Source: Candidatus Babelota bacterium
GTDB lineage: Bacteria; Babelota; Babeliae; Babelales; Vermiphilaceae
DNA length: 64,000 nucleotides
Assembly: GCA_004375875.1 (NCBI GenBank)
Contig: SOKE01000030.1
Coordinates: forward strand, 1 to 64,000
Direction of reading: 5' to 3'
Below, piece after piece: positions 1 through 64,000 of this stretch. Position 1 is the stretch's first letter; every line of letters starts with the position of its first letter. The notes under the pieces were generated by a model, which did not search any database, was not told the DNA's origin, and saw only the letters and a list, made by a program, of their open reading frames with translations. The translations under genes were made by a program, and so were the position numbers.

Positions 1-525
<525 letters not shown>

Positions 526-620
526 TAAAAAGTTTTGGCTACGTGTGATGTAGGATAATAAGAACTACAAATATTTCAAAGATCACAAGAAAAAATTTGA
601 ACATAATGTTCTCAAAAATT

Positions 621-735
621 TCTGGTGGGTATAGCTGCGGGGAAACACCCGTTCCCATTCCGAATACGGCAGTTAAGTTCGCAGCGTCGAGAATACTTGG
701 CTGGAGACGGCCTGGGAAGGTAGATACTGCCAGAT
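621..735 (+). rRNA. rrf: 5S ribosomal RNA
   Basis: This 115-base stretch lies about 95 bases after the 23S gene. Its ends pair (TCTGGT near 621 with GCCAGA near 729). It holds the typical 5S loop sequences, ACACCCGTTCCCATTCCGAA at 646-665 and a GTTAAG segment at 672-677. A strong hairpin terminator follows directly, so 23S and 5S are probably the tail of one transcript. No 16S is visible in the window. Confidence 0.95.
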
Positions 736-742
736 TTAAATA

Positions 743-775
743 AAAAATCCCAAGATTAATCTTGGGATTTTTTAT
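743..775 (+). terminator. Rho-independent terminator of the rRNA transcript
   Basis: A perfect inverted repeat (AATCCCAAGAT / ATCTTGGGATT) with a 2-base loop is followed by a run of T. It begins about 8 bases after the 5S rRNA. Confidence 0.9.
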
Positions 776-1070
776 TTACCGGACAAACACGTAATAATTA
801 CCAATGAGACCTTCCTTAGGTTCAGTGGTTAAAGAAGCAGTGCTTACTAGATTGTTTAAATTGCTTGAAAGATATAAAGAAGGATCAGAAGAAAAATAAT
901 TGCTTGATGCAATAATCAATCGCTTAATAGAATAGATCTAGATCTAATTTGTTTCCAAAAAATAGATACCTCATATAAATAGGCTATTTTAAAAAATAGT
1001 AGCTATTGCAATTGATGCAAAACAAAGTAATCTCATTAAAAAAGTTTCATAAAAATTCTTATTCAAAGAA
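776..1070. other. Intergenic stretch with no convincing gene
   Basis: About 300 bases lie between the rRNA terminator and the dehydrogenase. The only open frame of note is a 31-codon ORF at 804-899 on the plus strand. It has no Shine-Dalgarno site and a stop four codons upstream, and may be a decayed gene end. The A+T content is high. I see no RNA gene or repeat. Confidence 0.4.
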
Positions 1071-1085
1071 AAGGAGATAATGAAG

Positions 1086-2123
1086 ATGAATAGTTTTGCA
1101 AAAAATTGTGCAAGATTTATAGGAATAGTTCTTCTACTACTTCTTCCATTGATAAGTATTGCGGTTGATCGGGCCCAAAGAACAGAACAAGGACAGGCAA
1201 AATATATAACTGCTGGACATGCAAAGATTGCTGTTATTGGGGCTGGCTTGGTCGGTTCGACAGTTGCCTATGCTTTGATGTTAAAGAATGTTGCTTCGGA
1301 AATAATTTTGGTGGATGTTGATGAGAAACGATGTCAGGGAGAAGTACTTGATCTTTCAGATGCTCTTTCTTTTTGTTATGCCTCTAAAGTGCGCAAAGGG
1401 AATTTAAAGGATGCTTCAAAAGCTGATATTATTGTTATTACTGCTGGTTCCCGTCGCAAACCAGGACAATCACGTCTTGATCTCATTAAAGTAAATAAAT
1501 CTATTATTACGTCTATTATACGAGGAATGATGCCACTTAACCCGTATGCTATCATTCTTATGGTAAGTAATCCTGTTGATATTATGACTTTCTTAGCGCA
1601 ACAAATATCCGATTTACCAAAGAATCAAGTATTTGGTTCTGGTACCTTTCTTGATACTCAGCGGTTGTGTGGATTTTTGGCGGAAAAAATTGGTGTTTCG
1701 CAACAATCGATTCAGGCATATATTTTGGGTGAGCATGGTGATTCACAATTTCCTGCATGGTCATCTGCACAAATTGCTGGCATTCCAATAATTGATTTTC
1801 CGGGAATAACGACTGAAAGCCTTGTTCAATATGCACGTGAAACAAAAGAAAAAGCGTATGAGATTTTCGATTTAAAAGGAGCAACCTATTATGGAATTGG
1901 TGCATGTGTTGCTGAAATATGTGAGAACATCATCTTTAATCAAAAACGCATTATGCCAGTTTCCTGTTTTATAAAAGAATTGGGTGTTTGTTTGAGTATG
2001 CCGGCCATTGTAGGTGAAGATGGTGTAGAACAAATATTGCCAATTCCACTCAATGAGGAAGAAAAAGAATCTCTGAACAAATCGGCTCATGTTTTATATA
2101 CTGTTATTGAACAACTCGAATAA
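1086..2123 (+). CDS. L-lactate/malate dehydrogenase family protein with N-terminal signal or anchor
   Basis: This is an NAD-dependent 2-hydroxyacid dehydrogenase of the LDH/MDH superfamily (pyruvate/lactate or oxaloacetate/malate). Counting from an in-frame ATG at 1080, the Rossmann motif GAGLVGS is at residues 54-60, the catalytic His is H219 in GEHGDS, and substrate-binding arginines are R132 and R195. Overall the sequence is closest to bacterial LDH. The residue matching LDH Gln102, which sets substrate choice, is Arg126 (AGSRRKPG), as in malate dehydrogenases. About 45 extra residues precede the fold and contain a basic start and a leucine-rich core like a signal peptide or anchor. AAGGAGA at 1071-1077 favours ATG 1086 over 1080, and no start lies nearer the fold. 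The gene converges with the NhaC-family antiporter. Confidence 0.88.
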   Translation: MNSFAKNCARFIGIVLLLLLPLISIAVDRAQRTEQGQAKYITAGHAKIAVIGAGLVGSTVAYALMLKNVASEIILVDVDEKRCQGEVLDLSDALSFCYASKVRKGNLKDASKADIIVITAGSRRKPGQSRLDLIKVNKSIITSIIRGMMPLNPYAIILMVSNPVDIMTFLAQQISDLPKNQVFGSGTFLDTQRLCGFLAEKIGVSQQSIQAYILGEHGDSQFPAWSSAQIAGIPIIDFPGITTESLVQYARETKEKAYEIFDLKGATYYGIGACVAEICENIIFNQKRIMPVSCFIKELGVCLSMPAIVGEDGVEQILPIPLNEEEKESLNKSAHVLYTVIEQLE

Positions 2124-2140
2124 TTTGTTCTTATCAATTC

Positions 2141-3718
2141 TTATGATTTCCAACTTCTTTGCATAACATGAAGCAGTAATATACACAAAGCGAATCCTAC
2201 AAGTAATGAAACCATGCTATCAAACCAAAGCGGCTTATTGATAAGCAATCCTGAAATAAAAAAAGCGAATGCTGATGCAATAAGAGGAGGAATTGCGTAG
2301 GGGAACTGTGTATAAGCATGGTCAAGTGGTTTTGTTCCTGCGCTTGTAGCAGCCATAATGGTTGTTTCAGAAATAGGAGAAAGATGGTCTCCGCTTACCG
2401 CGCCAGAGAAGATTGCGCCTAATGTTGGCAACAGGATTGGAATTGCATTAAGTGTTGTTGGGAGCGGAATGGAAAGTATGGAAATGAGCATTGGTATAGC
2501 AATAGGAAGCATAAGTGCTATGGTTCCCCATGAAGAGCCAGTTAGCAGAGCCATAATAGTAGCTATTGCAAAAAACATTAACGGCATAAAGCTTGGTGAA
2601 AGAGTTCCAAGAAATGTTTGTGCTAAATAAGCTCCTGTTGCAAGATCATAGCGAAGCAACAAACCTAATGTTGAAGCGAGAAGTAACATTAAAATTGCTG
2701 GCCCCATCAGAATGATTCCATCCAATATAATTTTTGGTAAACTTTTGATTGTTACTTTGTTTCTAATTAGTCCAAAAAGCAATGTTACGCTAAAAGCAAT
2801 AAGGCTTGCAAAAAAGAGCACAAAAGAATTTTCGGTGTTATTTTTAAATGCTTCTAATAAACTATTTTGTCCTCCAAAAAGATAATAACCGCCCGTATAT
2901 AAAATGCCAATGATAACACTGAACATCAATGTGCCAATTGGAACGATTATATCAAGCAATGAAGAGCGAGTTTGTTTATCGATGTTCTGATTATTTTTTT
3001 CCATTTGGGTTGTCAAATCTCTTTGCGCCTGTTTTTCATGATGGTGCATTGGGCCGAATGAAAGCTGATAACGTACAATGTACCAAACGGAAAAAATTGT
3101 GAAAAATGAGTAAAAAATGAAGGGAATACTTTTTAGGTATACAAAAAATGGATCAGCCAGAATTTTTGCACCGCTATTCTCGAGCGAAATACCTGACAAA
3201 TCTAGGTTGCTTGTAATAATTGCAACCCAGCTGGAAATAGGGATAAGAATAACAAGAGGTCCTGCCATTGAATGAATTAAATATGCTAATTTGGTGCGAG
3301 CAATGCCAAAGCGATCAGCAATTGGTTGCATAACATAACCAACTGTTAAATTATTGAGATAATCATCGATTCCTACCAAAAGCGAAAGCAGCAGAGATGA
3401 TGTTTCTGCAGCCCGTTTATTTGTAAATCTTCTATCAAGTACCTGTGCAAAGGCATAGATGCCACCAGTAAAACAGATAAGCATAATCAGGCAGCCGATA
3501 ATTATGAGAAATGAATACATATAGATGATGTCCTTGTCTGTCAGGTGTTGAACTACTCGTTCACTTATAAGATGAATCGATTCAAGTGGTACTCCACCCG
3601 TTGCAATAAATGCTGCACATAAAAGGCCAGCACCAAGTGATACATATAATCTGCGTGTAATAAATGCACTTACTAATACTACAAGTGGCGGAATAATTGA
3701 GAGCCATGAGGGTTGCAT
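2141..3718 (-). CDS. NhaC-family Na+/H+ antiporter (possibly malate/lactate exchanger)
   Basis: This is an integral membrane antiporter of 525 residues with about twelve hydrophobic segments. The C-terminal half carries signature stretches of the NhaC family, such as SSWGTIALMLPIAIP and GAVSGDHLSPISETTIMAA. Family members exchange Na+ for H+. One branch (Bacillus MleN) swaps malate and protons for lactate and Na+. The gene ends 17 bases from the stop of the convergent lactate/malate dehydrogenase-like gene, which makes an organic-acid exchange role plausible but unproven. The ATG start has an AAGGA site at normal spacing. A hydrophilic loop sits near residues 228-250. Confidence 0.85.
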   Translation of the reverse strand: MQPSWLSIIPPLVVLVSAFITRRLYVSLGAGLLCAAFIATGGVPLESIHLISERVVQHLTDKDIIYMYSFLIIIGCLIMLICFTGGIYAFAQVLDRRFTNKRAAETSSLLLSLLVGIDDYLNNLTVGYVMQPIADRFGIARTKLAYLIHSMAGPLVILIPISSWVAIITSNLDLSGISLENSGAKILADPFFVYLKSIPFIFYSFFTIFSVWYIVRYQLSFGPMHHHEKQAQRDLTTQMEKNNQNIDKQTRSSLLDIIVPIGTLMFSVIIGILYTGGYYLFGGQNSLLEAFKNNTENSFVLFFASLIAFSVTLLFGLIRNKVTIKSLPKIILDGIILMGPAILMLLLASTLGLLLRYDLATGAYLAQTFLGTLSPSFMPLMFFAIATIMALLTGSSWGTIALMLPIAIPMLISILSIPLPTTLNAIPILLPTLGAIFSGAVSGDHLSPISETTIMAATSAGTKPLDHAYTQFPYAIPPLIASAFAFFISGLLINKPLWFDSMVSLLVGFALCILLLHVMQRSWKS

Positions 3719-3948
3719 AATAATTTTCCTTATATTTATTTTTCAAAAAAATAACAAAAAGAGTATAATTTTGCAAGATATAATACGGTATTTACAGTAT
3801 TAAAAATAACAAAAATCCCTCTTTTTGTGAATATTGCTCTATTTTTTAGCTGTATTTATTTGATGCTTGTAATAGTTGAAAAATGAGCTTTGAGCAGGGG
3901 AAAAGTCTCAGTAAAAGTGGGCCCTTAAGAGACCTGTTCCTTAACCAA

Positions 3949-3990
3949 AGCATCGAATTTGGCTTTAGTTTGCAGCATATTCAGGTATTG
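3949..3990 (-). repeat. Dispersed repeat, copy A (diverged)
   Basis: It matches the core of the copies at 5641-5732, 8281-8345 and 9018-9114 (a TTGG.TTTAGTTT then CAT.TTCAG pattern on the plus strand). It lies about 15 bases past the stop of the small minus-strand ORF at 4006-4185. It is the weakest of the four copies. Confidence 0.4.
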
Positions 3991-4005
3991 TTTAACCATA
4001 AAATG

Positions 4006-4185
4006 TCATCCTAATACCTTATATGATGATGCAGAAATTTGTCTTAAAAATAATCCTGATGGTATTTCAGCATACTTAAAATTTTTAAAATCAATTATTA
4101 ATGATGTACCTAGCAATAGCGTTTTATTTTGACTTGGGCTATTCTTTGCAATTTCTACTATTCCTGCCCCAAAATAATAATCCAT
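4006..4185 (-). CDS. Small hypothetical protein, 59 residues
   Basis: This open frame begins with MDYYFGAGIVEIAKN, 25 bases after the stop of the PIN-like gene 4211-4975 on the same strand, so it may be its second cistron. The frame stays open upstream of the ATG for about 12 codons. A weak purine stretch precedes the start. I recognise no family. The residue mix is that of a globular protein, with a hydrophobic middle (KTLLLGTSLIIDF). It could also be the tail of a decayed gene. Confidence 0.4.
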   Translation of the reverse strand: MDYYFGAGIVEIAKNSPSQNKTLLLGTSLIIDFKNFKYAEIPSGLFLRQISASSYKVLG

Positions 4186-4210
4186 TCTCTCTTGTATCTT
4201 TTCTATAGGT

Positions 4211-4975
4211 TCACCATGTTAGAAATGTAATTGGATAACGTATGCCGTTAATTTCTTTACCGTAGAAAACAAAACACGGTGGTTCTACATCTGCAAAATC
4301 ATCTCTAGGCCGTATTAAGCGCGCTTTATCTTTCATTTTTCGCAAAGCTTCTTCTTTAGATTTTGATGCAGCGGTGAATATCAATAATAAATCTTTTGTT
4401 ATCGTCCTGTATTTTTTAAATAGAAAACTTGCAACTTTTACAAAAGTATTATCGCTGATACTACTTGCTGGCTCAAGTAATACATATCTTACAACCGAAT
4501 CTATAACTAAATTTGATATAAATTGATTATACTTATATTTATCTTTTGCAATATTACTTGCATATTCAATTACTTTTTTATTAAAAATTCGAAATCGATA
4601 CGCAAAAGGACAGTCTTGAAGAGACTGTAAAGCTATCCTTCTGATTGTTTGAATAGGAAGAAGCATTCTAAATTTTTGATCAAAAAAAACTTCAAGAGAA
4701 TTTATAGTTTTTTTTATTTCATCTTCAGAAACAAATGGTTGGCATATTCTATTTTGTATAGCAAGAATCTCCTTCTCGCAAGCTTTAACTGTCTTCTTTC
4801 TGATGTTTCCACAATAGATTAGTTCTAGAAAAAGCTTGTCTGTGATAATACAATTCTTTGCTAGAATGCTAAACTCTTTGCATATCTTAAAAATTAACTT
4901 ACGCTTCTCTTTTTGTTGAAAACCTTGTTTCCTGAGCTCAGAAATAACAGAATTGTCTATATATGCTTTAATCAT
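4211..4975 (-). CDS. Hypothetical protein, possible PIN-like domain
   Basis: This is a 254-residue soluble protein with no signal peptide. It starts MIKAYIDNSVISEL, which resembles the first strand of PIN-domain nucleases, where an aspartate followed by Asn or Ser begins the metal site (D7 here). Further acidic residues occur (E24, D46, E51), but I cannot place the full PIN quartet. The neighbouring gene 5772-6914 has a similar stretch (IFLDINVF). No good ribosome binding site precedes the start. The gene lies in a decayed accessory region and may be the nuclease of a lost toxin-antitoxin pair, but this is a guess. Confidence 0.6.
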   Translation of the reverse strand: MIKAYIDNSVISELRKQGFQQKEKRKLIFKICKEFSILAKNCIITDKLFLELIYCGNIRKKTVKACEKEILAIQNRICQPFVSEDEIKKTINSLEVFFDQKFRMLLPIQTIRRIALQSLQDCPFAYRFRIFNKKVIEYASNIAKDKYKYNQFISNLVIDSVVRYVLLEPASSISDNTFVKVASFLFKKYRTITKDLLLIFTAASKSKEEALRKMKDKARLIRPRDDFADVEPPCFVFYGKEINGIRYPITFLTW

Positions 4976-5049
4976 TCATTATTCATTTCATTTAACTAAG
5001 AATATTGCTTAACAACAAATTATCTAATACAACCTCATTCGCTTCTCTC

Positions 5050-5136
5050 TCAGATTTTAATGCGCCCGAAACCCAATAAATAGCCAATGACCAAAACTAT
5101 ACCAAGACGAACCATCCAAATTTCTGATTTCTTCAT
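5050..5136 (-). CDS. Tiny single-span membrane peptide, 28 residues
   Basis: The ORF reads MKKSEIWMVRLGIVLVIGYL and then eight more residues to a TGA. It has a basic start, one hydrophobic span and a basic end. The ATG lies two bases after the TAA of the lipoprotein gene 5139-5327, so translation is probably coupled. Together with 5369-5662 this makes a three-gene run of small membrane or lipid-anchored proteins. No family is recognised. A chance ORF cannot be excluded at this length. Confidence 0.4.
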   Translation of the reverse strand: MKKSEIWMVRLGIVLVIGYLLGFGRIKI

Positions 5137-5138
5137 CG

Positions 5139-5327
5139 TTACCTGCTGCGATAATAGGGTTTAATATAACTTGCTGCTTTTGCCATAACTAATAGTGCAT
5201 AGCACGAAGAAGCCCAGACTGATTTGTAGTAATGGTTGCTTTGGACATACGCTGCCAAGTCCCCCATGCAACCAGAAAGTAAAATTAGAGAAAAAAATGG
5301 AAATAATACTAGAAAGCATCTTTTCAT
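5139..5327 (-). CDS. Small lipoprotein, 62 residues
   Basis: A basic start, a hydrophobic core and the lipobox LSGC (cysteine 20) indicate a lipid-anchored exported protein. The mature part is only about 43 residues and holds several Tyr and Ala residues. It lies 41 bases after the membrane protein gene 5369-5662 and just ahead of the tiny ORF 5050-5136, all on the minus strand. The function is unknown. Confidence 0.65.
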   Translation of the reverse strand: MKRCFLVLFPFFSLILLSGCMGDLAAYVQSNHYYKSVWASSCYALLVMAKAASYIKPYYRSR

Positions 5328-5368
5328 GATGCAACCCCCAAATAATTACGGTATAATTTATATTCGCT

Positions 5369-5662
5369 TTAAGGCCATAATCGCTTTGCTACATAAAGAG
5401 AAAACACAATTATCCATGTCAACGGACAAAGAACTACAACGAGTGACATTGAGAGTCCTATTGCTATGGCAGCCAGTAAGGTCCATATTGCAAATAAGAC
5501 ACAGACCGCTGGCGCAAGTATCATTTCTGATAAGTAAGGGATGTAAAAACTATACAGCGCACAAGCGATCAGGGAATAAACCCCCAACCCAATACAAGTC
5601 ATTTTTATTATTTGTTTCTTTCCCACGATATTTTCCCTATTAGACATATTCAGGAACGGCAA
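5369..5662 (-). CDS. Small hydrophobic membrane protein, 97 residues
   Basis: Two or three membrane spans are evident: about residues 22-45 (MTCIGLGVYSLIACALYSFY) and a long hydrophobic stretch from about 50 to 90. The start is uncertain. The annotated codon lies inside the dispersed repeat copy 5641-5732, and the internal Met 6 or Met 21 are alternatives. It is probably co-transcribed with the lipoprotein gene downstream. No family is recognised. Confidence 0.6.
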   Translation of the reverse strand: MPFLNMSNRENIVGKKQIIKMTCIGLGVYSLIACALYSFYIPYLSEMILAPAVCVLFAIWTLLAAIAIGLSMSLVVVLCPLTWIIVFSLYVAKRLWP

Positions 5663-5732
5663 AATAGAGTTTGATTTTAGATTAGGCCAGATTCAGACAG
5701 TATTTTCTTCATTTGGTATTGAGATAGAAAAA
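5641..5732 (-). repeat. Dispersed repeat, copy B
   Basis: It is closely similar to 9018-9114. Both open with TAGACAT.TTCAG on the plus strand, continue with AAATAGAGTTTG, and end with CTTCATTTGG.ATTGAG. It begins 40 bases past the stop of the gene at 5772-6914 and overlaps the start region of 5369-5662. Confidence 0.7.
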
Positions 5733-5771
5733 TAGTATTTTAATTTTTTAATATAACTTAAAAAAAGAGCC

Positions 5772-6914
5772 TTAATGCAGATCAAAAATGCTATTTTCAG
5801 TTTCTTGTTTAAATGGCGCATTGAAAGTGATTCGGTGACCTTCATTAATCTCATTATTTTTGTTTATTGATAATACGATTATCTCTCCGGGAGTTTCATT
5901 CACATTCCAGCCTTCAACATCTAGAATACGTTTAAGATCAATAAGTGTTTGCTTACAAATAGCTATTCTATGCTCATGTATTTTTTTTATAGTGTTTATT
6001 TCTGCTTTATCACCTGTCGTTATGCCAATCACGGGACATCGTTTATTATTGATTTTAACCCCGAAGGTAGCAAAATGAATAAGTTGACTATCACACAAAT
6101 CACTTTCTGATTTGAGCTTTCCAGGTCTACTATGTTTGCCCACTATCTTAGTATGCTGGAGAGTAGCCAAATAAGCCAAATGAGCCCAATATCTTTTTTC
6201 AGCTAAGCGATAAAAATCAAGTTCATGTCCCATTAGAAAAAGTTTATGCCATAAGTTTATTAAGGAATCAAAATAACTTTTTCGATTATTCCACTGTTTT
6301 GAACTTTGAGGATTTATAAAATCATATGAGGTAAGAAAGGCCCAAGCTATCTCATGAGATAAGTCTTCCATATAGTTATAGTCAGATTCTTGGATAAAGT
6401 TTTTGGCTTTAATTAATGTTTGTTCGACTAAAATTTTTGCTTGAGAATGTGCAAATGAAATTGTTGATTTATCGATCAACTTTATAAGTTTATTTGGTTG
6501 TAACTCGGGTATTCTGGAAACTATTTCACATGCTCCATTATAGAAATTATCTAGAGAGTCATTTATTGTATCAATATTTGTATCTTGAAATGGTTTAATA
6601 ATTACTTTATATAATGGATTCTTCTTTATTTTATCTTTTATTATTATACCAAGATTTATATCTTCCAATAACTGGGACCAGGTAAAAATTAATTCTATAT
6701 CTTCAAAGAATCGTCGATCTTCATTATCAAAAAATTCAAAAAAATTGTTCCAAAATATTGGTTCTCTTTTCAGAAGACGAAACACATTAATATCAAGAAA
6801 AATACAGTGATGAGTTTGTTGATTACTAGGAAACAATTCGTAAGACATGATGATTTTCTTTCTTATCCAAAAATTAAATTCTTTATCGTGCAATGTATAC
6901 CAGATAAAAGCCAT
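5772..6914 (-). CDS. Hypothetical protein, possible PIN-like domain
   Basis: This is a 380-residue soluble protein. The motif HCIFLDINVFRLLKRE at about residues 36-51 resembles the opening strand of PIN nucleases (D40). The rest is mainly helical and charged. The C-terminal region from about residue 318 (ICKQTLIDLKR, then VEGWNVNETPGEIIVL) is repeated as a detached pseudogene fragment at 8702-8857, so this family was duplicated locally. A start at Met 23 (6848) would also keep the domain whole. Neither start has a strong ribosome site. It is followed by dispersed repeat copy B. Confidence 0.6.
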   Translation of the reverse strand: MAFIWYTLHDKEFNFWIRKKIIMSYELFPSNQQTHHCIFLDINVFRLLKREPIFWNNFFEFFDNEDRRFFEDIELIFTWSQLLEDINLGIIIKDKIKKNPLYKVIIKPFQDTNIDTINDSLDNFYNGACEIVSRIPELQPNKLIKLIDKSTISFAHSQAKILVEQTLIKAKNFIQESDYNYMEDLSHEIAWAFLTSYDFINPQSSKQWNNRKSYFDSLINLWHKLFLMGHELDFYRLAEKRYWAHLAYLATLQHTKIVGKHSRPGKLKSESDLCDSQLIHFATFGVKINNKRCPVIGITTGDKAEINTIKKIHEHRIAICKQTLIDLKRILDVEGWNVNETPGEIIVLSINKNNEINEGHRITFNAPFKQETENSIFDLH

Positions 6915-7046
6915 CTCTTAGCCATTGAACTTTAGGTATATTCTCTTATCAACCACTTCTTGCTTATACGTCATTAGACTTAGCCTATTCATTCCCCAGG
7001 TTTAAAAAGCATTGGTATTACAGGTCATGGGAAAATAAACCTCAAA

Positions 7047-7721
7047 CTAACGTTGATTTGTATAATCATCATTTAGCTGATCAATAGCTATTTGAGTAAT
7101 GTCATATGTAGGATCAACGTAAATTTGTTTGTCTTCTTCAAGTTTTATAAGAGCACTTGCACCTAAATTTTTAGCAATGCATTTACCAATTACTATCAAT
7201 TTCTGCTCAACACTTTGAGTAGCCTGATAAAATGATTGATAAGCAGTGTTCTGTTTTTCTGCTAGTTGGTTAAATTTATCCTGTAGCTCAGTTATTTTAG
7301 CTGTATAAGTAGCATTATTAATCAATCCTTTATTGTATTTATCATGCAATTCTATATTAAGATCTGTGTAATATTTACTCATTGTTTCATTTTCCTTACA
7401 AGCTTTAATGAAACAATCATATATATTAGTAAATTCAAGTGATTTGGAGATATGACATTCATTACATGATTCGTCATTACAATAATGACCTGAGAAAGGG
7501 GAAATGCTACAAGATGTTCCGCAGTAATGAGGATTTGAACAGCCCTTAGGAAAAAGATTAAGATCTATATTAGGAAAAAGATTAAGATCTATATAGAGAA
7601 CATGTCCGGCAAACGCTGTAGGATTTATGGAAGCTTGCTTATTTGTCTCATTATGAGTTTGCACCATAAAAATAGCAAATATGGATATCGTTAAAATAGG
7701 TAAAAAAAATCGTAATTTCAT
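7047..7721 (-). CDS. Exported cysteine-rich hypothetical protein
   Basis: The 224 residues begin with a clear signal peptide (about residues 1-22), preceded by a good GGAGG site. A cysteine-rich patch follows at about 60-92, with eight cysteines in the style of a small disulphide or metal-bound domain. Next comes a helical, probably coiled-coil, region from about 100 to 200. An eight-residue unit (IDLNLFPN/K) is present twice because 24 bases are perfectly duplicated in frame at 7546-7593. No known family is recognised. It is likely secreted or periplasmic. Confidence 0.7.
   Translation of the reverse strand: MKLRFFLPILTISIFAIFMVQTHNETNKQASINPTAFAGHVLYIDLNLFPNIDLNLFPKGCSNPHYCGTSCSISPFSGHYCNDESCNECHISKSLEFTNIYDCFIKACKENETMSKYYTDLNIELHDKYNKGLINNATYTAKITELQDKFNQLAEKQNTAYQSFYQATQSVEQKLIVIGKCIAKNLGASALIKLEEDKQIYVDPTYDITQIAIDQLNDDYTNQR
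7546..7593 (-). repeat. Perfect 24-base tandem duplication inside the gene 7047-7721
   Basis: The two units 7546-7569 and 7570-7593 are identical and keep the reading frame. They encode the repeated IDLNLFPN / IDLNLFPK segment. Perfect identity suggests a recent or unstable duplication. Confidence 0.9.
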
Positions 7722-7987
7722 CCAGAACCTCCAAACTTAAATATGTATTTTATACATTCAAATCTTAAACATATTAACAGATGTGTGTATTTTGTCAAAA
7801 CCAATATATAGGTATTTTATACAATTTTTATTATAATTGTAAATAATTAGTCAATGAGTAAAAATACCTAGAGATTGCTCTTGATATATGTATTATGAGA
7901 TCGTTGAAATCGTTACGCTTCCCTGATACACTTATCTATCGGCAAAGTTGCTCATTTTATAATTTTCAAAATACTTGAGGATACATT

Positions 7988-8230
7988 ATGGTTAGAAATA
8001 TCGAAGAGGAAATTAAATCAACCAGAACTGAACTTGAACAGGCTGCAATGGACTGTAGCAACAAATACGTAAATACCGTTCCTCTATCTGAAGAAACTCC
8101 ACCATCCTGGCCCTTACACTCGTTAGAAGATATGGCAAAGGCCCAAGGTAAGCATGATATGTTATTACAAGAGTATCTAGAACTATGCACAGAATGTTAT
8201 ATGTTTCGTAAAAACTTACTCAAAAAATGA
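7988..8230 (+). CDS. Small hypothetical protein, 80 residues
   Basis: This charged, helical protein begins MVRNIEEEIKSTRTELEQAA and has three cysteines. A GAGG site lies about ten bases before the ATG. It is the only plus-strand gene in the 4-10 kb accessory region. An overlapping minus-strand frame is a shadow. No family is recognised and there is no signal peptide or membrane span. Confidence 0.5.
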   Translation: MVRNIEEEIKSTRTELEQAAMDCSNKYVNTVPLSEETPPSWPLHSLEDMAKAQGKHDMLLQEYLELCTECYMFRKNLLKK

Positions 8231-8280
8231 ACAAAGGCTTCCGCAAGTTTAATTTTTTCTTGTAATTAATGGTGAGCCTG

Positions 8281-8345
8281 TATTTGGCGTTCACTTAAAA
8301 TATCAGACGGTGTATTCATCCTTTGGGATTGAGTTAGAAATTTAG
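8281..8345 (-). repeat. Dispersed repeat, copy C (partial)
   Basis: It shares CAGACGG.{1,3}TATTC.TC..TTTGGGATTGAGTTA with the copy at 9018-9114 on the plus strand. It lies 25 bases past the stop of the gene 8370-8603. Confidence 0.6.
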
Positions 8346-8369
8346 TTGAGGCAGAGAAAATATTATCAA

Positions 8370-8603
8370 TTATTTGTTCCAAAGTTCAAAAAAATAATCA
8401 ATCATCTCAATTGGTTGAGCTTCAAGTTCCATTTTTATAAGCTTTTTAAGTCTAACAACCACTTGATCGCTGCCAATTTCTTCAATATGTAATTTTGGAA
8501 AGTTCGGATGATCAACAACAAATGTACCTTTTTTTGAAGGAGTTAATTCAATTTTCATATTATCAATACGATAATTTAGATAACTTTTTTCAAAAAATTT
8601 CAT
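8370..8603 (-). CDS. Small hypothetical protein, 77 residues
   Basis: This is a short soluble protein with a strong AAGGAGAG ribosome site. The middle (KGTFVVDHPNFPKLHIEEIGSD) looks like a beta-rich fold, followed by helices. There is no signal peptide. It is followed by dispersed repeat copy C. No family is recognised. Confidence 0.55.
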   Translation of the reverse strand: MKFFEKSYLNYRIDNMKIELTPSKKGTFVVDHPNFPKLHIEEIGSDQVVVRLKKLIKMELEAQPIEMIDYFFELWNK

Positions 8604-8701
8604 AAATCTCTCCTTATATAAATTATGTTAATAACTAAATCTCTAAAATCTGATTTTTACCATTTTTAAGGAAACAAAATTTCAAGTCCATATAAGCACT
8701 A

Positions 8702-8857
8702 TTAAATTTTTTCGTCAAATAGTGTATCAAAAGAAATTCGGTGAGCCCTGCTAATCTTATTATCTTGATCCTTCGTTAATATGATTATTTCACCGGGAGT
8801 TTCATTCACATTCCAGCCTTCAACATCACGTTTAAGAGCAATAAGTGTTTGCTTACA
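8702..8857 (-). pseudogene. 5'-truncated fragment of a gene like 5772-6914
   Basis: Reading the minus strand from 8857 gives CKQTLIALKRDVEGWNVNET and on to a TAA, about 51 codons. This parallels the last 60 or so residues of the protein at 5772-6914, with near identity around VEGWNVNETPGEII. No matching upstream coding sequence is visible in this frame, so only the 3' end of a duplicate survives. Confidence 0.8.
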
Positions 8858-9017
8858 TACGGAGGCAAGTAATCCTATTCAGCCAACATATCCCAATTTA
8901 TTAATCGTGCCGTAGTTTCGTTATTAGTCTTTTTTAACTATTTAAGATCAGTAGCACCCACATAATATTAAGATCTGATAGTATAAACCGCCGATAGTAA
9001 ACTATGGCGGTCGCTGA
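8858..9017. other. Decayed spacer with a hairpin
   Basis: There is no intact gene here. The minus strand around 8866-8925 can be read as a short frame broken by a TAG (a KKTNNETTARLINWD stretch), perhaps another gene remnant. A hairpin at 8987-9011 is listed separately. Confidence 0.35.
8987..9011. repeat. Hairpin-forming repeat, copy 1
   Basis: ACCGCC and ATAGT pair with ACTAT and GGCGGT, with one bulged G and a 2-base loop. A near copy lies at 9883-9907, where the right arm has drifted. This is a REP-like short palindrome. Confidence 0.65.
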
Positions 9018-9114
9018 TAGACATGTTCAGAAAAACGGCCAAATAGAGTTTGGTTTTAGTTTAAGCCACATCCAGACGGTATATTCTTCATTTGGGATTG
9101 AGTTAAAAATTTAG
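9018..9114 (-). repeat. Dispersed repeat, copy D
   Basis: This is the best-preserved member together with copy B (5641-5732). It ends 51 bases past the stop of the gene 9165-9692. On the minus strand part of it can be read as TVWMWLKLKPNSIWPFF before a stop, so the repeat may derive from a gene's 3' end. Confidence 0.7.
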
Positions 9115-9164
9115 TGATAAATATATTGCAAAAGATGGATACTGTGAAATTAACTTATAACAGA

Positions 9165-9692
9165 TTATGGAATTAGGATAGTCGATATAATTAAAAGTAT
9201 AAAAAATAAAATTAGCCTGGAGCGAAATCGCTTACAAAATCGCATAACAATATTCGCGTCAAGAAATGATCGAATTTCCTTTATTTTCTTTGCCTCATAA
9301 TCTCGGCTTATGCCATCTCCCCATAGCATAAGTAAATCTACATTTACATATGGTATATAAGCTGATGGAGCATTTGGATTTTTTTTACAGTTCAAAATGT
9401 ATTCCAGACTCTTCTCAATAATCTTTTTTAGTGCTGGAAGTTTTATAAATAGCCCCGCTTGATTAACATCTAATCGCCTTAAAATTTGTTTAATCTCTTC
9501 AGTTTTAATCGCATCATTTTCTTGACTACGACTAGGATTATTTGACTGCAATGCCAATTTTTCAAGAATATTTTCCAACTCAAGTAAATCAATACGACAT
9601 AAAACTCGCACTGGGCTATCATTAGCAATATTCTGGGTAAATATGCTAAGTAGCCATGTACTAACAATAACCTCAATGTCTTTAAAGCTCAT
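9165..9692 (-). CDS. Hypothetical protein with C-terminal membrane anchor
   Basis: The protein has 175 residues. The body is soluble and mostly helical. The last 17 or so residues (LILFFILLIISTILIP) form a hydrophobic tail preceded by basic residues (KRFRSR), typical of a tail-anchored inner-membrane protein. A good AAAGGGA site precedes the ATG. It is followed by dispersed repeat copy D. No family is recognised. Confidence 0.6.
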   Translation of the reverse strand: MSFKDIEVIVSTWLLSIFTQNIANDSPVRVLCRIDLLELENILEKLALQSNNPSRSQENDAIKTEEIKQILRRLDVNQAGLFIKLPALKKIIEKSLEYILNCKKNPNAPSAYIPYVNVDLLMLWGDGISRDYEAKKIKEIRSFLDANIVMRFCKRFRSRLILFFILLIISTILIP

Positions 9693-9745
9693 TTATTGTC
9701 CCTTTGTCATTATTAAATTTAATATATTCTTTTCGTCGAACATCC

Positions 9746-9865
9746 TTAAAGAAACATCATTAACTTTTTATATCTTTTTTTACACTCAGGGCAACCGGTT
9801 TGTTTTAATGCTCTCGCACGAATTTCTGCTAGCCACTCATGATTTTCAGAAGAGCTCCACCATTT
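9746..9865 (-). pseudogene. Fragment of a treble-clef zinc-finger protein
   Basis: The minus strand reads KWWSSSENHEWLAEIRARAL, then KQTGCPEC and a basic tail to a TAA. The spacing WW...HEW...I..R...GCPxC is that of the treble-clef zinc domain found in repeats in some giant-virus and bacterial proteins (Pfam DUF4379-like, from memory). The first zinc-binding pair (CxxC) is lost, and a stop codon lies directly upstream in frame. Only a 3' remnant remains. Confidence 0.55.
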
Positions 9866-9882
9866 TTAATCTTATAGTAAAA

Positions 9883-9907
9883 ACCGCCGATAGTAAATTA
9901 TGGGGGC
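9883..9907. repeat. Hairpin-forming repeat, copy 2 (degraded)
   Basis: The left arm ACCGCCGATAGTAA is identical to copy 1 at 8987. The right arm has changed so that pairing is weak. Confidence 0.55.
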
Positions 9908-9909
9908 CC

Positions 9910-9938
9910 TTTGTAAATATGAAAAAATTTGCTATACT
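9910..9938 (+). promoter_or_regulatory. Predicted promoter
   Basis: TTTGTA and TATACT are separated by 17 bases. The nearest plus-strand gene is the symporter at 10227, which would give a leader of about 280 bases. Confidence 0.4.
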
Positions 9939-10048
9939 ATCACATATTATAGCTAAATGGTGCAGTAATAATGTAGAGTAGTAATTGTATACTTGTCTTG
10001 TAGCTATGTTTTTGTAGGAATTATTAGAAAAGTCTATAACTCATCATA

Positions 10049-10082
10049 AGAAGCTGTTTTTAAACAGAAGCTGTTTTTAAAC
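10049..10082. repeat. 17-base tandem duplication
   Basis: The unit AGAAGCTGTTTTTAAAC occurs twice in a row at 10049-10065 and 10066-10082, in the leader region ahead of the symporter gene. Confidence 0.85.
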
Positions 10083-10226
10083 GAGCTTGTGTAACTGCTT
10101 AGATAGGACAGAATGGTTCGGCTTAAAAAGCATGGAGAGGCTTATTTTTTAAACTTATCATTTAATTACTAAACGATTGATTATCATCATGGTACGTCCC
10201 ATGTTGTTGATAAAAAAAGGTTATTT

Positions 10227-11606
10227 ATGTTGAGAAAAATGCCTTTACCATTAAAGTTACTTATCGCTGATTTTGGGTTATTATTGAGCTTATATATAGT
10301 CGATATGTTTATCTTTGACGTATTAGCTCGATTTGATCGGATTGCTTATGTTTCTAAATTTTTATTGCTTAGTTCACAGCTAAAAGGTTTTTTATTAATT
10401 TTTTTCCCTTTTATAATTCTTGCATTTGTTGCAAATAAGTTTTTGTTGAAAAGGGTGCTATTACCAATTCAGTTGCTTATTATTATTGCTTTTGTGTTTT
10501 TCTTTGGCTCATATACCCCTGAATTAGTTGCTCGTATTTTTTATACCTTTAGTTTGCAATTTAAAGGTTTCTTATTGATTTTTTTACCATTCATGCTTTT
10601 TGCACTTGTTTTCACCGGTATTTTAGCATTTCGAAAAAGTGCTACGATTGTGCTTCTGATATTGCTTGGAGCTATTTTTACTTCAGATGTTGTTATTGCA
10701 CTCATATCCTATGTAACTGGTCGATTAATATTGCCTTCACTTGTAGAGAGTATGGTAACCCAACAATTAATTATAAAAAAGAGTTTAAAAACACTTTTTC
10801 CTATTGTTTTGGAGTTACCAGTTAGATTAGAAAAAGTGCTTATTTTTTCAATTTTGTTTGGTATTATTTTTTCTTTTTTTACATTACCACGATTTGAGCG
10901 TGTAATGTATCGTTTTAAAGGTATTGTAGAAAATATATTACGCTATGGTTTTATTCCTACATTGCCGCTGTATGTATTTGGTTTTTTGCTTAAAATTCAA
11001 CATGAGGGAATTTTTACAGAGCTATTTCGGCATTATAGCAATGCATTTATACTTATTTTTAGTGTACAAGCCTTCTATCTTTTTTTCTTTTATCTGGTTG
11101 CTACAGGGTTTTCACTGAAACGCTGTTTTAGAGCAATAAAAAATGCCTTTCCATCTTATTTGACGGCATTTAGTACTATGTCGAGCATGATTGCTTTGCC
11201 TATTTCTATTGATGCTGCCGAAAAAAATACAGGTAATACTGCATTAGCTGAAATGTCGATGCCGATTATGGCCAATCTTCATTTTTTGGGAGTAGCCACT
11301 AATATGCCTATTCTTGCTATGGCAACAATGATGCTTTTCTGGGGAGTTATTCCCGATTTTACCCAATATTTTATCTTTGTTCTGTATTTGTGTTACACCA
11401 TGATTGCCATTTCTGGTGTACCAGGTAGTGGTATTTTTCTTTTGACTCCACTCTTAATTTTACAATTTGGTTTTTCACCAGAAATGATCAGTGTTGTGAC
11501 TGCGTTGTATCTTCTTATCGAACCATTTGGTGCTGCGGCAAACGCCTTTGGTGATGGCGCGCTTATCATTATTGTAAACAAAATAATCAAGAGATTAGGA
11601 TTCTAG
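10227..11606 (+). CDS. Dicarboxylate/amino acid:cation symporter family protein
   Basis: This membrane carrier has 459 residues. Its second half follows the glutamate/dicarboxylate (SDF, GltP-like) fold: a serine-rich hairpin with FSTMSSMIALPISIDAAEKN, then a span with ATNMPILAM, a second re-entrant segment GVPGSGIFLLTPL, and a final span with AAANAFGDGALI. Such carriers import glutamate, aspartate or C4-acids with Na+ or H+. The usual RSSS and NMDGT signatures are altered, so the substrate is uncertain. Residues 51-68 and 111-128 are near-identical (QLKGFLLIFFPF and QFKGFLLIFLPF), an apparent internal duplication. The start has AAAAGG about eight bases ahead. Confidence 0.82.
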   Translation: MLRKMPLPLKLLIADFGLLLSLYIVDMFIFDVLARFDRIAYVSKFLLLSSQLKGFLLIFFPFIILAFVANKFLLKRVLLPIQLLIIIAFVFFFGSYTPELVARIFYTFSLQFKGFLLIFLPFMLFALVFTGILAFRKSATIVLLILLGAIFTSDVVIALISYVTGRLILPSLVESMVTQQLIIKKSLKTLFPIVLELPVRLEKVLIFSILFGIIFSFFTLPRFERVMYRFKGIVENILRYGFIPTLPLYVFGFLLKIQHEGIFTELFRHYSNAFILIFSVQAFYLFFFYLVATGFSLKRCFRAIKNAFPSYLTAFSTMSSMIALPISIDAAEKNTGNTALAEMSMPIMANLHFLGVATNMPILAMATMMLFWGVIPDFTQYFIFVLYLCYTMIAISGVPGSGIFLLTPLLILQFGFSPEMISVVTALYLLIEPFGAAANAFGDGALIIIVNKIIKRLGF

Positions 11607-11707
11607 CATAGTGAATAAAAAAATGGTATGGAATCTATTATAAAAGTTGAAAAAATATTTAAAGCATTTTAAAATATTCAAAAACCTAAAATAAGAAGAA
11701 TGAAGCA

Positions 11708-11959
11708 TTGAAGAAAAATTCGTATTTAAATTTATCTATGTTTATTTCCTTATTCTCTGTCTTTTTTTTATCACTCACTAATGGTGCTCATCAAAATCGA
11801 GTGCTTGAGTAGATGCATGCAGCAGCTCAAAAAAATAAAAAATTAAGTTTGATTGCTGAAAAGTTAGAAAATGTACGAAAAGCTTATGAAACGTTACCAC
11901 CTCCTATCAAAGGGTTTGTTGAAGATTATGTAATCTTTCCTAAAAAGGTAAGCAGATAA
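11708..11959 (+). pseudogene. Small secreted-protein gene interrupted by an in-frame TAG
   Basis: From a TTG at 11708 the frame reads a signal peptide (KKNSYLNLSMFISLFSVFF, cleavage near TNGA). It hits TAG at 11810-11812 and then continues for 48 codons (MHAAAQKNKKLSLIAEKLEN) to a TAA. A strong terminator follows at 11981. The frame is coherent on both sides of the stop, so this is a recent nonsense mutation, a sequencing error, or re-initiation at the ATG directly after the stop. Confidence 0.6.
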
Positions 11960-11980
11960 TCGGGTTGCACTAATAAATTG

Positions 11981-12017
11981 AGCTCCTTGAATTAGTTCAA
12001 GGAGCTTTCTTTGTTTT
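11981..12017 (+). terminator. Rho-independent terminator
   Basis: A perfect 11-bp stem (AGCTCCTTGAA / TTCAAGGAGCT) with loop TTAG is followed by a T-rich run. It serves the broken ORF 11708-11959. Confidence 0.85.
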
Positions 12018-12032
12018 AGAAGATGGTTATTC

Positions 12033-13376
12033 TTACTCTTTAAACAAAGAGAGAAGATCGTATACATTTTTGAAAGATTTCATAGTACATTTTGTCTTTT
12101 CTATTTTTTGATTATGAGCATTTATTATTGTTTTAATGCCAAATTTTTCAGCTTCGCGTATGAATATATTTATTTGATTAATTGGTTTTATCTGACCGGG
12201 TAAACTGATTTCGCCTAGTGCAATGGATTTTTGAGGCAATGGCAGTTGGAAGTAGCTGGAAAGTAATGACAGTGCAATTCCTAAATCGATACCACTTCCT
12301 TTTACCTTAAAGCCTCCACTAACTTTGATAAAAATATCGTGCTTGCTTAGTTTGATATGCAAGTATTTTTCCAAAATGGCTGCGATAAGCATTACCTGTT
12401 TGTGATCAATTCCCGAAATAACGCGCTGTGGAATAGCTAGTTTTGATTCAATAATCAATGCTTGCAGTTCAAGTAATAATGGTCGTGATCCTTCTATAAC
12501 ACTGATTAGCACTGAACCAGGTGAATAACTTACTTCATTGAGCAGATGTTCGTTTATGTTAGGAACTTCAATAAGTCCGTTGTGCTGCATTTCGAAAAAG
12601 CCAAGCTCATTGATTGGACCAAATCTATTTTTTACTGAACGCAAAATACGTGTTTGCCATCGATCTTCACCTTGTAGGTAAAAGACACCATCAACAATAT
12701 GTTCCAATGTTTTTGGTCCAGCAATAGTGCCCTCTTTTGTAATATGGCCGGTAAGCATAACTGTAATATTATTTTCTTTTGCAAGACGCATAAGATAAAA
12801 AACTGATTCACGGAGTTGACTAATGCTGCCAGGGATAGTTGTTGTTTGTGCGCCATAACAGTTTTGAATTGAATCGATAATAATAATATCGGGCTTGTGT
12901 TGTAATGCTGTTGCTATAATATTTTCCAGTTCAGCATGATCAGAAAAAAGGAGTTTGCTATCGATGCAGCCAAGACGATTTGCACGCAGTTTAACTTGTT
13001 GCAATGATTCTTCAGTTGAAAAGTAAAATACTTTGTAATTGTGGCTTAAACCATGAGAAATTTGTAGTAGCAATGTTGATTTTCCAATGCCAGGATCACC
13101 TGTCAAGATGATGATAGAACTTGGCATGATACCTCCACCCACAACGCGATCCCATTCACCAATGCCTGAAAGCATTCGCTTTAGTGCCGTTGTTTGGACC
13201 GTATCAAGTGATACCATTGAGACAGTTAAGTTAGTTCCTTTTGTGGCCCATTTTAATCTTTCTTGTTTTTCTTCTTGAATGCTGTTCCATTCTTGGCATT
13301 CAGGGCAACAACCAACCCATTTAATTGTTTTATATCCACAGGTTGTACAGGTAAAATTTCTTTTTTCTTTATTCAT
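12033..13376 (-). CDS. radA: DNA repair protein RadA
   Basis: RadA is a RecA-like ATPase that drives branch migration in recombinational repair. The 447 residues show the N-terminal zinc finger (C10, C13, C24, C27 with WNS after it), Walker A GDPGIGKST at 93-101, the RadA signature KNRFG, and a C-terminal Lon-like domain (GSGIDLGIALSLLSSYF). The length is normal. The stop lies just past a plus-strand terminator. No clear ribosome site precedes the ATG. Confidence 0.97.
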   Translation of the reverse strand: MNKEKRNFTCTTCGYKTIKWVGCCPECQEWNSIQEEKQERLKWATKGTNLTVSMVSLDTVQTTALKRMLSGIGEWDRVVGGGIMPSSIIILTGDPGIGKSTLLLQISHGLSHNYKVFYFSTEESLQQVKLRANRLGCIDSKLLFSDHAELENIIATALQHKPDIIIIDSIQNCYGAQTTTIPGSISQLRESVFYLMRLAKENNITVMLTGHITKEGTIAGPKTLEHIVDGVFYLQGEDRWQTRILRSVKNRFGPINELGFFEMQHNGLIEVPNINEHLLNEVSYSPGSVLISVIEGSRPLLLELQALIIESKLAIPQRVISGIDHKQVMLIAAILEKYLHIKLSKHDIFIKVSGGFKVKGSGIDLGIALSLLSSYFQLPLPQKSIALGEISLPGQIKPINQINIFIREAEKFGIKTIINAHNQKIEKTKCTMKSFKNVYDLLSLFKE

Positions 13377-13774
13377 TAAGAGACTACCCGAAAATTTCTA
13401 GAACCATTAAATAATTTGTTCAAAATACATAGACTAAAAATAAATTTTATATCAATTATAAACTATAGAGAAAGTTGGTATATAGAGAAATTTTGAAATC
13501 ATAGCTTTATGTTTAATTAATATTAACTGTGCCCTTGTATTAAATATATTGGGCACGCAATATATTTATACTCATATTTATGTCCTGCCGGTAGGCAATT
13601 AATTTTAAGACAAATATATTGTATCATCCTTGATCAAAACTACTAGATGATTACTTCAGATCTTGTAGTAACTTATATTAAAAAAAGATTGAAATGCTTA
13701 CGAAAGCAGTTAGGCTTAAAGTGTATGCATTTGGTCACATTTTTTATAAATTTTGTTCTTTTGGATAAGGCGAT
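13377..13774. other. Intergenic stretch between radA and murA
   Basis: About 400 bases without a supported gene. A 6-bp inverted repeat (GTGCCC 13529-13534 / GGGCAC 13551-13556) encloses 16 AT-rich bases. A 24-codon ORF at 13694-13768 ends just before murA but has no ribosome site. The region must carry the divergent promoters of radA and murA. I cannot place them with confidence. Confidence 0.4.
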
Positions 13775-15088
13775 ATGAAGGGATATTTAAAGGTAGAGCA
13801 TTCTACAAAGTTGCATGGTAAAGTTTCTTTAATCGGTGCTAAAAATGCGGTGCTTGTTATTATGGCATCATTGATTTTAACTGAAGGAAAATCAACATTA
13901 AAGAATGTTCCATTTTCTGATGATATAATGCAGATGATACAACTGTTACGTGATCTCGGTGCAGAGGTTTTATTTAATAAGGAGACACATACATTAGAAA
14001 TTGATACCACTTTTTTGGTACGTTGTCAGGTTAAAAAAGAGATAATGAAACAAATGCGTGCTTCAATTTTAGTGATGGGACCTCTCCTTGCGCGTTTTGG
14101 TAAAGTCAATATTGCGTTACCCGGTGGATGTATTATTGGTGCACGTCCAATCAATTATCATTTGAACAATTTGCGTAAAATGGGAGCTTCTATTCAAATT
14201 GAAGGAGAATATTTATTTGCTCATGCAAAAAAATTAAAATCGCAGCGCATTGTTCTTGAATATCCAAGTGTTGGGGCAACCGAAAATATTGTAATGATAG
14301 CTGTAGCCGCACAAGGAACAACACGTATTATCAATGCATCACTCGAACCTGAAGTATTAGATTTTATTGCCGTTTTGAAAAAAATGGGTGCGAAGATTGT
14401 GATTGAACCACCTGCGACAATTGCTATTGAAGGTGGTGCATTGCTCAAGCCGGTTGAACATACAATTATGTATGATCGTCTTGAAGCAGGATCATTATTG
14501 CTTGCGGCTGCAATTACGGGAGGAAAAATTGAACTTCCGCATGCACCAGCTTATAACCTTGATGTATTTTTACTGAAATTACAAGAGATGGGGCATTATA
14601 TAGAAATTGGTTCTGAAGGGATAGGAGTTACTTTAAAAGCAACGCATTCACCAAAGGCTGTTTCATTCAAGACAGCTCCTTATCCAGGATTTCCAACCGA
14701 TCTACAAGCACCAATGATGGTAGCTCAATGTTTAGCATCAGGAACAGCAACGATTGATGAAACAGTTTTTGAAAATCGATTACTTCATGTACATGAACTA
14801 CAAAAGATGGGTGCACAAATAAAAGTTGATGGAAGTCGTGCAACTGTGATTGGTGTGGATGAACTATATGGTACTCCAGTTATTGCTTCAGATATTCGTG
14901 GCGGTTGTGCTCTTTTGCTTGCAGGGTTGGCTGCTAAAGGAATTACCACAATATCTGGCGTGCATCATTTAAGTCGTGGCTATGAATCCATACAAAAAAA
15001 ATTGAATGATATGGGCGCGTCACTTGAATATGTAGATGCGGCTATGTTTGTACATCATAATTACGGTCGTATTATTGAATATCAATAG
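13775..15088 (+). CDS. murA: UDP-N-acetylglucosamine 1-carboxyvinyltransferase
   Basis: MurA transfers enolpyruvyl from phosphoenolpyruvate to UDP-GlcNAc, the first committed step of peptidoglycan synthesis, in the cytoplasm. The 437 residues cover the whole EPSP-synthase-like fold. Visible marks are GAKNAVL at 21-27 (the Lys/Asn pair), the catalytic loop PGGCIIGARP with Cys119 (the fosfomycin target), and YPGFPTDLQAPMM near residue 310 with the catalytic Asp. An AAGG site precedes the ATG. Its presence says this host-dependent organism still makes peptidoglycan precursors. Confidence 0.97.
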   Translation: MKGYLKVEHSTKLHGKVSLIGAKNAVLVIMASLILTEGKSTLKNVPFSDDIMQMIQLLRDLGAEVLFNKETHTLEIDTTFLVRCQVKKEIMKQMRASILVMGPLLARFGKVNIALPGGCIIGARPINYHLNNLRKMGASIQIEGEYLFAHAKKLKSQRIVLEYPSVGATENIVMIAVAAQGTTRIINASLEPEVLDFIAVLKKMGAKIVIEPPATIAIEGGALLKPVEHTIMYDRLEAGSLLLAAAITGGKIELPHAPAYNLDVFLLKLQEMGHYIEIGSEGIGVTLKATHSPKAVSFKTAPYPGFPTDLQAPMMVAQCLASGTATIDETVFENRLLHVHELQKMGAQIKVDGSRATVIGVDELYGTPVIASDIRGGCALLLAGLAAKGITTISGVHHLSRGYESIQKKLNDMGASLEYVDAAMFVHHNYGRIIEYQ

Positions 15089-15096
15089 CCTTTTAT

Positions 15097-15951
15097 TTAA
15101 TAGCTGCCAGATAGTTCAGTAAGTTCTTTGGTGATTTTTGTTTGCCGTAACTTGTTGAATGTTAATTGTGCTTTTTCGAGCACACCTTCTGCATTACGCA
15201 TTGCATTATCCATTGATAAGAAACGTGCAGCTTGTTCAGCAAGTAAAGACTGAAAAAGAAGGTGATGAAATGTTGCTTCAACAAAAAGATGGGAGAGTGA
15301 ATCTAACAGTTCATATGGTGGCTGTTCCCACACATAATCTTCTGGAAGTTCATATGGACGATCTTTGTGAATTCTCTGCGTAAGTGGAATAATTTGTGAA
15401 GCCTTTGGCTTTTGTAGGAAGAATGTTTTGAGCACATTGCTTACCACGGTAACTGAATGGAACGTTGGTTTTGCTTCTATGATATTAGTTGTCAAATCTT
15501 TCAAAATAGTATTGAGTGTGTTCATTGTGAATTTATCATATTTTGCAAAAAGGGGTGCAACCTGTTTTTTTTGCAGATAATCTACTGCTTTTTTGCCTAC
15601 TGCAATAAGAAGGATATGTTCATGATGATAATGTGCAAGTATCGATTCAAATGCCTTAAACAGTAATGAATTGAAAGTTCCACATAATCCTTTTTGTGAT
15701 CCTATTAGAATGATAAGATTTTTATGTTTCCATAATTTCCGTGGCATGATGATCGGATTATACCACCCAGGGAATGCATTTTTAATTTTATAAAATAACT
15801 GGTTGATGGCATTTTGATAATGAGTAAGTAACTCTTCTTTTGTTTTTAAACGCGAATGATTAGACATCGAGATAAGTCGCATAGCATGGGTAATCTTTTT
15901 TATTGTTTCTATAGCTTTGATGCGTTGTCGCATCTGGACTAGCTCAGCCAT
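15097..15951 (-). CDS. atpG: F-type ATP synthase gamma subunit
   Basis: This is the central-stalk gamma subunit that couples rotation to catalysis in F1. The N-terminal helix is canonical (RIKAIETIKKITHAMRLISM), and the C-terminal helix matches (RFLSMDNAMRNAEGVLEKAQ). The middle holds the Rossmann-like segment LIILIGSQKGLCGTFNSLLF. The frame opens at a GTG (15960), but AAAGGTG overlaps that codon and is well placed for ATG 15951, giving MAELVQMRQR. No other ATP synthase gene lies nearby. It converges with murA, eight bases between stops. Confidence 0.93.
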   Translation of the reverse strand: MAELVQMRQRIKAIETIKKITHAMRLISMSNHSRLKTKEELLTHYQNAINQLFYKIKNAFPGWYNPIIMPRKLWKHKNLIILIGSQKGLCGTFNSLLFKAFESILAHYHHEHILLIAVGKKAVDYLQKKQVAPLFAKYDKFTMNTLNTILKDLTTNIIEAKPTFHSVTVVSNVLKTFFLQKPKASQIIPLTQRIHKDRPYELPEDYVWEQPPYELLDSLSHLFVEATFHHLLFQSLLAEQAARFLSMDNAMRNAEGVLEKAQLTFNKLRQTKITKELTELSGSY

Positions 15952-16111
15952 AATTTTCACCTTTATTAGTTAATTCAGTTTTCCTTTTAAGATAATAGAT
16001 TGATTTCGAGGTTGCAATGAGAAAAATTTTTACTTTTTTGGCTGTTTATTAAACTCCCAATTTACCGAGAGGTATGGTAAACTTATAAAAAGAGTTTTAT
16101 GGAGAAAAGAG

Positions 16112-16699
16112 ATGGTTATTCTTATTGATGGGTATAATGTCTTAAAACAGATTTATGATGGTAAAATGATAAGCGAACAGCAACGGCTTAGTTTTATAAA
16201 TCAGCTAGCGTTATATAAACGTTTGCGTTCACATAAAAAAATCACCATCGTCTTTGATGGTGGTCTTTTCTCTTGGCCTTCGCAAGAGAAGATTCGGGGA
16301 ATTAATGTAGTCTATGCAGGTGTTTCACGAACAGCAGACGAGTATATATATTCATTTATACAGGAACATAAGGCTAAGACAGCTAATATGTTACTGGTTT
16401 CTTCTGATTTGCAATTATGTAAATCTGCATCAGATTATGGGGTATGCTCAATAAGTGCGTCTGAATTTTATAATGTGCTCCAAGAGAGAATACGACCTGC
16501 AAAGAAGAGAAAAAGAAATAATCAGCCGGCAGTAAAGATAGCAGACAATTCGTCGCCCGATGTTGATGCCCTGATGCAAGAAGCAAGTAAACACGTTATC
16601 CTCAAAGAAGAAAATGTGGAGCCGGAATGGCAAGCTGAACCAGATAAAAAGCCTTCAAAGCAAGAACGAGATTTGCTTAAAAAAATTCAAAAATTGTAA
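16112..16699 (+). CDS. YacP-like NYN-domain RNase
   Basis: The first 120 residues are an NYN (PIN-like) nuclease domain of the YacP/Rae1 type: ILIDGYNVLKQ (D6, N9), VFDGG near residue 50, TADEYI near 75 and a late VSSDLQL. Rae1 of Bacillus cleaves mRNA on the ribosome. The C-terminal 60 residues are charged and Lys-rich, perhaps RNA-binding. A good ribosome site (GGAGAAAAG) precedes the ATG. It lies five bases ahead of tsaE and is probably co-transcribed with it. Confidence 0.85.
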   Translation: MVILIDGYNVLKQIYDGKMISEQQRLSFINQLALYKRLRSHKKITIVFDGGLFSWPSQEKIRGINVVYAGVSRTADEYIYSFIQEHKAKTANMLLVSSDLQLCKSASDYGVCSISASEFYNVLQERIRPAKKRKRNNQPAVKIADNSSPDVDALMQEASKHVILKEENVEPEWQAEPDKKPSKQERDLLKKIQKL

Positions 16700-16704
16700 C
16701 CTGG

Positions 16705-17157
16705 ATGAGTATGAATGTAGCAGATATTCTTGAAAATGAAGGAAAGGTAATATTTTCAGAAGACGAGATTGAAGATGTAGTTGCCTATCTTTATGGTCAG
16801 CTCAACGATTGTAAAATTATTGCATTCAGTGGTCCATTGGGTGCGGGAAAAACAACATTAATTCGTGCCTTACTGCATAAGTGTGGTATAAAAAAGCCTG
16901 TCACAAGCCCCACCTTTATCTATGTCAATCGTTATATTAATGAAGATGGAAAGGTTTTTTATCATTTTGATTTGTATCGTATTGAAAGCCTCTTTGATTT
17001 TTTAGATGCTGGTTTTGATGAATACTTTTATGAACCTAATAGTTGGTGCTTCATCGAATGGCCTGAAATTATCAAATCAGTTCTGCCAAGCGGTACGTGC
17101 TCTATAATGCTTAATTATCATAATGATAGGCGTGAACTGCAGATTAAAAAGCTCTAA
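16705..17157 (+). CDS. tsaE: tRNA threonylcarbamoyladenosine biosynthesis ATPase TsaE
   Basis: TsaE is the P-loop ATPase that works with TsaB/TsaD to make t6A37 on tRNAs reading ANN codons. The 150 residues show Walker A GPLGAGKT at 43-50, TSPTF at 67-71, HFDLYRI at 87-93 and FIEWP at 116-120, all family hallmarks. It directly follows the YacP-like gene and is followed by a hairpin terminator. Confidence 0.95.
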   Translation: MSMNVADILENEGKVIFSEDEIEDVVAYLYGQLNDCKIIAFSGPLGAGKTTLIRALLHKCGIKKPVTSPTFIYVNRYINEDGKVFYHFDLYRIESLFDFLDAGFDEYFYEPNSWCFIEWPEIIKSVLPSGTCSIMLNYHNDRRELQIKKL

Positions 17158-17181
17158 TAGTTAGCTAAAAATGTGTCAGTT

Positions 17182-17236
17182 CTCCATTTAAATTACTTAT
17201 TTTTTCAGACCTAATCAGGTTTAAATGGAGTTTTTA
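17182..17236 (+). terminator. Probable terminator after tsaE
   Basis: An 11-bp perfect stem (CTCCATTTAAA / TTTAAATGGAG) encloses about 27 bases and is followed by TTTTT. Confidence 0.65.
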
Positions 17237-17379
17237 AGATTGTCCCTTCTCATAGAATATTTCATTTAGAAAATAACATGTTTTTAAAAATTGTGCTATA
17301 TTATCTAAGTTGCCGTCCTAAAAACTTCGCTGTACAATAGGCTTATTTAGATAGATAAGATATTTAGCGATCGTGAGCA

Positions 17380-18855
17380 ATGAAAATGTTGATGAATAAA
17401 ATAAATGTCAGATTTGTTAAAATGCTCGTATTGTATTCGGCGTGCGTTTTTTCAGGTAATCTTTGTGCTATGGAAGGGTTTGATTTTTCTCAGTATTCAT
17501 TACCAGAAGGTAGTATTAGAGATAAATTGGATTCAATAAGAAAAAATGATGAGTGTGCTTTCTTATTGGAAAAAGGTCTCAAGATAGAAAATGCTCGTTT
17601 TATTAGAGCTCTTAAGAGAGATTCTACATGGAGATTCTTTGACAGTTTTCACTGGCTAGTAGGAGTTCTTACTACAGCTCAGGGGATTACACAATTTGTG
17701 GTCAAGGGAGCGAAAAATGTTGCGGGAGAAAAAATCTTCGAGCCCAACGGTCAGGGGCTACCGCAAATTCATACAGCAACACAAAATCTTTCTCGAATTA
17801 GAAAGGCTGAGGAGGTGAATCATGTTATCAACAAGAAAGGCTTTACTAATATTAGGACGCCAAAAATGTGGGTATATCCTGTTTCTGGAAATTATGGAGA
17901 TTTAAGGGAAAATGATCTGACCGATCAAGATGTTGTAATCGTAGAAGAAATGGTGAAAAAAAAATCTGAAAGACTTGCCTCTATTGGAGCATTGAATGAC
18001 GAGTGTCAAGAAGATACTCTTAAAATTGATAAAGAGACATATAATCAACTTATTGAAGTAGCTCAAAAAGCAGGGCTTTTAGATTTACATCCCAAAAATT
18101 TTCTGGTGGATGATAAAGGAAAAATTGTATTAATAGACATTGAAGATTTACTGGCAAGTCGGAGGGAAGCAGTAAAACGATCCAATCCCTTGCTTCGACC
18201 ATGGAAACAATACAAACTTAACTGTATTCTTGCGGGTAGTATAAATTTTGGGGTTGGTATGACAGGAATACTCAATTGTGACAATGATATCAAAACCCGA
18301 GGATCAAAATTATTGTTACATGGATTGTATACGAATTTGATTACAAGAAATATCGTTGAAATCCTTGGAGTAACAGTAGCCACAACGCTGACCGTGCGAT
18401 GGCTATATCATGTAGCCAAAACAAACAAACGAATAAAGAATTGCAAAAATAAAATCAGGAATGCAATCGAATTACAGCAGGCACAAAATAGTGAAACATC
18501 TGATGATGTTTATATTGAAATAGCAAGGAAGATAGTAACTCAAGTGGCTCCACAAGAAAATAGACAGGAAATATTTGAAGCGTTTGTAACTATGGCTCTT
18601 GCTGAAATGGGAAAAACGTATAGGGGTACTATTAAAATTCTTAGTGTAGAATACAAGGATCCAGAAGATGCTGTGAAAAAGTCGCAGTGTACTATAAATT
18701 CAATCTGGAAATCAGACTGGTCATTGCCTTGTAAAGTGGCTCGTAGTGTTAAGAAAACTATGAATAGTATTCGAGCAAAGAGGCAAAAGCTAAATGGTGC
18801 TTTGAGGAATAATCTCAAACAAACTCAATCAGCATCAGTTTTTGAGGCGGCTTAG
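17380..18855 (+). CDS. Exported protein with protein-kinase-like motifs
   Basis: This is a 491-residue protein with an N-terminal signal peptide (basic start, hydrophobic 12-27, cleavage near LCA). Residues about 105-260 look like a divergent kinase or aminoglycoside-phosphotransferase fold: a hinge-like VVIVEEMV at 185-192, a catalytic-loop-like LLDLHPKN with D235 and N240, and a DFG-like LIDIED with D253. The glycine-rich loop is not obvious; K109 or K112 could be the ATP lysine. Two hydrophobic segments follow near 280-300 and 325-345, then a basic helical tail. The three exported genes 17380, 19082 and 20177 lie in a row. A host-directed kinase is possible, but activity is unproven. Confidence 0.65.
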   Translation: MKMLMNKINVRFVKMLVLYSACVFSGNLCAMEGFDFSQYSLPEGSIRDKLDSIRKNDECAFLLEKGLKIENARFIRALKRDSTWRFFDSFHWLVGVLTTAQGITQFVVKGAKNVAGEKIFEPNGQGLPQIHTATQNLSRIRKAEEVNHVINKKGFTNIRTPKMWVYPVSGNYGDLRENDLTDQDVVIVEEMVKKKSERLASIGALNDECQEDTLKIDKETYNQLIEVAQKAGLLDLHPKNFLVDDKGKIVLIDIEDLLASRREAVKRSNPLLRPWKQYKLNCILAGSINFGVGMTGILNCDNDIKTRGSKLLLHGLYTNLITRNIVEILGVTVATTLTVRWLYHVAKTNKRIKNCKNKIRNAIELQQAQNSETSDDVYIEIARKIVTQVAPQENRQEIFEAFVTMALAEMGKTYRGTIKILSVEYKDPEDAVKKSQCTINSIWKSDWSLPCKVARSVKKTMNSIRAKRQKLNGALRNNLKQTQSASVFEAA

Positions 18856-18940
18856 TTTCTAGATTGGTAATATTTGTTAAAAAAAGCTTATTAATATTTT
18901 CAATTTGTTTTTTTTGAGACATAGGTTTTTGTCGATTTCA

Positions 18941-18969
18941 TTTACAGATGTGGAAAAAAGTGCTATATT
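18941..18969 (+). promoter_or_regulatory. Predicted promoter of the gene at 19082
   Basis: TTTACA and TATATT are separated by exactly 17 bases, about 110 bases before the start codon. There is no competing gene in between. Confidence 0.55.
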
Positions 18970-19081
18970 AAAAATAGCTTAAAATAGTTTTAAAATAAAT
19001 GGAGATTATTCTCATATTTTTATCCTTATCTTGCGTACACGAAATATGATTCTGCTATTATGGGTGATAAGGGGGAAAAGT

Positions 19082-19996
19082 ATGAAGAAAGAATTAAACA
19101 GAATAAAATGGTTGGTTATTGGAGCTTGTATTCTTCTTCCGTGTAACTTTATTGCAAATATGGAGAGCGGAAGAATTGAAAGTATAAGCGCTGTAGAAAC
19201 AATGATACCACCAGGAATACAAGATAAAATCATACAGCTTGCAGCGGAAGCGGGAAAAAAGGCTGGAAGAGAGGTTATACAAAAGGCATTATTAAAGCGC
19301 CTTGTAGCCCAAAAATCAAGTTGCAATTTAGAAAAAACGCTGAGATTAGGCAAATTAGGAATGTATTCTATTGGTATTCTAGGGTCTATAGGGTTAGCTG
19401 GATGGTTATGGCAGCGGCGTTATGATTTATATGGGGCAGCTGCAATTGGAGGTTTTTTGGTAGGGATAAAAAATAAGTTTGGAATTAGTCGACTTGAGAA
19501 AGGACAACAAGAACATACTTGCTATTTAAAAGATCATACGCAACGTTTACATGCACTTGCCATAGGGCAACAAGCAATTAAGGTTAGATTGCTTGGACAA
19601 AAGCAACAATTTGTTGAACTTGCACAAGGACAAATAGTTATTGGTGATACTATGAATAATTTTTATCGATTGGTACATCGAGATCACACAGATTTTACAA
19701 GGAAATTTGGAGTAATTCATGAAAATCATAGTGATTTTAGAAAGCGATTTGAATTACTTCATGCTGGGTTAGAAGTGGGTAATTATGGAATTCATGAAGC
19801 TAATGAAAAAATTGACTATATAGCTGGGAAAATGGCAACAAAGGAAAATTTGCAACTGGTAGAAACAGGTATAGGTGTGATGCAAAAGGAAATGGGGGAT
19901 TATTTTGAAAAAGCAAATCAGCGTTTTAGTGTTATAGAAGGTTTATTAGGATTTATAAAAAAAGCGGTAAGCTTTATTCGACCCTCTTTATTGTAA
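19082..19996 (+). CDS. Exported coiled-coil hypothetical protein
   Basis: The frame opens at 19031, but an AAGGGGGAAAAG site sits just ahead of ATG 19082, giving a 304-residue protein that starts MKKELNRIKW. The signal peptide or anchor is at about 8-26. A hydrophobic pair follows (GMYSIGILGSIGLAGWLW and AAAIGGFLVGI), then a long Gln/His-rich coiled-coil region with recurring GQ..., HTQRL and HRDHTDF units. The layout matches the smaller gene 20177-20734, so the two are likely paralogues. The function is unknown. It is probably membrane-anchored with the coil outside. Confidence 0.7.
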   Translation: MKKELNRIKWLVIGACILLPCNFIANMESGRIESISAVETMIPPGIQDKIIQLAAEAGKKAGREVIQKALLKRLVAQKSSCNLEKTLRLGKLGMYSIGILGSIGLAGWLWQRRYDLYGAAAIGGFLVGIKNKFGISRLEKGQQEHTCYLKDHTQRLHALAIGQQAIKVRLLGQKQQFVELAQGQIVIGDTMNNFYRLVHRDHTDFTRKFGVIHENHSDFRKRFELLHAGLEVGNYGIHEANEKIDYIAGKMATKENLQLVETGIGVMQKEMGDYFEKANQRFSVIEGLLGFIKKAVSFIRPSLL

Positions 19997-19999
19997 TCA

Positions 20000-20044
20000 A
20001 ATAATTCTGCTCAGAATAATTCTGTTCAGAATAATTCTGCTCAG
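20000..20044. repeat. 15-base unit in three tandem copies
   Basis: AATAATTCTG.TCAG occurs at 20000-20014, 20015-20029 and 20030-20044, with one base differing in the middle copy. It lies just after the stop of the gene at 19082. Confidence 0.9.
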
Positions 20045-20057
20045 ATGGTTTAATAAA

Positions 20058-20077
20058 CGAGAAAACTAATTTTCTCG
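20058..20077 (+). terminator. Hairpin after the coiled-coil gene, possible terminator
   Basis: A perfect 8-bp stem (CGAGAAAA / TTTTCTCG) with loop CTAA. The T tract is inside the stem rather than after it, so termination is only likely. Confidence 0.45.
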
Positions 20078-20176
20078 ATAACCTAAATTAATTAAGTTAT
20101 TATTTGAAATCTTCAAGTAAAATGTAAGTTTTTAAGTGTAATGTGAGGTTGTTGGTTCTCATTAAATGGAGGAACT

Positions 20177-20734
20177 ATGAAGAACATATTATATAGAAAC
20201 ATCATGCTTACTGTTCTGCTTAGTTGTTTCGGAACTTCTTCTTATCTTTGTGCAAACGGTGGTATGCAAACGGAAGGTTTTCAAAAATTAAATGAGATAA
20301 TGAAAGCTCAAGAAGAAGTTATGCTTGAAAAGGCTAAGGCACAAGCCTATAGGATATTGCAAGAAAGACATGCTTCAAGTATTCGTAGCGCATCATGGTT
20401 CTCGATGCGAAAAATGTGCAAGGCAGGGATAATACTTGGCGTTGGAGGTTATGTAGGCTATGTATTGTGGAAAAATTGGCGTCCATTCCGTAATTTTATA
20501 AGTGGATTACATAATAGAACGAGAGGCGCCATTCAGGGTTGGTTAGGTGTAAGAGCTCTTGAGCAAGGTCATACTGACCTTAAAAAAGGGCAGGAATCCT
20601 TAAAAGGTGATCTTAGCAAAGAGCATAATCAAATATTTGAAAGACTTGCTACTATAGCGTCGCACACAGAACTAATTCCTAAATTGCTACAATCAGTGCG
20701 AGAAATAAACATGCCATCTCAAAAAGTTACTTGA
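20177..20734 (+). CDS. Exported coiled-coil hypothetical protein, 185 residues
   Basis: A signal peptide (about 1-27) is followed by a Lys/Glu-rich helix, a membrane span near 82-98 (AGIILGVGGYVGYVLW) and a C-terminal heptad-rich segment (LEQGHTDLKKGQESLKGDLS). The order signal, helix, membrane span, coil is that of the upstream gene 19082-19996, and the EQGH/EKGQ motif is shared. A GGAGG site (GGAGGAACT) precedes the ATG. No known family is recognised. Confidence 0.68.
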   Translation: MKNILYRNIMLTVLLSCFGTSSYLCANGGMQTEGFQKLNEIMKAQEEVMLEKAKAQAYRILQERHASSIRSASWFSMRKMCKAGIILGVGGYVGYVLWKNWRPFRNFISGLHNRTRGAIQGWLGVRALEQGHTDLKKGQESLKGDLSKEHNQIFERLATIASHTELIPKLLQSVREINMPSQKVT

Positions 20735-20867
20735 TTAAGTTTTTTGTTTATTACTTATAAATTCCTAAAAAAACATACCTAATTGTGAATGCTCTTGCTT
20801 TTTGCCTTGTTACTTGATGATACTGAACAATATAAGTTGAACTATCGAAGGGGAGCGGGGGTATACA

Positions 20868-21575
20868 ATGATGCAGAAGCACAAGCGTAGGATAATTATA
20901 GTTTTGTTTATAATTGGCCTTATTGTGCTCCTGCGTTTTTTGGGATTAACTCAATATTTTTCATTTGCCTACTTAAAAACTTCTAGTGATTTTTTTAAAC
21001 AGTTTTTAGAAAAAAATTATTGGAATGCTGTTTGGATCTATATCGGCATCTACGTGATTCTTGTTGCAGTAGGATTGCCTTCTGTTGCACCGCTTACGCT
21101 CCTTGGGGGATTTTTGTTTGGTGTGTTATCAGGAACAGCATATGCTGTTATTGGTGGAACAATAGGTTCTCTTGTTACTTTTTTGTTTATTCGCTATTTA
21201 TTTGGAGCAAATTTGCAAAAGAGATATCAAGAGCGATTGCAAAGATTTAATAAGCAGATCCAAGAGCATGGTGTTAATTACTTGCTTATGTTACATTTTC
21301 TCTCGGTTGTGCCTTATTTTGTTATCAATTCTTTGGCGGCACTTACGAATATTTCGTTTTGGACATTTTTATGGACAACGATTATTGGATCAATTCCTTT
21401 GGCTTTAATTTATTCATTTGCGGGACTACAATTGAGTAATATTGAATCAGCACGTGATATTTTTTCTCCTTCTTTGATTATTCTGTTATTTTTGTTAGTT
21501 TTGCTTGCGTTGATGCCTATTCTTATTAGACGATATCGACGAAGGTTACGGTCTGATTATGATTCGTTATTTTAA
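20868..21575 (+). CDS. TVP38/TMEM64 (VTT, DedA-like) membrane protein
   Basis: A 235-residue integral membrane protein. The VTT-domain core is clear: GLPSVAPLTLLGGFLFGVLSG, then GTIGSLVTFLFIRYLFG, then a re-entrant segment near SVVPYFVINSLAAL. Relatives are lipid scramblases or undecaprenyl-phosphate flippases of the DedA group. It overlaps the start of its paralogue at 21559 by 17 bases, so the two are surely one transcript. Confidence 0.88.
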   Translation: MMQKHKRRIIIVLFIIGLIVLLRFLGLTQYFSFAYLKTSSDFFKQFLEKNYWNAVWIYIGIYVILVAVGLPSVAPLTLLGGFLFGVLSGTAYAVIGGTIGSLVTFLFIRYLFGANLQKRYQERLQRFNKQIQEHGVNYLLMLHFLSVVPYFVINSLAALTNISFWTFLWTTIIGSIPLALIYSFAGLQLSNIESARDIFSPSLIILLFLLVLLALMPILIRRYRRRLRSDYDSLF

Positions 21576-22251
21576 TAGACAGATTTGTTTTATATGTCTA
21601 TTTCTTTTGATAGTTGTGATTTTGTATTGGAGTGGTATTGCCCATTATCTTACACTTGAACGTATACAACATCATGCAGAAACGTTACGGATATTTGTTC
21701 ATAGACAGTATATGATATCGGTATTTGTATACTGTTTTTGCTTTATAGTGGCGACTTTACTTTCACTACCAGTTACGATTATTTTAAGTATCCTCGGAGG
21801 TTATTTATATGGAATACTTCCAGGGACGTTCTATGCGACACTGAGTGCAACATTTGGAAGCATATTATTATTTCTTCTGGTTCGCTACTTTTTTGGTAAT
21901 ATGGTGCAAAAATTATTCTTTCATCAGGTTGAACGATTTTGGTATAAGATACAAAAGCATGGTTATAGTTATGTACTTATGTTGCAATTGTTGCCAATAA
22001 CTCCAACGCCACTTATCAATATTGTTGCAGGACTTTCTCCACTTTCATTGGGTACATTTGTGTGGACAACCTTTATTGGTATGCTTCCTGGTACATTGAT
22101 TTATGCTATTGCAGGTCAGCAATTAGCTTATATTCGTTCAGTTAATGATATTCTTTCATGGCCGATGATTAGTATTCTTACAGTGTTTGCGCTGTTAATG
22201 TTATTAATTCCCTATGCACTTTACTACATTGGCCTTGCTTATAATCGATAG
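21559..22251 (+). CDS. TVP38/TMEM64 (VTT, DedA-like) membrane protein, second copy
   Basis: A paralogue of the preceding gene, with 230 residues and the same plan: SLPVTIILSILGGYLYGILPG, then ATFGSILLFLLVRYFFG, then LLPITPTPLINIVAGLSPLS. The start codon lies inside the end of the upstream gene. The re-entrant proline pattern differs (PITPTP here, SVVPYF upstream), so the two may have different substrates. Confidence 0.88.
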   Translation: MIRYFNRQICFICLFLLIVVILYWSGIAHYLTLERIQHHAETLRIFVHRQYMISVFVYCFCFIVATLLSLPVTIILSILGGYLYGILPGTFYATLSATFGSILLFLLVRYFFGNMVQKLFFHQVERFWYKIQKHGYSYVLMLQLLPITPTPLINIVAGLSPLSLGTFVWTTFIGMLPGTLIYAIAGQQLAYIRSVNDILSWPMISILTVFALLMLLIPYALYYIGLAYNR

Positions 22252-22359
22252 AATATCCTTTTTATTTTAACAATAATCTTAAAAGTTTCTGGACATTTTT
22301 TCCCTTTCATTCTATAACTGTCGAACAATATAAAAATATCAAAAACATCGGGATGTAGC

Positions 22360-23727
22360 ATGGCAAAAGTTGTCATCATTGGCGCAGGATTGAGCGGTCT
22401 TTCTGCTGCTTATCATTTAGAAAAAAAAGGATTTAGCGACTATCTTATTATTGAGAAAGAGGCAAATTCCGGAGGATTATGCCGCTCGATCAGGCAAGAT
22501 GGATTTACGTTCGATTTTACCGGACATTTGTTGCATAGTAGTAATCCTTATTTTAGTTCATTACTGTTACATCTTCTTGGTAGTGATAATGTAAATAAAA
22601 TAATGCGCCGTTCATTTATTTACTCACACGGTGTTTATACGCCCTATCCATATCAGGTTAATCTGCATGGCTTACCGCTAAAAACGATTCTTGATTGCAT
22701 TGAAGGTTTTGTTAAACGAAAGTCTTCAAAAAAGAAACCAAAATTGTTCGCTGAGTGGGTTTTGAAAAATTTCGGGCAAGGATTGGCTAATTCTTTTTTC
22801 TTTCCATATCAGCGAAAATTATTGCAATATGACGTAAGAAAATTATCTGCGAGCTGGACCGGTCGTTTTGTACCTAAAACATCATTGCGGCAGATGTTAG
22901 CTGGAGCGCTGCACAATAATGGGCAAAATATCGGTTATAATGCTACATTTTTGTATCCCCGGAGAGGGGGAATTCAATATTTGATTGATCAGTTTGTTAA
23001 GAAACTGAATACACAAGTTATTACTAATTGTTCTGTTGCCACAATTGATTTAAAAAAAAGAATTATAATGTTTAAAAGTGGTGAAAGTATTTCATTTGAT
23101 CTTATTATCAACACTATGCCACTTAATGAATTCTTATTCGGTTGTTCTTCGACGAGTTTAGTGCAAGCAGCAAACAAATTGTTATGTACCAGTGTTATGT
23201 GTCTAAATTTGGGAATTGAACGACCATCTTTTTCTGATAAACAGTGGGTTTATTATCCTGAAAAACAGTATCCTTTTTATCGACTTGGTTTTTATAATAC
23301 CTTTTCATCTGCTATGGTGCCTCAAGGTTGTAGTTCGATGTATATTGAATGTTCATATCGTAATAAATCAGAACGAAGCATAAAAAATCTTGTTAAGGCA
23401 GCGCGCGCAGAGGTGAAAAAATTATTTAATCTTTCTGAAGATGAAATAGTGGTTGAAAATACTTTATCAATACCGCATGCATATGTAATCTATGATTTGT
23501 GGCGTGAACGAAATTTGGCCAAGCTCCTAGTGCGGTTAGAGCAAGAAGGAATCTATTCAATCGGACGGTATGGTGCCTGGAAATATGCAAGTATGCAAGA
23601 GTCTGTGCTTGATGGGAGGAATGTTGCCAACAAAATAATAGTTCAGCTAGCATGTCGTAATATATTCTCGTTTAAACAAGGTAAGCATGATATAAAAGGG
23701 CCGCACAGATTAACTGATGTTGTCTAG
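22360..23727 (+). CDS. FAD-dependent oxidoreductase, UDP-galactopyranose-mutase/amine-oxidase-like
   Basis: The N-terminus is a classic dinucleotide-binding fold (VIIGAGLSGLSAAYHLEKKG at 5-24), with the second FAD motif GGLCRS at 38-43 and then FDFTGHLLH. The segment IYSHGVYTPYPYQVNLHGLP resembles the region after the flavin motif in UDP-galactopyranose mutase-like proteins annotated as FAD-dependent or protoporphyrinogen oxidase-like. The C-terminus has the FAD-closing SIGRYGAWKYASMQESVLDG. The neighbour at 23753 is a sugar-nucleotide epimerase, so a role in surface sugar synthesis is likely. The exact substrate is unknown. Confidence 0.85.
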   Translation: MAKVVIIGAGLSGLSAAYHLEKKGFSDYLIIEKEANSGGLCRSIRQDGFTFDFTGHLLHSSNPYFSSLLLHLLGSDNVNKIMRRSFIYSHGVYTPYPYQVNLHGLPLKTILDCIEGFVKRKSSKKKPKLFAEWVLKNFGQGLANSFFFPYQRKLLQYDVRKLSASWTGRFVPKTSLRQMLAGALHNNGQNIGYNATFLYPRRGGIQYLIDQFVKKLNTQVITNCSVATIDLKKRIIMFKSGESISFDLIINTMPLNEFLFGCSSTSLVQAANKLLCTSVMCLNLGIERPSFSDKQWVYYPEKQYPFYRLGFYNTFSSAMVPQGCSSMYIECSYRNKSERSIKNLVKAARAEVKKLFNLSEDEIVVENTLSIPHAYVIYDLWRERNLAKLLVRLEQEGIYSIGRYGAWKYASMQESVLDGRNVANKIIVQLACRNIFSFKQGKHDIKGPHRLTDVV

Positions 23728-23752
23728 GAAGATAATGGAAAGGAATAGAGCT

Positions 23753-24682
23753 ATGAAACAGTTTTATCATGGTAGAAAAGTATTAGTAACAGGTGGATGT
23801 GGTTTTATTGGTTCACATCTTGCAGAGCACCTTGTTGCCTTAGGTTCCGAAGTGACTGTTTTGGATGATCTATCGGGAGGTTTTATAGAAAATATTGAAA
23901 AAATAAAGGACAAGATAACGTTTATTCAGGATACGGTAACTTGCAAAAAGGCCTGTTTGGATGCCTCTCGTAATAAAGATATCATTTTTCATTTAGCTGC
24001 ATTTATTTCAGTTCCTGAATCAGTAGAAAAGCCAGAAATGTGTCATAAAATTAATGTTGATGGTACCGTCAATCTCTTGGAAGCAGCACGTGTTAACGAT
24101 GTTGAACGTTTTGTTTTATCATCTTCGGGATCAGTGTATGGACCTTATGAGATTGAATGCCATGAAGAATTACAATGTTATCCCCAATCTCCCTATGCCT
24201 TTTCTAAATATATTGGTGAGCTTTATTGTCGCCAATATGCTATTAATTATGGATTAAAGACAATTTCGCTTCGTTATTTTAATGTTTATGGACCACGCCA
24301 GAATCCGAAGAGTGCTTATGCAGCGGCCTATGCTACATTTGTACAACAGATGCAGCAAAATAAACCGATTATTGTCTATGGTGACGGCAAACAGACGCGT
24401 GATTTTGTTTCAGTCTTTAGAGTTGTTGAAGCTAATCTTATTTTGGCTATGCAGGATGCAAATAAGTTAAAAGGGCAAGTTTTTAATATAGCAACCGGTA
24501 AAAGCATCACTATTCTTAAACTGATTGATCAAATTCGGGAAAAACATCCTGAGTATAATCAGGATATTAATTTTGCACCAGCACGTGCAGGGGATTTAAA
24601 GCATTCATGTGCTGCCTGTTCTAAATATTTGAAAATATATAATGAATGCTATAAAGAACTACACAACCGGTCTATAGTTTAG
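23753..24682 (+). CDS. NAD-dependent sugar-nucleotide epimerase/dehydratase (GalE-like)
   Basis: A short-chain dehydrogenase of the extended type that works on UDP-sugars. The frame opens at 23717, but AAAGGA before ATG 23753 and the usual distance to the NAD motif (VLVTGGCGFIGSHLAEHL) favour the shorter form of 309 residues. Catalytic elements are SSSGSVYG and the Y-x3-K pair in SPYAFSKYIGELY. The C-terminus ends soon after ARAGDLKHS, slightly shorter than usual. It follows the flavoenzyme gene by 25 bases, suggesting one pathway. Confidence 0.9.
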   Translation: MKQFYHGRKVLVTGGCGFIGSHLAEHLVALGSEVTVLDDLSGGFIENIEKIKDKITFIQDTVTCKKACLDASRNKDIIFHLAAFISVPESVEKPEMCHKINVDGTVNLLEAARVNDVERFVLSSSGSVYGPYEIECHEELQCYPQSPYAFSKYIGELYCRQYAINYGLKTISLRYFNVYGPRQNPKSAYAAAYATFVQQMQQNKPIIVYGDGKQTRDFVSVFRVVEANLILAMQDANKLKGQVFNIATGKSITILKLIDQIREKHPEYNQDINFAPARAGDLKHSCAACSKYLKIYNECYKELHNRSIV

Positions 24683-24856
24683 AATGAACTAAACCTCTTT
24701 TTTAGTAATCTATTTTTCACGTTTTTAGTACTTCGAAGATGCTATTAAGACAGAAAATGGCTTAGCATAAGTACTATTTTATGCTATACTGTAAAGACTT
24801 AAAGGGCAGCATTAAAAATGCTTCTCATAATTGTTGAGAAAGGAATCAGATTACTT

Positions 24857-25987
24857 ATGGCAAAAAGGGATTATTACGAGATTCTTGGCGTTTCTAAAGG
24901 AGCATCGGCTGATGAAATTAAATCTGCCTATCGAAAATTAGCGCTCAAATATCATCCGGATCGCAATCCTGGTAGTAAAGATGCTGAGGAGAAATTTAAA
25001 GATGCTGCGCAAGCATATGAGGTGCTTTCTGATTCTGAAAAGCGTAGGCATTATGATCAGATGGGGCATTCTGCATTTGAAGGTGGTGGTTCTGGCAGTG
25101 CCGGTCAGGGCATGACGATGGAGGATATATTTGCCAGTTTTGGTGATATTTTTGGTGATATTTTTGGTATGGGTAATCGCAGAAGGCGCCGTTCAGGGGG
25201 ATTGCAGTCACAGCGTGGTCACGATCTTTCTAAAGCAATCTCCATAACCCTCAAAGAAGCTTATCTCGGCATCAAAAAAGAGGTCAGTTATTATCACTTT
25301 GTTAGCTGTGAGAGCTGTGGCGGCAAAGGAACGAAAGTAGGTACCACTGTCAAGGAATGTTCATACTGTGGCGGTATGGGGCAAGTACAGTATAAGCAGG
25401 GCTTTTTTATGTTTTCCCAGCCATGTAGCGCATGTCGTGGCGAAGGATATATTATCCCATCTCCATGTTCAGCATGTGCAGGCCAATCACGTATAAAGAA
25501 ATTTGATAAATTCTCGGTTAATATTCCAAAAGGTATCTTTGATAAGGCTGAGTTGCGTATTAACAGCAAAGGTGATGCTGGTGTCTTTGGTGGTCCGGCT
25601 GGCGATCTATTTTTGCTTATTCATGTACTACAAGATAAAAAATTTATCCGAGTTGATGACGATTTGTACTGTACTATTTTATTGACGTATCCACAATTGG
25701 TTTTTGGTGCACAAGTTGAAATTGAACGAATTGATGGAAGTAAAGAGTTAATAAAGATTTCAAAAGGATGTCCGATTGGTGAAAAAATAATATTACAAGG
25801 AAAAGGTTTTGCTCATCTCCGTGGCTCTGGTGCTGGTAATATGGTTGTAATTACACAATGCCATATTCCTAAAAAACCTTCAGCGGAAGCTAAAAAGGTA
25901 CTTGCAGAGTATTCAAAATGTATTGGTACAGAGACGAATGAAGAAGAAAGTACCATTACTGGTTTTTTTAAGAGATTCTTAGGATAA
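24857..25987 (+). CDS. dnaJ: Chaperone protein DnaJ
   Basis: DnaJ is the co-chaperone that delivers substrates to DnaK and stimulates its ATPase. The J domain starts [20 protein letters not shown] and holds the HPD tripeptide. A Gly/Phe-rich linker with repeated FGDIFGDIF follows. The zinc region has [24 protein letters not shown] and a weakened fourth unit CSACAGQS, then the C-terminal substrate domains. The open frame begins 39 bases earlier (24818), but the family start is ATG 24857. A strong terminator follows. No dnaK or grpE is in the window. Confidence 0.96.
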
Positions 25988-26003
25988 AGAAGTTATTTGT
26001 ATA

Positions 26004-26038
26004 AAAAATAATCCCAGAGCGGATCTGGGATTATTTTT
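26004..26038 (+). terminator. Rho-independent terminator of dnaJ
   Basis: Stem AATAATCCCAGA / TCTGGGATTATT with loop GCGGA, followed by T. It begins about 17 bases after the dnaJ stop. Confidence 0.9.
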
Positions 26039-26133
26039 ATAGGTTTCTGAAATCTGATTACAATCTGATAAAGTTAATTAAAACAAACTAGAATATTAAA
26101 CTTTGTTCTAATGCGTACTATTTTTAAGACTTA

Positions 26134-26520
26134 TTAGAATATGTAAAATCTTTTACTGCTTTTCGCCTTTGTTTGCTGTCCCGTTAATTCCTTTTTGGCT
26201 TCTTCTTTGCAAGAGCCACTTTGGACCGTGTTTTTTTTATTTCTGTTGAATAATGCAGGTTTGACTCTATTCCAAGTAGGGCACAAGAGATATTTATATG
26301 AGAGTTTACCTCCATGGTAAAGACCGTATAAACAGATTAGATTTTTTAGAGTTTCTGTAACTTTTATATCTTTGCCCTTTGGAAGGCTAGGAAGATTTGT
26401 ACGTACTCGGCTTAAAAGACTTTGTTTATTCTCTGAAGTTTCATCTCCTGCTATTACATTTGATACCGAAAGCAAAACAGCAAGTGAGCAACATGATATA
26501 AATAACATTGTTTTTTTCAC
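26134..26520 (-). CDS. Small exported hypothetical protein, 128 residues
   Basis: It probably starts at GTG 26520, which has AAAAGGGA a few bases upstream, followed by a signal peptide (KKTMLFISCCSLAVLLSVSN, cleavage near VIAG). The mature part has a mildly hydrophobic helix (ETLKNLICLYGLYHGGKLSY) and a Lys-rich tail. The layout resembles other small exported proteins of this window (20177, 42199). No family is recognised. Confidence 0.6.
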   Translation of the reverse strand: MKKTMLFISCCSLAVLLSVSNVIAGDETSENKQSLLSRVRTNLPSLPKGKDIKVTETLKNLICLYGLYHGGKLSYKYLLCPTWNRVKPALFNRNKKNTVQSGSCKEEAKKELTGQQTKAKSSKRFYIF

Positions 26521-26791
26521 AGCTTTCCCTTTTCGTTTAAAAAGATACTACAACTACAACTGACATTACAAAAACAAAAATAACGCAATTAGTCTAGTGC
26601 AAAAAATTTGTTTCTGCAAGGTGTTATTTAAAAAAAATATCAGGCTTTTTAAAACTCTCTTATACTACGATTACATGCTATTTTTGGAGTATTAGTTACT
26701 ACTATTTTTTAGTAAAAATTAACTTTCGAGTAAAACAGTGGTCAGTATATATAACTTAGGTTTTAAGAAAGATAAAAGAATTGTATTCTTT

Positions 26792-27919
26792 TTAAATACC
26801 AATACTCCGTTTTTTAACTATTTTGTGTGAAAGCTTTGTACGGCATTTGCGTTGTATGCCAAGCTTGGTAATAAGATGATAAAAAAATTCACGATCAGGT
26901 CCTTTAATTACTGCTTGTTCATGAGCTTCTGCTAATGCAATGGGATAGCCACGTCCTTTACTGCTTTGATCATAGATAATACGAGCAACAGTTTTTGTAG
27001 TTTCGCTATTGTGTGCAATCCATGCTGGTAGTTCAATGCGAACAATTTCATAGCCTGTGTGAAGATAAAAGAAATAAGGTTTGAGTGGCTCAGGATAATA
27101 GGTGGCTATTTTTGAACGATGTTTAAAAAGTATTGTATGGGTGCCTGGAGTGAGAAAAAAGTTGGCAATATGTGCATCAAGTATGTGATCAATAGGGGCA
27201 TATGCATCAAGTTGTTCAAGATCGCCGTTACTTATCTCAGCTTTTATCAAATTAACTAACTCTTTGTTTTTGGGTAGGCTGATATAGGCAGCATTTATGA
27301 TGCCGGCTTCATATAATTCATATAAGGAGTTGAAATAACGTGTTAAAAAAAGAGAACGGACTGAAGGATCTTTAGTTTCAAGATGCCAAAAAATGAGCGA
27401 GCCATCCCAGAGCAAAAGCAATGGTGATAATGGTGTTACGTCATTATTGCATTTGGCTAACGTGCAGCCAGTAGCAAATTCAAATTCCTCTCGCCGTAAA
27501 TTAACATAATCGGAAGAGATATGTTCAATTTCCTTTTCTTCGTCACCGAGAAAAACATGTGGAATCGAATTTAATGCAACACTCTTGCCTGGGAATCCAT
27601 AACTTAATTCAGCGATACCGATATTAAGTAAAAAACAGCTTGTGCCTTGATGACGATCCGGATAAATTTGTGATCCGTCTATAGCAATAACACGATAATT
27701 TGTAGTAGAATCTGGAGCAGTGATTGCTTCATCTATCTTTCCTGTCCACGTTGGCAATGGCAAAGATGTTTTTAATGCTTGGATCTTATATAAAAAAGTA
27801 GAATCGGCAGTTATTCGTTCCCAAGATGCACGGGCAACAGCGAATTCATCTGAGAGATCGGTAAAAAGTTTACCAGAAAGTTGCTCTAATTTGCGCAAAA
27901 GCTTGGCACGATCAAGCAC
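26792..27919 (-). CDS. NurA domain protein
   Basis: NurA is a nuclease of the RNase H/Argonaute-like fold that trims DNA ends with the HerA ATPase. The 375 residues contain the family's first motif YRVIAIDGSQIYPDRHQG near residue 75 (catalytic Asp in DGS), a second acidic site LLLWDGSLIFWHLE near 170, and the late segment GRGYPIALAEAHEQAVI. A GTG start overlaps the end of the SufU-like gene by eight bases, so the two are translationally coupled. No HerA gene is visible in the window. Confidence 0.82.
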   Translation of the reverse strand: MLDRAKLLRKLEQLSGKLFTDLSDEFAVARASWERITADSTFLYKIQALKTSLPLPTWTGKIDEAITAPDSTTNYRVIAIDGSQIYPDRHQGTSCFLLNIGIAELSYGFPGKSVALNSIPHVFLGDEEKEIEHISSDYVNLRREEFEFATGCTLAKCNNDVTPLSPLLLLWDGSLIFWHLETKDPSVRSLFLTRYFNSLYELYEAGIINAAYISLPKNKELVNLIKAEISNGDLEQLDAYAPIDHILDAHIANFFLTPGTHTILFKHRSKIATYYPEPLKPYFFYLHTGYEIVRIELPAWIAHNSETTKTVARIIYDQSSKGRGYPIALAEAHEQAVIKGPDREFFYHLITKLGIQRKCRTKLSHKIVKKRSIGI

Positions 27920-28307
27920 CTTTCTTCTCCGTGGCTTTTCGTTGCTGATACATTTTTATGCCTTTTTGTAATGCTTCCAATGGTAATAATGCACAGCGTA
28001 AGCGATTAGGTCCTAATTTCATGCCGATGAGAGTGAGCACAAAATTTTTGTTGAGAGCGAGTATTTCTTCAACTGTTTTTCCTTGGCAGCTTTCTGTAAG
28101 CATAGAAGCTGCTGCTTGACTGAGTACACAGCCTTTTCCAGTAAAGCGTACATCTGTCAGAATATTATTTTTAATATGACCTTCCATAATAACAGAATCA
28201 CCACAAGAAGGGTTGTCTTCACCAGAGGAGAAGTCTGGATTATCTAGCTTGCCAGCATTGCGTGGGTTTCGATAATGATCGAGTAATGTTTCTTGATAAA
28301 GATCCAC
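27912..28307 (-). CDS. Iron-sulfur cluster scaffold protein, SufU/IscU-like
   Basis: This 131-residue scaffold builds Fe-S clusters with sulfur from a cysteine desulfurase. The three ligand cysteines are C35 (NPSCGD, with D37), C60 (GKGCVLSQAAASML) and C105 (RLRCALLPLEAL). The RxRCALL ending and absence of an LPPVK motif fit SufU better than IscU. Translation begins at GTG 28307 with an AAGGA site. The desulfurase gene is not in this window. Confidence 0.9.
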   Translation of the reverse strand: MDLYQETLLDHYRNPRNAGKLDNPDFSSGEDNPSCGDSVIMEGHIKNNILTDVRFTGKGCVLSQAAASMLTESCQGKTVEEILALNKNFVLTLIGMKLGPNRLRCALLPLEALQKGIKMYQQRKATEKKGA

Positions 28308-28547
28308 GATATTATTCCTTAAATAGCGTTAAGGTTCCTATATTTTCAACATTACCAAAGCAATTCTATGGATGCAAATAGGTATAATGATAATATAGTT
28401 AAAAATGGGGCTAAGCTATTCGTTTTTGGTGTTTATAAATAATAGCCAAGCTCCAAGAGAAGTTTAACAGTTACTAGAAAGAGATTGAGAATTATAATTC
28501 CGTTTTGAAAAATATGGGTAGGGGACGATAAAAATGAAGGAGGTATT

Positions 28548-29471
28548 ATGGCAAGAAAACAGATTAATCATAAGAGATTAGTAAGGCCTCTCTTATATAC
28601 GCCCTTGTTTATTGCAGCAGCATTAGGATTGTATTCAACTAATTGTCTAAGTACAAATGTTGTTTTTGATCTTGGAGGTGTTTTGTTTGATATAAATTAT
28701 GGGCTAATGTACCGTCATATATGCAAACAGGCTGGTTTTACCTTCCTATATTATTTACTTACAAAGCGTGAAAATCCGCGCGATTTGCTTTTTCAAGTTC
28801 TTAATGATATCAATTTGCCTGATATCGAGCAAAAAGGAGCTTGTGATGAAGTCGGTAATCCGCTACCAAAGGCATTAGTTCATTGGTTACAAGGGACAGC
28901 GAGCAACCAAGAGATACGAGATACGGTAGAGAGTGTGCTTGAAGAGGATTTTTCCTGCTACGAAGCGGTTGAAAAAAGAGTGATTAAAACGATAGTAAAT
29001 GGCATATTTGATTCGAAATATACAACTAGTATGCTCAGCTTAAATAAAGATGGAGCTGAGCTTGTACAGAAATGCATCAAGTACGGTCATAAGGTATTTA
29101 TATTGTCTAATATGGATGCAGAATCGTTTGATGTTCTATGTCGACAATACCCTGATTTTTTTGATCTGTTTGATGGGGTAGTTGTCTCGGCTAAAGTACA
29201 CTTAATAAAACCAGATCCTGCAATTTTCCGTTATCTACTTGATACCTATCAACTTGATCCACAAGAAACAGTTTTTATTGATGATCAGGAAGAAAATGTT
29301 AAAGCGGCCGAAACAGTAGGTATCCATGCCATTCAATGTCCAAAAATAGGATGGTTTGCACGGCAAGATTTTGAATCGGTTAACAATACATTTATTGTGT
29401 GGCAAACTGAGCACGAATTAATAGCGAGACAAGATAAGTGGCAAATTTCGTTAACGAAAAGCAACGTGTGA
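28548..29471 (+). CDS. Exported or membrane-anchored HAD-family phosphatase (YihX-like)
   Basis: A 307-residue protein. The first 35 residues form a signal peptide or anchor (basic start, PLLYTPLFIAAALGLYS). The HAD fold follows directly: motif I VVFDLGGVLFDIN with D41, a helical cap, motif II FILSNMDAE, motif III Lys in HLIKPDP, and motif IV VFIDDQEENVKAAE. The pattern is that of YihX-type sugar-phosphate phosphatases, where the second Asp of motif I is replaced by Gly. Such enzymes are normally cytoplasmic, so the leader is unusual. A GGAGG site precedes the ATG. Confidence 0.82.
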   Translation: MARKQINHKRLVRPLLYTPLFIAAALGLYSTNCLSTNVVFDLGGVLFDINYGLMYRHICKQAGFTFLYYLLTKRENPRDLLFQVLNDINLPDIEQKGACDEVGNPLPKALVHWLQGTASNQEIRDTVESVLEEDFSCYEAVEKRVIKTIVNGIFDSKYTTSMLSLNKDGAELVQKCIKYGHKVFILSNMDAESFDVLCRQYPDFFDLFDGVVVSAKVHLIKPDPAIFRYLLDTYQLDPQETVFIDDQEENVKAAETVGIHAIQCPKIGWFARQDFESVNNTFIVWQTEHELIARQDKWQISLTKSNV

Positions 29472-30032
29472 AATGTTTCTGGAACTTGATCTTGATGAAA
29501 ATGCCAGTGTCAATGTCTGATGGCGGGCAACCATTTTAAATGGTGTTGGCAAACAATGAGATTCTATAAAAAATGATCCTTGCTTGAGAGTATTTTCCAG
29601 ATTATCAGGGACAGTTAGTACAAGATAAAAAATGCTGGTTGGTCCGAGCGAAACTTGTTTTTTGAAATTGAAGATAAGTGTTTGTTTTTTCCTATTCCAA
29701 TAACTGTCGCAAATAAGAGAATCTTCAATGGGAAGAAATTTTTTATCGAGATTTTTTTTATAGAGCGAACCAAGAAGATTATCTATTTTTTTACCTTTCC
29801 ATCGAAATATGAGTTTTGAAAGATAAACAGTATCTTTAGATTTTTTTCGAAATGTTATGCTTCCGGCAAGTATCCATTTTCCACCAAATATTTTATTTTT
29901 TTGCTTATTATGTTCAAGATTTTGCCATTTTGGTTCAAGAATAATCGTGCAATTACGCTTGACTGTTTTTCCTGTTAGCGTAAGTGAGATAAGTGCAAAA
30001 ATAAGGATCAAATTTGATACACTATACTTCAT
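29451..30032 (-). CDS. Exported hypothetical protein, 193 residues
   Basis: A signal peptide (about residues 1-20, LILIFALISLTLTG) precedes a beta-rich, basic mature part with regular alternation (KDTVYLSKLIFRWKGKK, LIFNFKKQVSLGPTSIFYLV). Only two or three cysteines are present. GGAGT precedes the ATG. Its 3' end overlaps the stop of the convergent HAD gene by 21 bases. No family is recognised. A periplasmic or outer-membrane-associated beta-sandwich is a reasonable guess. Confidence 0.6.
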   Translation of the reverse strand: MKYSVSNLILIFALISLTLTGKTVKRNCTIILEPKWQNLEHNKQKNKIFGGKWILAGSITFRKKSKDTVYLSKLIFRWKGKKIDNLLGSLYKKNLDKKFLPIEDSLICDSYWNRKKQTLIFNFKKQVSLGPTSIFYLVLTVPDNLENTLKQGSFFIESHCLPTPFKMVARHQTLTLAFSSRSSSRNISHVAFR

Positions 30033-30174
30033 TCTTACTCCATATACTTTCTACATACTCCTTTTATATACCGTACCACAATTAATGAGATCAGGAAATT
30101 TTTTATAAAAAATAATTAATATTATTAGAAGAGAATTTTTGCTTGTTTTGGAAAAAATTTATAATACTATCATT

Positions 30175-31224
30175 TCAATAGCGATTACAAAGCCCATAGT
30201 AAAGAGAATAAGTGCCAAATCCTTGCTGAATATCAATCTTTAGAGGATAACTTAGCGTGATTTTTTCTTTTTTCAAATGTTTTGGGATTGGTGGAAAAAG
30301 TCCAACCTTATGAATGAACGTAAAAATCCATTCTCGAACTTCTTTTTCTTGGAGCGGTGGTGTTAAATATGCTTCGATAAGTTTGCCATTCTGGTCAACC
30401 GTCAAGATGAGTGTGGCATCAGTAGTGTGATTACCAGAGGCATAAAGCATTTTTTGATTAACCTTTGCTGCTTGTTCAATTAGTGTAAAGATCTTGGTTG
30501 AATAAACTTGTAATGCTAACTGTTTGCTACTTGGAAGTGAACGAATCTGAGTTTCTACAGATTGCTCTTGCTCTTGCGCAACATGATGCATATAGCCTTG
30601 CACAATTTCTGCAAGATTAAGGTTCTTTTTTATAGCTGTTGATTTCATTATCTGCTTTTTTTGTTCAAAAGTGGGTATTATTTTTTGTTTATTTTGTTTT
30701 TGTTTTTTGTAGGCAGCTTTTAGTATTGCTTCTTGTATAATTGCTGTAGAAGGCTGTAATTGTTCTTGATCAGATTTTTCAGATCTTTCCTGATCCAAAG
30801 ATTGCTTTTCTTCTTCAGTTATATCATTTTCTTGGGTACAGGGGATTTGATTTTCAGATTCTGTTTGTGTTTGTTCGTTTATGGCTTCTTGTTCCTGAGA
30901 AAAAATAGGTTGTTGTTCGGGCTCTTCTTGTATTAATTTCTTTAAAATATTTGGTTGTGTAGAAGATTTAAGATTTGGTGCTTGAGATATAATTGTAGTG
31001 CCAAACGGGCTGGATCCAAAACTGATAAGTTTATTGGCTTGATATATAAGTGTGCTATCTGATTCTTTATTTTTTTTTTCTTCTTGTTCAACTGTGATAG
31101 TGAAGGGAGAATGCAGATGTATATCATCCTGAATACAAAATAAAAGGACAATAATTATGATATTCCATGTTAAGGATAAGATGATGATGAGTGTTACTGG
31201 GGGTCGTGATGTCACATCTTTCAT
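30175..31224 (-). CDS. TonB-like energy transducer
   Basis: One membrane span near the N-terminus (about 10-30, VTLIIILSLTWNIIIIVLLF) is followed by a long Gln/Glu/Lys-rich linker of about 200 residues and a compact C-terminal domain. That domain resembles TonB/TolA C-termini: LTVDQNGKLIEAYLTPP, then KVGLFPPIPKHLKK and a final beta strand. TonB proteins carry inner-membrane energy to outer-membrane receptors, which would imply a diderm envelope. No exbB or exbD lies nearby. An AAGGA site precedes the ATG. Confidence 0.7.
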   Translation of the reverse strand: MKDVTSRPPVTLIIILSLTWNIIIIVLLFCIQDDIHLHSPFTITVEQEEKKNKESDSTLIYQANKLISFGSSPFGTTIISQAPNLKSSTQPNILKKLIQEEPEQQPIFSQEQEAINEQTQTESENQIPCTQENDITEEEKQSLDQERSEKSDQEQLQPSTAIIQEAILKAAYKKQKQNKQKIIPTFEQKKQIMKSTAIKKNLNLAEIVQGYMHHVAQEQEQSVETQIRSLPSSKQLALQVYSTKIFTLIEQAAKVNQKMLYASGNHTTDATLILTVDQNGKLIEAYLTPPLQEKEVREWIFTFIHKVGLFPPIPKHLKKEKITLSYPLKIDIQQGFGTYSLYYGLCNRY

Positions 31225-31337
31225 GTATTGGTCCTTGTGATTAAAGTCTTCTCTAGCTATGGTAACCGATTGTATCTAAATAAAGAAATGATTTTTTGTG
31301 ATTGTATGGTAAAATAAAAGAAAAACAATAATTTAAA

Positions 31338-31931
31338 GTGAAGGAAATGGATCCTATTCTTGATCGGTGGTTTTATTCCCGCGATACTGTTCTTGTTGCA
31401 CGAGATTTGCTGGGTAAATTGCTCGTGTGTAAATATAATAGAAAATTACTTTCTGGTATTATTGTAGAAACTGAAGGTTATCGAGCCAGCGATGATCCAG
31501 CAAGCCATGCCTATAAGGGCAAAACAAGACGCAATGCGCCGATGTTTGATCTTGTTGGTTATTCATATGTCTATTTTATTTACGGCAATCATTTCTGCTT
31601 CAATGTTGTTGCAAAAAGCAACGATCAAAAGGCTGGAGCTGTCTTAATCCGTGCTTTGGAACCTCTAGATGGTATTGAATTTATGCAAAAAAATCGCAAA
31701 CAAGAGGATTTACAGCTTTTAACAAATGGTCCTGGCAAATTAACACAGGCACTTGGTATTTCTCAAGATCATAATGTTCTTGATCTAACCAAGCTTAAGA
31801 AGCTTTACATTGTTGATGGAATTTTGGTGAAATCTGATGATGTAGTTACTACTAATCGTATTGGTATTGGAGTAGCTCATGAGAAGCAATGGCGATTTTA
31901 TCTAGCTTCTAATCGTTGGGTATCGAAGTAG
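31338..31931 (+). CDS. mpg: DNA-3-methyladenine glycosylase (AAG/MPG family)
   Basis: This base-excision-repair enzyme removes alkylated purines. The 197 residues carry the family blocks LARDLLGKLLV, IIVETEGY (catalytic Glu), DPASHAYKGKTRRNAPMF, YVYFIYGNHFCFNVV and NGPGKLTQALGI. The length is typical. The frame can start at GTG 31338 or ATG 31347. The stop codon directly abuts that of the convergent tilS, with no base between. Confidence 0.94.
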   Translation: MKEMDPILDRWFYSRDTVLVARDLLGKLLVCKYNRKLLSGIIVETEGYRASDDPASHAYKGKTRRNAPMFDLVGYSYVYFIYGNHFCFNVVAKSNDQKAGAVLIRALEPLDGIEFMQKNRKQEDLQLLTNGPGKLTQALGISQDHNVLDLTKLKKLYIVDGILVKSDDVVTTNRIGIGVAHEKQWRFYLASNRWVSK

Positions 31932-32909
31932 TTAAATATGCACAATTGAGAGCTGATTTTTCCTTTTAACGAGTATCCAAAAGCGATGGATTTGATGTTT
32001 TTTGCTGTCAGGTCCTTGTACAAAGCGCAGAATTTCATTCAATAGTCCTTCAGATGGTTTGAATGGTACTTTTTCTGTAATTAACCAGTGAAGAATTACC
32101 CTTTTTTGTAAAAATGGATCAAGTTGAAAGAATGAAGTAAGCAGGAGAATACATTTTCCGTTTTCTTGCTGAGTTACTTTGGCAAATGTCTCTTGTGTGA
32201 GTTGTTCTAAGAATTTTTCTGCCTTTTGTAGATGATGAATCGTTTTGAGGAAATTAACATCGAATCGTTTATCTGTTTCTTGTAACGTCGGTATTACAGT
32301 ATTTCTGATTCGGTTGCGCAAATAAAATTTCTCAATGTTTGTTGGATCAATCAGATAAGAAATACCATGTGATTCAAGATAATGGATAATATCATTTTTG
32401 TTTGTTTCAAGTAATGGCCGAATATAAAGTCCATATTTTGGCCACATACCAGTTAATCCTGTTAGCGTTGTCCCACGCAGTAGACGGATAAAGAACGTTT
32501 CTTCTTGGTCTTGTAAATGATGGGCAAGAGCAATACAATTTGCTTGTTCTTCAGCACATACTTTTTCAAAAAAATATCGACGTATTTTGCGGCCTAATTC
32601 TTCAAGTGAACCTTCACGTTTGAATGGTAAATTTAGTTCTGATGCTTTAGTGCTAATAAATTTGATGCCAATGGTCTGCGCAATCGTTTGACAAAAAAGG
32701 GCGTCTTTTGTTGATTCAGCTCGCCATTCATGATCTAAATGTGCAGCAATAAGGCTAATCATGTTTTTGCCGGCAAGATCAGCAAGGAAATGGAGCAAAA
32801 ACACTGAATCAGGACCACCAGATAACCCAAGAATAACGCGGGATCCTGGTGGTAACAGCTTATGTTTCTGAATAAAATTCCAAATCTGTTGGACAATAAG
32901 ATTATGCAT
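31932..32909 (-). CDS. tilS: tRNA(Ile)-lysidine synthase
   Basis: TilS converts C34 of the CAU-anticodon tRNA-Ile to lysidine so that it reads AUA. The PP-loop ATP motif is SGGPDSVFLLHFL at about 30-42. Other marks are AAHLDHEWR, ALAHHLQDQEETFFIRLLRG and LIDPTNIEKFYLRNRIRNTV. The 325-residue length suggests a short C-terminal domain as in small TilS proteins. An AAAGG site precedes the ATG. Confidence 0.95.
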   Translation of the reverse strand: MHNLIVQQIWNFIQKHKLLPPGSRVILGLSGGPDSVFLLHFLADLAGKNMISLIAAHLDHEWRAESTKDALFCQTIAQTIGIKFISTKASELNLPFKREGSLEELGRKIRRYFFEKVCAEEQANCIALAHHLQDQEETFFIRLLRGTTLTGLTGMWPKYGLYIRPLLETNKNDIIHYLESHGISYLIDPTNIEKFYLRNRIRNTVIPTLQETDKRFDVNFLKTIHHLQKAEKFLEQLTQETFAKVTQQENGKCILLLTSFFQLDPFLQKRVILHWLITEKVPFKPSEGLLNEILRFVQGPDSKKHQIHRFWILVKRKNQLSIVHI

Positions 32910-32948
32910 GATATGCCTTTTCTTTATTCTACGCCAATTCTGAATTTT

Positions 32949-32977
32949 TTGAACTGTTTTTCTGGTTGCGTTATAAT
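32949..32977 (+). promoter_or_regulatory. Promoter-like sequence with no plus-strand gene
   Basis: TTGAAC and TATAAT lie 17 bases apart, one of the best consensus matches in the window. A transcript from here would run antisense through the small gene 33021-33251. Confidence 0.4.
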
Positions 32978-33020
32978 CCGTATTGTTTAAATTACAAGAA
33001 GAGCATTAAAAAGCAAAATC

Positions 33021-33251
33021 CTAATTTTCTCTACAAATTAAAGTGCTTTTACGTGTTTCTGGTTTTTTAGGTTCTAGATAAAAGTCGTTAGATTTTTCTA
33101 GGTATTCTAATGCTACGCTACTTGATTTACCTGTTAACTGTTTTAGTTGTCTTAGCTTTTCTTTTTTAGTTCTTAATTTTCTAGGATTATCATAACCAGC
33201 TTGTATTAAAACTGTAGCAGATAATAAAAAAAGAATTAGGAATTTCAGCAT
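33021..33251 (-). CDS. Small exported protein, 76 residues
   Basis: A clear signal peptide (LKFLILFLLSATVLIQAG) precedes a basic, helical mature part of about 58 residues with many Lys and Glu. A strong AAGGAGAG site precedes the ATG. It stands alone between gyrB and tilS, same strand. No family is recognised. Confidence 0.65.
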   Translation of the reverse strand: MLKFLILFLLSATVLIQAGYDNPRKLRTKKEKLRQLKQLTGKSSSVALEYLEKSNDFYLEPKKPETRKSTLICREN

Positions 33252-33367
33252 AAGACTCTCCTTTTTGAAAAAAGTTTATATTTCATTTCCTAAAAGATTA
33301 TTAATTTAGGATTGCTATGTAAAGTGGTATGTTATCTCTAGTATTAGAAATAATTAAGAAAGCAAAA

Positions 33368-35803
<2,436 letters not shown>

Positions 35804-35834
35804 TTAGAAAAACTTTGTAGTGAGAATAAAAAAA

Positions 35835-35874
35835 ATAGTTAGTTTTTGTGCTGTATAGTTAGTTTTTATGCTGT
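35835..35874. repeat. 20-base tandem duplication upstream of gyrB
   Basis: The two units 35835-35854 and 35855-35874 differ at one base (ATAGTTAGTTTTTRTGCTGT). They lie about 45 bases before gyrB, between gyrB and tadA, and may affect either promoter. Confidence 0.85.
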
Positions 35875-35992
35875 TTTAGTATACTATTAGTATATCATGA
35901 AAAGAAAAGATTGCATAGTTGGAATGAGCGTTAAGCTTAATAAATAAGGCAGAAATAAAAGTCATATTGGTTTAGTTGAAACAAGGTTTGTG

Positions 35993-36517
35993 ATGAAACT
36001 ACAAGAGAGCTCGTTTGGGCAGAAAAAAGATATATTTTTTATGCAAAAAGCGCTGTGGCAAGCAAAAAAAGCCTATACGCTGGAAGAAGTCCCCATTGGT
36101 GCAGTCGTTGTAGATGCGGATGGAACCATTATTGGTAGAGGATATAACCAGGTTGAAAAACAGCATACTCAGGCTGCCCATGCTGAATTTATTGCTCTTT
36201 CCAGTGCTGGTAAAAAAAAAGGAGATTGGAGGTTGAATGGATGTTGGCTCTATGTTACTCTTGAGCCTTGCGCTATGTGCATTAACCTTGCCGTTTTAAG
36301 CAGGTTGGATGGCATTGTTTTTGGCAGTCACTCCCCACTTTTTGGATATCAGCTTGACAATTCTTTAACTTTTCAGTTATACAAGAAAAGTGCTATTTCA
36401 ATTGTAGTTGGGATATTGGCTGAGGAATCAGCTAGATTATTAAAGGATTTTTTCCGACGTAAAAGAGGAGGAGGAAAGCATCGTGGTGAGGAAAGAAAGA
36501 ATAAAAGAGATTGGTGA
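35993..36517 (+). CDS. tadA: tRNA-specific adenosine deaminase (TadA-like)
   Basis: TadA deaminates A34 to inosine in tRNA-Arg(ACG). The CDA-fold zinc site is complete: AAHAEFIAL (His ligand and catalytic Glu) and LEPCAMC with two Cys ligands. The family's PIGAVVV and GYNQVE stretches are present. The ATG 35993 is preferred over GTG 35990 by the spacing of an AAGG site. The 3' end overlaps the DksA/TraR gene by 35 bases. The C-terminal tail is very basic. Confidence 0.92.
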   Translation: MKLQESSFGQKKDIFFMQKALWQAKKAYTLEEVPIGAVVVDADGTIIGRGYNQVEKQHTQAAHAEFIALSSAGKKKGDWRLNGCWLYVTLEPCAMCINLAVLSRLDGIVFGSHSPLFGYQLDNSLTFQLYKKSAISIVVGILAEESARLLKDFFRRKRGGGKHRGEERKNKRDW

Positions 36518-36851
36518 GATAAAGGAAGAGTTATTTACCAGAAAGCAGGAGCTTGAAGAGATCCTTATCCAGCTCTACAAAGAAAAATTCTCAGATGGTC
36601 AGGTGCAAGACTTTGGAGATCAGGCTATCTCTTCTACGATGGAATCATTGCGAGCCTCGTTGCAAGACTCTCGTCTTGAAGAGTACAATCGCGTTGTAGG
36701 TGCTCTTGCGATGATTGCTGATGGTACCTACGGTATTTGTATTGATTGTCATGGATCAATCTCCGAAAAACGCTTGAAGTCTTATCCAAATGCCATCCGC
36801 TGCATAGTTTGCCAAGAAGCGTATGAGGAAGAACAAGGAGAGCGGTTTTAG
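36483..36851 (+). CDS. DksA/TraR-family zinc-finger protein
   Basis: A 122-residue protein of the DksA/TraR/YocK type. A helical coiled-coil hairpin fills about residues 10-75. A C4 zinc finger follows with C86, C89, C107 and C110 in GICIDCHGSIS and IRCIVCQEAYE. DksA relatives bind the secondary channel of RNA polymerase. The GTG start has AGGAGGAAAG ahead, inside the end of tadA. Whether the coil-tip DxxDxA motif is functional is unclear; I do not see it exactly. Confidence 0.88.
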   Translation: MVRKERIKEIGEIKEELFTRKQELEEILIQLYKEKFSDGQVQDFGDQAISSTMESLRASLQDSRLEEYNRVVGALAMIADGTYGICIDCHGSISEKRLKSYPNAIRCIVCQEAYEEEQGERF

Positions 36852-36892
36852 CGATTTTCAATTGCTATGCTATACTGATTATGTTATCCCTT

Positions 36893-36918
36893 ATTGGCCG
36901 ATGTAATTGGCCGATGTA
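36893..36918. repeat. 13-base tandem repeat covering the tRNA-Thr 5' end
   Basis: ATTGGCCGATGTA occurs at 36893-36905 and again at 36906-36918. The second unit contains the first nine bases of the tRNA, so the tRNA acceptor 5' strand has been duplicated outside the gene. Confidence 0.9.
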
Positions 36919-36985
36919 GCTCAGTTGGTAGAGCAATTGATTCGTAATCAATAGGTCGTCGGTTCAAATCCGACCATCGGCTCCA
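36910..36985 (+). tRNA. tRNA-Thr (anticodon CGT)
   Basis: The 76 bases fold into a full cloverleaf. The acceptor is GCCGATG / CATCGGC, the anticodon stem ATTGA / TCAAT with loop TTCGTAA, the T-loop GTTCAAATC, and CCA is encoded. Anticodon CGT reads ACG. The gene lies between the DksA/TraR gene and rpsI. Confidence 0.96.
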
Positions 36986-37076
36986 TATTTTTGACAAAAA
37001 ATGACTTTTTGCTATCATTAAACTATACAGATAATGGTTTTTACACATTTCTCGTAGTTTTAGGATTATAAAAATT

Positions 37077-37508
37077 ATGAAACAAGGAACAAAGGTCAAA
37101 AAAGTATCAAAAGAGAGTTCAAAGCCGATTGCTTATGGCTATGGCCATCGCAAAACGTCGAAAGCTCGTGTATGGCTACGCCGTGGGATGGGTAAGTTCA
37201 TTGTGAATAGCAAAGAGATGAAAGAATATTTTGATACTGAAATTACCCGTCTTGATGCAGCAACTCCATTTCGTGTTATTCTAGTTGGTCAAAATTATGA
37301 TGTAGAGGCAAATGTTATTGGCGGAGGTAAATGTGGCCAGGCTGGAGCAGTGAAACTTGGCATTGCACGTGCACTGTTACAGGTTGATGAATCACTACGT
37401 CCAACACTACGTCAACATAATCTTCTTACGGTTGATTCTCGTCAAAAGGAACGGAAGAAATATGGACAACGAGGAGCTCGTCGTAAGTTTCAGTTCGTCA
37501 AGCGGTGA
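37077..37508 (+). CDS. rpsI: 30S ribosomal protein S9
   Basis: S9 binds the 16S 3' major domain, and its C-terminal tail reaches the P-site tRNA. Family blocks are YGHRKTSKARVWLRRGMGK, VIGGGKCGQAGAVKLGIARAL and the basic end KKYGQRGARRKFQFVKR, which closes with the conserved KR. The 143 residues include a short N-terminal extension of about 18. The usual partner rplM is not upstream; a tRNA is. Confidence 0.96.
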   Translation: MKQGTKVKKVSKESSKPIAYGYGHRKTSKARVWLRRGMGKFIVNSKEMKEYFDTEITRLDAATPFRVILVGQNYDVEANVIGGGKCGQAGAVKLGIARALLQVDESLRPTLRQHNLLTVDSRQKERKKYGQRGARRKFQFVKR

Positions 37509-37570
37509 TCAATTAATTTTTATATTATTTGTTCTGCTATTATTTGTAGCTTAGGGAAGCAAAACTAATC

Positions 37571-39415
37571 GTGTCTAGTATTGTTGGATACATAGGAAAA
37601 AGGTTGAGTCGTACTGTTGTGCTTGAGGCACTCCAGCGACTTGAATATCGTGGTTATGATTGTGCTGGTTTTGCTTGTTTGCATCCAGAGAGTAATCGTA
37701 TTTTGTATGCAAAGGTTACAGAAAAATTGCTAGATCTGCAGCAACAATGTGAACAGAATAGTATTGATGGCAAGGTAGGTATAGGACATTTACGTCTAGC
37801 AACTCATGGCATGGTAACGCATGAAAATACACATCCGCAATTCGACTGTCAGAAATCGATAGCACTTGTTCATAATGGTATTATCGAAAATTATCATCGA
37901 CTGAAAGGGCAGCTTGAAGAGGCTGGCCATACTTTTCTTTCATCCACTGATAGCGAAGTTATTGCTCATTTTTTTGAAGCTTCATTGCGTTCACACAAAA
38001 CATGCAAAGATGCGCTGATTGATTTAGTTACTCAACTTGAAGGTGCTTATGCCTTTGCTGCAGTATTGCAGGAATATCCAGAATACATGGTTCTTGTGCG
38101 CAGATGTTCGCCACTTTATATTGGTATTGGTGATGATGAATTAATGACTTCTTCTGGACTGCGTGCATTGAGTGGTTTCTCGAATAAAATAGCTATTTTA
38201 CCGGATGAAAGCTTTGCGCTGATCCAAAATGATTTTATTGAGCTTTATGATTTTTCTGGCAAATCCTTACCGTTGCATACGCAAGAGATGACATTTAATA
38301 ATTGTGTGCATGAAAAGTGTGATTATGAGCATTATATGCTCAAAGAAATTTATGAACAAAAAAATGCAATTTATGCAACACTTGAGTTTTTAAATCTGAT
38401 TAGTCCAAATATTTGGGAGCATGTTGGTATACCTGTAAAAAAGGTGCAGCAATTAGAACGTATTCATCTAATTGGATCTGGATCTTCGTGGCATGCAGCG
38501 TGTATAGCACAATTTTTCTTTGAGCATGTTGCACAATTGCCAACACAAGTTTCGCTTTCATCTGAATTCCGTTTTATGCCATTGTTGCCGACTGATAATA
38601 CGATTTATGGCTTGCTTTCTCAATCAGGTGAAACAGCTGATACTTTGGAGGCGCTTCGTCTGATCAATAATATGGACTTTCCAACAATAGCCTTAACGAA
38701 TGAACCGTCAAGCACTCTTGTGCGTGAAGCAAATGGATTTTTGTTAACACAGGCTGGTCATGAGCAAGCTGCAGCGTCAACTAAATCATTTTCAACGCAG
38801 CTTGTGGTGCTTTATTGGTTTGCACATCGTTTAGCGCTTGAGAAAGATATTATTGATGAATCGCATCTTCAAACAGCAGAAAAGGATTTGCTCATAGCGG
38901 CTGAAGTTCTTGAGAATAGTATTGAGAATTACAAATTTGTTATCGAACAAACATTTGCAAAAAAGTATTCCCATTATCAGAATATTATTTTCTTAGGACG
39001 TCATATTAGTTATCCTTTTGCAATGGAAGCGACCCTTAAACTCAAAAAAATTTCCTATATGTTTGCTGAATGTTATCCTGCCGGTGAGTTAAAGCATGGC
39101 CCTTTAACATTAATTGATGCTACCCGACTGGTATTTCTTTTTTCTCATCCAGACCCATCTATTTATCGGAAGTTTCTTACGAATGCACAAGAAATTAAAG
39201 CACGTGGTGGTCACATTGTAGCATTTCTTTTTGAAGATCAACATGAGCTTAAAGTACTGGCCGATCATTCATTTGTTATTCCAACAGTAAAACCACTGCT
39301 TACTCCTATTGCAATGGCTGGCTTGATGCAATTTTTTATCTACCAAATTGCCAAAGAACTTAATTGCCCAATTGATAAACCACGCAATATTGGCAAGACC
39401 GTGATTGTAGAGTAG
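37571..39415 (+). CDS. glmS: Glutamine-fructose-6-phosphate aminotransferase with Cys1 replaced by Ser
   Basis: GlmS makes glucosamine-6-phosphate from fructose-6-phosphate using glutamine nitrogen, feeding peptidoglycan and LPS. The 614 residues hold an N-terminal glutaminase domain and two SIS sugar domains (LIGSGSSWHAACIAQ, SQSGETADTLEAL) with the closing KPRNIGKTVIVE. The protein starts MSSIVGYIGKRLS where the family has MCGIVGYIG: the N-terminal nucleophile cysteine is Ser (TCT). The other glutaminase residues remain (RLATHG, ALVHNGIIENY, STDSEVIAH). The GTG start has AGGGA ahead and no upstream alternative in frame. It may act with free ammonia, or this may be a sequence error. Confidence 0.95.
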   Translation: MSSIVGYIGKRLSRTVVLEALQRLEYRGYDCAGFACLHPESNRILYAKVTEKLLDLQQQCEQNSIDGKVGIGHLRLATHGMVTHENTHPQFDCQKSIALVHNGIIENYHRLKGQLEEAGHTFLSSTDSEVIAHFFEASLRSHKTCKDALIDLVTQLEGAYAFAAVLQEYPEYMVLVRRCSPLYIGIGDDELMTSSGLRALSGFSNKIAILPDESFALIQNDFIELYDFSGKSLPLHTQEMTFNNCVHEKCDYEHYMLKEIYEQKNAIYATLEFLNLISPNIWEHVGIPVKKVQQLERIHLIGSGSSWHAACIAQFFFEHVAQLPTQVSLSSEFRFMPLLPTDNTIYGLLSQSGETADTLEALRLINNMDFPTIALTNEPSSTLVREANGFLLTQAGHEQAAASTKSFSTQLVVLYWFAHRLALEKDIIDESHLQTAEKDLLIAAEVLENSIENYKFVIEQTFAKKYSHYQNIIFLGRHISYPFAMEATLKLKKISYMFAECYPAGELKHGPLTLIDATRLVFLFSHPDPSIYRKFLTNAQEIKARGGHIVAFLFEDQHELKVLADHSFVIPTVKPLLTPIAMAGLMQFFIYQIAKELNCPIDKPRNIGKTVIVE

Positions 39416-39432
39416 AATTCATGTCCTTATTG

Positions 39433-40953
39433 CTATTGTTCTACCTTTACTTCCGTCATGACTATTTTCTTATCGATTGGATAGATACTCTTCAAAAATG
39501 TACGTGCTTGATTTGATGTTACAATTTGTTTTGGATTTGTTTGGCGTATATTATAAAGAATATTGATTAAATGTACTGCGGCGCAGAATTGGTTATCTGT
39601 TGTAAGCATTTCTTTGCAGCGCTCTATCCAACTTTTTTCAATGTCATCTTTTTTTATCTTTTCTTTTTTAATAGGTTCTTTGTATCCAATTGGTTTGATG
39701 TAATTTGATAACGATTTTTCGCTGCCGTAATGTTTTTTAAACCAGGCAACTTGTTCTGGGAGTTCTGCCACCTTTTCTACTATAAAATCTGGTTCAATGC
39801 CTGTTCCTTGAATGGGAGTATTATCTGGTAAATAGTAGAGTGACGTAGTTACTTTGAGTGCACAGTTATTGCTGATTGGGATAATTTCTTGCACTGAGCC
39901 TTTTCCAAATGTTTTGGTTCCAATTAAAAAAACCATAAGTTGATTGTTCTCTGAATTTTTTTCTGAATACGTTTTAAGACATCCAGCCAGAATTTCTGAT
40001 GCTGATGCTGTGTAATTATTAATCAAAATAAAAATTGGTGATATCTGATTGGTTCGCACTGGTGGTTGTTTAGTTATGTATTGTTCCAATTCTTTATTGT
40101 TTTTATCTCGTGTAGTAACAATGAGACTGTCTTTTGGTAGAAACAGACCGGCAATATTAATGGCCGATGTCAAAAGTCCTCCCGAATTGTTACGGAGGTC
40201 CATAATAAGGCCTTTGTAATTTTTCTTATGCGATTCTTGGAGTAACTTCCTAATTTGATTAATGGCTTGCTCACTAAATATATTGAGTGAAATATAATAA
40301 ATATTTTGATCTTCAAGATAAAAGCAGAGTAAGTTGCGTTCTTTAATAATATCACGCGTAATATCAAACGTGAGCAATTCATTTTTGTTGCCGCGAAGTA
40401 CCTTAATTTGAACTTTAGTTTTTTGTTTACCTTTGAGTTTCGCCATAGCTTCTTCAGTTGACATACCTTCAAGTGGTTGGCCATCAATCTCAACAATTTT
40501 ATCCATAGCCTTTGTTCCTACTTTGTGTGCAGGGCCATCTGGTAATGTTTCAACTATTGTTAAAGATTTATCCTTTTTGTTGCGTGTATTATCGATAACA
40601 ACACCAATACCGAAAAATGCGCCGCTTGTTGATTCTAGGATATTTTGATACTCCTTGGGGCCAAGGCAGCTGGAGTGTGGATCAAGTTCATTCAGCAATG
40701 CATCAATTGCTTTTACCATTCCTTGCTGAAGTTTGTCATATGGGTTGTAATGTTTTTTCTTAATAGTTTGCAATGTTTCAGCAAGTGTGCGTGACCAATT
40801 GTAAACAATCTCATCAAAATCTTGTAACTTTTTCTGATCAGGTTTATCAGTTATTTCTTGTTTGCTTACGAGGGGCAGAACAATGAATCCTGCTAAAAGT
40901 AGGATAATGGGAATGATATTCTTGTTTTTTGGGTGTGGTATAGGTAACTTCAT
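39433..40953 (-). CDS. C-terminal processing peptidase (S41 family)
   Basis: This is a periplasmic tail-specific serine protease. An N-terminal membrane anchor (IIPIILLLAGFIVLPLV) is followed by a helical part, a PDZ domain (about 115-200, GIGVVIDN through VEIDGQPLEGMS) and the S41 core. The Ser/Lys dyad is visible in NYTASASEILAG and GTKTFGKGSVQ, and MDLRNNSGGLL is typical. The C-terminal 120 residues are Lys-rich. An AAGGAG site precedes the ATG. It converges with glmS. Confidence 0.94.
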   Translation of the reverse strand: MKLPIPHPKNKNIIPIILLLAGFIVLPLVSKQEITDKPDQKKLQDFDEIVYNWSRTLAETLQTIKKKHYNPYDKLQQGMVKAIDALLNELDPHSSCLGPKEYQNILESTSGAFFGIGVVIDNTRNKKDKSLTIVETLPDGPAHKVGTKAMDKIVEIDGQPLEGMSTEEAMAKLKGKQKTKVQIKVLRGNKNELLTFDITRDIIKERNLLCFYLEDQNIYYISLNIFSEQAINQIRKLLQESHKKNYKGLIMDLRNNSGGLLTSAINIAGLFLPKDSLIVTTRDKNNKELEQYITKQPPVRTNQISPIFILINNYTASASEILAGCLKTYSEKNSENNQLMVFLIGTKTFGKGSVQEIIPISNNCALKVTTSLYYLPDNTPIQGTGIEPDFIVEKVAELPEQVAWFKKHYGSEKSLSNYIKPIGYKEPIKKEKIKKDDIEKSWIERCKEMLTTDNQFCAAVHLINILYNIRQTNPKQIVTSNQARTFLKSIYPIDKKIVMTEVKVEQ

Positions 40954-41092
40954 AGTAACTCCTTTCAGAAATAAAACTTGGTATTGTTGTGAGCATACCG
41001 TGATTAATGTGAATATGTGAAGAATATTTAATTAATTGTTTTATCATGGTGTGGCAGATGATAAATAATGAATAAAAATAAGGAGATTGATT

Positions 41093-41398
41093 ATGAAATT
41101 ATTTTGGGATACAAAATGGATGAGACGAAGAGTATTACGTTTTTTATTTGTAGCAGAGATTGTTTTGTTTGTAACATTTTATCTATTTGGGTCCAATAGT
41201 ATACAACGTTTACTGGAGTTACAATCTGAACAGAAAGAACTTGATATGCAACTGCAAAACGTTAAGGCTAATGTTTCGTATTTGAATGAACAGATTGAAT
41301 TATGGAATGAGTCGTCTTTTTTTAAAGAAAAAGTAGCGCGTGAACAATTGCAGATGGCGCGTGAAGATGATGAAATTTATTATCTTGATGTTAGTTAA
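41093..41398 (+). CDS. FtsB/DivIC-like septum formation protein
   Basis: A bitopic protein of 101 residues: a basic N-terminus, a single membrane span (FLFVAEIVLFVTFYLFG), a leucine-zipper-like coil (LLELQSEQKELDMQLQNVKA) and the family ending with REQLQMAREDDEIYYLD. FtsB links FtsL and FtsQ in the divisome. AGGAG at 41081-41085 favours ATG 41093 over TTG 41087. The SOD gene follows by 15 bases. Confidence 0.82.
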   Translation: MKLFWDTKWMRRRVLRFLFVAEIVLFVTFYLFGSNSIQRLLELQSEQKELDMQLQNVKANVSYLNEQIELWNESSFFKEKVAREQLQMAREDDEIYYLDVS

Positions 41399-41413
41399 CT
41401 AGGGAGTTTTAAT

Positions 41414-42028
41414 GTGCTTTATCCCTATCAATTGCCAGAATTACCATATCAATACGATGCACTCGAGCCCTCTATTGATGAGCGTACAATGCATTTTCAT
41501 CATGATGAACATCATCAAACGTATGTTACTCAATTAAATGATGCAGTTCAAAAATGGCCTGAAGGGCAAAAGATTAATTTGGAAAAGATACTCAGTGCAC
41601 CAGCAAGAATTCCAGAGCATGTGCGAGCTGCAATTATTAATAATGGCGGTGGTCATTGGGCTCATAGTATGTTTTGGAAGATTATGAGTCCAAGCGGTGG
41701 TGGTGAACCAACAGGAGTTGTAGCTGATGCAATAAAAAAATCGTTTGGAAGTTTTAGAGCGTTTAAAGATTTATTTAGCACAGAAGCTGCCAGTTTTTTT
41801 GGAAGTGGCTGGACGTGGTTGACTATTGCGCCTAATGGTGAGCTTGCTATTCTTTCAACACCAAATCATAATCTTCCACAGGCAGATGATCTTAAGCCGC
41901 TCCTTGTCATTGATCTATGGGAACATGCATATTATTTAAAATATCAAAATCGACGCTTCGAATTTATTGAAAATTGGTGGCATATTGTTAATTGGCCACA
42001 AGTCCTTGAAAATTATGAAAAGAAATAA
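41414..42028 (+). CDS. sod: Iron/manganese superoxide dismutase
   Basis: The enzyme disproportionates superoxide. The 204 residues show the metal ligands in FHHDEHHQTYV, WAHSMFW and VIDLWEHAYYLKY (Asp and His). The outer-sphere position that is Gln in Mn enzymes (STxNQ) is His here (LSTPNHNLP), as in some Fe or cambialistic forms, so metal choice is open. Translation starts at GTG 41414 with AGGGAG ahead. There is no signal peptide, so it is cytoplasmic. Confidence 0.95.
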   Translation: MLYPYQLPELPYQYDALEPSIDERTMHFHHDEHHQTYVTQLNDAVQKWPEGQKINLEKILSAPARIPEHVRAAIINNGGGHWAHSMFWKIMSPSGGGEPTGVVADAIKKSFGSFRAFKDLFSTEAASFFGSGWTWLTIAPNGELAILSTPNHNLPQADDLKPLLVIDLWEHAYYLKYQNRRFEFIENWWHIVNWPQVLENYEKK

Positions 42029-42198
42029 TGCGTGAAGTGGTAATTATTTTTACCTAAGTTTTTAAAGAGATCCTACAGTTGCTAGAGGCCGTCATGTTTA
42101 TTTTTTATTTGTGGGTTCTATCGTTTTATGGTAAAAACAATGGATAGCAATTTTTGGAATAGTTGTTGGGAGCATTATTTTTTAGAGGAGTTATTGTT

Positions 42199-42717
42199 AT
42201 GAAAAGATTTTATTTCAATAAAAGTGCTATTTTTCTCGGTTTTACTTTTATATTTTTGGTATCTGATTCACTAGCCATAATAAATTTTGAGTCAGTTAAA
42301 AGTAGTATTCGAAAACGTCGATATATTTATTATACAGCTTGTGCAGCAGCAGGTTCTGTTGCTTTCGGTTTATTAGGTTATAAAGTTTATAGCAAATTTT
42401 ATGCTCAGCAATTTGAAAGGCCAGATGGTGACGAGCAGCAAGAAAAGAAAGATACAGCTAAGAAAAGTACAGGTAAAAATGTTTTGAAAACAACTTCTAA
42501 AAAGAAAAAACCGGAAATGCAACCAGCGGAAAGCTCGTTGAATCCTAAGGCACATGGAGAATTAAAAAAATGTAAAAAAACAGATCCGACAGAAGTAGTT
42601 AAAGGAAATAAAGAAGAAAAAAGGGACGTAGTGGCTATGTTAAAAGAACGAGCAAATCTTATTAGAGGACGAAGACGAGGACCAACAACAAGAAGGAAAT
42701 TAAACCGGCCTTTTTAA
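42199..42717 (+). CDS. Exported or anchored Lys-rich hypothetical protein
   Basis: The frame opens at 42163, but AGAGGAG at 42184-42190 places the start at ATG 42199 (172 residues). A signal peptide (KSAIFLGFTFIFLVSDSLA) is followed by a short basic segment, a membrane span (YYTACAAAGSVAFGLLGYKVY) and a strongly basic tail with many Lys. The plan matches other exported proteins of this window (20177). The basic tail could touch nucleic acid or membrane. No family is recognised. A long hairpin follows. Confidence 0.62.
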   Translation: MKRFYFNKSAIFLGFTFIFLVSDSLAIINFESVKSSIRKRRYIYYTACAAAGSVAFGLLGYKVYSKFYAQQFERPDGDEQQEKKDTAKKSTGKNVLKTTSKKKKPEMQPAESSLNPKAHGELKKCKKTDPTEVVKGNKEEKRDVVAMLKERANLIRGRRRGPTTRRKLNRPF

Positions 42718-42729
42718 ACATTAATGAAG

Positions 42730-42780
42730 TTATCAATAGAAAATGGCTCGTGAAGAATACGAGCCATTTTCTATTGATAA
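42730..42780. terminator. 22-bp perfect inverted repeat, bidirectional terminator candidate
   Basis: Arms 42730-42751 and 42759-42780 are fully complementary around a 7-base loop. It lies between the convergent genes 42199-42717 and 42855-43298. A similar hairpin with the same ATGGCTCGT core lies at about 43457-43500, after the paralogous gene, so it was duplicated with the gene. Confidence 0.8.
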
Positions 42781-42854
42781 ACAGTTTTCTCTTATTTTCT
42801 GCACATTGAGTAGGAAGTAGAAGGAGTTGTTGTTATTCCTTCTACAACTGAAGG

Positions 42855-43298
42855 TTACTCAATGATTGAGGGTTGTTCTAGGCCCCTCCTTTTCAATATG
42901 TTGAACGTCTTTTTAGCTTCTAAGAATGATTTCTTATCGATGTTATCTTTTATACCTTTTTTCAGCCTAAGATCTACCCCTTTACGAAGAAGCTTTGCTT
43001 CGAGATAAATTTTTTTACCTATTAGTTGATCTCGTTGTAAAACAAGCCCAACATCGCTGTCTTCCTTAACTGGGTTGTATACAGATATTATTTGCGGCAT
43101 GTTTAGTGTGCTAAGGTCAGCCCCGGCTGGAATTAGCATTTTTTGTATTTGACCTTGTGGATTTAGAAATCTGATATATAAAAATCTTCCTTTGCCAGAC
43201 TCATTTTGGATATTAAAGAGATACCCTTCATGAACTGCCTGTACAGCTGTTCCTGCCATTATCAATGATGTGAGCAGTAGTTTTGTTGTATTATTCAT
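42855..43298 (-). CDS. Small secreted protein, tandem paralogue 1, C-terminus shortened by a stop
   Basis: A signal peptide (NNTTKLLLTSLIMAGTAVQA) precedes a beta-rich domain (YLFNIQNESGKGRFLYIRFL, then LVLQRDQLIGKKIYLEAKLL). It is a close paralogue of 43517-44017, with a nearly identical leader. Here the codon after SIIE is TAA, while the paralogue continues for about 20 residues. The same frame downstream (42854 to 42792) still encodes the matching tail ending SYSMCRK, so the stop is recent. AAGGAATAAACTC precedes the ATG. No known family is recognised. Confidence 0.68.
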   Translation of the reverse strand: MNNTTKLLLTSLIMAGTAVQAVHEGYLFNIQNESGKGRFLYIRFLNPQGQIQKMLIPAGADLSTLNMPQIISVYNPVKEDSDVGLVLQRDQLIGKKIYLEAKLLRKGVDLRLKKGIKDNIDKKSFLEAKKTFNILKRRGLEQPSIIE

Positions 43299-43456
43299 GA
43301 GTTTATTCCTTTTCTAAATTGTTAAACATATACAATTATACCACCACAGGCATACCACTATGATTATACCACTTTTTTCTTTTTTTTATAACTTTTTTTA
43401 CTGCAAAACTTTGTAGGAGTCTATTGAATAAACTGTGGCTCATTATACTCGTTAGG

Positions 43457-43500
43457 TAAGAGAAAATGGCTCGTGTTATTTACGAGCCATTTTTCTATTG
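43457..43500. terminator. Hairpin, second copy of the 42730-42780 element
   Basis: AGAAAATGGCTCGT pairs with ACGAGCCATTTTTCT around a short AT-rich loop. It lies just past the end of the gene 43517-44017 and is followed by CTATTGATAAACAGTTTT, as in the first copy. Confidence 0.7.
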
Positions 43501-43516
43501 ATAAACAGTTTTGTTC

Positions 43517-44017
43517 TTATTTTCTGTACATTGAGTAAGAAGAGGTAGGAGTTGTTGTTATTACTGCTTCAACTGTAGCTTTCTCAACGGTTGTAGGTTT
43601 TTCTAGATCTTTTTTCCAATCGTCGTACGCCTTCTTTGCCTCTCTGATTGATTTTGGACAAATGTTATTTTCTACACCTTTAAGCGACATAAAGCGTACC
43701 TTACCGCGAATAAGCCTTACTCTGAGATAAACTTTTTTATCTTTGAGTTCATCTGGTTTTAAAACAAGTCCACACTCGCTGTATTTTATGTCTGGGTAGT
43801 GTGCAGAGACTACTTGCGGAATGTAGGGTAAGCTATAGTTATCCCCACCTGGAATTATTTGCTTTGCAAGTATTTGATTTTGTGGATTTAGAATTCTGAT
43901 ATGTAATGCTTTGCCGTAATCGTTTGTAATATTGAAGGGATACCCTTCATGAACTGCCTGTGCAGCTGTTCCTGCCATTATCAATGATGCGAGCAGTAGT
44001 TTTGTTGTGTTATTCAT
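43517..44017 (-). CDS. Small secreted protein, tandem paralogue 2
   Basis: 166 residues. The leader is almost identical to that of paralogue 1 (NNTTKLLLASLIMAGTAAQA). The mature domain follows the same course (PFNITNDYGKALHIRILNPQ, IPQVVSAHYPDIKYSECGLV, LKPDELKDKKVYLRVRLI), then a Thr-rich tail ending SSYSMYRK. It is likely secreted or periplasmic. The intact tail makes this the reference copy. The function is unknown. Confidence 0.7.
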   Translation of the reverse strand: MNNTTKLLLASLIMAGTAAQAVHEGYPFNITNDYGKALHIRILNPQNQILAKQIIPGGDNYSLPYIPQVVSAHYPDIKYSECGLVLKPDELKDKKVYLRVRLIRGKVRFMSLKGVENNICPKSIREAKKAYDDWKKDLEKPTTVEKATVEAVITTTPTSSYSMYRK

Positions 44018-44055
44018 GAGATTACTCCTTTTTAAAGGTTAAACATATACGATCA

Positions 44056-44616
44056 TTACTTTTTTCTTTTTTTGTATTCTTTTTTTGTTTGGTGGATCTC
44101 CTTTCTTGAAATATTTGCCTTTTTATCCTTTTGTGCTTTGAGATAAACCTTTTTTCGAACAATTATTACTTCAACTGTTATTGAACGCCTTTTAAATGCG
44201 TCATGATTAAAGAGGTATCCTGTTGCGCTCCCTTCGATATCTGGACAAGAAACCAGAACAATAGCAGGGATGTATGGCAGTGTGAGCGATTTATTTTTAT
44301 CGAGCATTTCACTTTTAATTAAGGTATTATCTTCTTTCCGTATTTCAATCTGTACAGGGGTTTTCTGTTTATTGATGATATGGAATTTAGTTTCTTCAAG
44401 AGCAGTAGATATACCTTCAAGTGTTCCTGTAACCACCTTTATAGGAGCTTCAACAATAGGCTTTGCTGGGGGGACTAATATTTCAGTTGTTTTAACTACT
44501 GGTTTTGTTACAGCTTCAGTTGTTTTAGCGAGTCCATTGAATAAACTGTGACTTGTCATACTAGTTATTATGCTTGCTATAATGGTTATTTTTAATATAT
44601 ATAGTACTAATTTCAT
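44056..44616 (-). CDS. Secreted protein, tandem paralogue 3 (diverged)
   Basis: The open frame begins at 44676, but AAGGAGAG lies before ATG 44616, giving 186 residues starting MKLVLYILKITIIA. A signal peptide or anchor is followed by a Thr/Val/Pro-rich linker (about 35-75, PVVKTTEILVPPAKPIVEAP). The C-terminal domain parallels the two neighbours (FHIINKQKTPVQIEIRKEDN, LPYIPAIVLVSCPDIEGSAT, GYLFNHDAFKRRSITVEVII). It ends in a Lys-rich helix. It is 38 bases ahead of paralogue 2 on the same strand. Confidence 0.68.
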   Translation of the reverse strand: MKLVLYILKITIIASIITSMTSHSLFNGLAKTTEAVTKPVVKTTEILVPPAKPIVEAPIKVVTGTLEGISTALEETKFHIINKQKTPVQIEIRKEDNTLIKSEMLDKNKSLTLPYIPAIVLVSCPDIEGSATGYLFNHDAFKRRSITVEVIIVRKKVYLKAQKDKKANISRKEIHQTKKEYKKRKK

Positions 44617-44749
44617 AAATATGCTCTCCTTCAATCTTCTATTTTCAAGGTACCAGGATTGGGTTTCAAATTGCAATAGTTTATAAAATAAAAAATAAAG
44701 AACTCCCTTTGGTTTTAGGATTTTTCTATGCTGTCTGCCGTTTTGTTTC

Positions 44750-44761
44750 CCCCGTACGGGG
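44750..44761. repeat. 12-base GC palindrome ahead of lysS
   Basis: CCCCGTACGGGG is a perfect palindrome in otherwise AT-rich DNA, about 100 bases before lysS. It could be an operator-like site. Nothing else supports that. Confidence 0.4.
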
Positions 44762-44863
44762 AGTCATTATTTTTAGGAATGATTGGGTAAATAGGAAAAG
44801 ATGGTTAAATACAATATACTGGTTATGAGGTAAGGTGATTTTGATTTTTTAGCGTTGAGGACA

Positions 44864-46372
44864 ATGAAAAGAGAGAAAACTAATAAATTACCAGGATCTT
44901 TTGGATCGGAAGAAAGATCACGTGAATATGAAGTTCGGGTAAAAAAGGCAAAAAAACTGCATGAACAAGGGGTAGAAGCATGGCCTGCCCATGAACCAAT
45001 TAATGCCACCTGTACCCAGGTAATTGAGGAATATATTGAAGGAGAGGAACCGCATGAGTATGCTATTGCAGGCCGTATAATGAGCATACGCTTGCATGGA
45101 AGAACAGCTTTTGCCCATATTCAGGATTGGTCTGGTAGATTACAAGTTTATATTCGTGAAGATATTGTAGGCGATACAGCATTTACTTTTTTTGAGCAGT
45201 TTATTGATATTGGTGATATTATCTGGGTTGTTGGTCATCCATTTAAAACTAAAACAGGCGAAATTACACTCAAAGCTAAAAAATTTAAGCTATTGAGTAA
45301 ATGTTTGCATCCACTGCCTGAAAAATTTCATGGATTGGTCGATATTGAAACCATTTATCGCCAACGATATCTCGATTTGTTAACCAACCCAGAAAGTAGA
45401 GGGCGATTTTTAAAGCGTTCAGCTATTATTCTTCACATGCGTTCCTATTTTGATCAGCACGGTTTTCTTGAAGTTGAGACACCCATTTTGCATCCTATTG
45501 CTGGTGGGGCTATAGCTCGGCCGTTTATTACGCATCATCATGCACATGATATGGATTTATATCTCCGTATTGCACCAGAACTGTATCTAAAGCGGTTGAT
45601 AATTGGTGGTTTTGAGCGTATCTATGAAATTGGTCGCTGCTTTAGAAATGAAGGTATTTCAACAAAGCATAATCCTGAATTTACGATGGCTGAATTTTAT
45701 ATTGCGTATCAGGATTATCACTTTATGATGGATTTTATCGAAAAAATGCTCAAAACAATTGCCGAAGAGATTAACGCCTCCTTGCAGCTGCCATTTGGTG
45801 ATATAACAGTTGATCTGAGCAAACCATTTACTCGTCTGAGCATGAAAGATGCAGTAAAGCAGTATACTGGCCTTTCTGATCGCGATTTAACACCTGAAAA
45901 CATCGACGAGACAATTTGTAAAAAAGGGCTAGAGGTGTCAAAAAAGACTTCATGGGGGCAGAAATTATATCTACTTTTTGAGGAGCTGGTTGAATCAAAG
46001 ATTGAACAACCAACTTTCATTATTGGCTTTCCAATAGAGGTCTCACCACTAGCAAAGCGCGATCCTGAAAATTCGAATATTGCTGCACGCTTTGAACTTT
46101 TTATTGCTGGCATGGAAATTGCTAATGGTTTTAATGAACTTAATGATCCATTTGATCAAGCACAGCGGTTCCGTGAACAAGCAACGTTAAAGGCAGAAGG
46201 AGACGAAGAAGCGCATTACTATGATGCCGATTATATTCTTGCGCTTGAACATGGATTACCACCAACAGTTGGTGCTGGTATTGGAATTGATCGCTTGACC
46301 ATGCTCATGACAAATAAAACTTCTATCCGGGATGTTATTCTCTTTCCAACATTGAAAAAGAAAAGAGAATAA
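44864..46372 (+). CDS. lysS: Lysyl-tRNA synthetase, class II
   Basis: It charges tRNA-Lys. An N-terminal OB-fold anticodon domain (AIAGRIMSIRLHGRTAFAHI) precedes the class II core: motif 1 (RSYFDQHGFLEVETPIL), motif 2 (FERIYEIGRCFRNEGISTKH, NPEFTMAEFY) and motif 3 (GAGIGIDRLTMLMTN). The length of 502 residues is normal. TTG 44855 opens the frame, but ATG 44864 with GAGG just ahead is the likelier start. No second lysS is seen. Confidence 0.97.
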   Translation: MKREKTNKLPGSFGSEERSREYEVRVKKAKKLHEQGVEAWPAHEPINATCTQVIEEYIEGEEPHEYAIAGRIMSIRLHGRTAFAHIQDWSGRLQVYIREDIVGDTAFTFFEQFIDIGDIIWVVGHPFKTKTGEITLKAKKFKLLSKCLHPLPEKFHGLVDIETIYRQRYLDLLTNPESRGRFLKRSAIILHMRSYFDQHGFLEVETPILHPIAGGAIARPFITHHHAHDMDLYLRIAPELYLKRLIIGGFERIYEIGRCFRNEGISTKHNPEFTMAEFYIAYQDYHFMMDFIEKMLKTIAEEINASLQLPFGDITVDLSKPFTRLSMKDAVKQYTGLSDRDLTPENIDETICKKGLEVSKKTSWGQKLYLLFEELVESKIEQPTFIIGFPIEVSPLAKRDPENSNIAARFELFIAGMEIANGFNELNDPFDQAQRFREQATLKAEGDEEAHYYDADYILALEHGLPPTVGAGIGIDRLTMLMTNKTSIRDVILFPTLKKKRE

Positions 46373-46486
46373 GGCGTAATTTATTTTTACTTGCTCTTTT
46401 ACCTGCTATGAATTAGTGTGTTTTTAGTTTTTATCTTCTTTTAATAACTGTTTTAAAGAGCGTTTTGGTAGAAGAAAGGAGTTTGT

Positions 46487-48436
46487 ATGAAGCGTGCCTT
46501 TATTTGTGTAAAAAAAATACTATTTCTTGTTTTTACTTTTACCCTTTCTCTTTCTGCAGATATGATTACCATTCACAACAAAAGCCCTAAAACTATATAT
46601 GTTGCTCCTTATTATGAGAAAAATAAAACAGCTGCTGATCGATGTGGCGATATTTATACGATTGCTGCAGGAGTTTCAGTTTCTTTTGAACGCCCAGCGC
46701 GCAAATTTTGGTATGATCGTGAGCTCTTTTTTTCCTTTTCTCAGAAAGACTTAAAAGAAAAATTATCTTACGATGCTATAGAAAGGATGCAATCCCAAAA
46801 TGTAGGTCTTTTAAAAGGAAAAAATTTTTATATAGCAGAGATTGATTTTGAATTGAAAGGATTCGATGCTGCTGAGTGGCATGTTGTACGGCCATTGTTC
46901 TTAGCAGGAAAAAGATTGACTAAAGAGTTGCTATTTCCCATACAAGAAATAATAAAGAGAAAATTGCCAATTCTTAAAAATTCATTCAGGTATAGATCGG
47001 CTCGTGTACGCCACGGTAATAAATTGTGTTCACAAGAAATTAATTATTTGCGAGCTCGAAAACCGATAGTTAAAAACAGTATAGAAACTGTTTTAAAACA
47101 ACAAATTTCTTCAAATGCTGTACCAACTATTGCTGTTGTTGCAAGTGGGGGTGGTGTACGTGCTATGCTTGCAACATTTGGTTTTTTAGTTGGGCTTAAG
47201 AAAATAGGCCTACTGGATGCAATAACCTATATCTGTTCTCTTTCTGGTTCTACATGGGCTGTGGCACCATGGATTGTTTCTGGATGGCCTATTGAAGATA
47301 TACGCGTTGCGTTGATTCCTGAGCTTGAGCTGGGATTGGGTAAAATAAATCTTCAGGATATTAAATTAATGACCGATGTCTTACTAACGAAATTTGCTTT
47401 TAATCAACCAATTACTGTAACTGATTTTTTTGGACTTTTATTAGCTAATAGTTTGTTGCGTGGTTTTGGTAATGAACGTTATCGTGTTTATTTATCAGAT
47501 CAAATGAAAAATCTTAAAGAAGGTCAATTACCATTTCCTATTTACACTGCAGTTCGTGCTGAAGAAGGTGCTGATCCATTATGGTATGAATTTACTCCCT
47601 ATGAAATTGGTGGTGCATGGCTTGGTTATTATGTTCCAACATGGGCTTTTGGAAGACGTTTTGTAAAAGGTTTATCGCAAGATAATGCACCTGAACAAAC
47701 ACTTGGTTTTTTTATGGCATTATTCGGATCAGTTTTTGCTGCTACTTTTAATCAAATGTACCAAAAGATTGCAGATCAAATTCCAGTTGATATTGCCAGA
47801 AAAATTATTGAAGGGATTTTAAAAGAAGTGGGCGAGAAACGTTTGACTGCAGCTCGCGTTTTTAATTTTACCTATGGTTTGCTACAAAGTCCGATTGGCA
47901 CGAATAAGTATATGGATATGGCCGATGCAGGAACTGCCTTCAATTTGCCATATCCTCCAATTAGTGGGCGACGAGCAGGAAGAAGGGCTGATATAATTAT
48001 TTTTTTAGATGCTTCAAAAAAACAGGTAAGCAAACTGAATGCGCTTAAAGGAGCGCAAGAATATGCACGCAAGTATATGTTGCCATTTCCTCCTATTTCG
48101 TATACCGATATAGATAAGAAATCAGTTACTGTGTTTAAAGATGTAAATAGAGCTGATGTTCCTGTGGTGATTTATATGCCATTAGTTAAGAATGAGCAGC
48201 TAATCACAAAATATCTAAATACAGGTGAATTTGCTGATTTAAAATCGGATGTTGAGCCATTTGATCTTGAGACTTGTTTACAATCAACCTGTGATACATT
48301 CAACTTTAAGTATAATCAAAAGCAAGCTACTCAGTTAAGTGCACTGACTGAATTTAATATGCGTGCAAATAAGATGATTTTGTATGATGTTATATCATTT
48401 TCTGTTAGAACAAAAGAACAAATGCAAACACACTGA
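46487..48436 (+). CDS. Exported cPLA2-like phospholipase, tandem copy 1
   Basis: 649 residues with a signal peptide (ILFLVFTFTLSLSA). About 180 residues of unknown beta-rich sequence precede a catalytic domain like that of eukaryotic cytosolic phospholipase A2 / phospholipase B. The oxyanion motif is SGGGVRAM (R225), the nucleophile elbow SLSGSTW (S253), the family block YEFTPYEIGGAWLG near 367, and the dyad Asp D480 in ADAGTAFNLPYP, followed by FLDAS. All catalytic positions are kept, so it is probably an active lysophospholipase or PLA2 sent outside the cell. AAAGGAG precedes the ATG. The paralogue follows by 41 bases. Confidence 0.85.
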   Translation: MKRAFICVKKILFLVFTFTLSLSADMITIHNKSPKTIYVAPYYEKNKTAADRCGDIYTIAAGVSVSFERPARKFWYDRELFFSFSQKDLKEKLSYDAIERMQSQNVGLLKGKNFYIAEIDFELKGFDAAEWHVVRPLFLAGKRLTKELLFPIQEIIKRKLPILKNSFRYRSARVRHGNKLCSQEINYLRARKPIVKNSIETVLKQQISSNAVPTIAVVASGGGVRAMLATFGFLVGLKKIGLLDAITYICSLSGSTWAVAPWIVSGWPIEDIRVALIPELELGLGKINLQDIKLMTDVLLTKFAFNQPITVTDFFGLLLANSLLRGFGNERYRVYLSDQMKNLKEGQLPFPIYTAVRAEEGADPLWYEFTPYEIGGAWLGYYVPTWAFGRRFVKGLSQDNAPEQTLGFFMALFGSVFAATFNQMYQKIADQIPVDIARKIIEGILKEVGEKRLTAARVFNFTYGLLQSPIGTNKYMDMADAGTAFNLPYPPISGRRAGRRADIIIFLDASKKQVSKLNALKGAQEYARKYMLPFPPISYTDIDKKSVTVFKDVNRADVPVVIYMPLVKNEQLITKYLNTGEFADLKSDVEPFDLETCLQSTCDTFNFKYNQKQATQLSALTEFNMRANKMILYDVISFSVRTKEQMQTH

Positions 48437-48477
48437 TATACAACAGAATTCCATACATTTCTAATAATGAGGTAGAT

Positions 48478-50466
48478 ATGATTCGTATTATATTCACAAA
48501 AATGGTGGGTATCTGTGGATTATGTTTAATGTCATGTATGCTGGCTGATACGATCACGGTACACAACAGAAGCAATAAAAAAGTTTTTATAGCTCTTTAT
48601 TACAAGCGTGGATCACGAGCACATCGGATTGATCCTGTGGTTAAAATTGAGCCTTTAACTTATGTAACGCTTGGACGTCCTGCCTATCGCACTGAATGCA
48701 CAATGGTAACTGAAGGTGAGAATGAGGCCAAATTTGGATATGACCGCAAATTTTTTATTGCACTCATTCCTGATCAACTTAAAGATGAACTTTCACACGT
48801 TGAGCGAAAAAATCTTGCATCACAAAATATTGGTAAGATGCAGGGAGATACATTCTACATTGCTGAGCTTAATTTTCGCTTTAAAGGATTTAATTCTTTT
48901 GAATGGCATATAATACGGCCAATGATTGAAGCTGGTGAACGTTTAGTTGATAGTGCTGTTCAGATAATGCGCGATAATGTGAAAAAATTATTACCGGCGG
49001 TCAAGGTTAATCCTTATAAAAGGATCGCAGCGATAGTTCGTCAGGGTAATCAGCTGTGTGAACAAGAGTGTTCCTATCTTCGTGCTAGAAAAATAAATGT
49101 AAGAGTTGCACTTGAAAAATTATTTGACATATCAATTCCAGATAATGCAGTTCCAACTATTGCCATTGTTGCAAGTGGTGGTGGTTTTCGTGCTATGCTT
49201 GCAACGATTGGTTTCTTATCTGGCCTTGGGCAATTAGGGCTTCTTGATGCAGTAATCTATATAAGTTCACTTTCAGGATCTACGTGGGCAGTTGGTTCAT
49301 GGTTTTCTTCAGGGTTACCAATAACTTCGTTTAAAACAAAACTGATTCCTCAATTAGCTTCGGGTTTATTGCATGTCAATTTTCCGGAAGTTTCTTTATT
49401 GATTGATGCAATTTTAACAAAATGGTGCTTCGATCAACCAATAACATCTGTTGATTTTTATGGTGCTTTAGTTGGCAATAAACTATTGAAAGATTTTGAT
49501 AAAAAGAGGCATCTTGTTTATCTTTCAGATCAGGCAGAACTGCTTAAAGAAGGTAAATGGCCATTGCCAATCTACACTGCAATTCATGTTAGATCGCATT
49601 TGACACCTGAATGGTGCGAATTTACGCCATACGAGATTGGTGGTGCATGGCTTGGTCATTATGTTCCAAGTTGGGCATATGGAAGGAAGTTTGATAACGG
49701 AGAATCGATTGATTATGCTCCTGAACAAGCATTGAGTAATCATTTTGGTGTTTTTGGTTCTGCCTTTTCGATGACCCTTAAACAGATATATGAGATTATG
49801 AAGGATAAAATTTCAAAAGACGCTATAAGAAGGATTATAGAACGTATATTAGAAGATATTGGTCATCAACGGTTAACTATTCCTTGTTTTCATAATTTTA
49901 CATTCGATATGGATTCAAGTCCAATTCAGAACTACCGACATATCAAGTTGGTTGATGCAAGTTTTGATTTTAATTTACCATATCCACCAGTCAGTGGAGA
50001 AAGACCAGAGCGTAAACCAGATATTTTAATCTTCTTAGATGCATCTACTACAATTGAAGGAGTACCCGCATTAAAGCGTGCAGCTTCTTATGCAGAGAAA
50101 CATAATCTTGCTTTTCCAATAATAAATGACCCAGATATATCTAAAAAAGCAATAACAGTGCTTAAAGATAAAGATGATCTCAATTGCCCTGTAATTATTT
50201 ATATGCCTTGGATAAAAGATATAGAGTTATGGAACAGCAAAAAATACGAAATGCAATTTGATTTTTTCAGACAGTATCTCGATTATTTTGATCCGAAAGA
50301 TTGCATTCATTCATTCTGTGTAACTTCTAATTTTATGTATAACCAGCACCAAGCAGAACAAGTATGTGCTCTTGCCGAATTTAATATGAAAGCAAGCGGC
50401 GAGATACTATTTGAGACAATTAAGGAAAGGATAATTACCAGTAATTGCCTGGACCTTTTAGAATAA
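48478..50466 (+). CDS. Exported cPLA2-like phospholipase, tandem copy 2
   Basis: 662 residues, a clear paralogue of the gene before it. A signal peptide ending near CMLA is followed by the same N-terminal domain (ITVHNRSNKKVFIALYYKRG) and the cPLA2-like core: SGGGFRAM (R238), SLSGSTW (S266), YEIGGAWLGHYVPSWAYG and the Asp in LVDASFDFNLPYP. The copies differ throughout, so the duplication is old. A TSNFMYNQHQAEQV tail motif is shared. The likely role is attack on host membranes or use of host lipid. Confidence 0.85.
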   Translation: MIRIIFTKMVGICGLCLMSCMLADTITVHNRSNKKVFIALYYKRGSRAHRIDPVVKIEPLTYVTLGRPAYRTECTMVTEGENEAKFGYDRKFFIALIPDQLKDELSHVERKNLASQNIGKMQGDTFYIAELNFRFKGFNSFEWHIIRPMIEAGERLVDSAVQIMRDNVKKLLPAVKVNPYKRIAAIVRQGNQLCEQECSYLRARKINVRVALEKLFDISIPDNAVPTIAIVASGGGFRAMLATIGFLSGLGQLGLLDAVIYISSLSGSTWAVGSWFSSGLPITSFKTKLIPQLASGLLHVNFPEVSLLIDAILTKWCFDQPITSVDFYGALVGNKLLKDFDKKRHLVYLSDQAELLKEGKWPLPIYTAIHVRSHLTPEWCEFTPYEIGGAWLGHYVPSWAYGRKFDNGESIDYAPEQALSNHFGVFGSAFSMTLKQIYEIMKDKISKDAIRRIIERILEDIGHQRLTIPCFHNFTFDMDSSPIQNYRHIKLVDASFDFNLPYPPVSGERPERKPDILIFLDASTTIEGVPALKRAASYAEKHNLAFPIINDPDISKKAITVLKDKDDLNCPVIIYMPWIKDIELWNSKKYEMQFDFFRQYLDYFDPKDCIHSFCVTSNFMYNQHQAEQVCALAEFNMKASGEILFETIKERIITSNCLDLLE

Positions 50467-50586
50467 TATTGGGTTCTTATCATCTCAGGATATAGAAATA
50501 AGAAATTCTTACTTTCTTGGGCTTATGCTACACTAACAACTAAAACAATTAGATTTTTTTGAGTTTAATTATTTTGATGATGATTT

Positions 50587-52302
50587 ATGAAATTATTGCA
50601 GGGCTCTAAATATTTGTGGCTATTACCAGAACATGATACCAGCCAAGCGCTCAGATTTGCTGCTTCATATAATATTTCCTTTCCTCTTATTCAAATGCTA
50701 ATTACACGTGGTTTTACAACAACAGATGCGCTTGATGTATATTTGTTTGGTTCTAAACAGGACGTTCCTCATCCATCGATATTAAAAGATGCTCAGAAGG
50801 CTGTAGATCGAATTGTGCATGCTATTGATCAACAGGAAAAGATTTTAATCTTTGGAGATTATGATGCAGATGGGATTACATCGACTGCAATGATGATGAA
50901 TTGTCTCCTGCTTCTTGGTGCAGATATGAACTTTTTTCTGCCTAATCGTGCTCATGATGGATATGGCATTTCAGTTAAAGCGGTTAAGCGTGCAGCTATG
51001 AGTGGCTATAAACTTGTTATTACTGTTGATAATGGTATTACTGCATTTGATGCTGCGAAGGAGGCAAAAAATAGTGGAATTGATTTGATTATTACCGATC
51101 ATCACAAGCCTCATGATATTTTGCCAGATGCATATGCTATTGTTAATCCGCATCAATCTGATTGCCCATATTCCTATAAGGAGCTTGCAGGTGTTGGTGT
51201 AACTTTCAAATTGCTTTCCTTATTGTTTGATAAGGTGAATGTTCCATTACCTTCGAAAGTGTATGAACTGCTGCTGCTTGGAACAGTTGCTGATGTAGTT
51301 CCCTTAACTGGTGAGAACCGATTTTGGGTTCGATATGGGCTTCAACAGGTCAACCGTCAGGAAAGTTATCCAGTGACCGTACTCAAGCGCAATGGACGTT
51401 TGGATAAACCATCAATATCATCACTTGATGTTGGTTTTGTGCTGGCTCCACAAATTAATGCTTTAGGCCGCATGGAAGATCCACGTCAGGCTGTTGCATT
51501 TTTAATTAGTGCTAATAAATGTGATGTAGATAAAATCGGTGCGATTTTATATGAATTGAATGAGGCACGAAAAGAACTTGAACGTTCAATTGTTACAGAA
51601 ATTGAAACAGCTATCACGGAGAAAAAAATAGATTTAGAGAGAGAAAATATTATTTTTGCCGCAAGCTCTATTTGGCCTCCCGGCGTTATTGGTTTGGTGG
51701 CGTCTCGTTTAGTTTTTACCTATGGGCGTCCAGCATTGCTTTTTCATTTGAGTGATGATGGGCTGGCAAAAGGATCTTGTCGTTCTATTCCTGCATTTAA
51801 TATTTTTGAAGCATTGCAATCCTGTTCTCATCTTCTTGAACAATTTGGTGGTCACTCCTGTGCTGCTGGATTGAGTTTAAAACAAGAGAATCTACCGAAA
51901 CTCAAGTGTGCACTTGAAGAATTAATCAGCTCACAATTAACTGATTTTGATCTGCAACCCAAAATTAAGATTGATGCTGAAATTAATTTATCAGAATTAA
52001 CAAAGAAATTTATTACGGATATGACACTGCTTGAACCATTTGGCAACGGAAATGAACAGCCAGTTTTTTATGTAAAAAAAGTTTCACTTGTACAGCCTCC
52101 GGTAGTTTTGAAAGGCTTACATGTCAAATGTTTGGTATTTGCTGACGGCATTATTAAACCACTTATTTTCTTTAATCGCCCTGATCTGATTGAATCTTTA
52201 TTAAATCGTGGCAATGAACCATTTGATGTAGCTGTCTATGTAACCGAAAATTATTGGAATGGACGAACAAATATTGAGTTGATTGGTATTGATATTACAT
52301 GA
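50587..52302 (+). CDS. recJ: Single-stranded-DNA-specific exonuclease RecJ
   Basis: RecJ is a 5'-3' exonuclease of the DHH family in recombination and mismatch repair. The 571 residues show FGDYDADGITSTAMM, then VDNGI, the DHH motif ITDHHKPHD, LLGTVADVVPLTGENR, the DHHA1 segment FGGHSCAAGLSL and an OB-fold end. The length is typical. cmk follows closely, suggesting co-transcription. I see no good ribosome site. Confidence 0.96.
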   Translation: MKLLQGSKYLWLLPEHDTSQALRFAASYNISFPLIQMLITRGFTTTDALDVYLFGSKQDVPHPSILKDAQKAVDRIVHAIDQQEKILIFGDYDADGITSTAMMMNCLLLLGADMNFFLPNRAHDGYGISVKAVKRAAMSGYKLVITVDNGITAFDAAKEAKNSGIDLIITDHHKPHDILPDAYAIVNPHQSDCPYSYKELAGVGVTFKLLSLLFDKVNVPLPSKVYELLLLGTVADVVPLTGENRFWVRYGLQQVNRQESYPVTVLKRNGRLDKPSISSLDVGFVLAPQINALGRMEDPRQAVAFLISANKCDVDKIGAILYELNEARKELERSIVTEIETAITEKKIDLERENIIFAASSIWPPGVIGLVASRLVFTYGRPALLFHLSDDGLAKGSCRSIPAFNIFEALQSCSHLLEQFGGHSCAAGLSLKQENLPKLKCALEELISSQLTDFDLQPKIKIDAEINLSELTKKFITDMTLLEPFGNGNEQPVFYVKKVSLVQPPVVLKGLHVKCLVFADGIIKPLIFFNRPDLIESLLNRGNEPFDVAVYVTENYWNGRTNIELIGIDIT

Positions 52303-52319
52303 GGTAGTAAGGAGTGATG

Positions 52320-52994
52320 ATGGTAATAACGATTGACGGGCCAATAGCAAGCGGTAAATCTACAGCGGCACGATTACTGGCACAGCGTATTGGATTTTAT
52401 CATCTTAGTTCAGGAATGCTTTTTCGTACGCTTGCTTATTTATTAGTTAAGTATGCTGGCTATAAAGAGGAAAAACTTTCTATGCCTGCACAGAAAGATA
52501 TTGAATATTACCTTAATCCTGCCCGCTTTATTTGTAGCTTCGATGATACAGGTAAATTACATGTTATGTTTAAAGAAGAAAATATTGTTCCATTATTAAA
52601 GCAAAAACAGATTGATCACTATGCTTCACTTATTGCAACTGATGCTCATGTGCGTCAAGCATTACTGAAATTACAACACTCCCTTGCGCAATCAAATAAT
52701 CTTGTTGTTGATGGAAGAGATAGTGGATCAATTGTTTTCCCTAATGCAGCTATTAAATTTTTCTTAACGGCATCTATTGAAGTGCGTGCTCTGCGATGGC
52801 AGCAGAAACATAAAAAGTTAGGGTATGATCTTTCATTACAAGAAGCAATTAACCAGATTGAAAGTCGCGATGATCGAGATAAAAATAGGAAGATTTCACC
52901 GCTTGTTATTCCAAATGGTGCTATTGTAATCGATAATTCTGATTATTCAATTCAAGAAACGGTAGACATTATGGAATCATTTATGCATCGATAG
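52320..52994 (+). CDS. cmk: Cytidylate kinase
   Basis: It phosphorylates CMP and dCMP. The P-loop is DGPIASGKST, followed by LSSGMLFRTLAY (family SSGxxYR, here with F), VVDGRDSGSIVFPNA and IESRDDRDKNRKISPL. Three successive in-frame starts (GTG 52314, ATG 52317, ATG 52320) follow AAGGAG; the last gives the canonical MVITIDGP. It lies 17 bases after recJ. Confidence 0.95.
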   Translation: MVITIDGPIASGKSTAARLLAQRIGFYHLSSGMLFRTLAYLLVKYAGYKEEKLSMPAQKDIEYYLNPARFICSFDDTGKLHVMFKEENIVPLLKQKQIDHYASLIATDAHVRQALLKLQHSLAQSNNLVVDGRDSGSIVFPNAAIKFFLTASIEVRALRWQQKHKKLGYDLSLQEAINQIESRDDRDKNRKISPLVIPNGAIVIDNSDYSIQETVDIMESFMHR

Positions 52995-52999
52995 CATTT

Positions 53000-53458
53000 T
53001 TATTTTCTTTTGATGAAAATTGGAATAACTTTTTTATTTTCTTTTATCTCAGCAGTCTTTCCACCCGGTCCACAATAATAAAGATAAAATTCTCTTGAGA
53101 CGCTACCAGTTGTACGCATAGCCTTAAATGTTAGTTTTTCTTTTCCTCCCCTACCGATTAGAATGGGTTGATCAGGAACATATTCGGACTTGACTAATTC
53201 TATCCATCGTTCTTTTGGTGATTGATTAACAAGCATAAACCAACAATATCCAGTTGTAGGATTAGAAGGAAGCTCTATTGTAAATTCTTCTCCTAATTTT
53301 AATGTACGCTTTGTTTTTTCTGCTAGTAATGATTTTTCAACAGTGGGCTGATTTGGTTGATTGTTTTTTGGTTTTCCGACGAGCGACGTGTTTCTTGTTA
53401 TACAGATGATGATACAGATTGATGTCAAAACAAATAATTTTACTGGAATGATACGCAT
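53000..53458 (-). CDS. Exported chagasin-like cysteine protease inhibitor (I42)
   Basis: A signal peptide or anchor (VKLFVLTSICIIICI) is followed by an Ig-like inhibitor domain of the chagasin/amoebiasin family. The first inhibitory loop NPTTGYCW is conserved, the second GRGGKEKLTF is recognisable, and the third (usually RPW or RPF) reads CGPGGK here and is therefore altered. Such proteins block papain-type (C1) proteases, which suits a bacterium facing host digestive proteases. The target is not shown. AAGGAG precedes the ATG. It converges with cmk. Confidence 0.85.
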   Translation of the reverse strand: MRIIPVKLFVLTSICIIICITRNTSLVGKPKNNQPNQPTVEKSLLAEKTKRTLKLGEEFTIELPSNPTTGYCWFMLVNQSPKERWIELVKSEYVPDQPILIGRGGKEKLTFKAMRTTGSVSREFYLYYCGPGGKTAEIKENKKVIPIFIKRK

Positions 53459-53556
53459 ACTTTTTCTCCTTTGTTTTAATTATAATCCTATTTTAGAGTA
53501 TCTTAGGTTATCATAAAGAATTATTTTTGTACAAGTTTAAGATAGTCTAAAAAATG

Positions 53557-53585
53557 GTGTATTGAAAATTGAATACTCAATACAC
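53557..53585. terminator. Hairpin between the inhibitor gene and a lipoprotein gene
   Basis: An 8-bp stem (GTGTATTG / CAATACAC) with a 13-base loop and AT-rich flanks lies after the stop of the minus-strand lipoprotein 53629-53811. Confidence 0.5.
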
Positions 53586-53628
53586 ATTCTAATTTTTTAA
53601 AAAATCAATATTAATGAATTTCGTTAGC

Positions 53629-53811
53629 TTACTTTTTCTCCTTCATTGGGCTAACAGGTGCTATTTTCTTTGCCTTTGTAGGAGCTTTTTTTACCTTTTT
53701 AACCGTTTCTTTCTTTACCGGTTTCTTTACTGGCGCTTTTTTCTTTGGTTTACAGGCTGGAACCAGTATAAGCAATGATAAGCATGCGAGGGTAAGTAAT
53801 GTTTTTTTCAT
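53629..53811 (-). CDS. Small Lys-rich lipoprotein, 60 residues
   Basis: AAGGGGATATCG places the start at ATG 53811, not at the upstream end of the frame. The leader MKKTLLTLACLSLLILVPAC ends in a lipobox cysteine (C20). The mature 40 residues are nearly all Lys, Pro, Val and Ala (KKAPVKKPVKKETVKK), like a flexible basic spacer. It resembles the next lipoprotein (54101-54346) in leader and Lys/Pro repeats. The function is unknown. Confidence 0.65.
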   Translation of the reverse strand: MKKTLLTLACLSLLILVPACKPKKKAPVKKPVKKETVKKVKKAPTKAKKIAPVSPMKEKK

Positions 53812-54040
53812 CGATATCCCCTTTTTAAAAAAATTATAGAAGATAATAAAAGTTATTTCATAGCTTATAATAATAGGCATGATATAAAATCTTTTGCAAG
53901 ATTTTTATTTTATTTTTATTATGATCATGTTTCTGCAAATAATTTTGCATTTGAATATGTAATAGATTAGATGATTGATGTGGGAATGTAATTGTTGGAA
54001 AGAAGAATTTCTTCTTAAGGATGATACTTTTATTGCGAGA

Positions 54041-54084
54041 TTATAAAAAAAGGACACATTAAATTTGGTGTCCTTTTTTTATAA
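54041..54084. terminator. 17-bp perfect hairpin with A and T tracts
   Basis: Arms 54041-54057 and 54068-54084 are fully complementary around 10 bases, each ending in a poly-A or poly-T tract, so it can terminate in both directions. It lies just after the lipoprotein gene 54101-54346. Confidence 0.85.
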
Positions 54085-54100
54085 TCTCTATAGATTGTTC

Positions 54101-54346
54101 TTAAAATTTTTGTGGTATTTTTTCTTCTTCTTCCTTTCTAATGTAGTTGTCCTCATCTGCTTCTGCTACAAAAACATCTTCTTCTTCAAAGTCATACAGA
54201 TCACTCAATTTGATTGGCTCCATTTTAACTTTTTTTGCTGGACGAGGTTTTGCTGGCCTTTTTGTTTCTTTCTTTTTGCACCAGCCGCATCCTGGAACTA
54301 ATACCAACAGTATAAGTGATACAAGAAGCATCAAATGTTTAGGCAT
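54101..54346 (-). CDS. Small lipoprotein with basic then acidic halves, 81 residues
   Basis: A signal ending in the lipobox LVPGC is followed by a basic Lys/Pro/Arg stretch (KKKETKRPAKPRPAKKVK) and a strongly acidic end (DFEEEDVFVAEADEDN). GGAGATAGG precedes the ATG. It is divided from the other Lys-rich lipoprotein by the hairpin 54041-54084. Charge separation of this kind suggests an interaction surface. No family is known. Confidence 0.65.
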   Translation of the reverse strand: MPKHLMLLVSLILLVLVPGCGWCKKKETKRPAKPRPAKKVKMEPIKLSDLYDFEEEDVFVAEADEDNYIRKEEEEKIPQKF

Positions 54347-54376
54347 AATACCTATCTCCGTTTAAAAGGGTTAATA

Positions 54377-56824
54377 TTATTTTTTTCGTTTTCGTGCTGT
54401 TTTTTTGCTTATTCTGAGTGGTTTTTTTATAAATGCTTTCTCCAGTACTTCATCCATTGTATTAACAAAGATAAACTGCAATAACCCAAGATCAGTTTCC
54501 TTTAAAATTTCTTGTATATCATCATAATTTTCTTTTGGCAAGATAATTGTCTGTATATTATGCTGCTTTGCTGCTAGTAGTTTCTCTTTTAGTCCTCCAA
54601 CTGGTAATATGCGTCCTTGCAGTGTAATTTCACCAGTCATAGTCAACTGTGGTTGTGTTGGTATTTTGGTGAGTGCTGATATCATTGATGTACAGATTGT
54701 AATACCAGCAGAAGGCCCATCTTTTGGTGTTGCACCTTCTGGAATATGAACATGAATATCATTTATTGAATTGAAAGAGTTTTTAAGACCAAGTTCTTGT
54801 GCTTGTGAGCGGATATAGCTCAATGCAGCTTGCGCTGATTCTTGCATAACATCACCGAGTTGGCCAGTGAGTGTAAGTGTACCTTTTCCTGGAACGGCAG
54901 TTGCTTCGATCTCTAAGATATCGCCACCAAATTCTGTCCAAGCCAGGCCAACTGCAAGGCCAATACGATTTTTTATTTCTTTGAGCTGTGTTCTTTTGAA
55001 TTTTTGAGTTCCAAGCCAACTGCGTAGGCGTTTCTCGCTGACTGTTACGCTCTTAAGAGTCTTGTCTTTGAGTAACATCTGAATAGCCTTGCGCATAAGC
55101 TTAGTAATGATCCGTTCAAGTTGACGTACACCAGCTTCTTGCGTGTATTTAGTAATGATTGTGTGCAGTTGTTGCTCAGGAAGTTTGAACTGACGTGCGT
55201 TCAGATCATACTCTTTTAATGCTTTTGGAATCAAAAAGTTACGTGCAATTTCAATCTTTTCTTGCTCTGTGTATCCAGAGAGTGGAATGATTTCCATACG
55301 ATCAAACAATGGAAATGGAATACCGTCAACGGTATTGGCTGTTGTTAAGAACATGACATTTGATAGATCGAAGTCAATATCGAGAAAATGGTCGACAAAT
55401 CTTCTGTTTTGTTCTGGATCAAGTACTTCAAGCAGCGCTGCTGAAGGATCCCCATGAATGTCTTTACTGATTTTATCGATTTCGTCGAGTAGAATAACCG
55501 GATTCATTGTTCCAGCTTTTTTGATGGCATGAATGATTTTGCCTGGCAAAGCGCCAATATAGGTTCTCCTATGTCCTCGAATTTCTGCTTCATCGCGAAT
55601 ACCACCAAGCGAAATACGAGCAAATGCACGTCCTAAACTGTCGGCAATGGAGCGTGCAAGTGATGTTTTACCAACACCAGGAGGTCCAACAAGACAGATG
55701 ATAGGTGAGCGCTCAATTTTTTTTGAAAATTTTTTAGCCGCAAGAAATTCTATAATACGCTCTTTAACTTTGTGCAGACCTGCGTGGTCACGATTGAGAA
55801 CTTTTTCTGCTTGATTGATACTAATCGTATCCTTTGTGATGTTGTTCCAAGGAAGTGATGTAATCCAATCAACATAATTTCGGCTAACTACAGCTTCAGA
55901 AGAAAGTGGTGGCATTTGCTCAAGACGTCGCATCTCTTTTTCAACTTTTTCCCTCGCTTCTGGAGAAAGCTTAAGTTTTATAATTTTTTCCTGAATTTCA
56001 TTAAGTTCAGTTGCCTGATCTTCGCGTCCTAATTCTTTTTGAATAGCTTTGATTTGTTCAGTTAGATAGTATTCACGCTGACTTTTTTCAACTTGCTGTT
56101 GAATTCTGCCTTTAATACGCTGCTCAGTTTTTAAAATCTCGATCTCTTGTGTCAAATATTTGCACAGCTTGAGCATTCGATTTTTGAGTGAAGCTGTTTC
56201 TAAGATTGTTTGACGCTCTTCGAAAGAAAGATGAATATGGACTGCTATTGTATCTACAATGTAGTCCATTTCCTGTCTCGTTTTTGCCAATGTCACCAGA
56301 TCTGCTGGAACTTTTTCGTTGAGTTTAGTGTATAATGTGTACAACTCTTTCAATTGACGCCAAGTAGCTTCAAGTTCAACATTGTTATCATCGAGATCAG
56401 TTGCTAGTATGTCTTTGCACATAACGCCAATAAAGCCACTATCAGAGTGTTTAATTTTTATAATTTCTGAACGACATATTCCTTCTGCAAGAATTTTCAA
56501 TGCGCCGTTTGGCATGCGCATAACCTGTAAAATTGTTGAGCGTGTACCATAATGAAAAACATCTTTTTCGGTGGGTTCTTCTATCTTCGAGTCTTTTTGT
56601 GCAGTTATAAAGAGCGTTTTGTTTTGTTTAAGGGCATATTCAACTGCTTGAATAGATTGCTTTCTACCGACAATGATAGGCAAGATACTTTTAGGTAGAA
56701 TGACCACATTTTTGAGCGGTAGAAGCGCAAGAAATTCGTCTTCTTGATCTTGATTAAGAATAGTTGGATTCTCTATTGTTTCTATTGGCTTTTCTTGTAT
56801 CTGTTGTTTTTCTTTTTCAATCAT
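54377..56824 (-). CDS. lon: ATP-dependent protease Lon
   Basis: Lon is the cytoplasmic protease for damaged and regulatory proteins. The 815 residues hold the N-terminal LON substrate domain (LLPLKNVVILPKSILPIIVG), coiled coil, AAA+ module with Walker A GPPGVGKTS at about 380-388, LLDEIDKI, and the peptidase domain with the catalytic Ser in KDGPSAGITI and Lys in LKEKLLAAKQH. It is full length. A Lys-rich tail ends the protein. A GGAG site precedes the ATG. Confidence 0.97.
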   Translation of the reverse strand: MIEKEKQQIQEKPIETIENPTILNQDQEDEFLALLPLKNVVILPKSILPIIVGRKQSIQAVEYALKQNKTLFITAQKDSKIEEPTEKDVFHYGTRSTILQVMRMPNGALKILAEGICRSEIIKIKHSDSGFIGVMCKDILATDLDDNNVELEATWRQLKELYTLYTKLNEKVPADLVTLAKTRQEMDYIVDTIAVHIHLSFEERQTILETASLKNRMLKLCKYLTQEIEILKTEQRIKGRIQQQVEKSQREYYLTEQIKAIQKELGREDQATELNEIQEKIIKLKLSPEAREKVEKEMRRLEQMPPLSSEAVVSRNYVDWITSLPWNNITKDTISINQAEKVLNRDHAGLHKVKERIIEFLAAKKFSKKIERSPIICLVGPPGVGKTSLARSIADSLGRAFARISLGGIRDEAEIRGHRRTYIGALPGKIIHAIKKAGTMNPVILLDEIDKISKDIHGDPSAALLEVLDPEQNRRFVDHFLDIDFDLSNVMFLTTANTVDGIPFPLFDRMEIIPLSGYTEQEKIEIARNFLIPKALKEYDLNARQFKLPEQQLHTIITKYTQEAGVRQLERIITKLMRKAIQMLLKDKTLKSVTVSEKRLRSWLGTQKFKRTQLKEIKNRIGLAVGLAWTEFGGDILEIEATAVPGKGTLTLTGQLGDVMQESAQAALSYIRSQAQELGLKNSFNSINDIHVHIPEGATPKDGPSAGITICTSMISALTKIPTQPQLTMTGEITLQGRILPVGGLKEKLLAAKQHNIQTIILPKENYDDIQEILKETDLGLLQFIFVNTMDEVLEKAFIKKPLRISKKTARKRKK

Positions 56825-57362
56825 AATGATTTTTCTCCATTTTTTATCTTTTAAAGATTATATTAAACTAAGTCGACAATCTAGTATACCCAAGTTATTT
56901 AAGGAATAGAATACATAAATAAATATAATATTTATAGGCATTTTGTCAATATTTTTTAATGTCTTTTTTATAGTTCCTTGAGTAGCAACTATAAAATTTC
57001 TTAAGGAGGCAAAAAATAGCTAATCTCGGTAATATTTTTCTCTACCGGGTCTTTTTTTAGTAAAGGTTGTTTTTTGCAAGAGGGGGCTTAAAAAGAGGGA
57101 AAAATGAGCAAAAAACCCCCCTTGCACTGTTTTGGCTTAGGTCAAATCATAAAGCGTGCATCTAGGATAAGTTGGAATCCAAAAAATCAGAGATAAACTT
57201 CGTTAAATTAAACGAAGGGGAAAAACTGAAAAATAAGCCCAATTATTGATGTAAAAAGGCCTTTTTTATTTTACAAATTGGTAATCCTTTGATAAGCTAA
57301 TCTTGTAATGGTATTGTATCTAAACTATTTTTTTTCATTATTTTATAGAGAGGGTTTAATTG
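56825..57362. other. Long intergenic region with several hairpins
   Basis: About 540 bases lie between lon and the first nucleotide transporter. It holds a promoter-plus-terminator unit (56943-57058), a long inverted repeat at about 57075-57126 (TGCAAG.GGGG / CCCCCTTGCA), and a 7-bp hairpin at 57198-57217 (CTTCGTT / AACGAAG). No ORF with a credible start is seen. The AAGGAGG at 57004 is not followed by a gene. Confidence 0.5.
56943..57058 (+). ncRNA. Candidate small RNA between lon and the transporter genes
   Basis: A promoter-like TTGTCA (near 56944) with TATAGT about 18 bases on is followed some 50 bases later by a hairpin (CTCGGTA 57025-57031 / TACCGGG 57043-57049) and TCTTTTTTT. That would give a transcript of about 80 bases with an AAGGAGG inside but no ORF. 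I do not recognise it as a known RNA class. It could also be the terminated leader of the transporter gene. Confidence 0.35.
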
Positions 57363-58715
57363 ATGCTGAAACGTCTTTTAGCTACAATATTTGGTAAGTT
57401 TGAAAGTAGAGAAGAGGTAAAAAAATATGCTCTTCTTGGTATTGCTTTTGGTGTTTTAATTGCTGCCTACTGGGGGTTGCGTCCTCTCAAGGATGGTATT
57501 TTTCAATCTATTGTGGGTGCAGATTATCAGCCTTACGCTAAAGGGTTGTCTTTGCTGGTTGTTTTGGGTCTTATAGTAATTTATGGAAAACTTGTTGATT
57601 GGCTTCCTCGTCATAGAGTTTTTTACTTATTGACCGTATTTTATGCCCTTGGCGCCATTTTTTTTGCGATCATACTCAGTAATCCGATCTATGGTATTCC
57701 AAATACAATCGAAAGTCCTACCCGTATTGTGGGATGGTTATGGTATGTTTTTGTTGAAAGTATGGGAACTATGATGGTCCCTCTCTTTTGGGCATTTTCT
57801 GCAGATGTATCCACAGCGGCTTCTGCTAAGAGAGGTTTTCCACTTATTGTCTTATGTGCTCAGTTTGGAAATATTGCTGGACCATGGTTCTTGAGAGCAA
57901 GACGATTAGGTTTTGTAAATAGTGCTCCAGTTATTGCTGTTGCCAGTGTAATGCTTCTTGTTGTTGGAGCATTAATTTGGTTGTTTATGCGTGTTGTGCC
58001 AAAATCAGAGTTTCATGTAACTCCACAAGAAGAAAAACAAAAGGAAGAAAAACCAGGATTCTTTGAGGGATTGAAACTTCTTCTAACACATGGTTATTTA
58101 CTAGGAATTTTTGTATTTCTTTTAGCCTTTGAAGCGGTTACTACAATAATAGATTTCTACTTTAAGTTACAAGTGAGAGCATCTTTTCCTAATGAAGCGT
58201 TGCGATCAGACTATTTGGCGAGTTTTGCTGTGATAACAGGTTTGCTTTCATTTTTTTCTCTACTCTTTGGCATTAGTAATATTCAACGCAAGTTAAGTAT
58301 GAAAGCTTCATTGATTACATTACCATTCTTAATGATCGGTGGTGTTATTATTTGGCGTTTAAATCCGGTAATGTTGGTAGCAGGTTGGGTTGTTGTAATA
58401 TTTAAAGCTCTTAATTATGCATTGAACCAACCTTCGATTAAACAGTTATACATCCCTACAACCAAGGATGCTCGTTATAAAGCGCAAGCATGGATAGAGG
58501 TCTTCGGTGGTCGTGGTTCTAAAGCACTGGGATCTGGAATTAATGCTCTAAAATTGCCTTTAACTACATATCTTGGGCCTATAAGTGGATTTTCAGTCTT
58601 TTTGACACTAGCATCTACTGCTTCACTTGGCTTAATTGTCATGTGGATTTTTGTAGCCTTTTATGTGTCACAGAAATATGATAAGGCAATTAAGGAGAAT
58701 GCTATAGTATGTTAA
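57363..58715 (+). CDS. ADP/ATP-translocase-type nucleotide transporter (NTT), copy 1
   Basis: About 450 residues and eleven or twelve membrane spans. It belongs to the NTT/Tlc family of intracellular bacteria and plastids, which swap host ATP for bacterial ADP or import nucleotides. Marks are YWGLRPLKDGIFQSIVG near residue 40, the conserved WAFSADVST block, and the C-terminal QLYIPTTKDARYKAQAWIEV and GGRGSKALGSGIN. ATG 57363 has a GAGAGGG site; TTG 57360 is less likely. It is divided from copy 2 by a terminator. Confidence 0.92.
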   Translation: MLKRLLATIFGKFESREEVKKYALLGIAFGVLIAAYWGLRPLKDGIFQSIVGADYQPYAKGLSLLVVLGLIVIYGKLVDWLPRHRVFYLLTVFYALGAIFFAIILSNPIYGIPNTIESPTRIVGWLWYVFVESMGTMMVPLFWAFSADVSTAASAKRGFPLIVLCAQFGNIAGPWFLRARRLGFVNSAPVIAVASVMLLVVGALIWLFMRVVPKSEFHVTPQEEKQKEEKPGFFEGLKLLLTHGYLLGIFVFLLAFEAVTTIIDFYFKLQVRASFPNEALRSDYLASFAVITGLLSFFSLLFGISNIQRKLSMKASLITLPFLMIGGVIIWRLNPVMLVAGWVVVIFKALNYALNQPSIKQLYIPTTKDARYKAQAWIEVFGGRGSKALGSGINALKLPLTTYLGPISGFSVFLTLASTASLGLIVMWIFVAFYVSQKYDKAIKENAIVC

Positions 58716-58763
58716 TGGTTTGTGTGAGAATACAGAAATGCTTGATTCTAATATGATGAGAGA

Positions 58764-58804
58764 GCCTTCTAAAGAAAGATTTGCTTTAGAAGGCTACTTT
58801 TTTA
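58764..58804 (+). terminator. Rho-independent terminator between the two transporters
   Basis: A perfect 10-bp stem (GCCTTCTAAA / TTTAGAAGGC) with an 11-base loop is followed by TACTTTTTT. The second transporter thus probably has its own promoter or depends on read-through. Confidence 0.88.
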
Positions 58805-58835
58805 TATAGAATAAAAATTTGTGGAGTGTGCAGGA

Positions 58836-60272
58836 ATGATTAATAAATTTAAACAAGTAGCAAACTCATTATTTGAAATAGCGCCACATGAACGGCTGAA
58901 AGTATTATTTTTGTCGCTTACCTATTTTTGTATTATTGCTGGTTATAGTGTAGCAAAAGAGTTGAAAGATACTGTTTTTACTATTATTGTTGGTGAATAT
59001 TATATTCCAAAGGTGCGTATTGCTGCTATGATCATTTTAGTTCCGGCAATTCTTTTTTATGCGCTTTTGGTAGATAGGCTTCGACGATATCAGTTACTTT
59101 GCTTCTATAGTCTTTTTTATAGTATTGTTGGTCTTATTTTTACCTTTTTACTCAGTCATCCTATTATTGGTATGGCCAATACAGATTCAAGTCCTTACCG
59201 TTTGTTTGGCTGGTTATTTTACTTTTTTCTCGAAGGGTATACTCCATTTGTTGTAAGTGTTTTTTGGGCATTTGCCAACTCAATTACTGATCAGGAAGGT
59301 GCAAAGAAAAATTATGGCTTGATGGTTGCTGGTTCAAAGCTTGGGGGTATGTTTGGTCCTCTTTTAGCGTGGCTTTGGTTGTATTTAAATAGTGGTGGGG
59401 CAGTAAATACTCTTGCACGAGATATTTTTAATCATCAAATTTTGTTAGGCTTTTTTTCTGTTATGTCGCTTATTATTCCGCTCATTATTATTCTTTTGAT
59501 GAAAAAAGTACCAGGCCGTTATTTGCATGGATATGAAGCAGTTTATCAACTTGAAAAGAAACGTAGCCAGGAAGGGAGAGGTAAGAGTAATGTACTTGCT
59601 GGTTTTGCTATGCTACTCAAATATCCTTATGTATTTGGTATTTTTTGTATAATTTTTTTCTATGAAATTATTAATACAGTATTAAGTTACCAGCGTGTTC
59701 TTATTGCAAAGACATATGCAACAAATGTTGTTGATGGAGCCTTTAGTGTTTCAGCTATGGCCTCATTTTTGTATCAGGTAGTGTTTCTTGTTCATTTCAT
59801 TGGTTTTTTAATATCACTTTTTGGCACACGACTATTGCTTGAGATGCTTGGTGAGAAACGAGCTTTGATCCTTGTGCCCATCTTGCATGTAGTATTGCTC
59901 ATCTATTTTTTTGGTTTCTATACGCCATTTGCGTTTATTACTACATCAGTTCTAATCAAAGCAATCAATTATTCTCTCAGTTATCCATTGCGTGAAAACC
60001 TTTATATTCCAACGATGAAAGAAATCAAATTTAAGGCAAAATCATGGATAGATTCCTTTGGAGGCAAGTTTGGTAAAGCAACTGGTTCAGTATTTAACTG
60101 GTTGGCTCAATTTGTCGGACCAGCAGTTTCATTTAGTTTACATTTTGTATTTTTTTCTGTTATTTCTGGTGCTGGGTTGCTTGCAGCGTATCTTCTTGGT
60201 AAGAAGTTTGAGTGGTCTATTGCTCATAATGAGGTGATAGGGGTGGATTCTCAGGAGGAATTGCAAGAGTAA
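58836..60272 (+). CDS. ADP/ATP-translocase-type nucleotide transporter (NTT), copy 2
   Basis: 478 residues with the same fold as copy 1: GYSVAKELKDTVFTIIVGEY, FWAFANSITDQEGAKKNYGL and the ending NLYIPTMKEIKFKAKSWIDS, FGGKFGKATGSVFNW. The first copy has RPLKDG where this one has KELKDT, as in different NTT substrate groups, so the two may carry different nucleotides. The frame opens at GTG 58821, but GGAG spacing favours ATG 58836. Confidence 0.92.
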   Translation: MINKFKQVANSLFEIAPHERLKVLFLSLTYFCIIAGYSVAKELKDTVFTIIVGEYYIPKVRIAAMIILVPAILFYALLVDRLRRYQLLCFYSLFYSIVGLIFTFLLSHPIIGMANTDSSPYRLFGWLFYFFLEGYTPFVVSVFWAFANSITDQEGAKKNYGLMVAGSKLGGMFGPLLAWLWLYLNSGGAVNTLARDIFNHQILLGFFSVMSLIIPLIIILLMKKVPGRYLHGYEAVYQLEKKRSQEGRGKSNVLAGFAMLLKYPYVFGIFCIIFFYEIINTVLSYQRVLIAKTYATNVVDGAFSVSAMASFLYQVVFLVHFIGFLISLFGTRLLLEMLGEKRALILVPILHVVLLIYFFGFYTPFAFITTSVLIKAINYSLSYPLRENLYIPTMKEIKFKAKSWIDSFGGKFGKATGSVFNWLAQFVGPAVSFSLHFVFFSVISGAGLLAAYLLGKKFEWSIAHNEVIGVDSQEELQE

Positions 60273-60418
60273 TTGGTGAGCATTGAAACTTTTTGAGGAA
60301 CATGCTACACTAATGTCTGAATTATGTGAGTTTTACGTACTTTCTTGGTCAGGGTGGTATTTGCTAAAAATGGCACACTTAGAAAGTATCTGATGAAACC
60401 CTGAAAAGGATAATTAAT

Positions 60419-61360
60419 ATGGTAGATTTTAAAGAATTAATTAAGGCTGGTGTACATTTCGGGCATCGACGATCAGTTTGGTCGCCACGGATGGAACCGT
60501 TCATTTGGGGATTCAAAAATAATGTTCATTTAATCGATGTATCCAAGGTGGCCTATCACCTTGAGAAAGCTGCTCAATTTCTTGAAAAAGTAGCAGCTGA
60601 GAATAAATCGATTTTATGGGTTGGTACCAAAAAACCGGCCCAATCTGTTATCTATGAGACAGCGACTCAGTTAGGAATGCCCTATGTAACTCATCGATGG
60701 ATTGGTGGAACGTTGAGTAATTATTCCCAAGTTAAAAAATCGGTTACAAAACTTTTACACTACGAAGATATTCTAGCAAAGGCAGAGAAATATCCTTACT
60801 ATACAAAGAAAGAGCTAAATACTTTTCAAAAAGTTGTGGAACGTCTTAAAAAAAGTATGGGTGGGATTGTTAATCTTAAATGGCCATTAGGAGCAATTGT
60901 TCTTATCGATATAAAAAAAGAGTTATCGGCTTTGAGAGAGGCTGCTTCGATGGGTATTCCAATTGTTTCATTAGTTGATACAAATAGTGATCCTTCATTG
61001 GTAGATTATGTTATTCCGGGTAACGATGATGCACCACGATCGATCAAGTTTATTGTAAACTATCTAGAAGAGGCAGTTAAACGAGGTAAAGAGACTGCAG
61101 CAGTAAAGAAGGAAGAAGCGATTGCTGAAGAGAAAGTTGAAGTGGTTGGTGTTGAAGAGATTGAGATAGATGAAGAGGAAGAGAAAAAGAGTAAGCGTGC
61201 TTCAAAGAAAGCTAGCGAAGAAGTTAAACATAAAGTAATTAAGAAAAGTGTTCATAAAAAACAAGATGACGAAGATAGAGAAAAGAATCGATCAGAAAAG
61301 AGCAAAGGGAGTATAGCCAAAATAGAGCAACGCAAAGCAAGTTCTAGCAGGGGTGAGTAG
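60419..61360 (+). CDS. rpsB: 30S ribosomal protein S2 with a charged C-terminal extension
   Basis: S2 sits at the head-platform hinge of the 30S subunit. Residues 1-224 are standard (KAGVHFGHRRSVWSPRMEPF, THRWIGGTLSNY, PIVSLVDTNSDPSLVDYVIP). About 90 further residues are an alternating Glu/Lys tail (EEIEIDEEEEKKSKRASKKA) with no known fold. An AAGGA site precedes the ATG. The usual neighbour tsf is absent; tRNA-Ser follows. Confidence 0.96.
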   Translation: MVDFKELIKAGVHFGHRRSVWSPRMEPFIWGFKNNVHLIDVSKVAYHLEKAAQFLEKVAAENKSILWVGTKKPAQSVIYETATQLGMPYVTHRWIGGTLSNYSQVKKSVTKLLHYEDILAKAEKYPYYTKKELNTFQKVVERLKKSMGGIVNLKWPLGAIVLIDIKKELSALREAASMGIPIVSLVDTNSDPSLVDYVIPGNDDAPRSIKFIVNYLEEAVKRGKETAAVKKEEAIAEEKVEVVGVEEIEIDEEEEKKSKRASKKASEEVKHKVIKKSVHKKQDDEDREKNRSEKSKGSIAKIEQRKASSSRGE

Positions 61361-61429
61361 TCAAGAAAAAAGAAGAAAGTAACTGACAGTATCTCGAAGT
61401 AATTTTTATCTGATAAGCAATAAAAACTT

Positions 61430-61521
61430 GGAGAGATGTCTGAGCGGTTGAAAGAGCACGATTGGAAATAGTGTATGTCATAAAATGCGCATCGAGCGTT
61501 CGAATCCCTCTCTCTCCGCCA
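61430..61521 (+). tRNA. tRNA-Ser (anticodon GGA)
   Basis: A 92-base class II tRNA. The acceptor is GGAGAGA / TCTCTCC, the anticodon loop TTGGAAA has GGA (reads UCC and UCU), and there is a long variable arm and an encoded CCA. The anticodon stem has one mismatch as read (CACGA / TAGTG). Confidence 0.92.
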
Positions 61522-61556
61522 GAAATAATAAAGAATTGAGGGAAAGTAGATAAAGG

Positions 61557-61599
61557 ATTGTTCGTTTTCTTAAGTATTAAGAAGAACAATTTTTTTTGT
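61557..61599 (+). terminator. Terminator after tRNA-Ser
   Basis: ATTGTTC plus TCTTAA pair with TTAAGA plus GAACAAT (one bulge on the left arm), followed by eight T. Confidence 0.8.
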
Positions 61600-61643
61600 G
61601 TACGTTCCCTTTTTTACTATTCAAAAGGTGAGTTGGTGTGAAT

Positions 61644-61671
61644 TCAGGCATCTGCAATTGCAGATGCCTGA
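61644..61671. repeat. Perfect 28-base palindrome upstream of dnaX
   Basis: Arms 61644-61657 and 61658-61671 are exact reverse complements with no loop (TCAGGCATCTGCA at one end). It lies 49 bases before the dnaX start, in position for an operator or a tight hairpin. Confidence 0.85.
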
Positions 61672-61720
61672 GATGGTGTTTATGGTTAAGTATGAAAGTT
61701 TTTAGCATGAATGAGCAACC

Positions 61721-63517
61721 ATGAATGATATTAATCTCAACCTTTCACGCAAGTGGAGAGCAAGGCTTTTTGATCAAATTATTGGTCAAGATTTAACTGT
61801 ACGTATTCTCAAAAACAATCTTTATGTAGGTAATTATTTTCCTGTTTATCTTTTTTGGGGACAGCATGGATCAGGCAAAACCTCAACAGCGCGTGTCTTT
61901 GCTGCAGCTACAAACTGTGATCGGCTTAAAGTATTTCGTAAAGATCCAAAGGAATTGTCTGTTCCCTGCTTGAAGTGTGCTTCATGTTGTGCAATGCTGG
62001 AGGGCAAACATCCCGATTTTATTGAGATGGACGCTGCATCTCATACTGGTGTAGACAATGTACGTCAAATAATTGATGCGGCTTCCCTGATGCCTCTTTT
62101 AGGACGTAAGAAAATCTATTTGATAGATGAAGCGCATATGTTGAGTAAAGCAGCATTCAATGCCTTTTTAAAGATTTTGGAAGAGCCGCCATCTTCAGTG
62201 TTTTTTATATTGGCTACAACTGATCCAGAAAAAATTATAGATACAGTCAAGTCACGCTGTTTTCAACTCTTTTTTAAACCGATTGATTACAAACCGCTGT
62301 TCAATTACTTGATTGATATTTGTAAAGTTGAAAAGATTCCCTATGAACAAGAAGCACTTTCGGTCATTATCAAAGAAACAGATGGTTCGGTACGAGATGC
62401 ACTTAACTTGCTCGAGCAAGTTCGTTTTGCGGTAGGATCGGTTAGCAAGTCAGGTGTTGTACAGGTGCTGGGACATATTGATGATGATATGTTAATCAAG
62501 TTGTTTGAAATTATTCTTTGTAGCGGGACAACTCAGTTATTACCATTTTTAGAAAAACTAAGTATTCGGACCTTTTCTGCTGAACATATATGGCATCGAT
62601 TAATTTTGCTTATTCGATCGGTAATTTGGCTTAAGCATGATCTTGAGCCACAGCAGTACCATAATCATAGAGCGCATTTACGCACCGTGATCCAAAAGGT
62701 TTCGCTCAAGCAATTAACCAAGTTGTTAGAGCGTTTTTATAAGCAAGAACCTCTCTTTTTAAAAACAACAGATAAACATCTTTTTCTGGAAATACTGTTA
62801 TTGCAGGTTTGTCAACATAGGAATGATACTACGAATAATTCCAATACCAGCTCAGCTGCTCCTTTGCCTCCTCCAATACAACAGGTGGATGATGAAGATG
62901 AAGAAGATGATGAATATATTGACGAAGATGAAGAGGAAGAAGATGATGAAGAAGATGATATAGATGAATTTAAATCATCTAGCCGATTAATAAAGGGGGG
63001 AGTATCTTGTGTATTGTGGAATGATTTTTTAGGGCATATTGAGCGACTAGATAATCCATTGTTAAGCTCAATTTTCAAGCAAGGTATTTTTTCTCATTTT
63101 GATAGCGCTGCATCCAGAGTAACTGTTTCTTTTTTGAAAGAATTTATTTTTTTTAATGAATGGCTTGATAATAGTTGTAGTTTGTGGCATCCATTATTAC
63201 AAAAGATGTTTGGAAAGTCTGTTGTTTTTAATCCTCTATTTACATTGGAAGGCCAGGCAGGAAATGGACAATTTCAGCAGGAGGACACAGCGCAAATATC
63301 TTCAGCTACGATGAATGTATCAAGGAAGGAGAATAGTAAGTCGAATACTTTAACATCTGTGCCAGTAGAAAAAAGGTTTTCTATGCAAACACAGTTTAAT
63401 GGTAGAAATCGTACGCATACAAAACGAAAACTGTTTAATGTCTCTGATGTGCAGCAATGGCAAAAAGCCAATCTCCTGCTTCGTTACTTTCCTGGTATGG
63501 TAAGTGAGTTTAAATGA
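61721..63517 (+). CDS. dnaX: DNA polymerase III subunits gamma and tau
   Basis: This is the clamp-loader ATPase of the replisome. Walker A is GQHGSGKTS (47-55), the zinc site C66, C83, C86 and C89, DEAH at 136-139, and the sensor SRC in TVKSRCF. Domain III runs to about residue 365. Then comes an intensely acidic stretch (about 387-412, Asp/Glu only save a few) and a C-terminal region of about 190 residues that would be the tau part. No frameshift signal is evident. The ATG is preceded only by a weak purine run. Confidence 0.95.
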   Translation: MNDINLNLSRKWRARLFDQIIGQDLTVRILKNNLYVGNYFPVYLFWGQHGSGKTSTARVFAAATNCDRLKVFRKDPKELSVPCLKCASCCAMLEGKHPDFIEMDAASHTGVDNVRQIIDAASLMPLLGRKKIYLIDEAHMLSKAAFNAFLKILEEPPSSVFFILATTDPEKIIDTVKSRCFQLFFKPIDYKPLFNYLIDICKVEKIPYEQEALSVIIKETDGSVRDALNLLEQVRFAVGSVSKSGVVQVLGHIDDDMLIKLFEIILCSGTTQLLPFLEKLSIRTFSAEHIWHRLILLIRSVIWLKHDLEPQQYHNHRAHLRTVIQKVSLKQLTKLLERFYKQEPLFLKTTDKHLFLEILLLQVCQHRNDTTNNSNTSSAAPLPPPIQQVDDEDEEDDEYIDEDEEEEDDEEDDIDEFKSSSRLIKGGVSCVLWNDFLGHIERLDNPLLSSIFKQGIFSHFDSAASRVTVSFLKEFIFFNEWLDNSCSLWHPLLQKMFGKSVVFNPLFTLEGQAGNGQFQQEDTAQISSATMNVSRKENSKSNTLTSVPVEKRFSMQTQFNGRNRTHTKRKLFNVSDVQQWQKANLLLRYFPGMVSEFK

Positions 63518-64000
63518 ATGTTCCTCAGGTAGTTATTGTTGGTCGGGTAAATGTTGGCAAATCAAGTTTGTTTAATCGTTTGTCTGTCAAGGTAAAAAGC
63601 TTAACACTTGAATATGCGGGCGTAACACGTGATTTTATAAAAGATCGTGTCTGCTGGGAAGATTGTTGTTTTGATCTGATTGATACTGGTGGTGTGTCTC
63701 TTAAAAAAACTGATGATCCTATCTTGGAAAAAATTCGTCAGATAGTTGAATCGTTAATTGAGAAGGCAGATCTTGTATTGTTTGTCTGTGATGGTACTGT
63801 TGGTGTGTTGCCAGAAGATCAAGTAATTGCAAAAATATTGCACAAACTTGGCAAAAAAACAATTGTGATTGTAAATAAGATTGATAATAAGCTTTCTGAA
63901 GAACATTTACATGAATTTCCTCGATTGGGTTTTTCAACTATTGTTCATGTTTCGGCGCAACATGGGCTTGGTATTAGTGATCTGCTTGATGCTCTTGTGC
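63514..64000 (+). CDS. der: GTPase Der (EngA), 5' part cut by the window edge
   Basis: The ATG at 63514 overlaps the dnaX stop (ATGA), so the two are coupled. The first 162 residues are a GTPase domain: VIVGRVNVGKSSLFNRLS (G1, with Val where Der normally has Pro), GVTRDF (G2), DLIDTGG (G3) and IVNKID (G4). The ADLVLFVCDG segment is typical of Der, a ribosome-assembly GTPase with two G domains. The second domain lies outside the window. Confidence 0.92.
   Translation, partial: MNVPQVVIVGRVNVGKSSLFNRLSVKVKSLTLEYAGVTRDFIKDRVCWEDCCFDLIDTGGVSLKKTDDPILEKIRQIVESLIEKADLVLFVCDGTVGVLPEDQVIAKILHKLGKKTIVIVNKIDNKLSEEHLHEFPRLGFSTIVHVSAQHGLGISDLLDALV

Follow-up and report, generated by a model that had tools for sequence, protein, structure and literature searches.

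A GlmS homologue without its catalytic cysteine, and a GlmU without its acetyltransferase half, suggest loss of glucosamine synthesis in a Dependentiae lineage

Introduction

UDP-GlcNAc synthesis is near universal in walled bacteria. Eukaryotic-type GlcNAc use involves NAGK, AGM1 and UAP1, and serine is the nucleophile in some Ntn-hydrolases. In bacterial GlmS, catalysis in the glutaminase half rests on a single residue, Cys1, and in the isomerase half on Glu488, His504 and Lys603, with Val399 among the active-site contacts (PMC9272926). Trp74 acts as the gate of the GlmS channel (PMC7948480). A full-length homologue without an N-terminal Cys has been described for another class II amidotransferase, the crenarchaeal PurF' (PMC3261824). 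A literature search found neither a GlmS without its Cys nor a report of GlmS loss in Dependentiae. Here we describe a GlmS homologue of this kind from an intracellular bacterium of the Dependentiae (Babelota) and consider how the cell may obtain UDP-GlcNAc.

Genomes and methods

The window, a 64-kb stretch of DNA analysed as a whole, lies on contig 27 (C27) of a 927 kb draft genome (G000; 37 contigs, 94% complete). The comparison sample comprised 68 Dependentiae genomes from the family and order to which the window genome belongs, and from these 49 other GlmS sequences were taken with their true starts. There was no congeneric genome among the 29 genomes of the family, and contig collections gave more distant Dependentiae and others. 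Presence and absence of genes were called from E-value tables on draft genomes. Rates were compared across the 25 genomes carrying both glmS and gyrB, with GyrB as the single control gene. For structure prediction, the closest intact GlmS homologue was modelled with the same sequences as the GlmS of the window.

Results

The glmS-like gene and its missing nucleophile

The following features lie in the window at the gene and upstream of it.

36910-36982 (+), tRNA gene (RF00005 in Rfam, 78 bits), with rpsI and glmS downstream of it
37571-39415 (+), glmS-like gene, 614 aa, GTG start, frame uninterrupted
37574-37576 (+), TCT, encoding Ser2 where the nucleophile, Cys1 of the mature enzyme, would stand; Cys in 49/49 relatives

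The predicted protein has the usual layout, with a class II glutaminase domain (1-240) and, starting near residue 250, two SIS domains, and it matches the TIGR01135 glmS profile at 596.5 bits (cut-off 418). No glmS ribozyme match was found near the gene with Rfam. The draft genome yielded no second glmS and no other SIS-domain protein, although at 94% completeness and in 37 contigs an intact glmS could sit in a gap.

Positions 37571-37579 read GTG TCT AGT (Met-Ser-Ser), and the first-pass annotation was right that the N-terminal Cys is replaced: when related GlmS sequences are aligned, all 49 carry Cys in the column of codon 2. No alternative start restores the residue, because an in-frame TAG at 37547-37549 leaves only L-R-E-A-K-L-I ahead of the GTG. 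The annotation had further counted two codons as departing from the norm, and had argued from this against a base-call error. That count does not hold, since the residue after Cys is Ser in 30 of the 49 relatives (Gly in 16, Thr in 3), which makes the second Ser ordinary in Dependentiae. The group norm is Met/Val-Cys-Ser, and a single base, TGT to TCT, separates the GlmS of the window from it. The argument against a base-call error thus fails at codon 2, and it is the multi-base changes elsewhere in the gene that make the degeneration real.

Further losses in both halves of the enzyme

Apart from the N-terminus, the first-pass annotation took the glutaminase domain and the two isomerase domains to look intact, which proved wrong. 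Eight sites that are invariant in 49/49 relatives are altered (C2S, G51E, W76L, D196G, V401A, E493K, L607I and A608G, numbered on the predicted protein); among the corresponding E. coli residues are Cys1, Trp74, Val399, Glu488, Leu601 and Ala602. Two nearly invariant sites have also changed, giving T72L and T302S (E. coli numbering). The altered codons beyond the start, with residues in E. coli numbering, are listed here.

37790-37798 (+), TTA CGT CTA, T72L and W74L on either side of the kept Arg73, in the Q loop at the ammonia-channel gate
38156-38158 (+), D192G; Asp invariant in 49 relatives
38771-38773 (+), V399A, isomerase active-site residue, from the alignment to relatives (PMC9272926)
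39047-39049 (+), AAA, E488K, catalytic isomerase residue; Glu in 49/49 relatives (PMC9272926)
39389-39394 (+), L601I and A602G, adjoining the kept Lys603, from the alignment to relatives

The Trp74 column is Trp in 49/49 relatives, and the codon found here is CTA. In the isomerase triad, Glu488 is replaced by Lys, and His504 and Lys603 are kept. Substrate-binding residues have mostly survived (Arg73, His77, Asn98, Gly99, Asp123, Ser303, Gln348, Ser349, Thr352, His504 and Lys603); the sugar-phosphate loop Ser347-Gln348-Ser349-Thr352 is present, and the phosphate loop reads SQSGETADT.

Relaxed selection and the GyrB control

A gene on the same contig as glmS served as the control for sequence quality and rate.

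33368-35788 (-), gyrB

In the window genome, 8 of 54 invariant sites of the glutaminase part and 8 of 95 of the SIS part of GlmS are altered, against maxima of 3 and 5 in the other 24 genomes. For its GyrB the count is 4 of 276, which is unremarkable beside the 0-7 seen in the others. The terminal branches of the two GlmS parts are 0.56 and 0.51 (medians 0.28 and 0.23), and that of GyrB is 0.26 (median 0.28). Selection on GlmS is relaxed relative to GyrB, in both halves of the protein. A fast-evolving or badly assembled genome was considered as the cause and is ruled out by the ordinary GyrB on the same contig.

The same data bear on the possibility that the missing Cys is an artefact of sequencing, assembly or start choice. 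A Cys to Ser change takes one base, which is in its favour; the further active-site losses include changes of two or three bases (three for W76L, TGG versus CTA, and two each for T74L and D196G, in the numbering of the predicted protein), and these therefore reflect evolution rather than base-call error. The frame is intact, an upstream start is absent, GyrB is normal, and the truncation of GlmU described below sits on another contig, so that we regard an artefact as very unlikely.

Judged by how many of the invariant sites have changed, GlmS carries an estimated excess of about 58 missense changes. Under neutral decay, about 3.8 stops would be expected to accompany them, and the probability of no stop over 614 codons is about 0.02. 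The open frame therefore points either to a recent loss of function after partial relaxation or to a non-catalytic role.

The second of these, that GlmS was retained for a non-catalytic task such as binding a regulator, another protein or a sugar phosphate, overlaps with the explanation that we prefer, and it is rather unlikely as an account in its own right. The intact frame despite many changes (P about 0.02 under neutrality) and the survival of the SQSGETADT loop, Lys603 and His504 are in its favour, and so is the overall fold, which is kept in the AlphaFold model (TM 0.89 to E. coli GlmS 2j6h). However, the changes at invariant sites are scattered over both domains, as they would be under relaxation, and they show no significant excess of conservative replacements over random missense changes (P 0.16), a comparison that says little about remaining selection. 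Model confidence is also lost at residues 493-506, where pLDDT is about 46; the equivalent blocks are modelled better in the nearest intact homologue (about 81 and 68), which is weak support.

GlmU and the remainder of the UDP-GlcNAc route

The GlmU of the window genome (444 aa; locus G000:C30:31841-32872) matches the TIGR01173 profile over positions 2-344 of 452 with 263 bits, under the cut-off of 367. The yardstick for its active sites was the E. coli GlmU sequence and its list of active-site residues; full-length GlmU relatives confirm the residue columns used, with the exception of R333 and K351, at which these relatives differ from one another. All 10 uridyltransferase residues checked are kept, and 0 of 9 acetyltransferase residues. 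Homology stops near E. coli residue 347, after which the same frame continues into an unrelated Ser/Asn/Lys-rich tail, and the other frames past about residue 347 hold no convincing remnant of the lost half. One further GlmU match in the genome is short (43 bits) and is probably a different sugar nucleotidyltransferase. The draft genome contains no recognisable GlcN-1-P acetyltransferase and no NagB, a possible reverse route.

GlmM is present (G000:C29:21397-22689), as is a consumer of the pathway product.

13775-15088 (+), murA (profile match G000:C27:13784-15028, 484 bits, above cut-off)

As MurA uses UDP-GlcNAc, the cell still needs the end product of the pathway.

These findings weigh on the two readings in which GlmS would still make glucosamine-6-phosphate, both of which the first-pass annotation had offered. 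In one, the glutaminase is dead and the isomerase half takes free ammonia from the host. The retained His504 and Lys603 fit such an enzyme, and class II amidotransferases can retain ammonia-dependent activity after replacement of the N-terminal Cys, as in E. coli PurF (PMC3261824). Yet the catalytic Glu488 is Lys and both Val399 and Ala602 are altered, and with GlcN-1-P acetyltransferase absent from the draft genome there would be no bacterial route onward to UDP-GlcNAc. Ammonia use would require a working isomerase site as well as acetylation of GlcN-1-P further on, and with both lost it is very unlikely. In the other reading, Ser would have become the nucleophile, for which some Ntn-hydrolases give a precedent, and GlmS would work with glutamine. 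Arg73, His77, Asn98, Gly99 and Asp123 are all in place for this, but the glutamine loop has lost Trp74 and Thr72, the damage includes the isomerase site, and GlmU would be unable to acetylate the product. Since no glutamine-dependent activity is detectable once the Cys of E. coli PurF is exchanged for Ser (PMC3261824), and the glutamine loop here is altered, a serine nucleophile is the least probable of the readings considered. The third option offered, a purely structural glutaminase, comes closest; it falls short in stopping at the glutaminase, for the Glu488 to Lys change and the relaxation in both domains extend the degeneration to the whole enzyme.

Short GlmU and GlmS loss across Dependentiae

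Short GlmU is the only GlmU in 11 of the 68 genomes, and none of the 11 has an intact GlmS (ten have no GlmS and the other is the window genome); where GlmU is full-length, intact GlmS is found in 42 of 50. The association is strong (Fisher p = 1.8e-7), although the relatedness of the genomes means that p overstates their independence, and it persists among genomes at least 90% complete (2.0e-6) and when the window genome is left out (5.8e-7). On the GlmU tree, in which most forks are weak, truncation takes five changes, and at least three of them are required by branches with strong support. GlmU truncation thus happened several times. A single ancient paralogue as the origin of short GlmU is not supported, as the truncations fall at several places of a weakly resolved tree. 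In four relatives (G005, G011, G014 and G016), a short GlmU occurs beside a full one.

Most short-GlmU genomes keep MurA, so UDP-GlcNAc is still needed there. A complete mur pathway has been reported for C. destructans (Chromulinavorax), with the source of UDP-GlcNAc not discussed (PMC6561590). In G005 (95% complete), murA is apparently in two overlapping pieces with two TAG stops (G005:C4:42337-43568). A full GlmU without GlmS was recorded in eight genomes (G007, G010, G013, G030, G033, G037, G054 and G057), which would depend on an outside source of glucosamine or GlcN-6-P. Two BcrAD/BadFG kinases occur in G033, and both G033 and G054 have strong APH matches.

Extended GlmS and split GlmU in relatives

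Six GlmS sequences (L029, L033, L037, L038, L039 and L040, from G016, G014, G026, G028, G020 and G005, respectively) form a separate clade with 100/100 support. They carry an extension of some 20-35 aa that is hydrophobic, resembles a signal peptide and ends right before the catalytic Cys, and cleavage of this extension would, judging from the sequence, expose the Cys of an exported GlmS. A normal GlmS copy is also present in five of the six genomes (G014, G026, G028, G020 and G005), and G016 has the extended copy only. Halves of GlmU also occur as separate genes beside a full GlmU, either uridyltransferase-only (in tandem) or acetyltransferase-only. The split-GlmU and GlmU-like loci are the following.

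G026:C4:39401-40929
G026:C15:17541-18179
G028:C30:21050-22557
G028:C37:39850-40491
G020:C19:158237-158776
G020:C18:45924-48011

In G020, a GlmU-like domain and a phosphohexomutase share one 770-aa frame. Because the split-GlmU genomes share a genus with three of the signal-peptide GlmS copies, the two features together are possibly parts of an exported hexosamine pathway.

Discussion

The explanation that best accounts for these observations, to which we give a probability of about two in three, is that this lineage has stopped de novo synthesis of GlcN-6-P, that its GlmS is a dead relic or pseudoenzyme, and that UDP-GlcNAc is made from an N-acetylated host sugar through GlmM and the short GlmU. 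The only GlmS of the genome probably no longer hydrolyses glutamine, with Cys1 gone and the Q loop altered, and it has probably lost ketose-aldose isomerisation through the Glu488 to Lys change. It may persist as a still foldable relic or as a non-catalytic pseudoenzyme; the intact 614-codon frame argues against long free drift, and the retention of most substrate-binding residues also counts against the explanation. GlmU has dropped, in step, the acetyltransferase half that would serve the GlmS-derived product, leaving the uridyltransferase site complete.

If both GlmS and the acetyltransferase are unusable, the sugar that enters the route to UDP-GlcNAc must carry its acetyl group from the start. 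The host would then supply GlcNAc, GlcNAc-6-P or GlcNAc-1-P, and the retention of GlmM suggests entry at GlcNAc or GlcNAc-6-P. In the proposed order, the entering sugar would be converted to GlcNAc-1-P via GlmM and uridylylated by the short GlmU to give UDP-GlcNAc for MurA. The loss of GlmS activity, the host supply and the substrate of GlmM are parts of this route that we infer from sequence. The putative salvage entry step is the weakest link of the route: searches of three kinase families gave no ROK, BcrAD/BadFG (NAGK) or APH match for a GlcNAc kinase in the draft genome, and no match to TIGR00881 for a hexose-phosphate/organophosphate importer was found in the window genome.

A broader and more doubtful extension is that Dependentiae repeatedly swap the canonical UDP-GlcNAc route for a host-derived acetylated sugar phosphate and a uridyltransferase-only GlmU, with the window genome as an intermediate in which GlmS is dead and has perhaps taken on a new non-catalytic role. 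That MurA is kept where GlmS and the acetyltransferase half of GlmU are repeatedly dropped points to an unrecognised uptake of host amino sugars, with an importer or a kinase still to find. As the window genome seems to be in the middle of the loss, the order of events can be tested. The case also has a bearing on annotation, as the family score alone, well above the GlmS cut-off, would wrongly credit the organism with the pathway.

Comparison with known systems

With functional GlmS (TIGR01135; E. coli 1jxa/2j6h), the protein described here agrees in being full-length, in the order of its domains, in its fold and substrate-binding loops, and in having Lys603 and His504, but it is without Cys1, Trp74 and Glu488, and its genome is without a recognisable GlcN-1-P acetyltransferase. 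The crenarchaeal PurF' resembles it as a full-length homologue kept without the N-terminal Cys (PMC3261824); PurF', however, adjoins an intact PurF paralogue, whereas this GlmS is the sole copy and its second active site is also damaged. Compared with bifunctional GlmU (TIGR01173), the GlmU of the window genome has the complete uridyltransferase half in common, and differs in lacking the acetyltransferase residues and in its unrelated tail past about residue 347. The proposed route would share the logic of eukaryotic-type GlcNAc use, namely an acetylated sugar phosphate, a mutase and a uridyltransferase with no GlcN-1-P acetylation; in the window genome, where no kinase was found among the ROK, BcrAD/BadFG and APH families searched, the mutase and the uridyltransferase belong instead to bacterial families.
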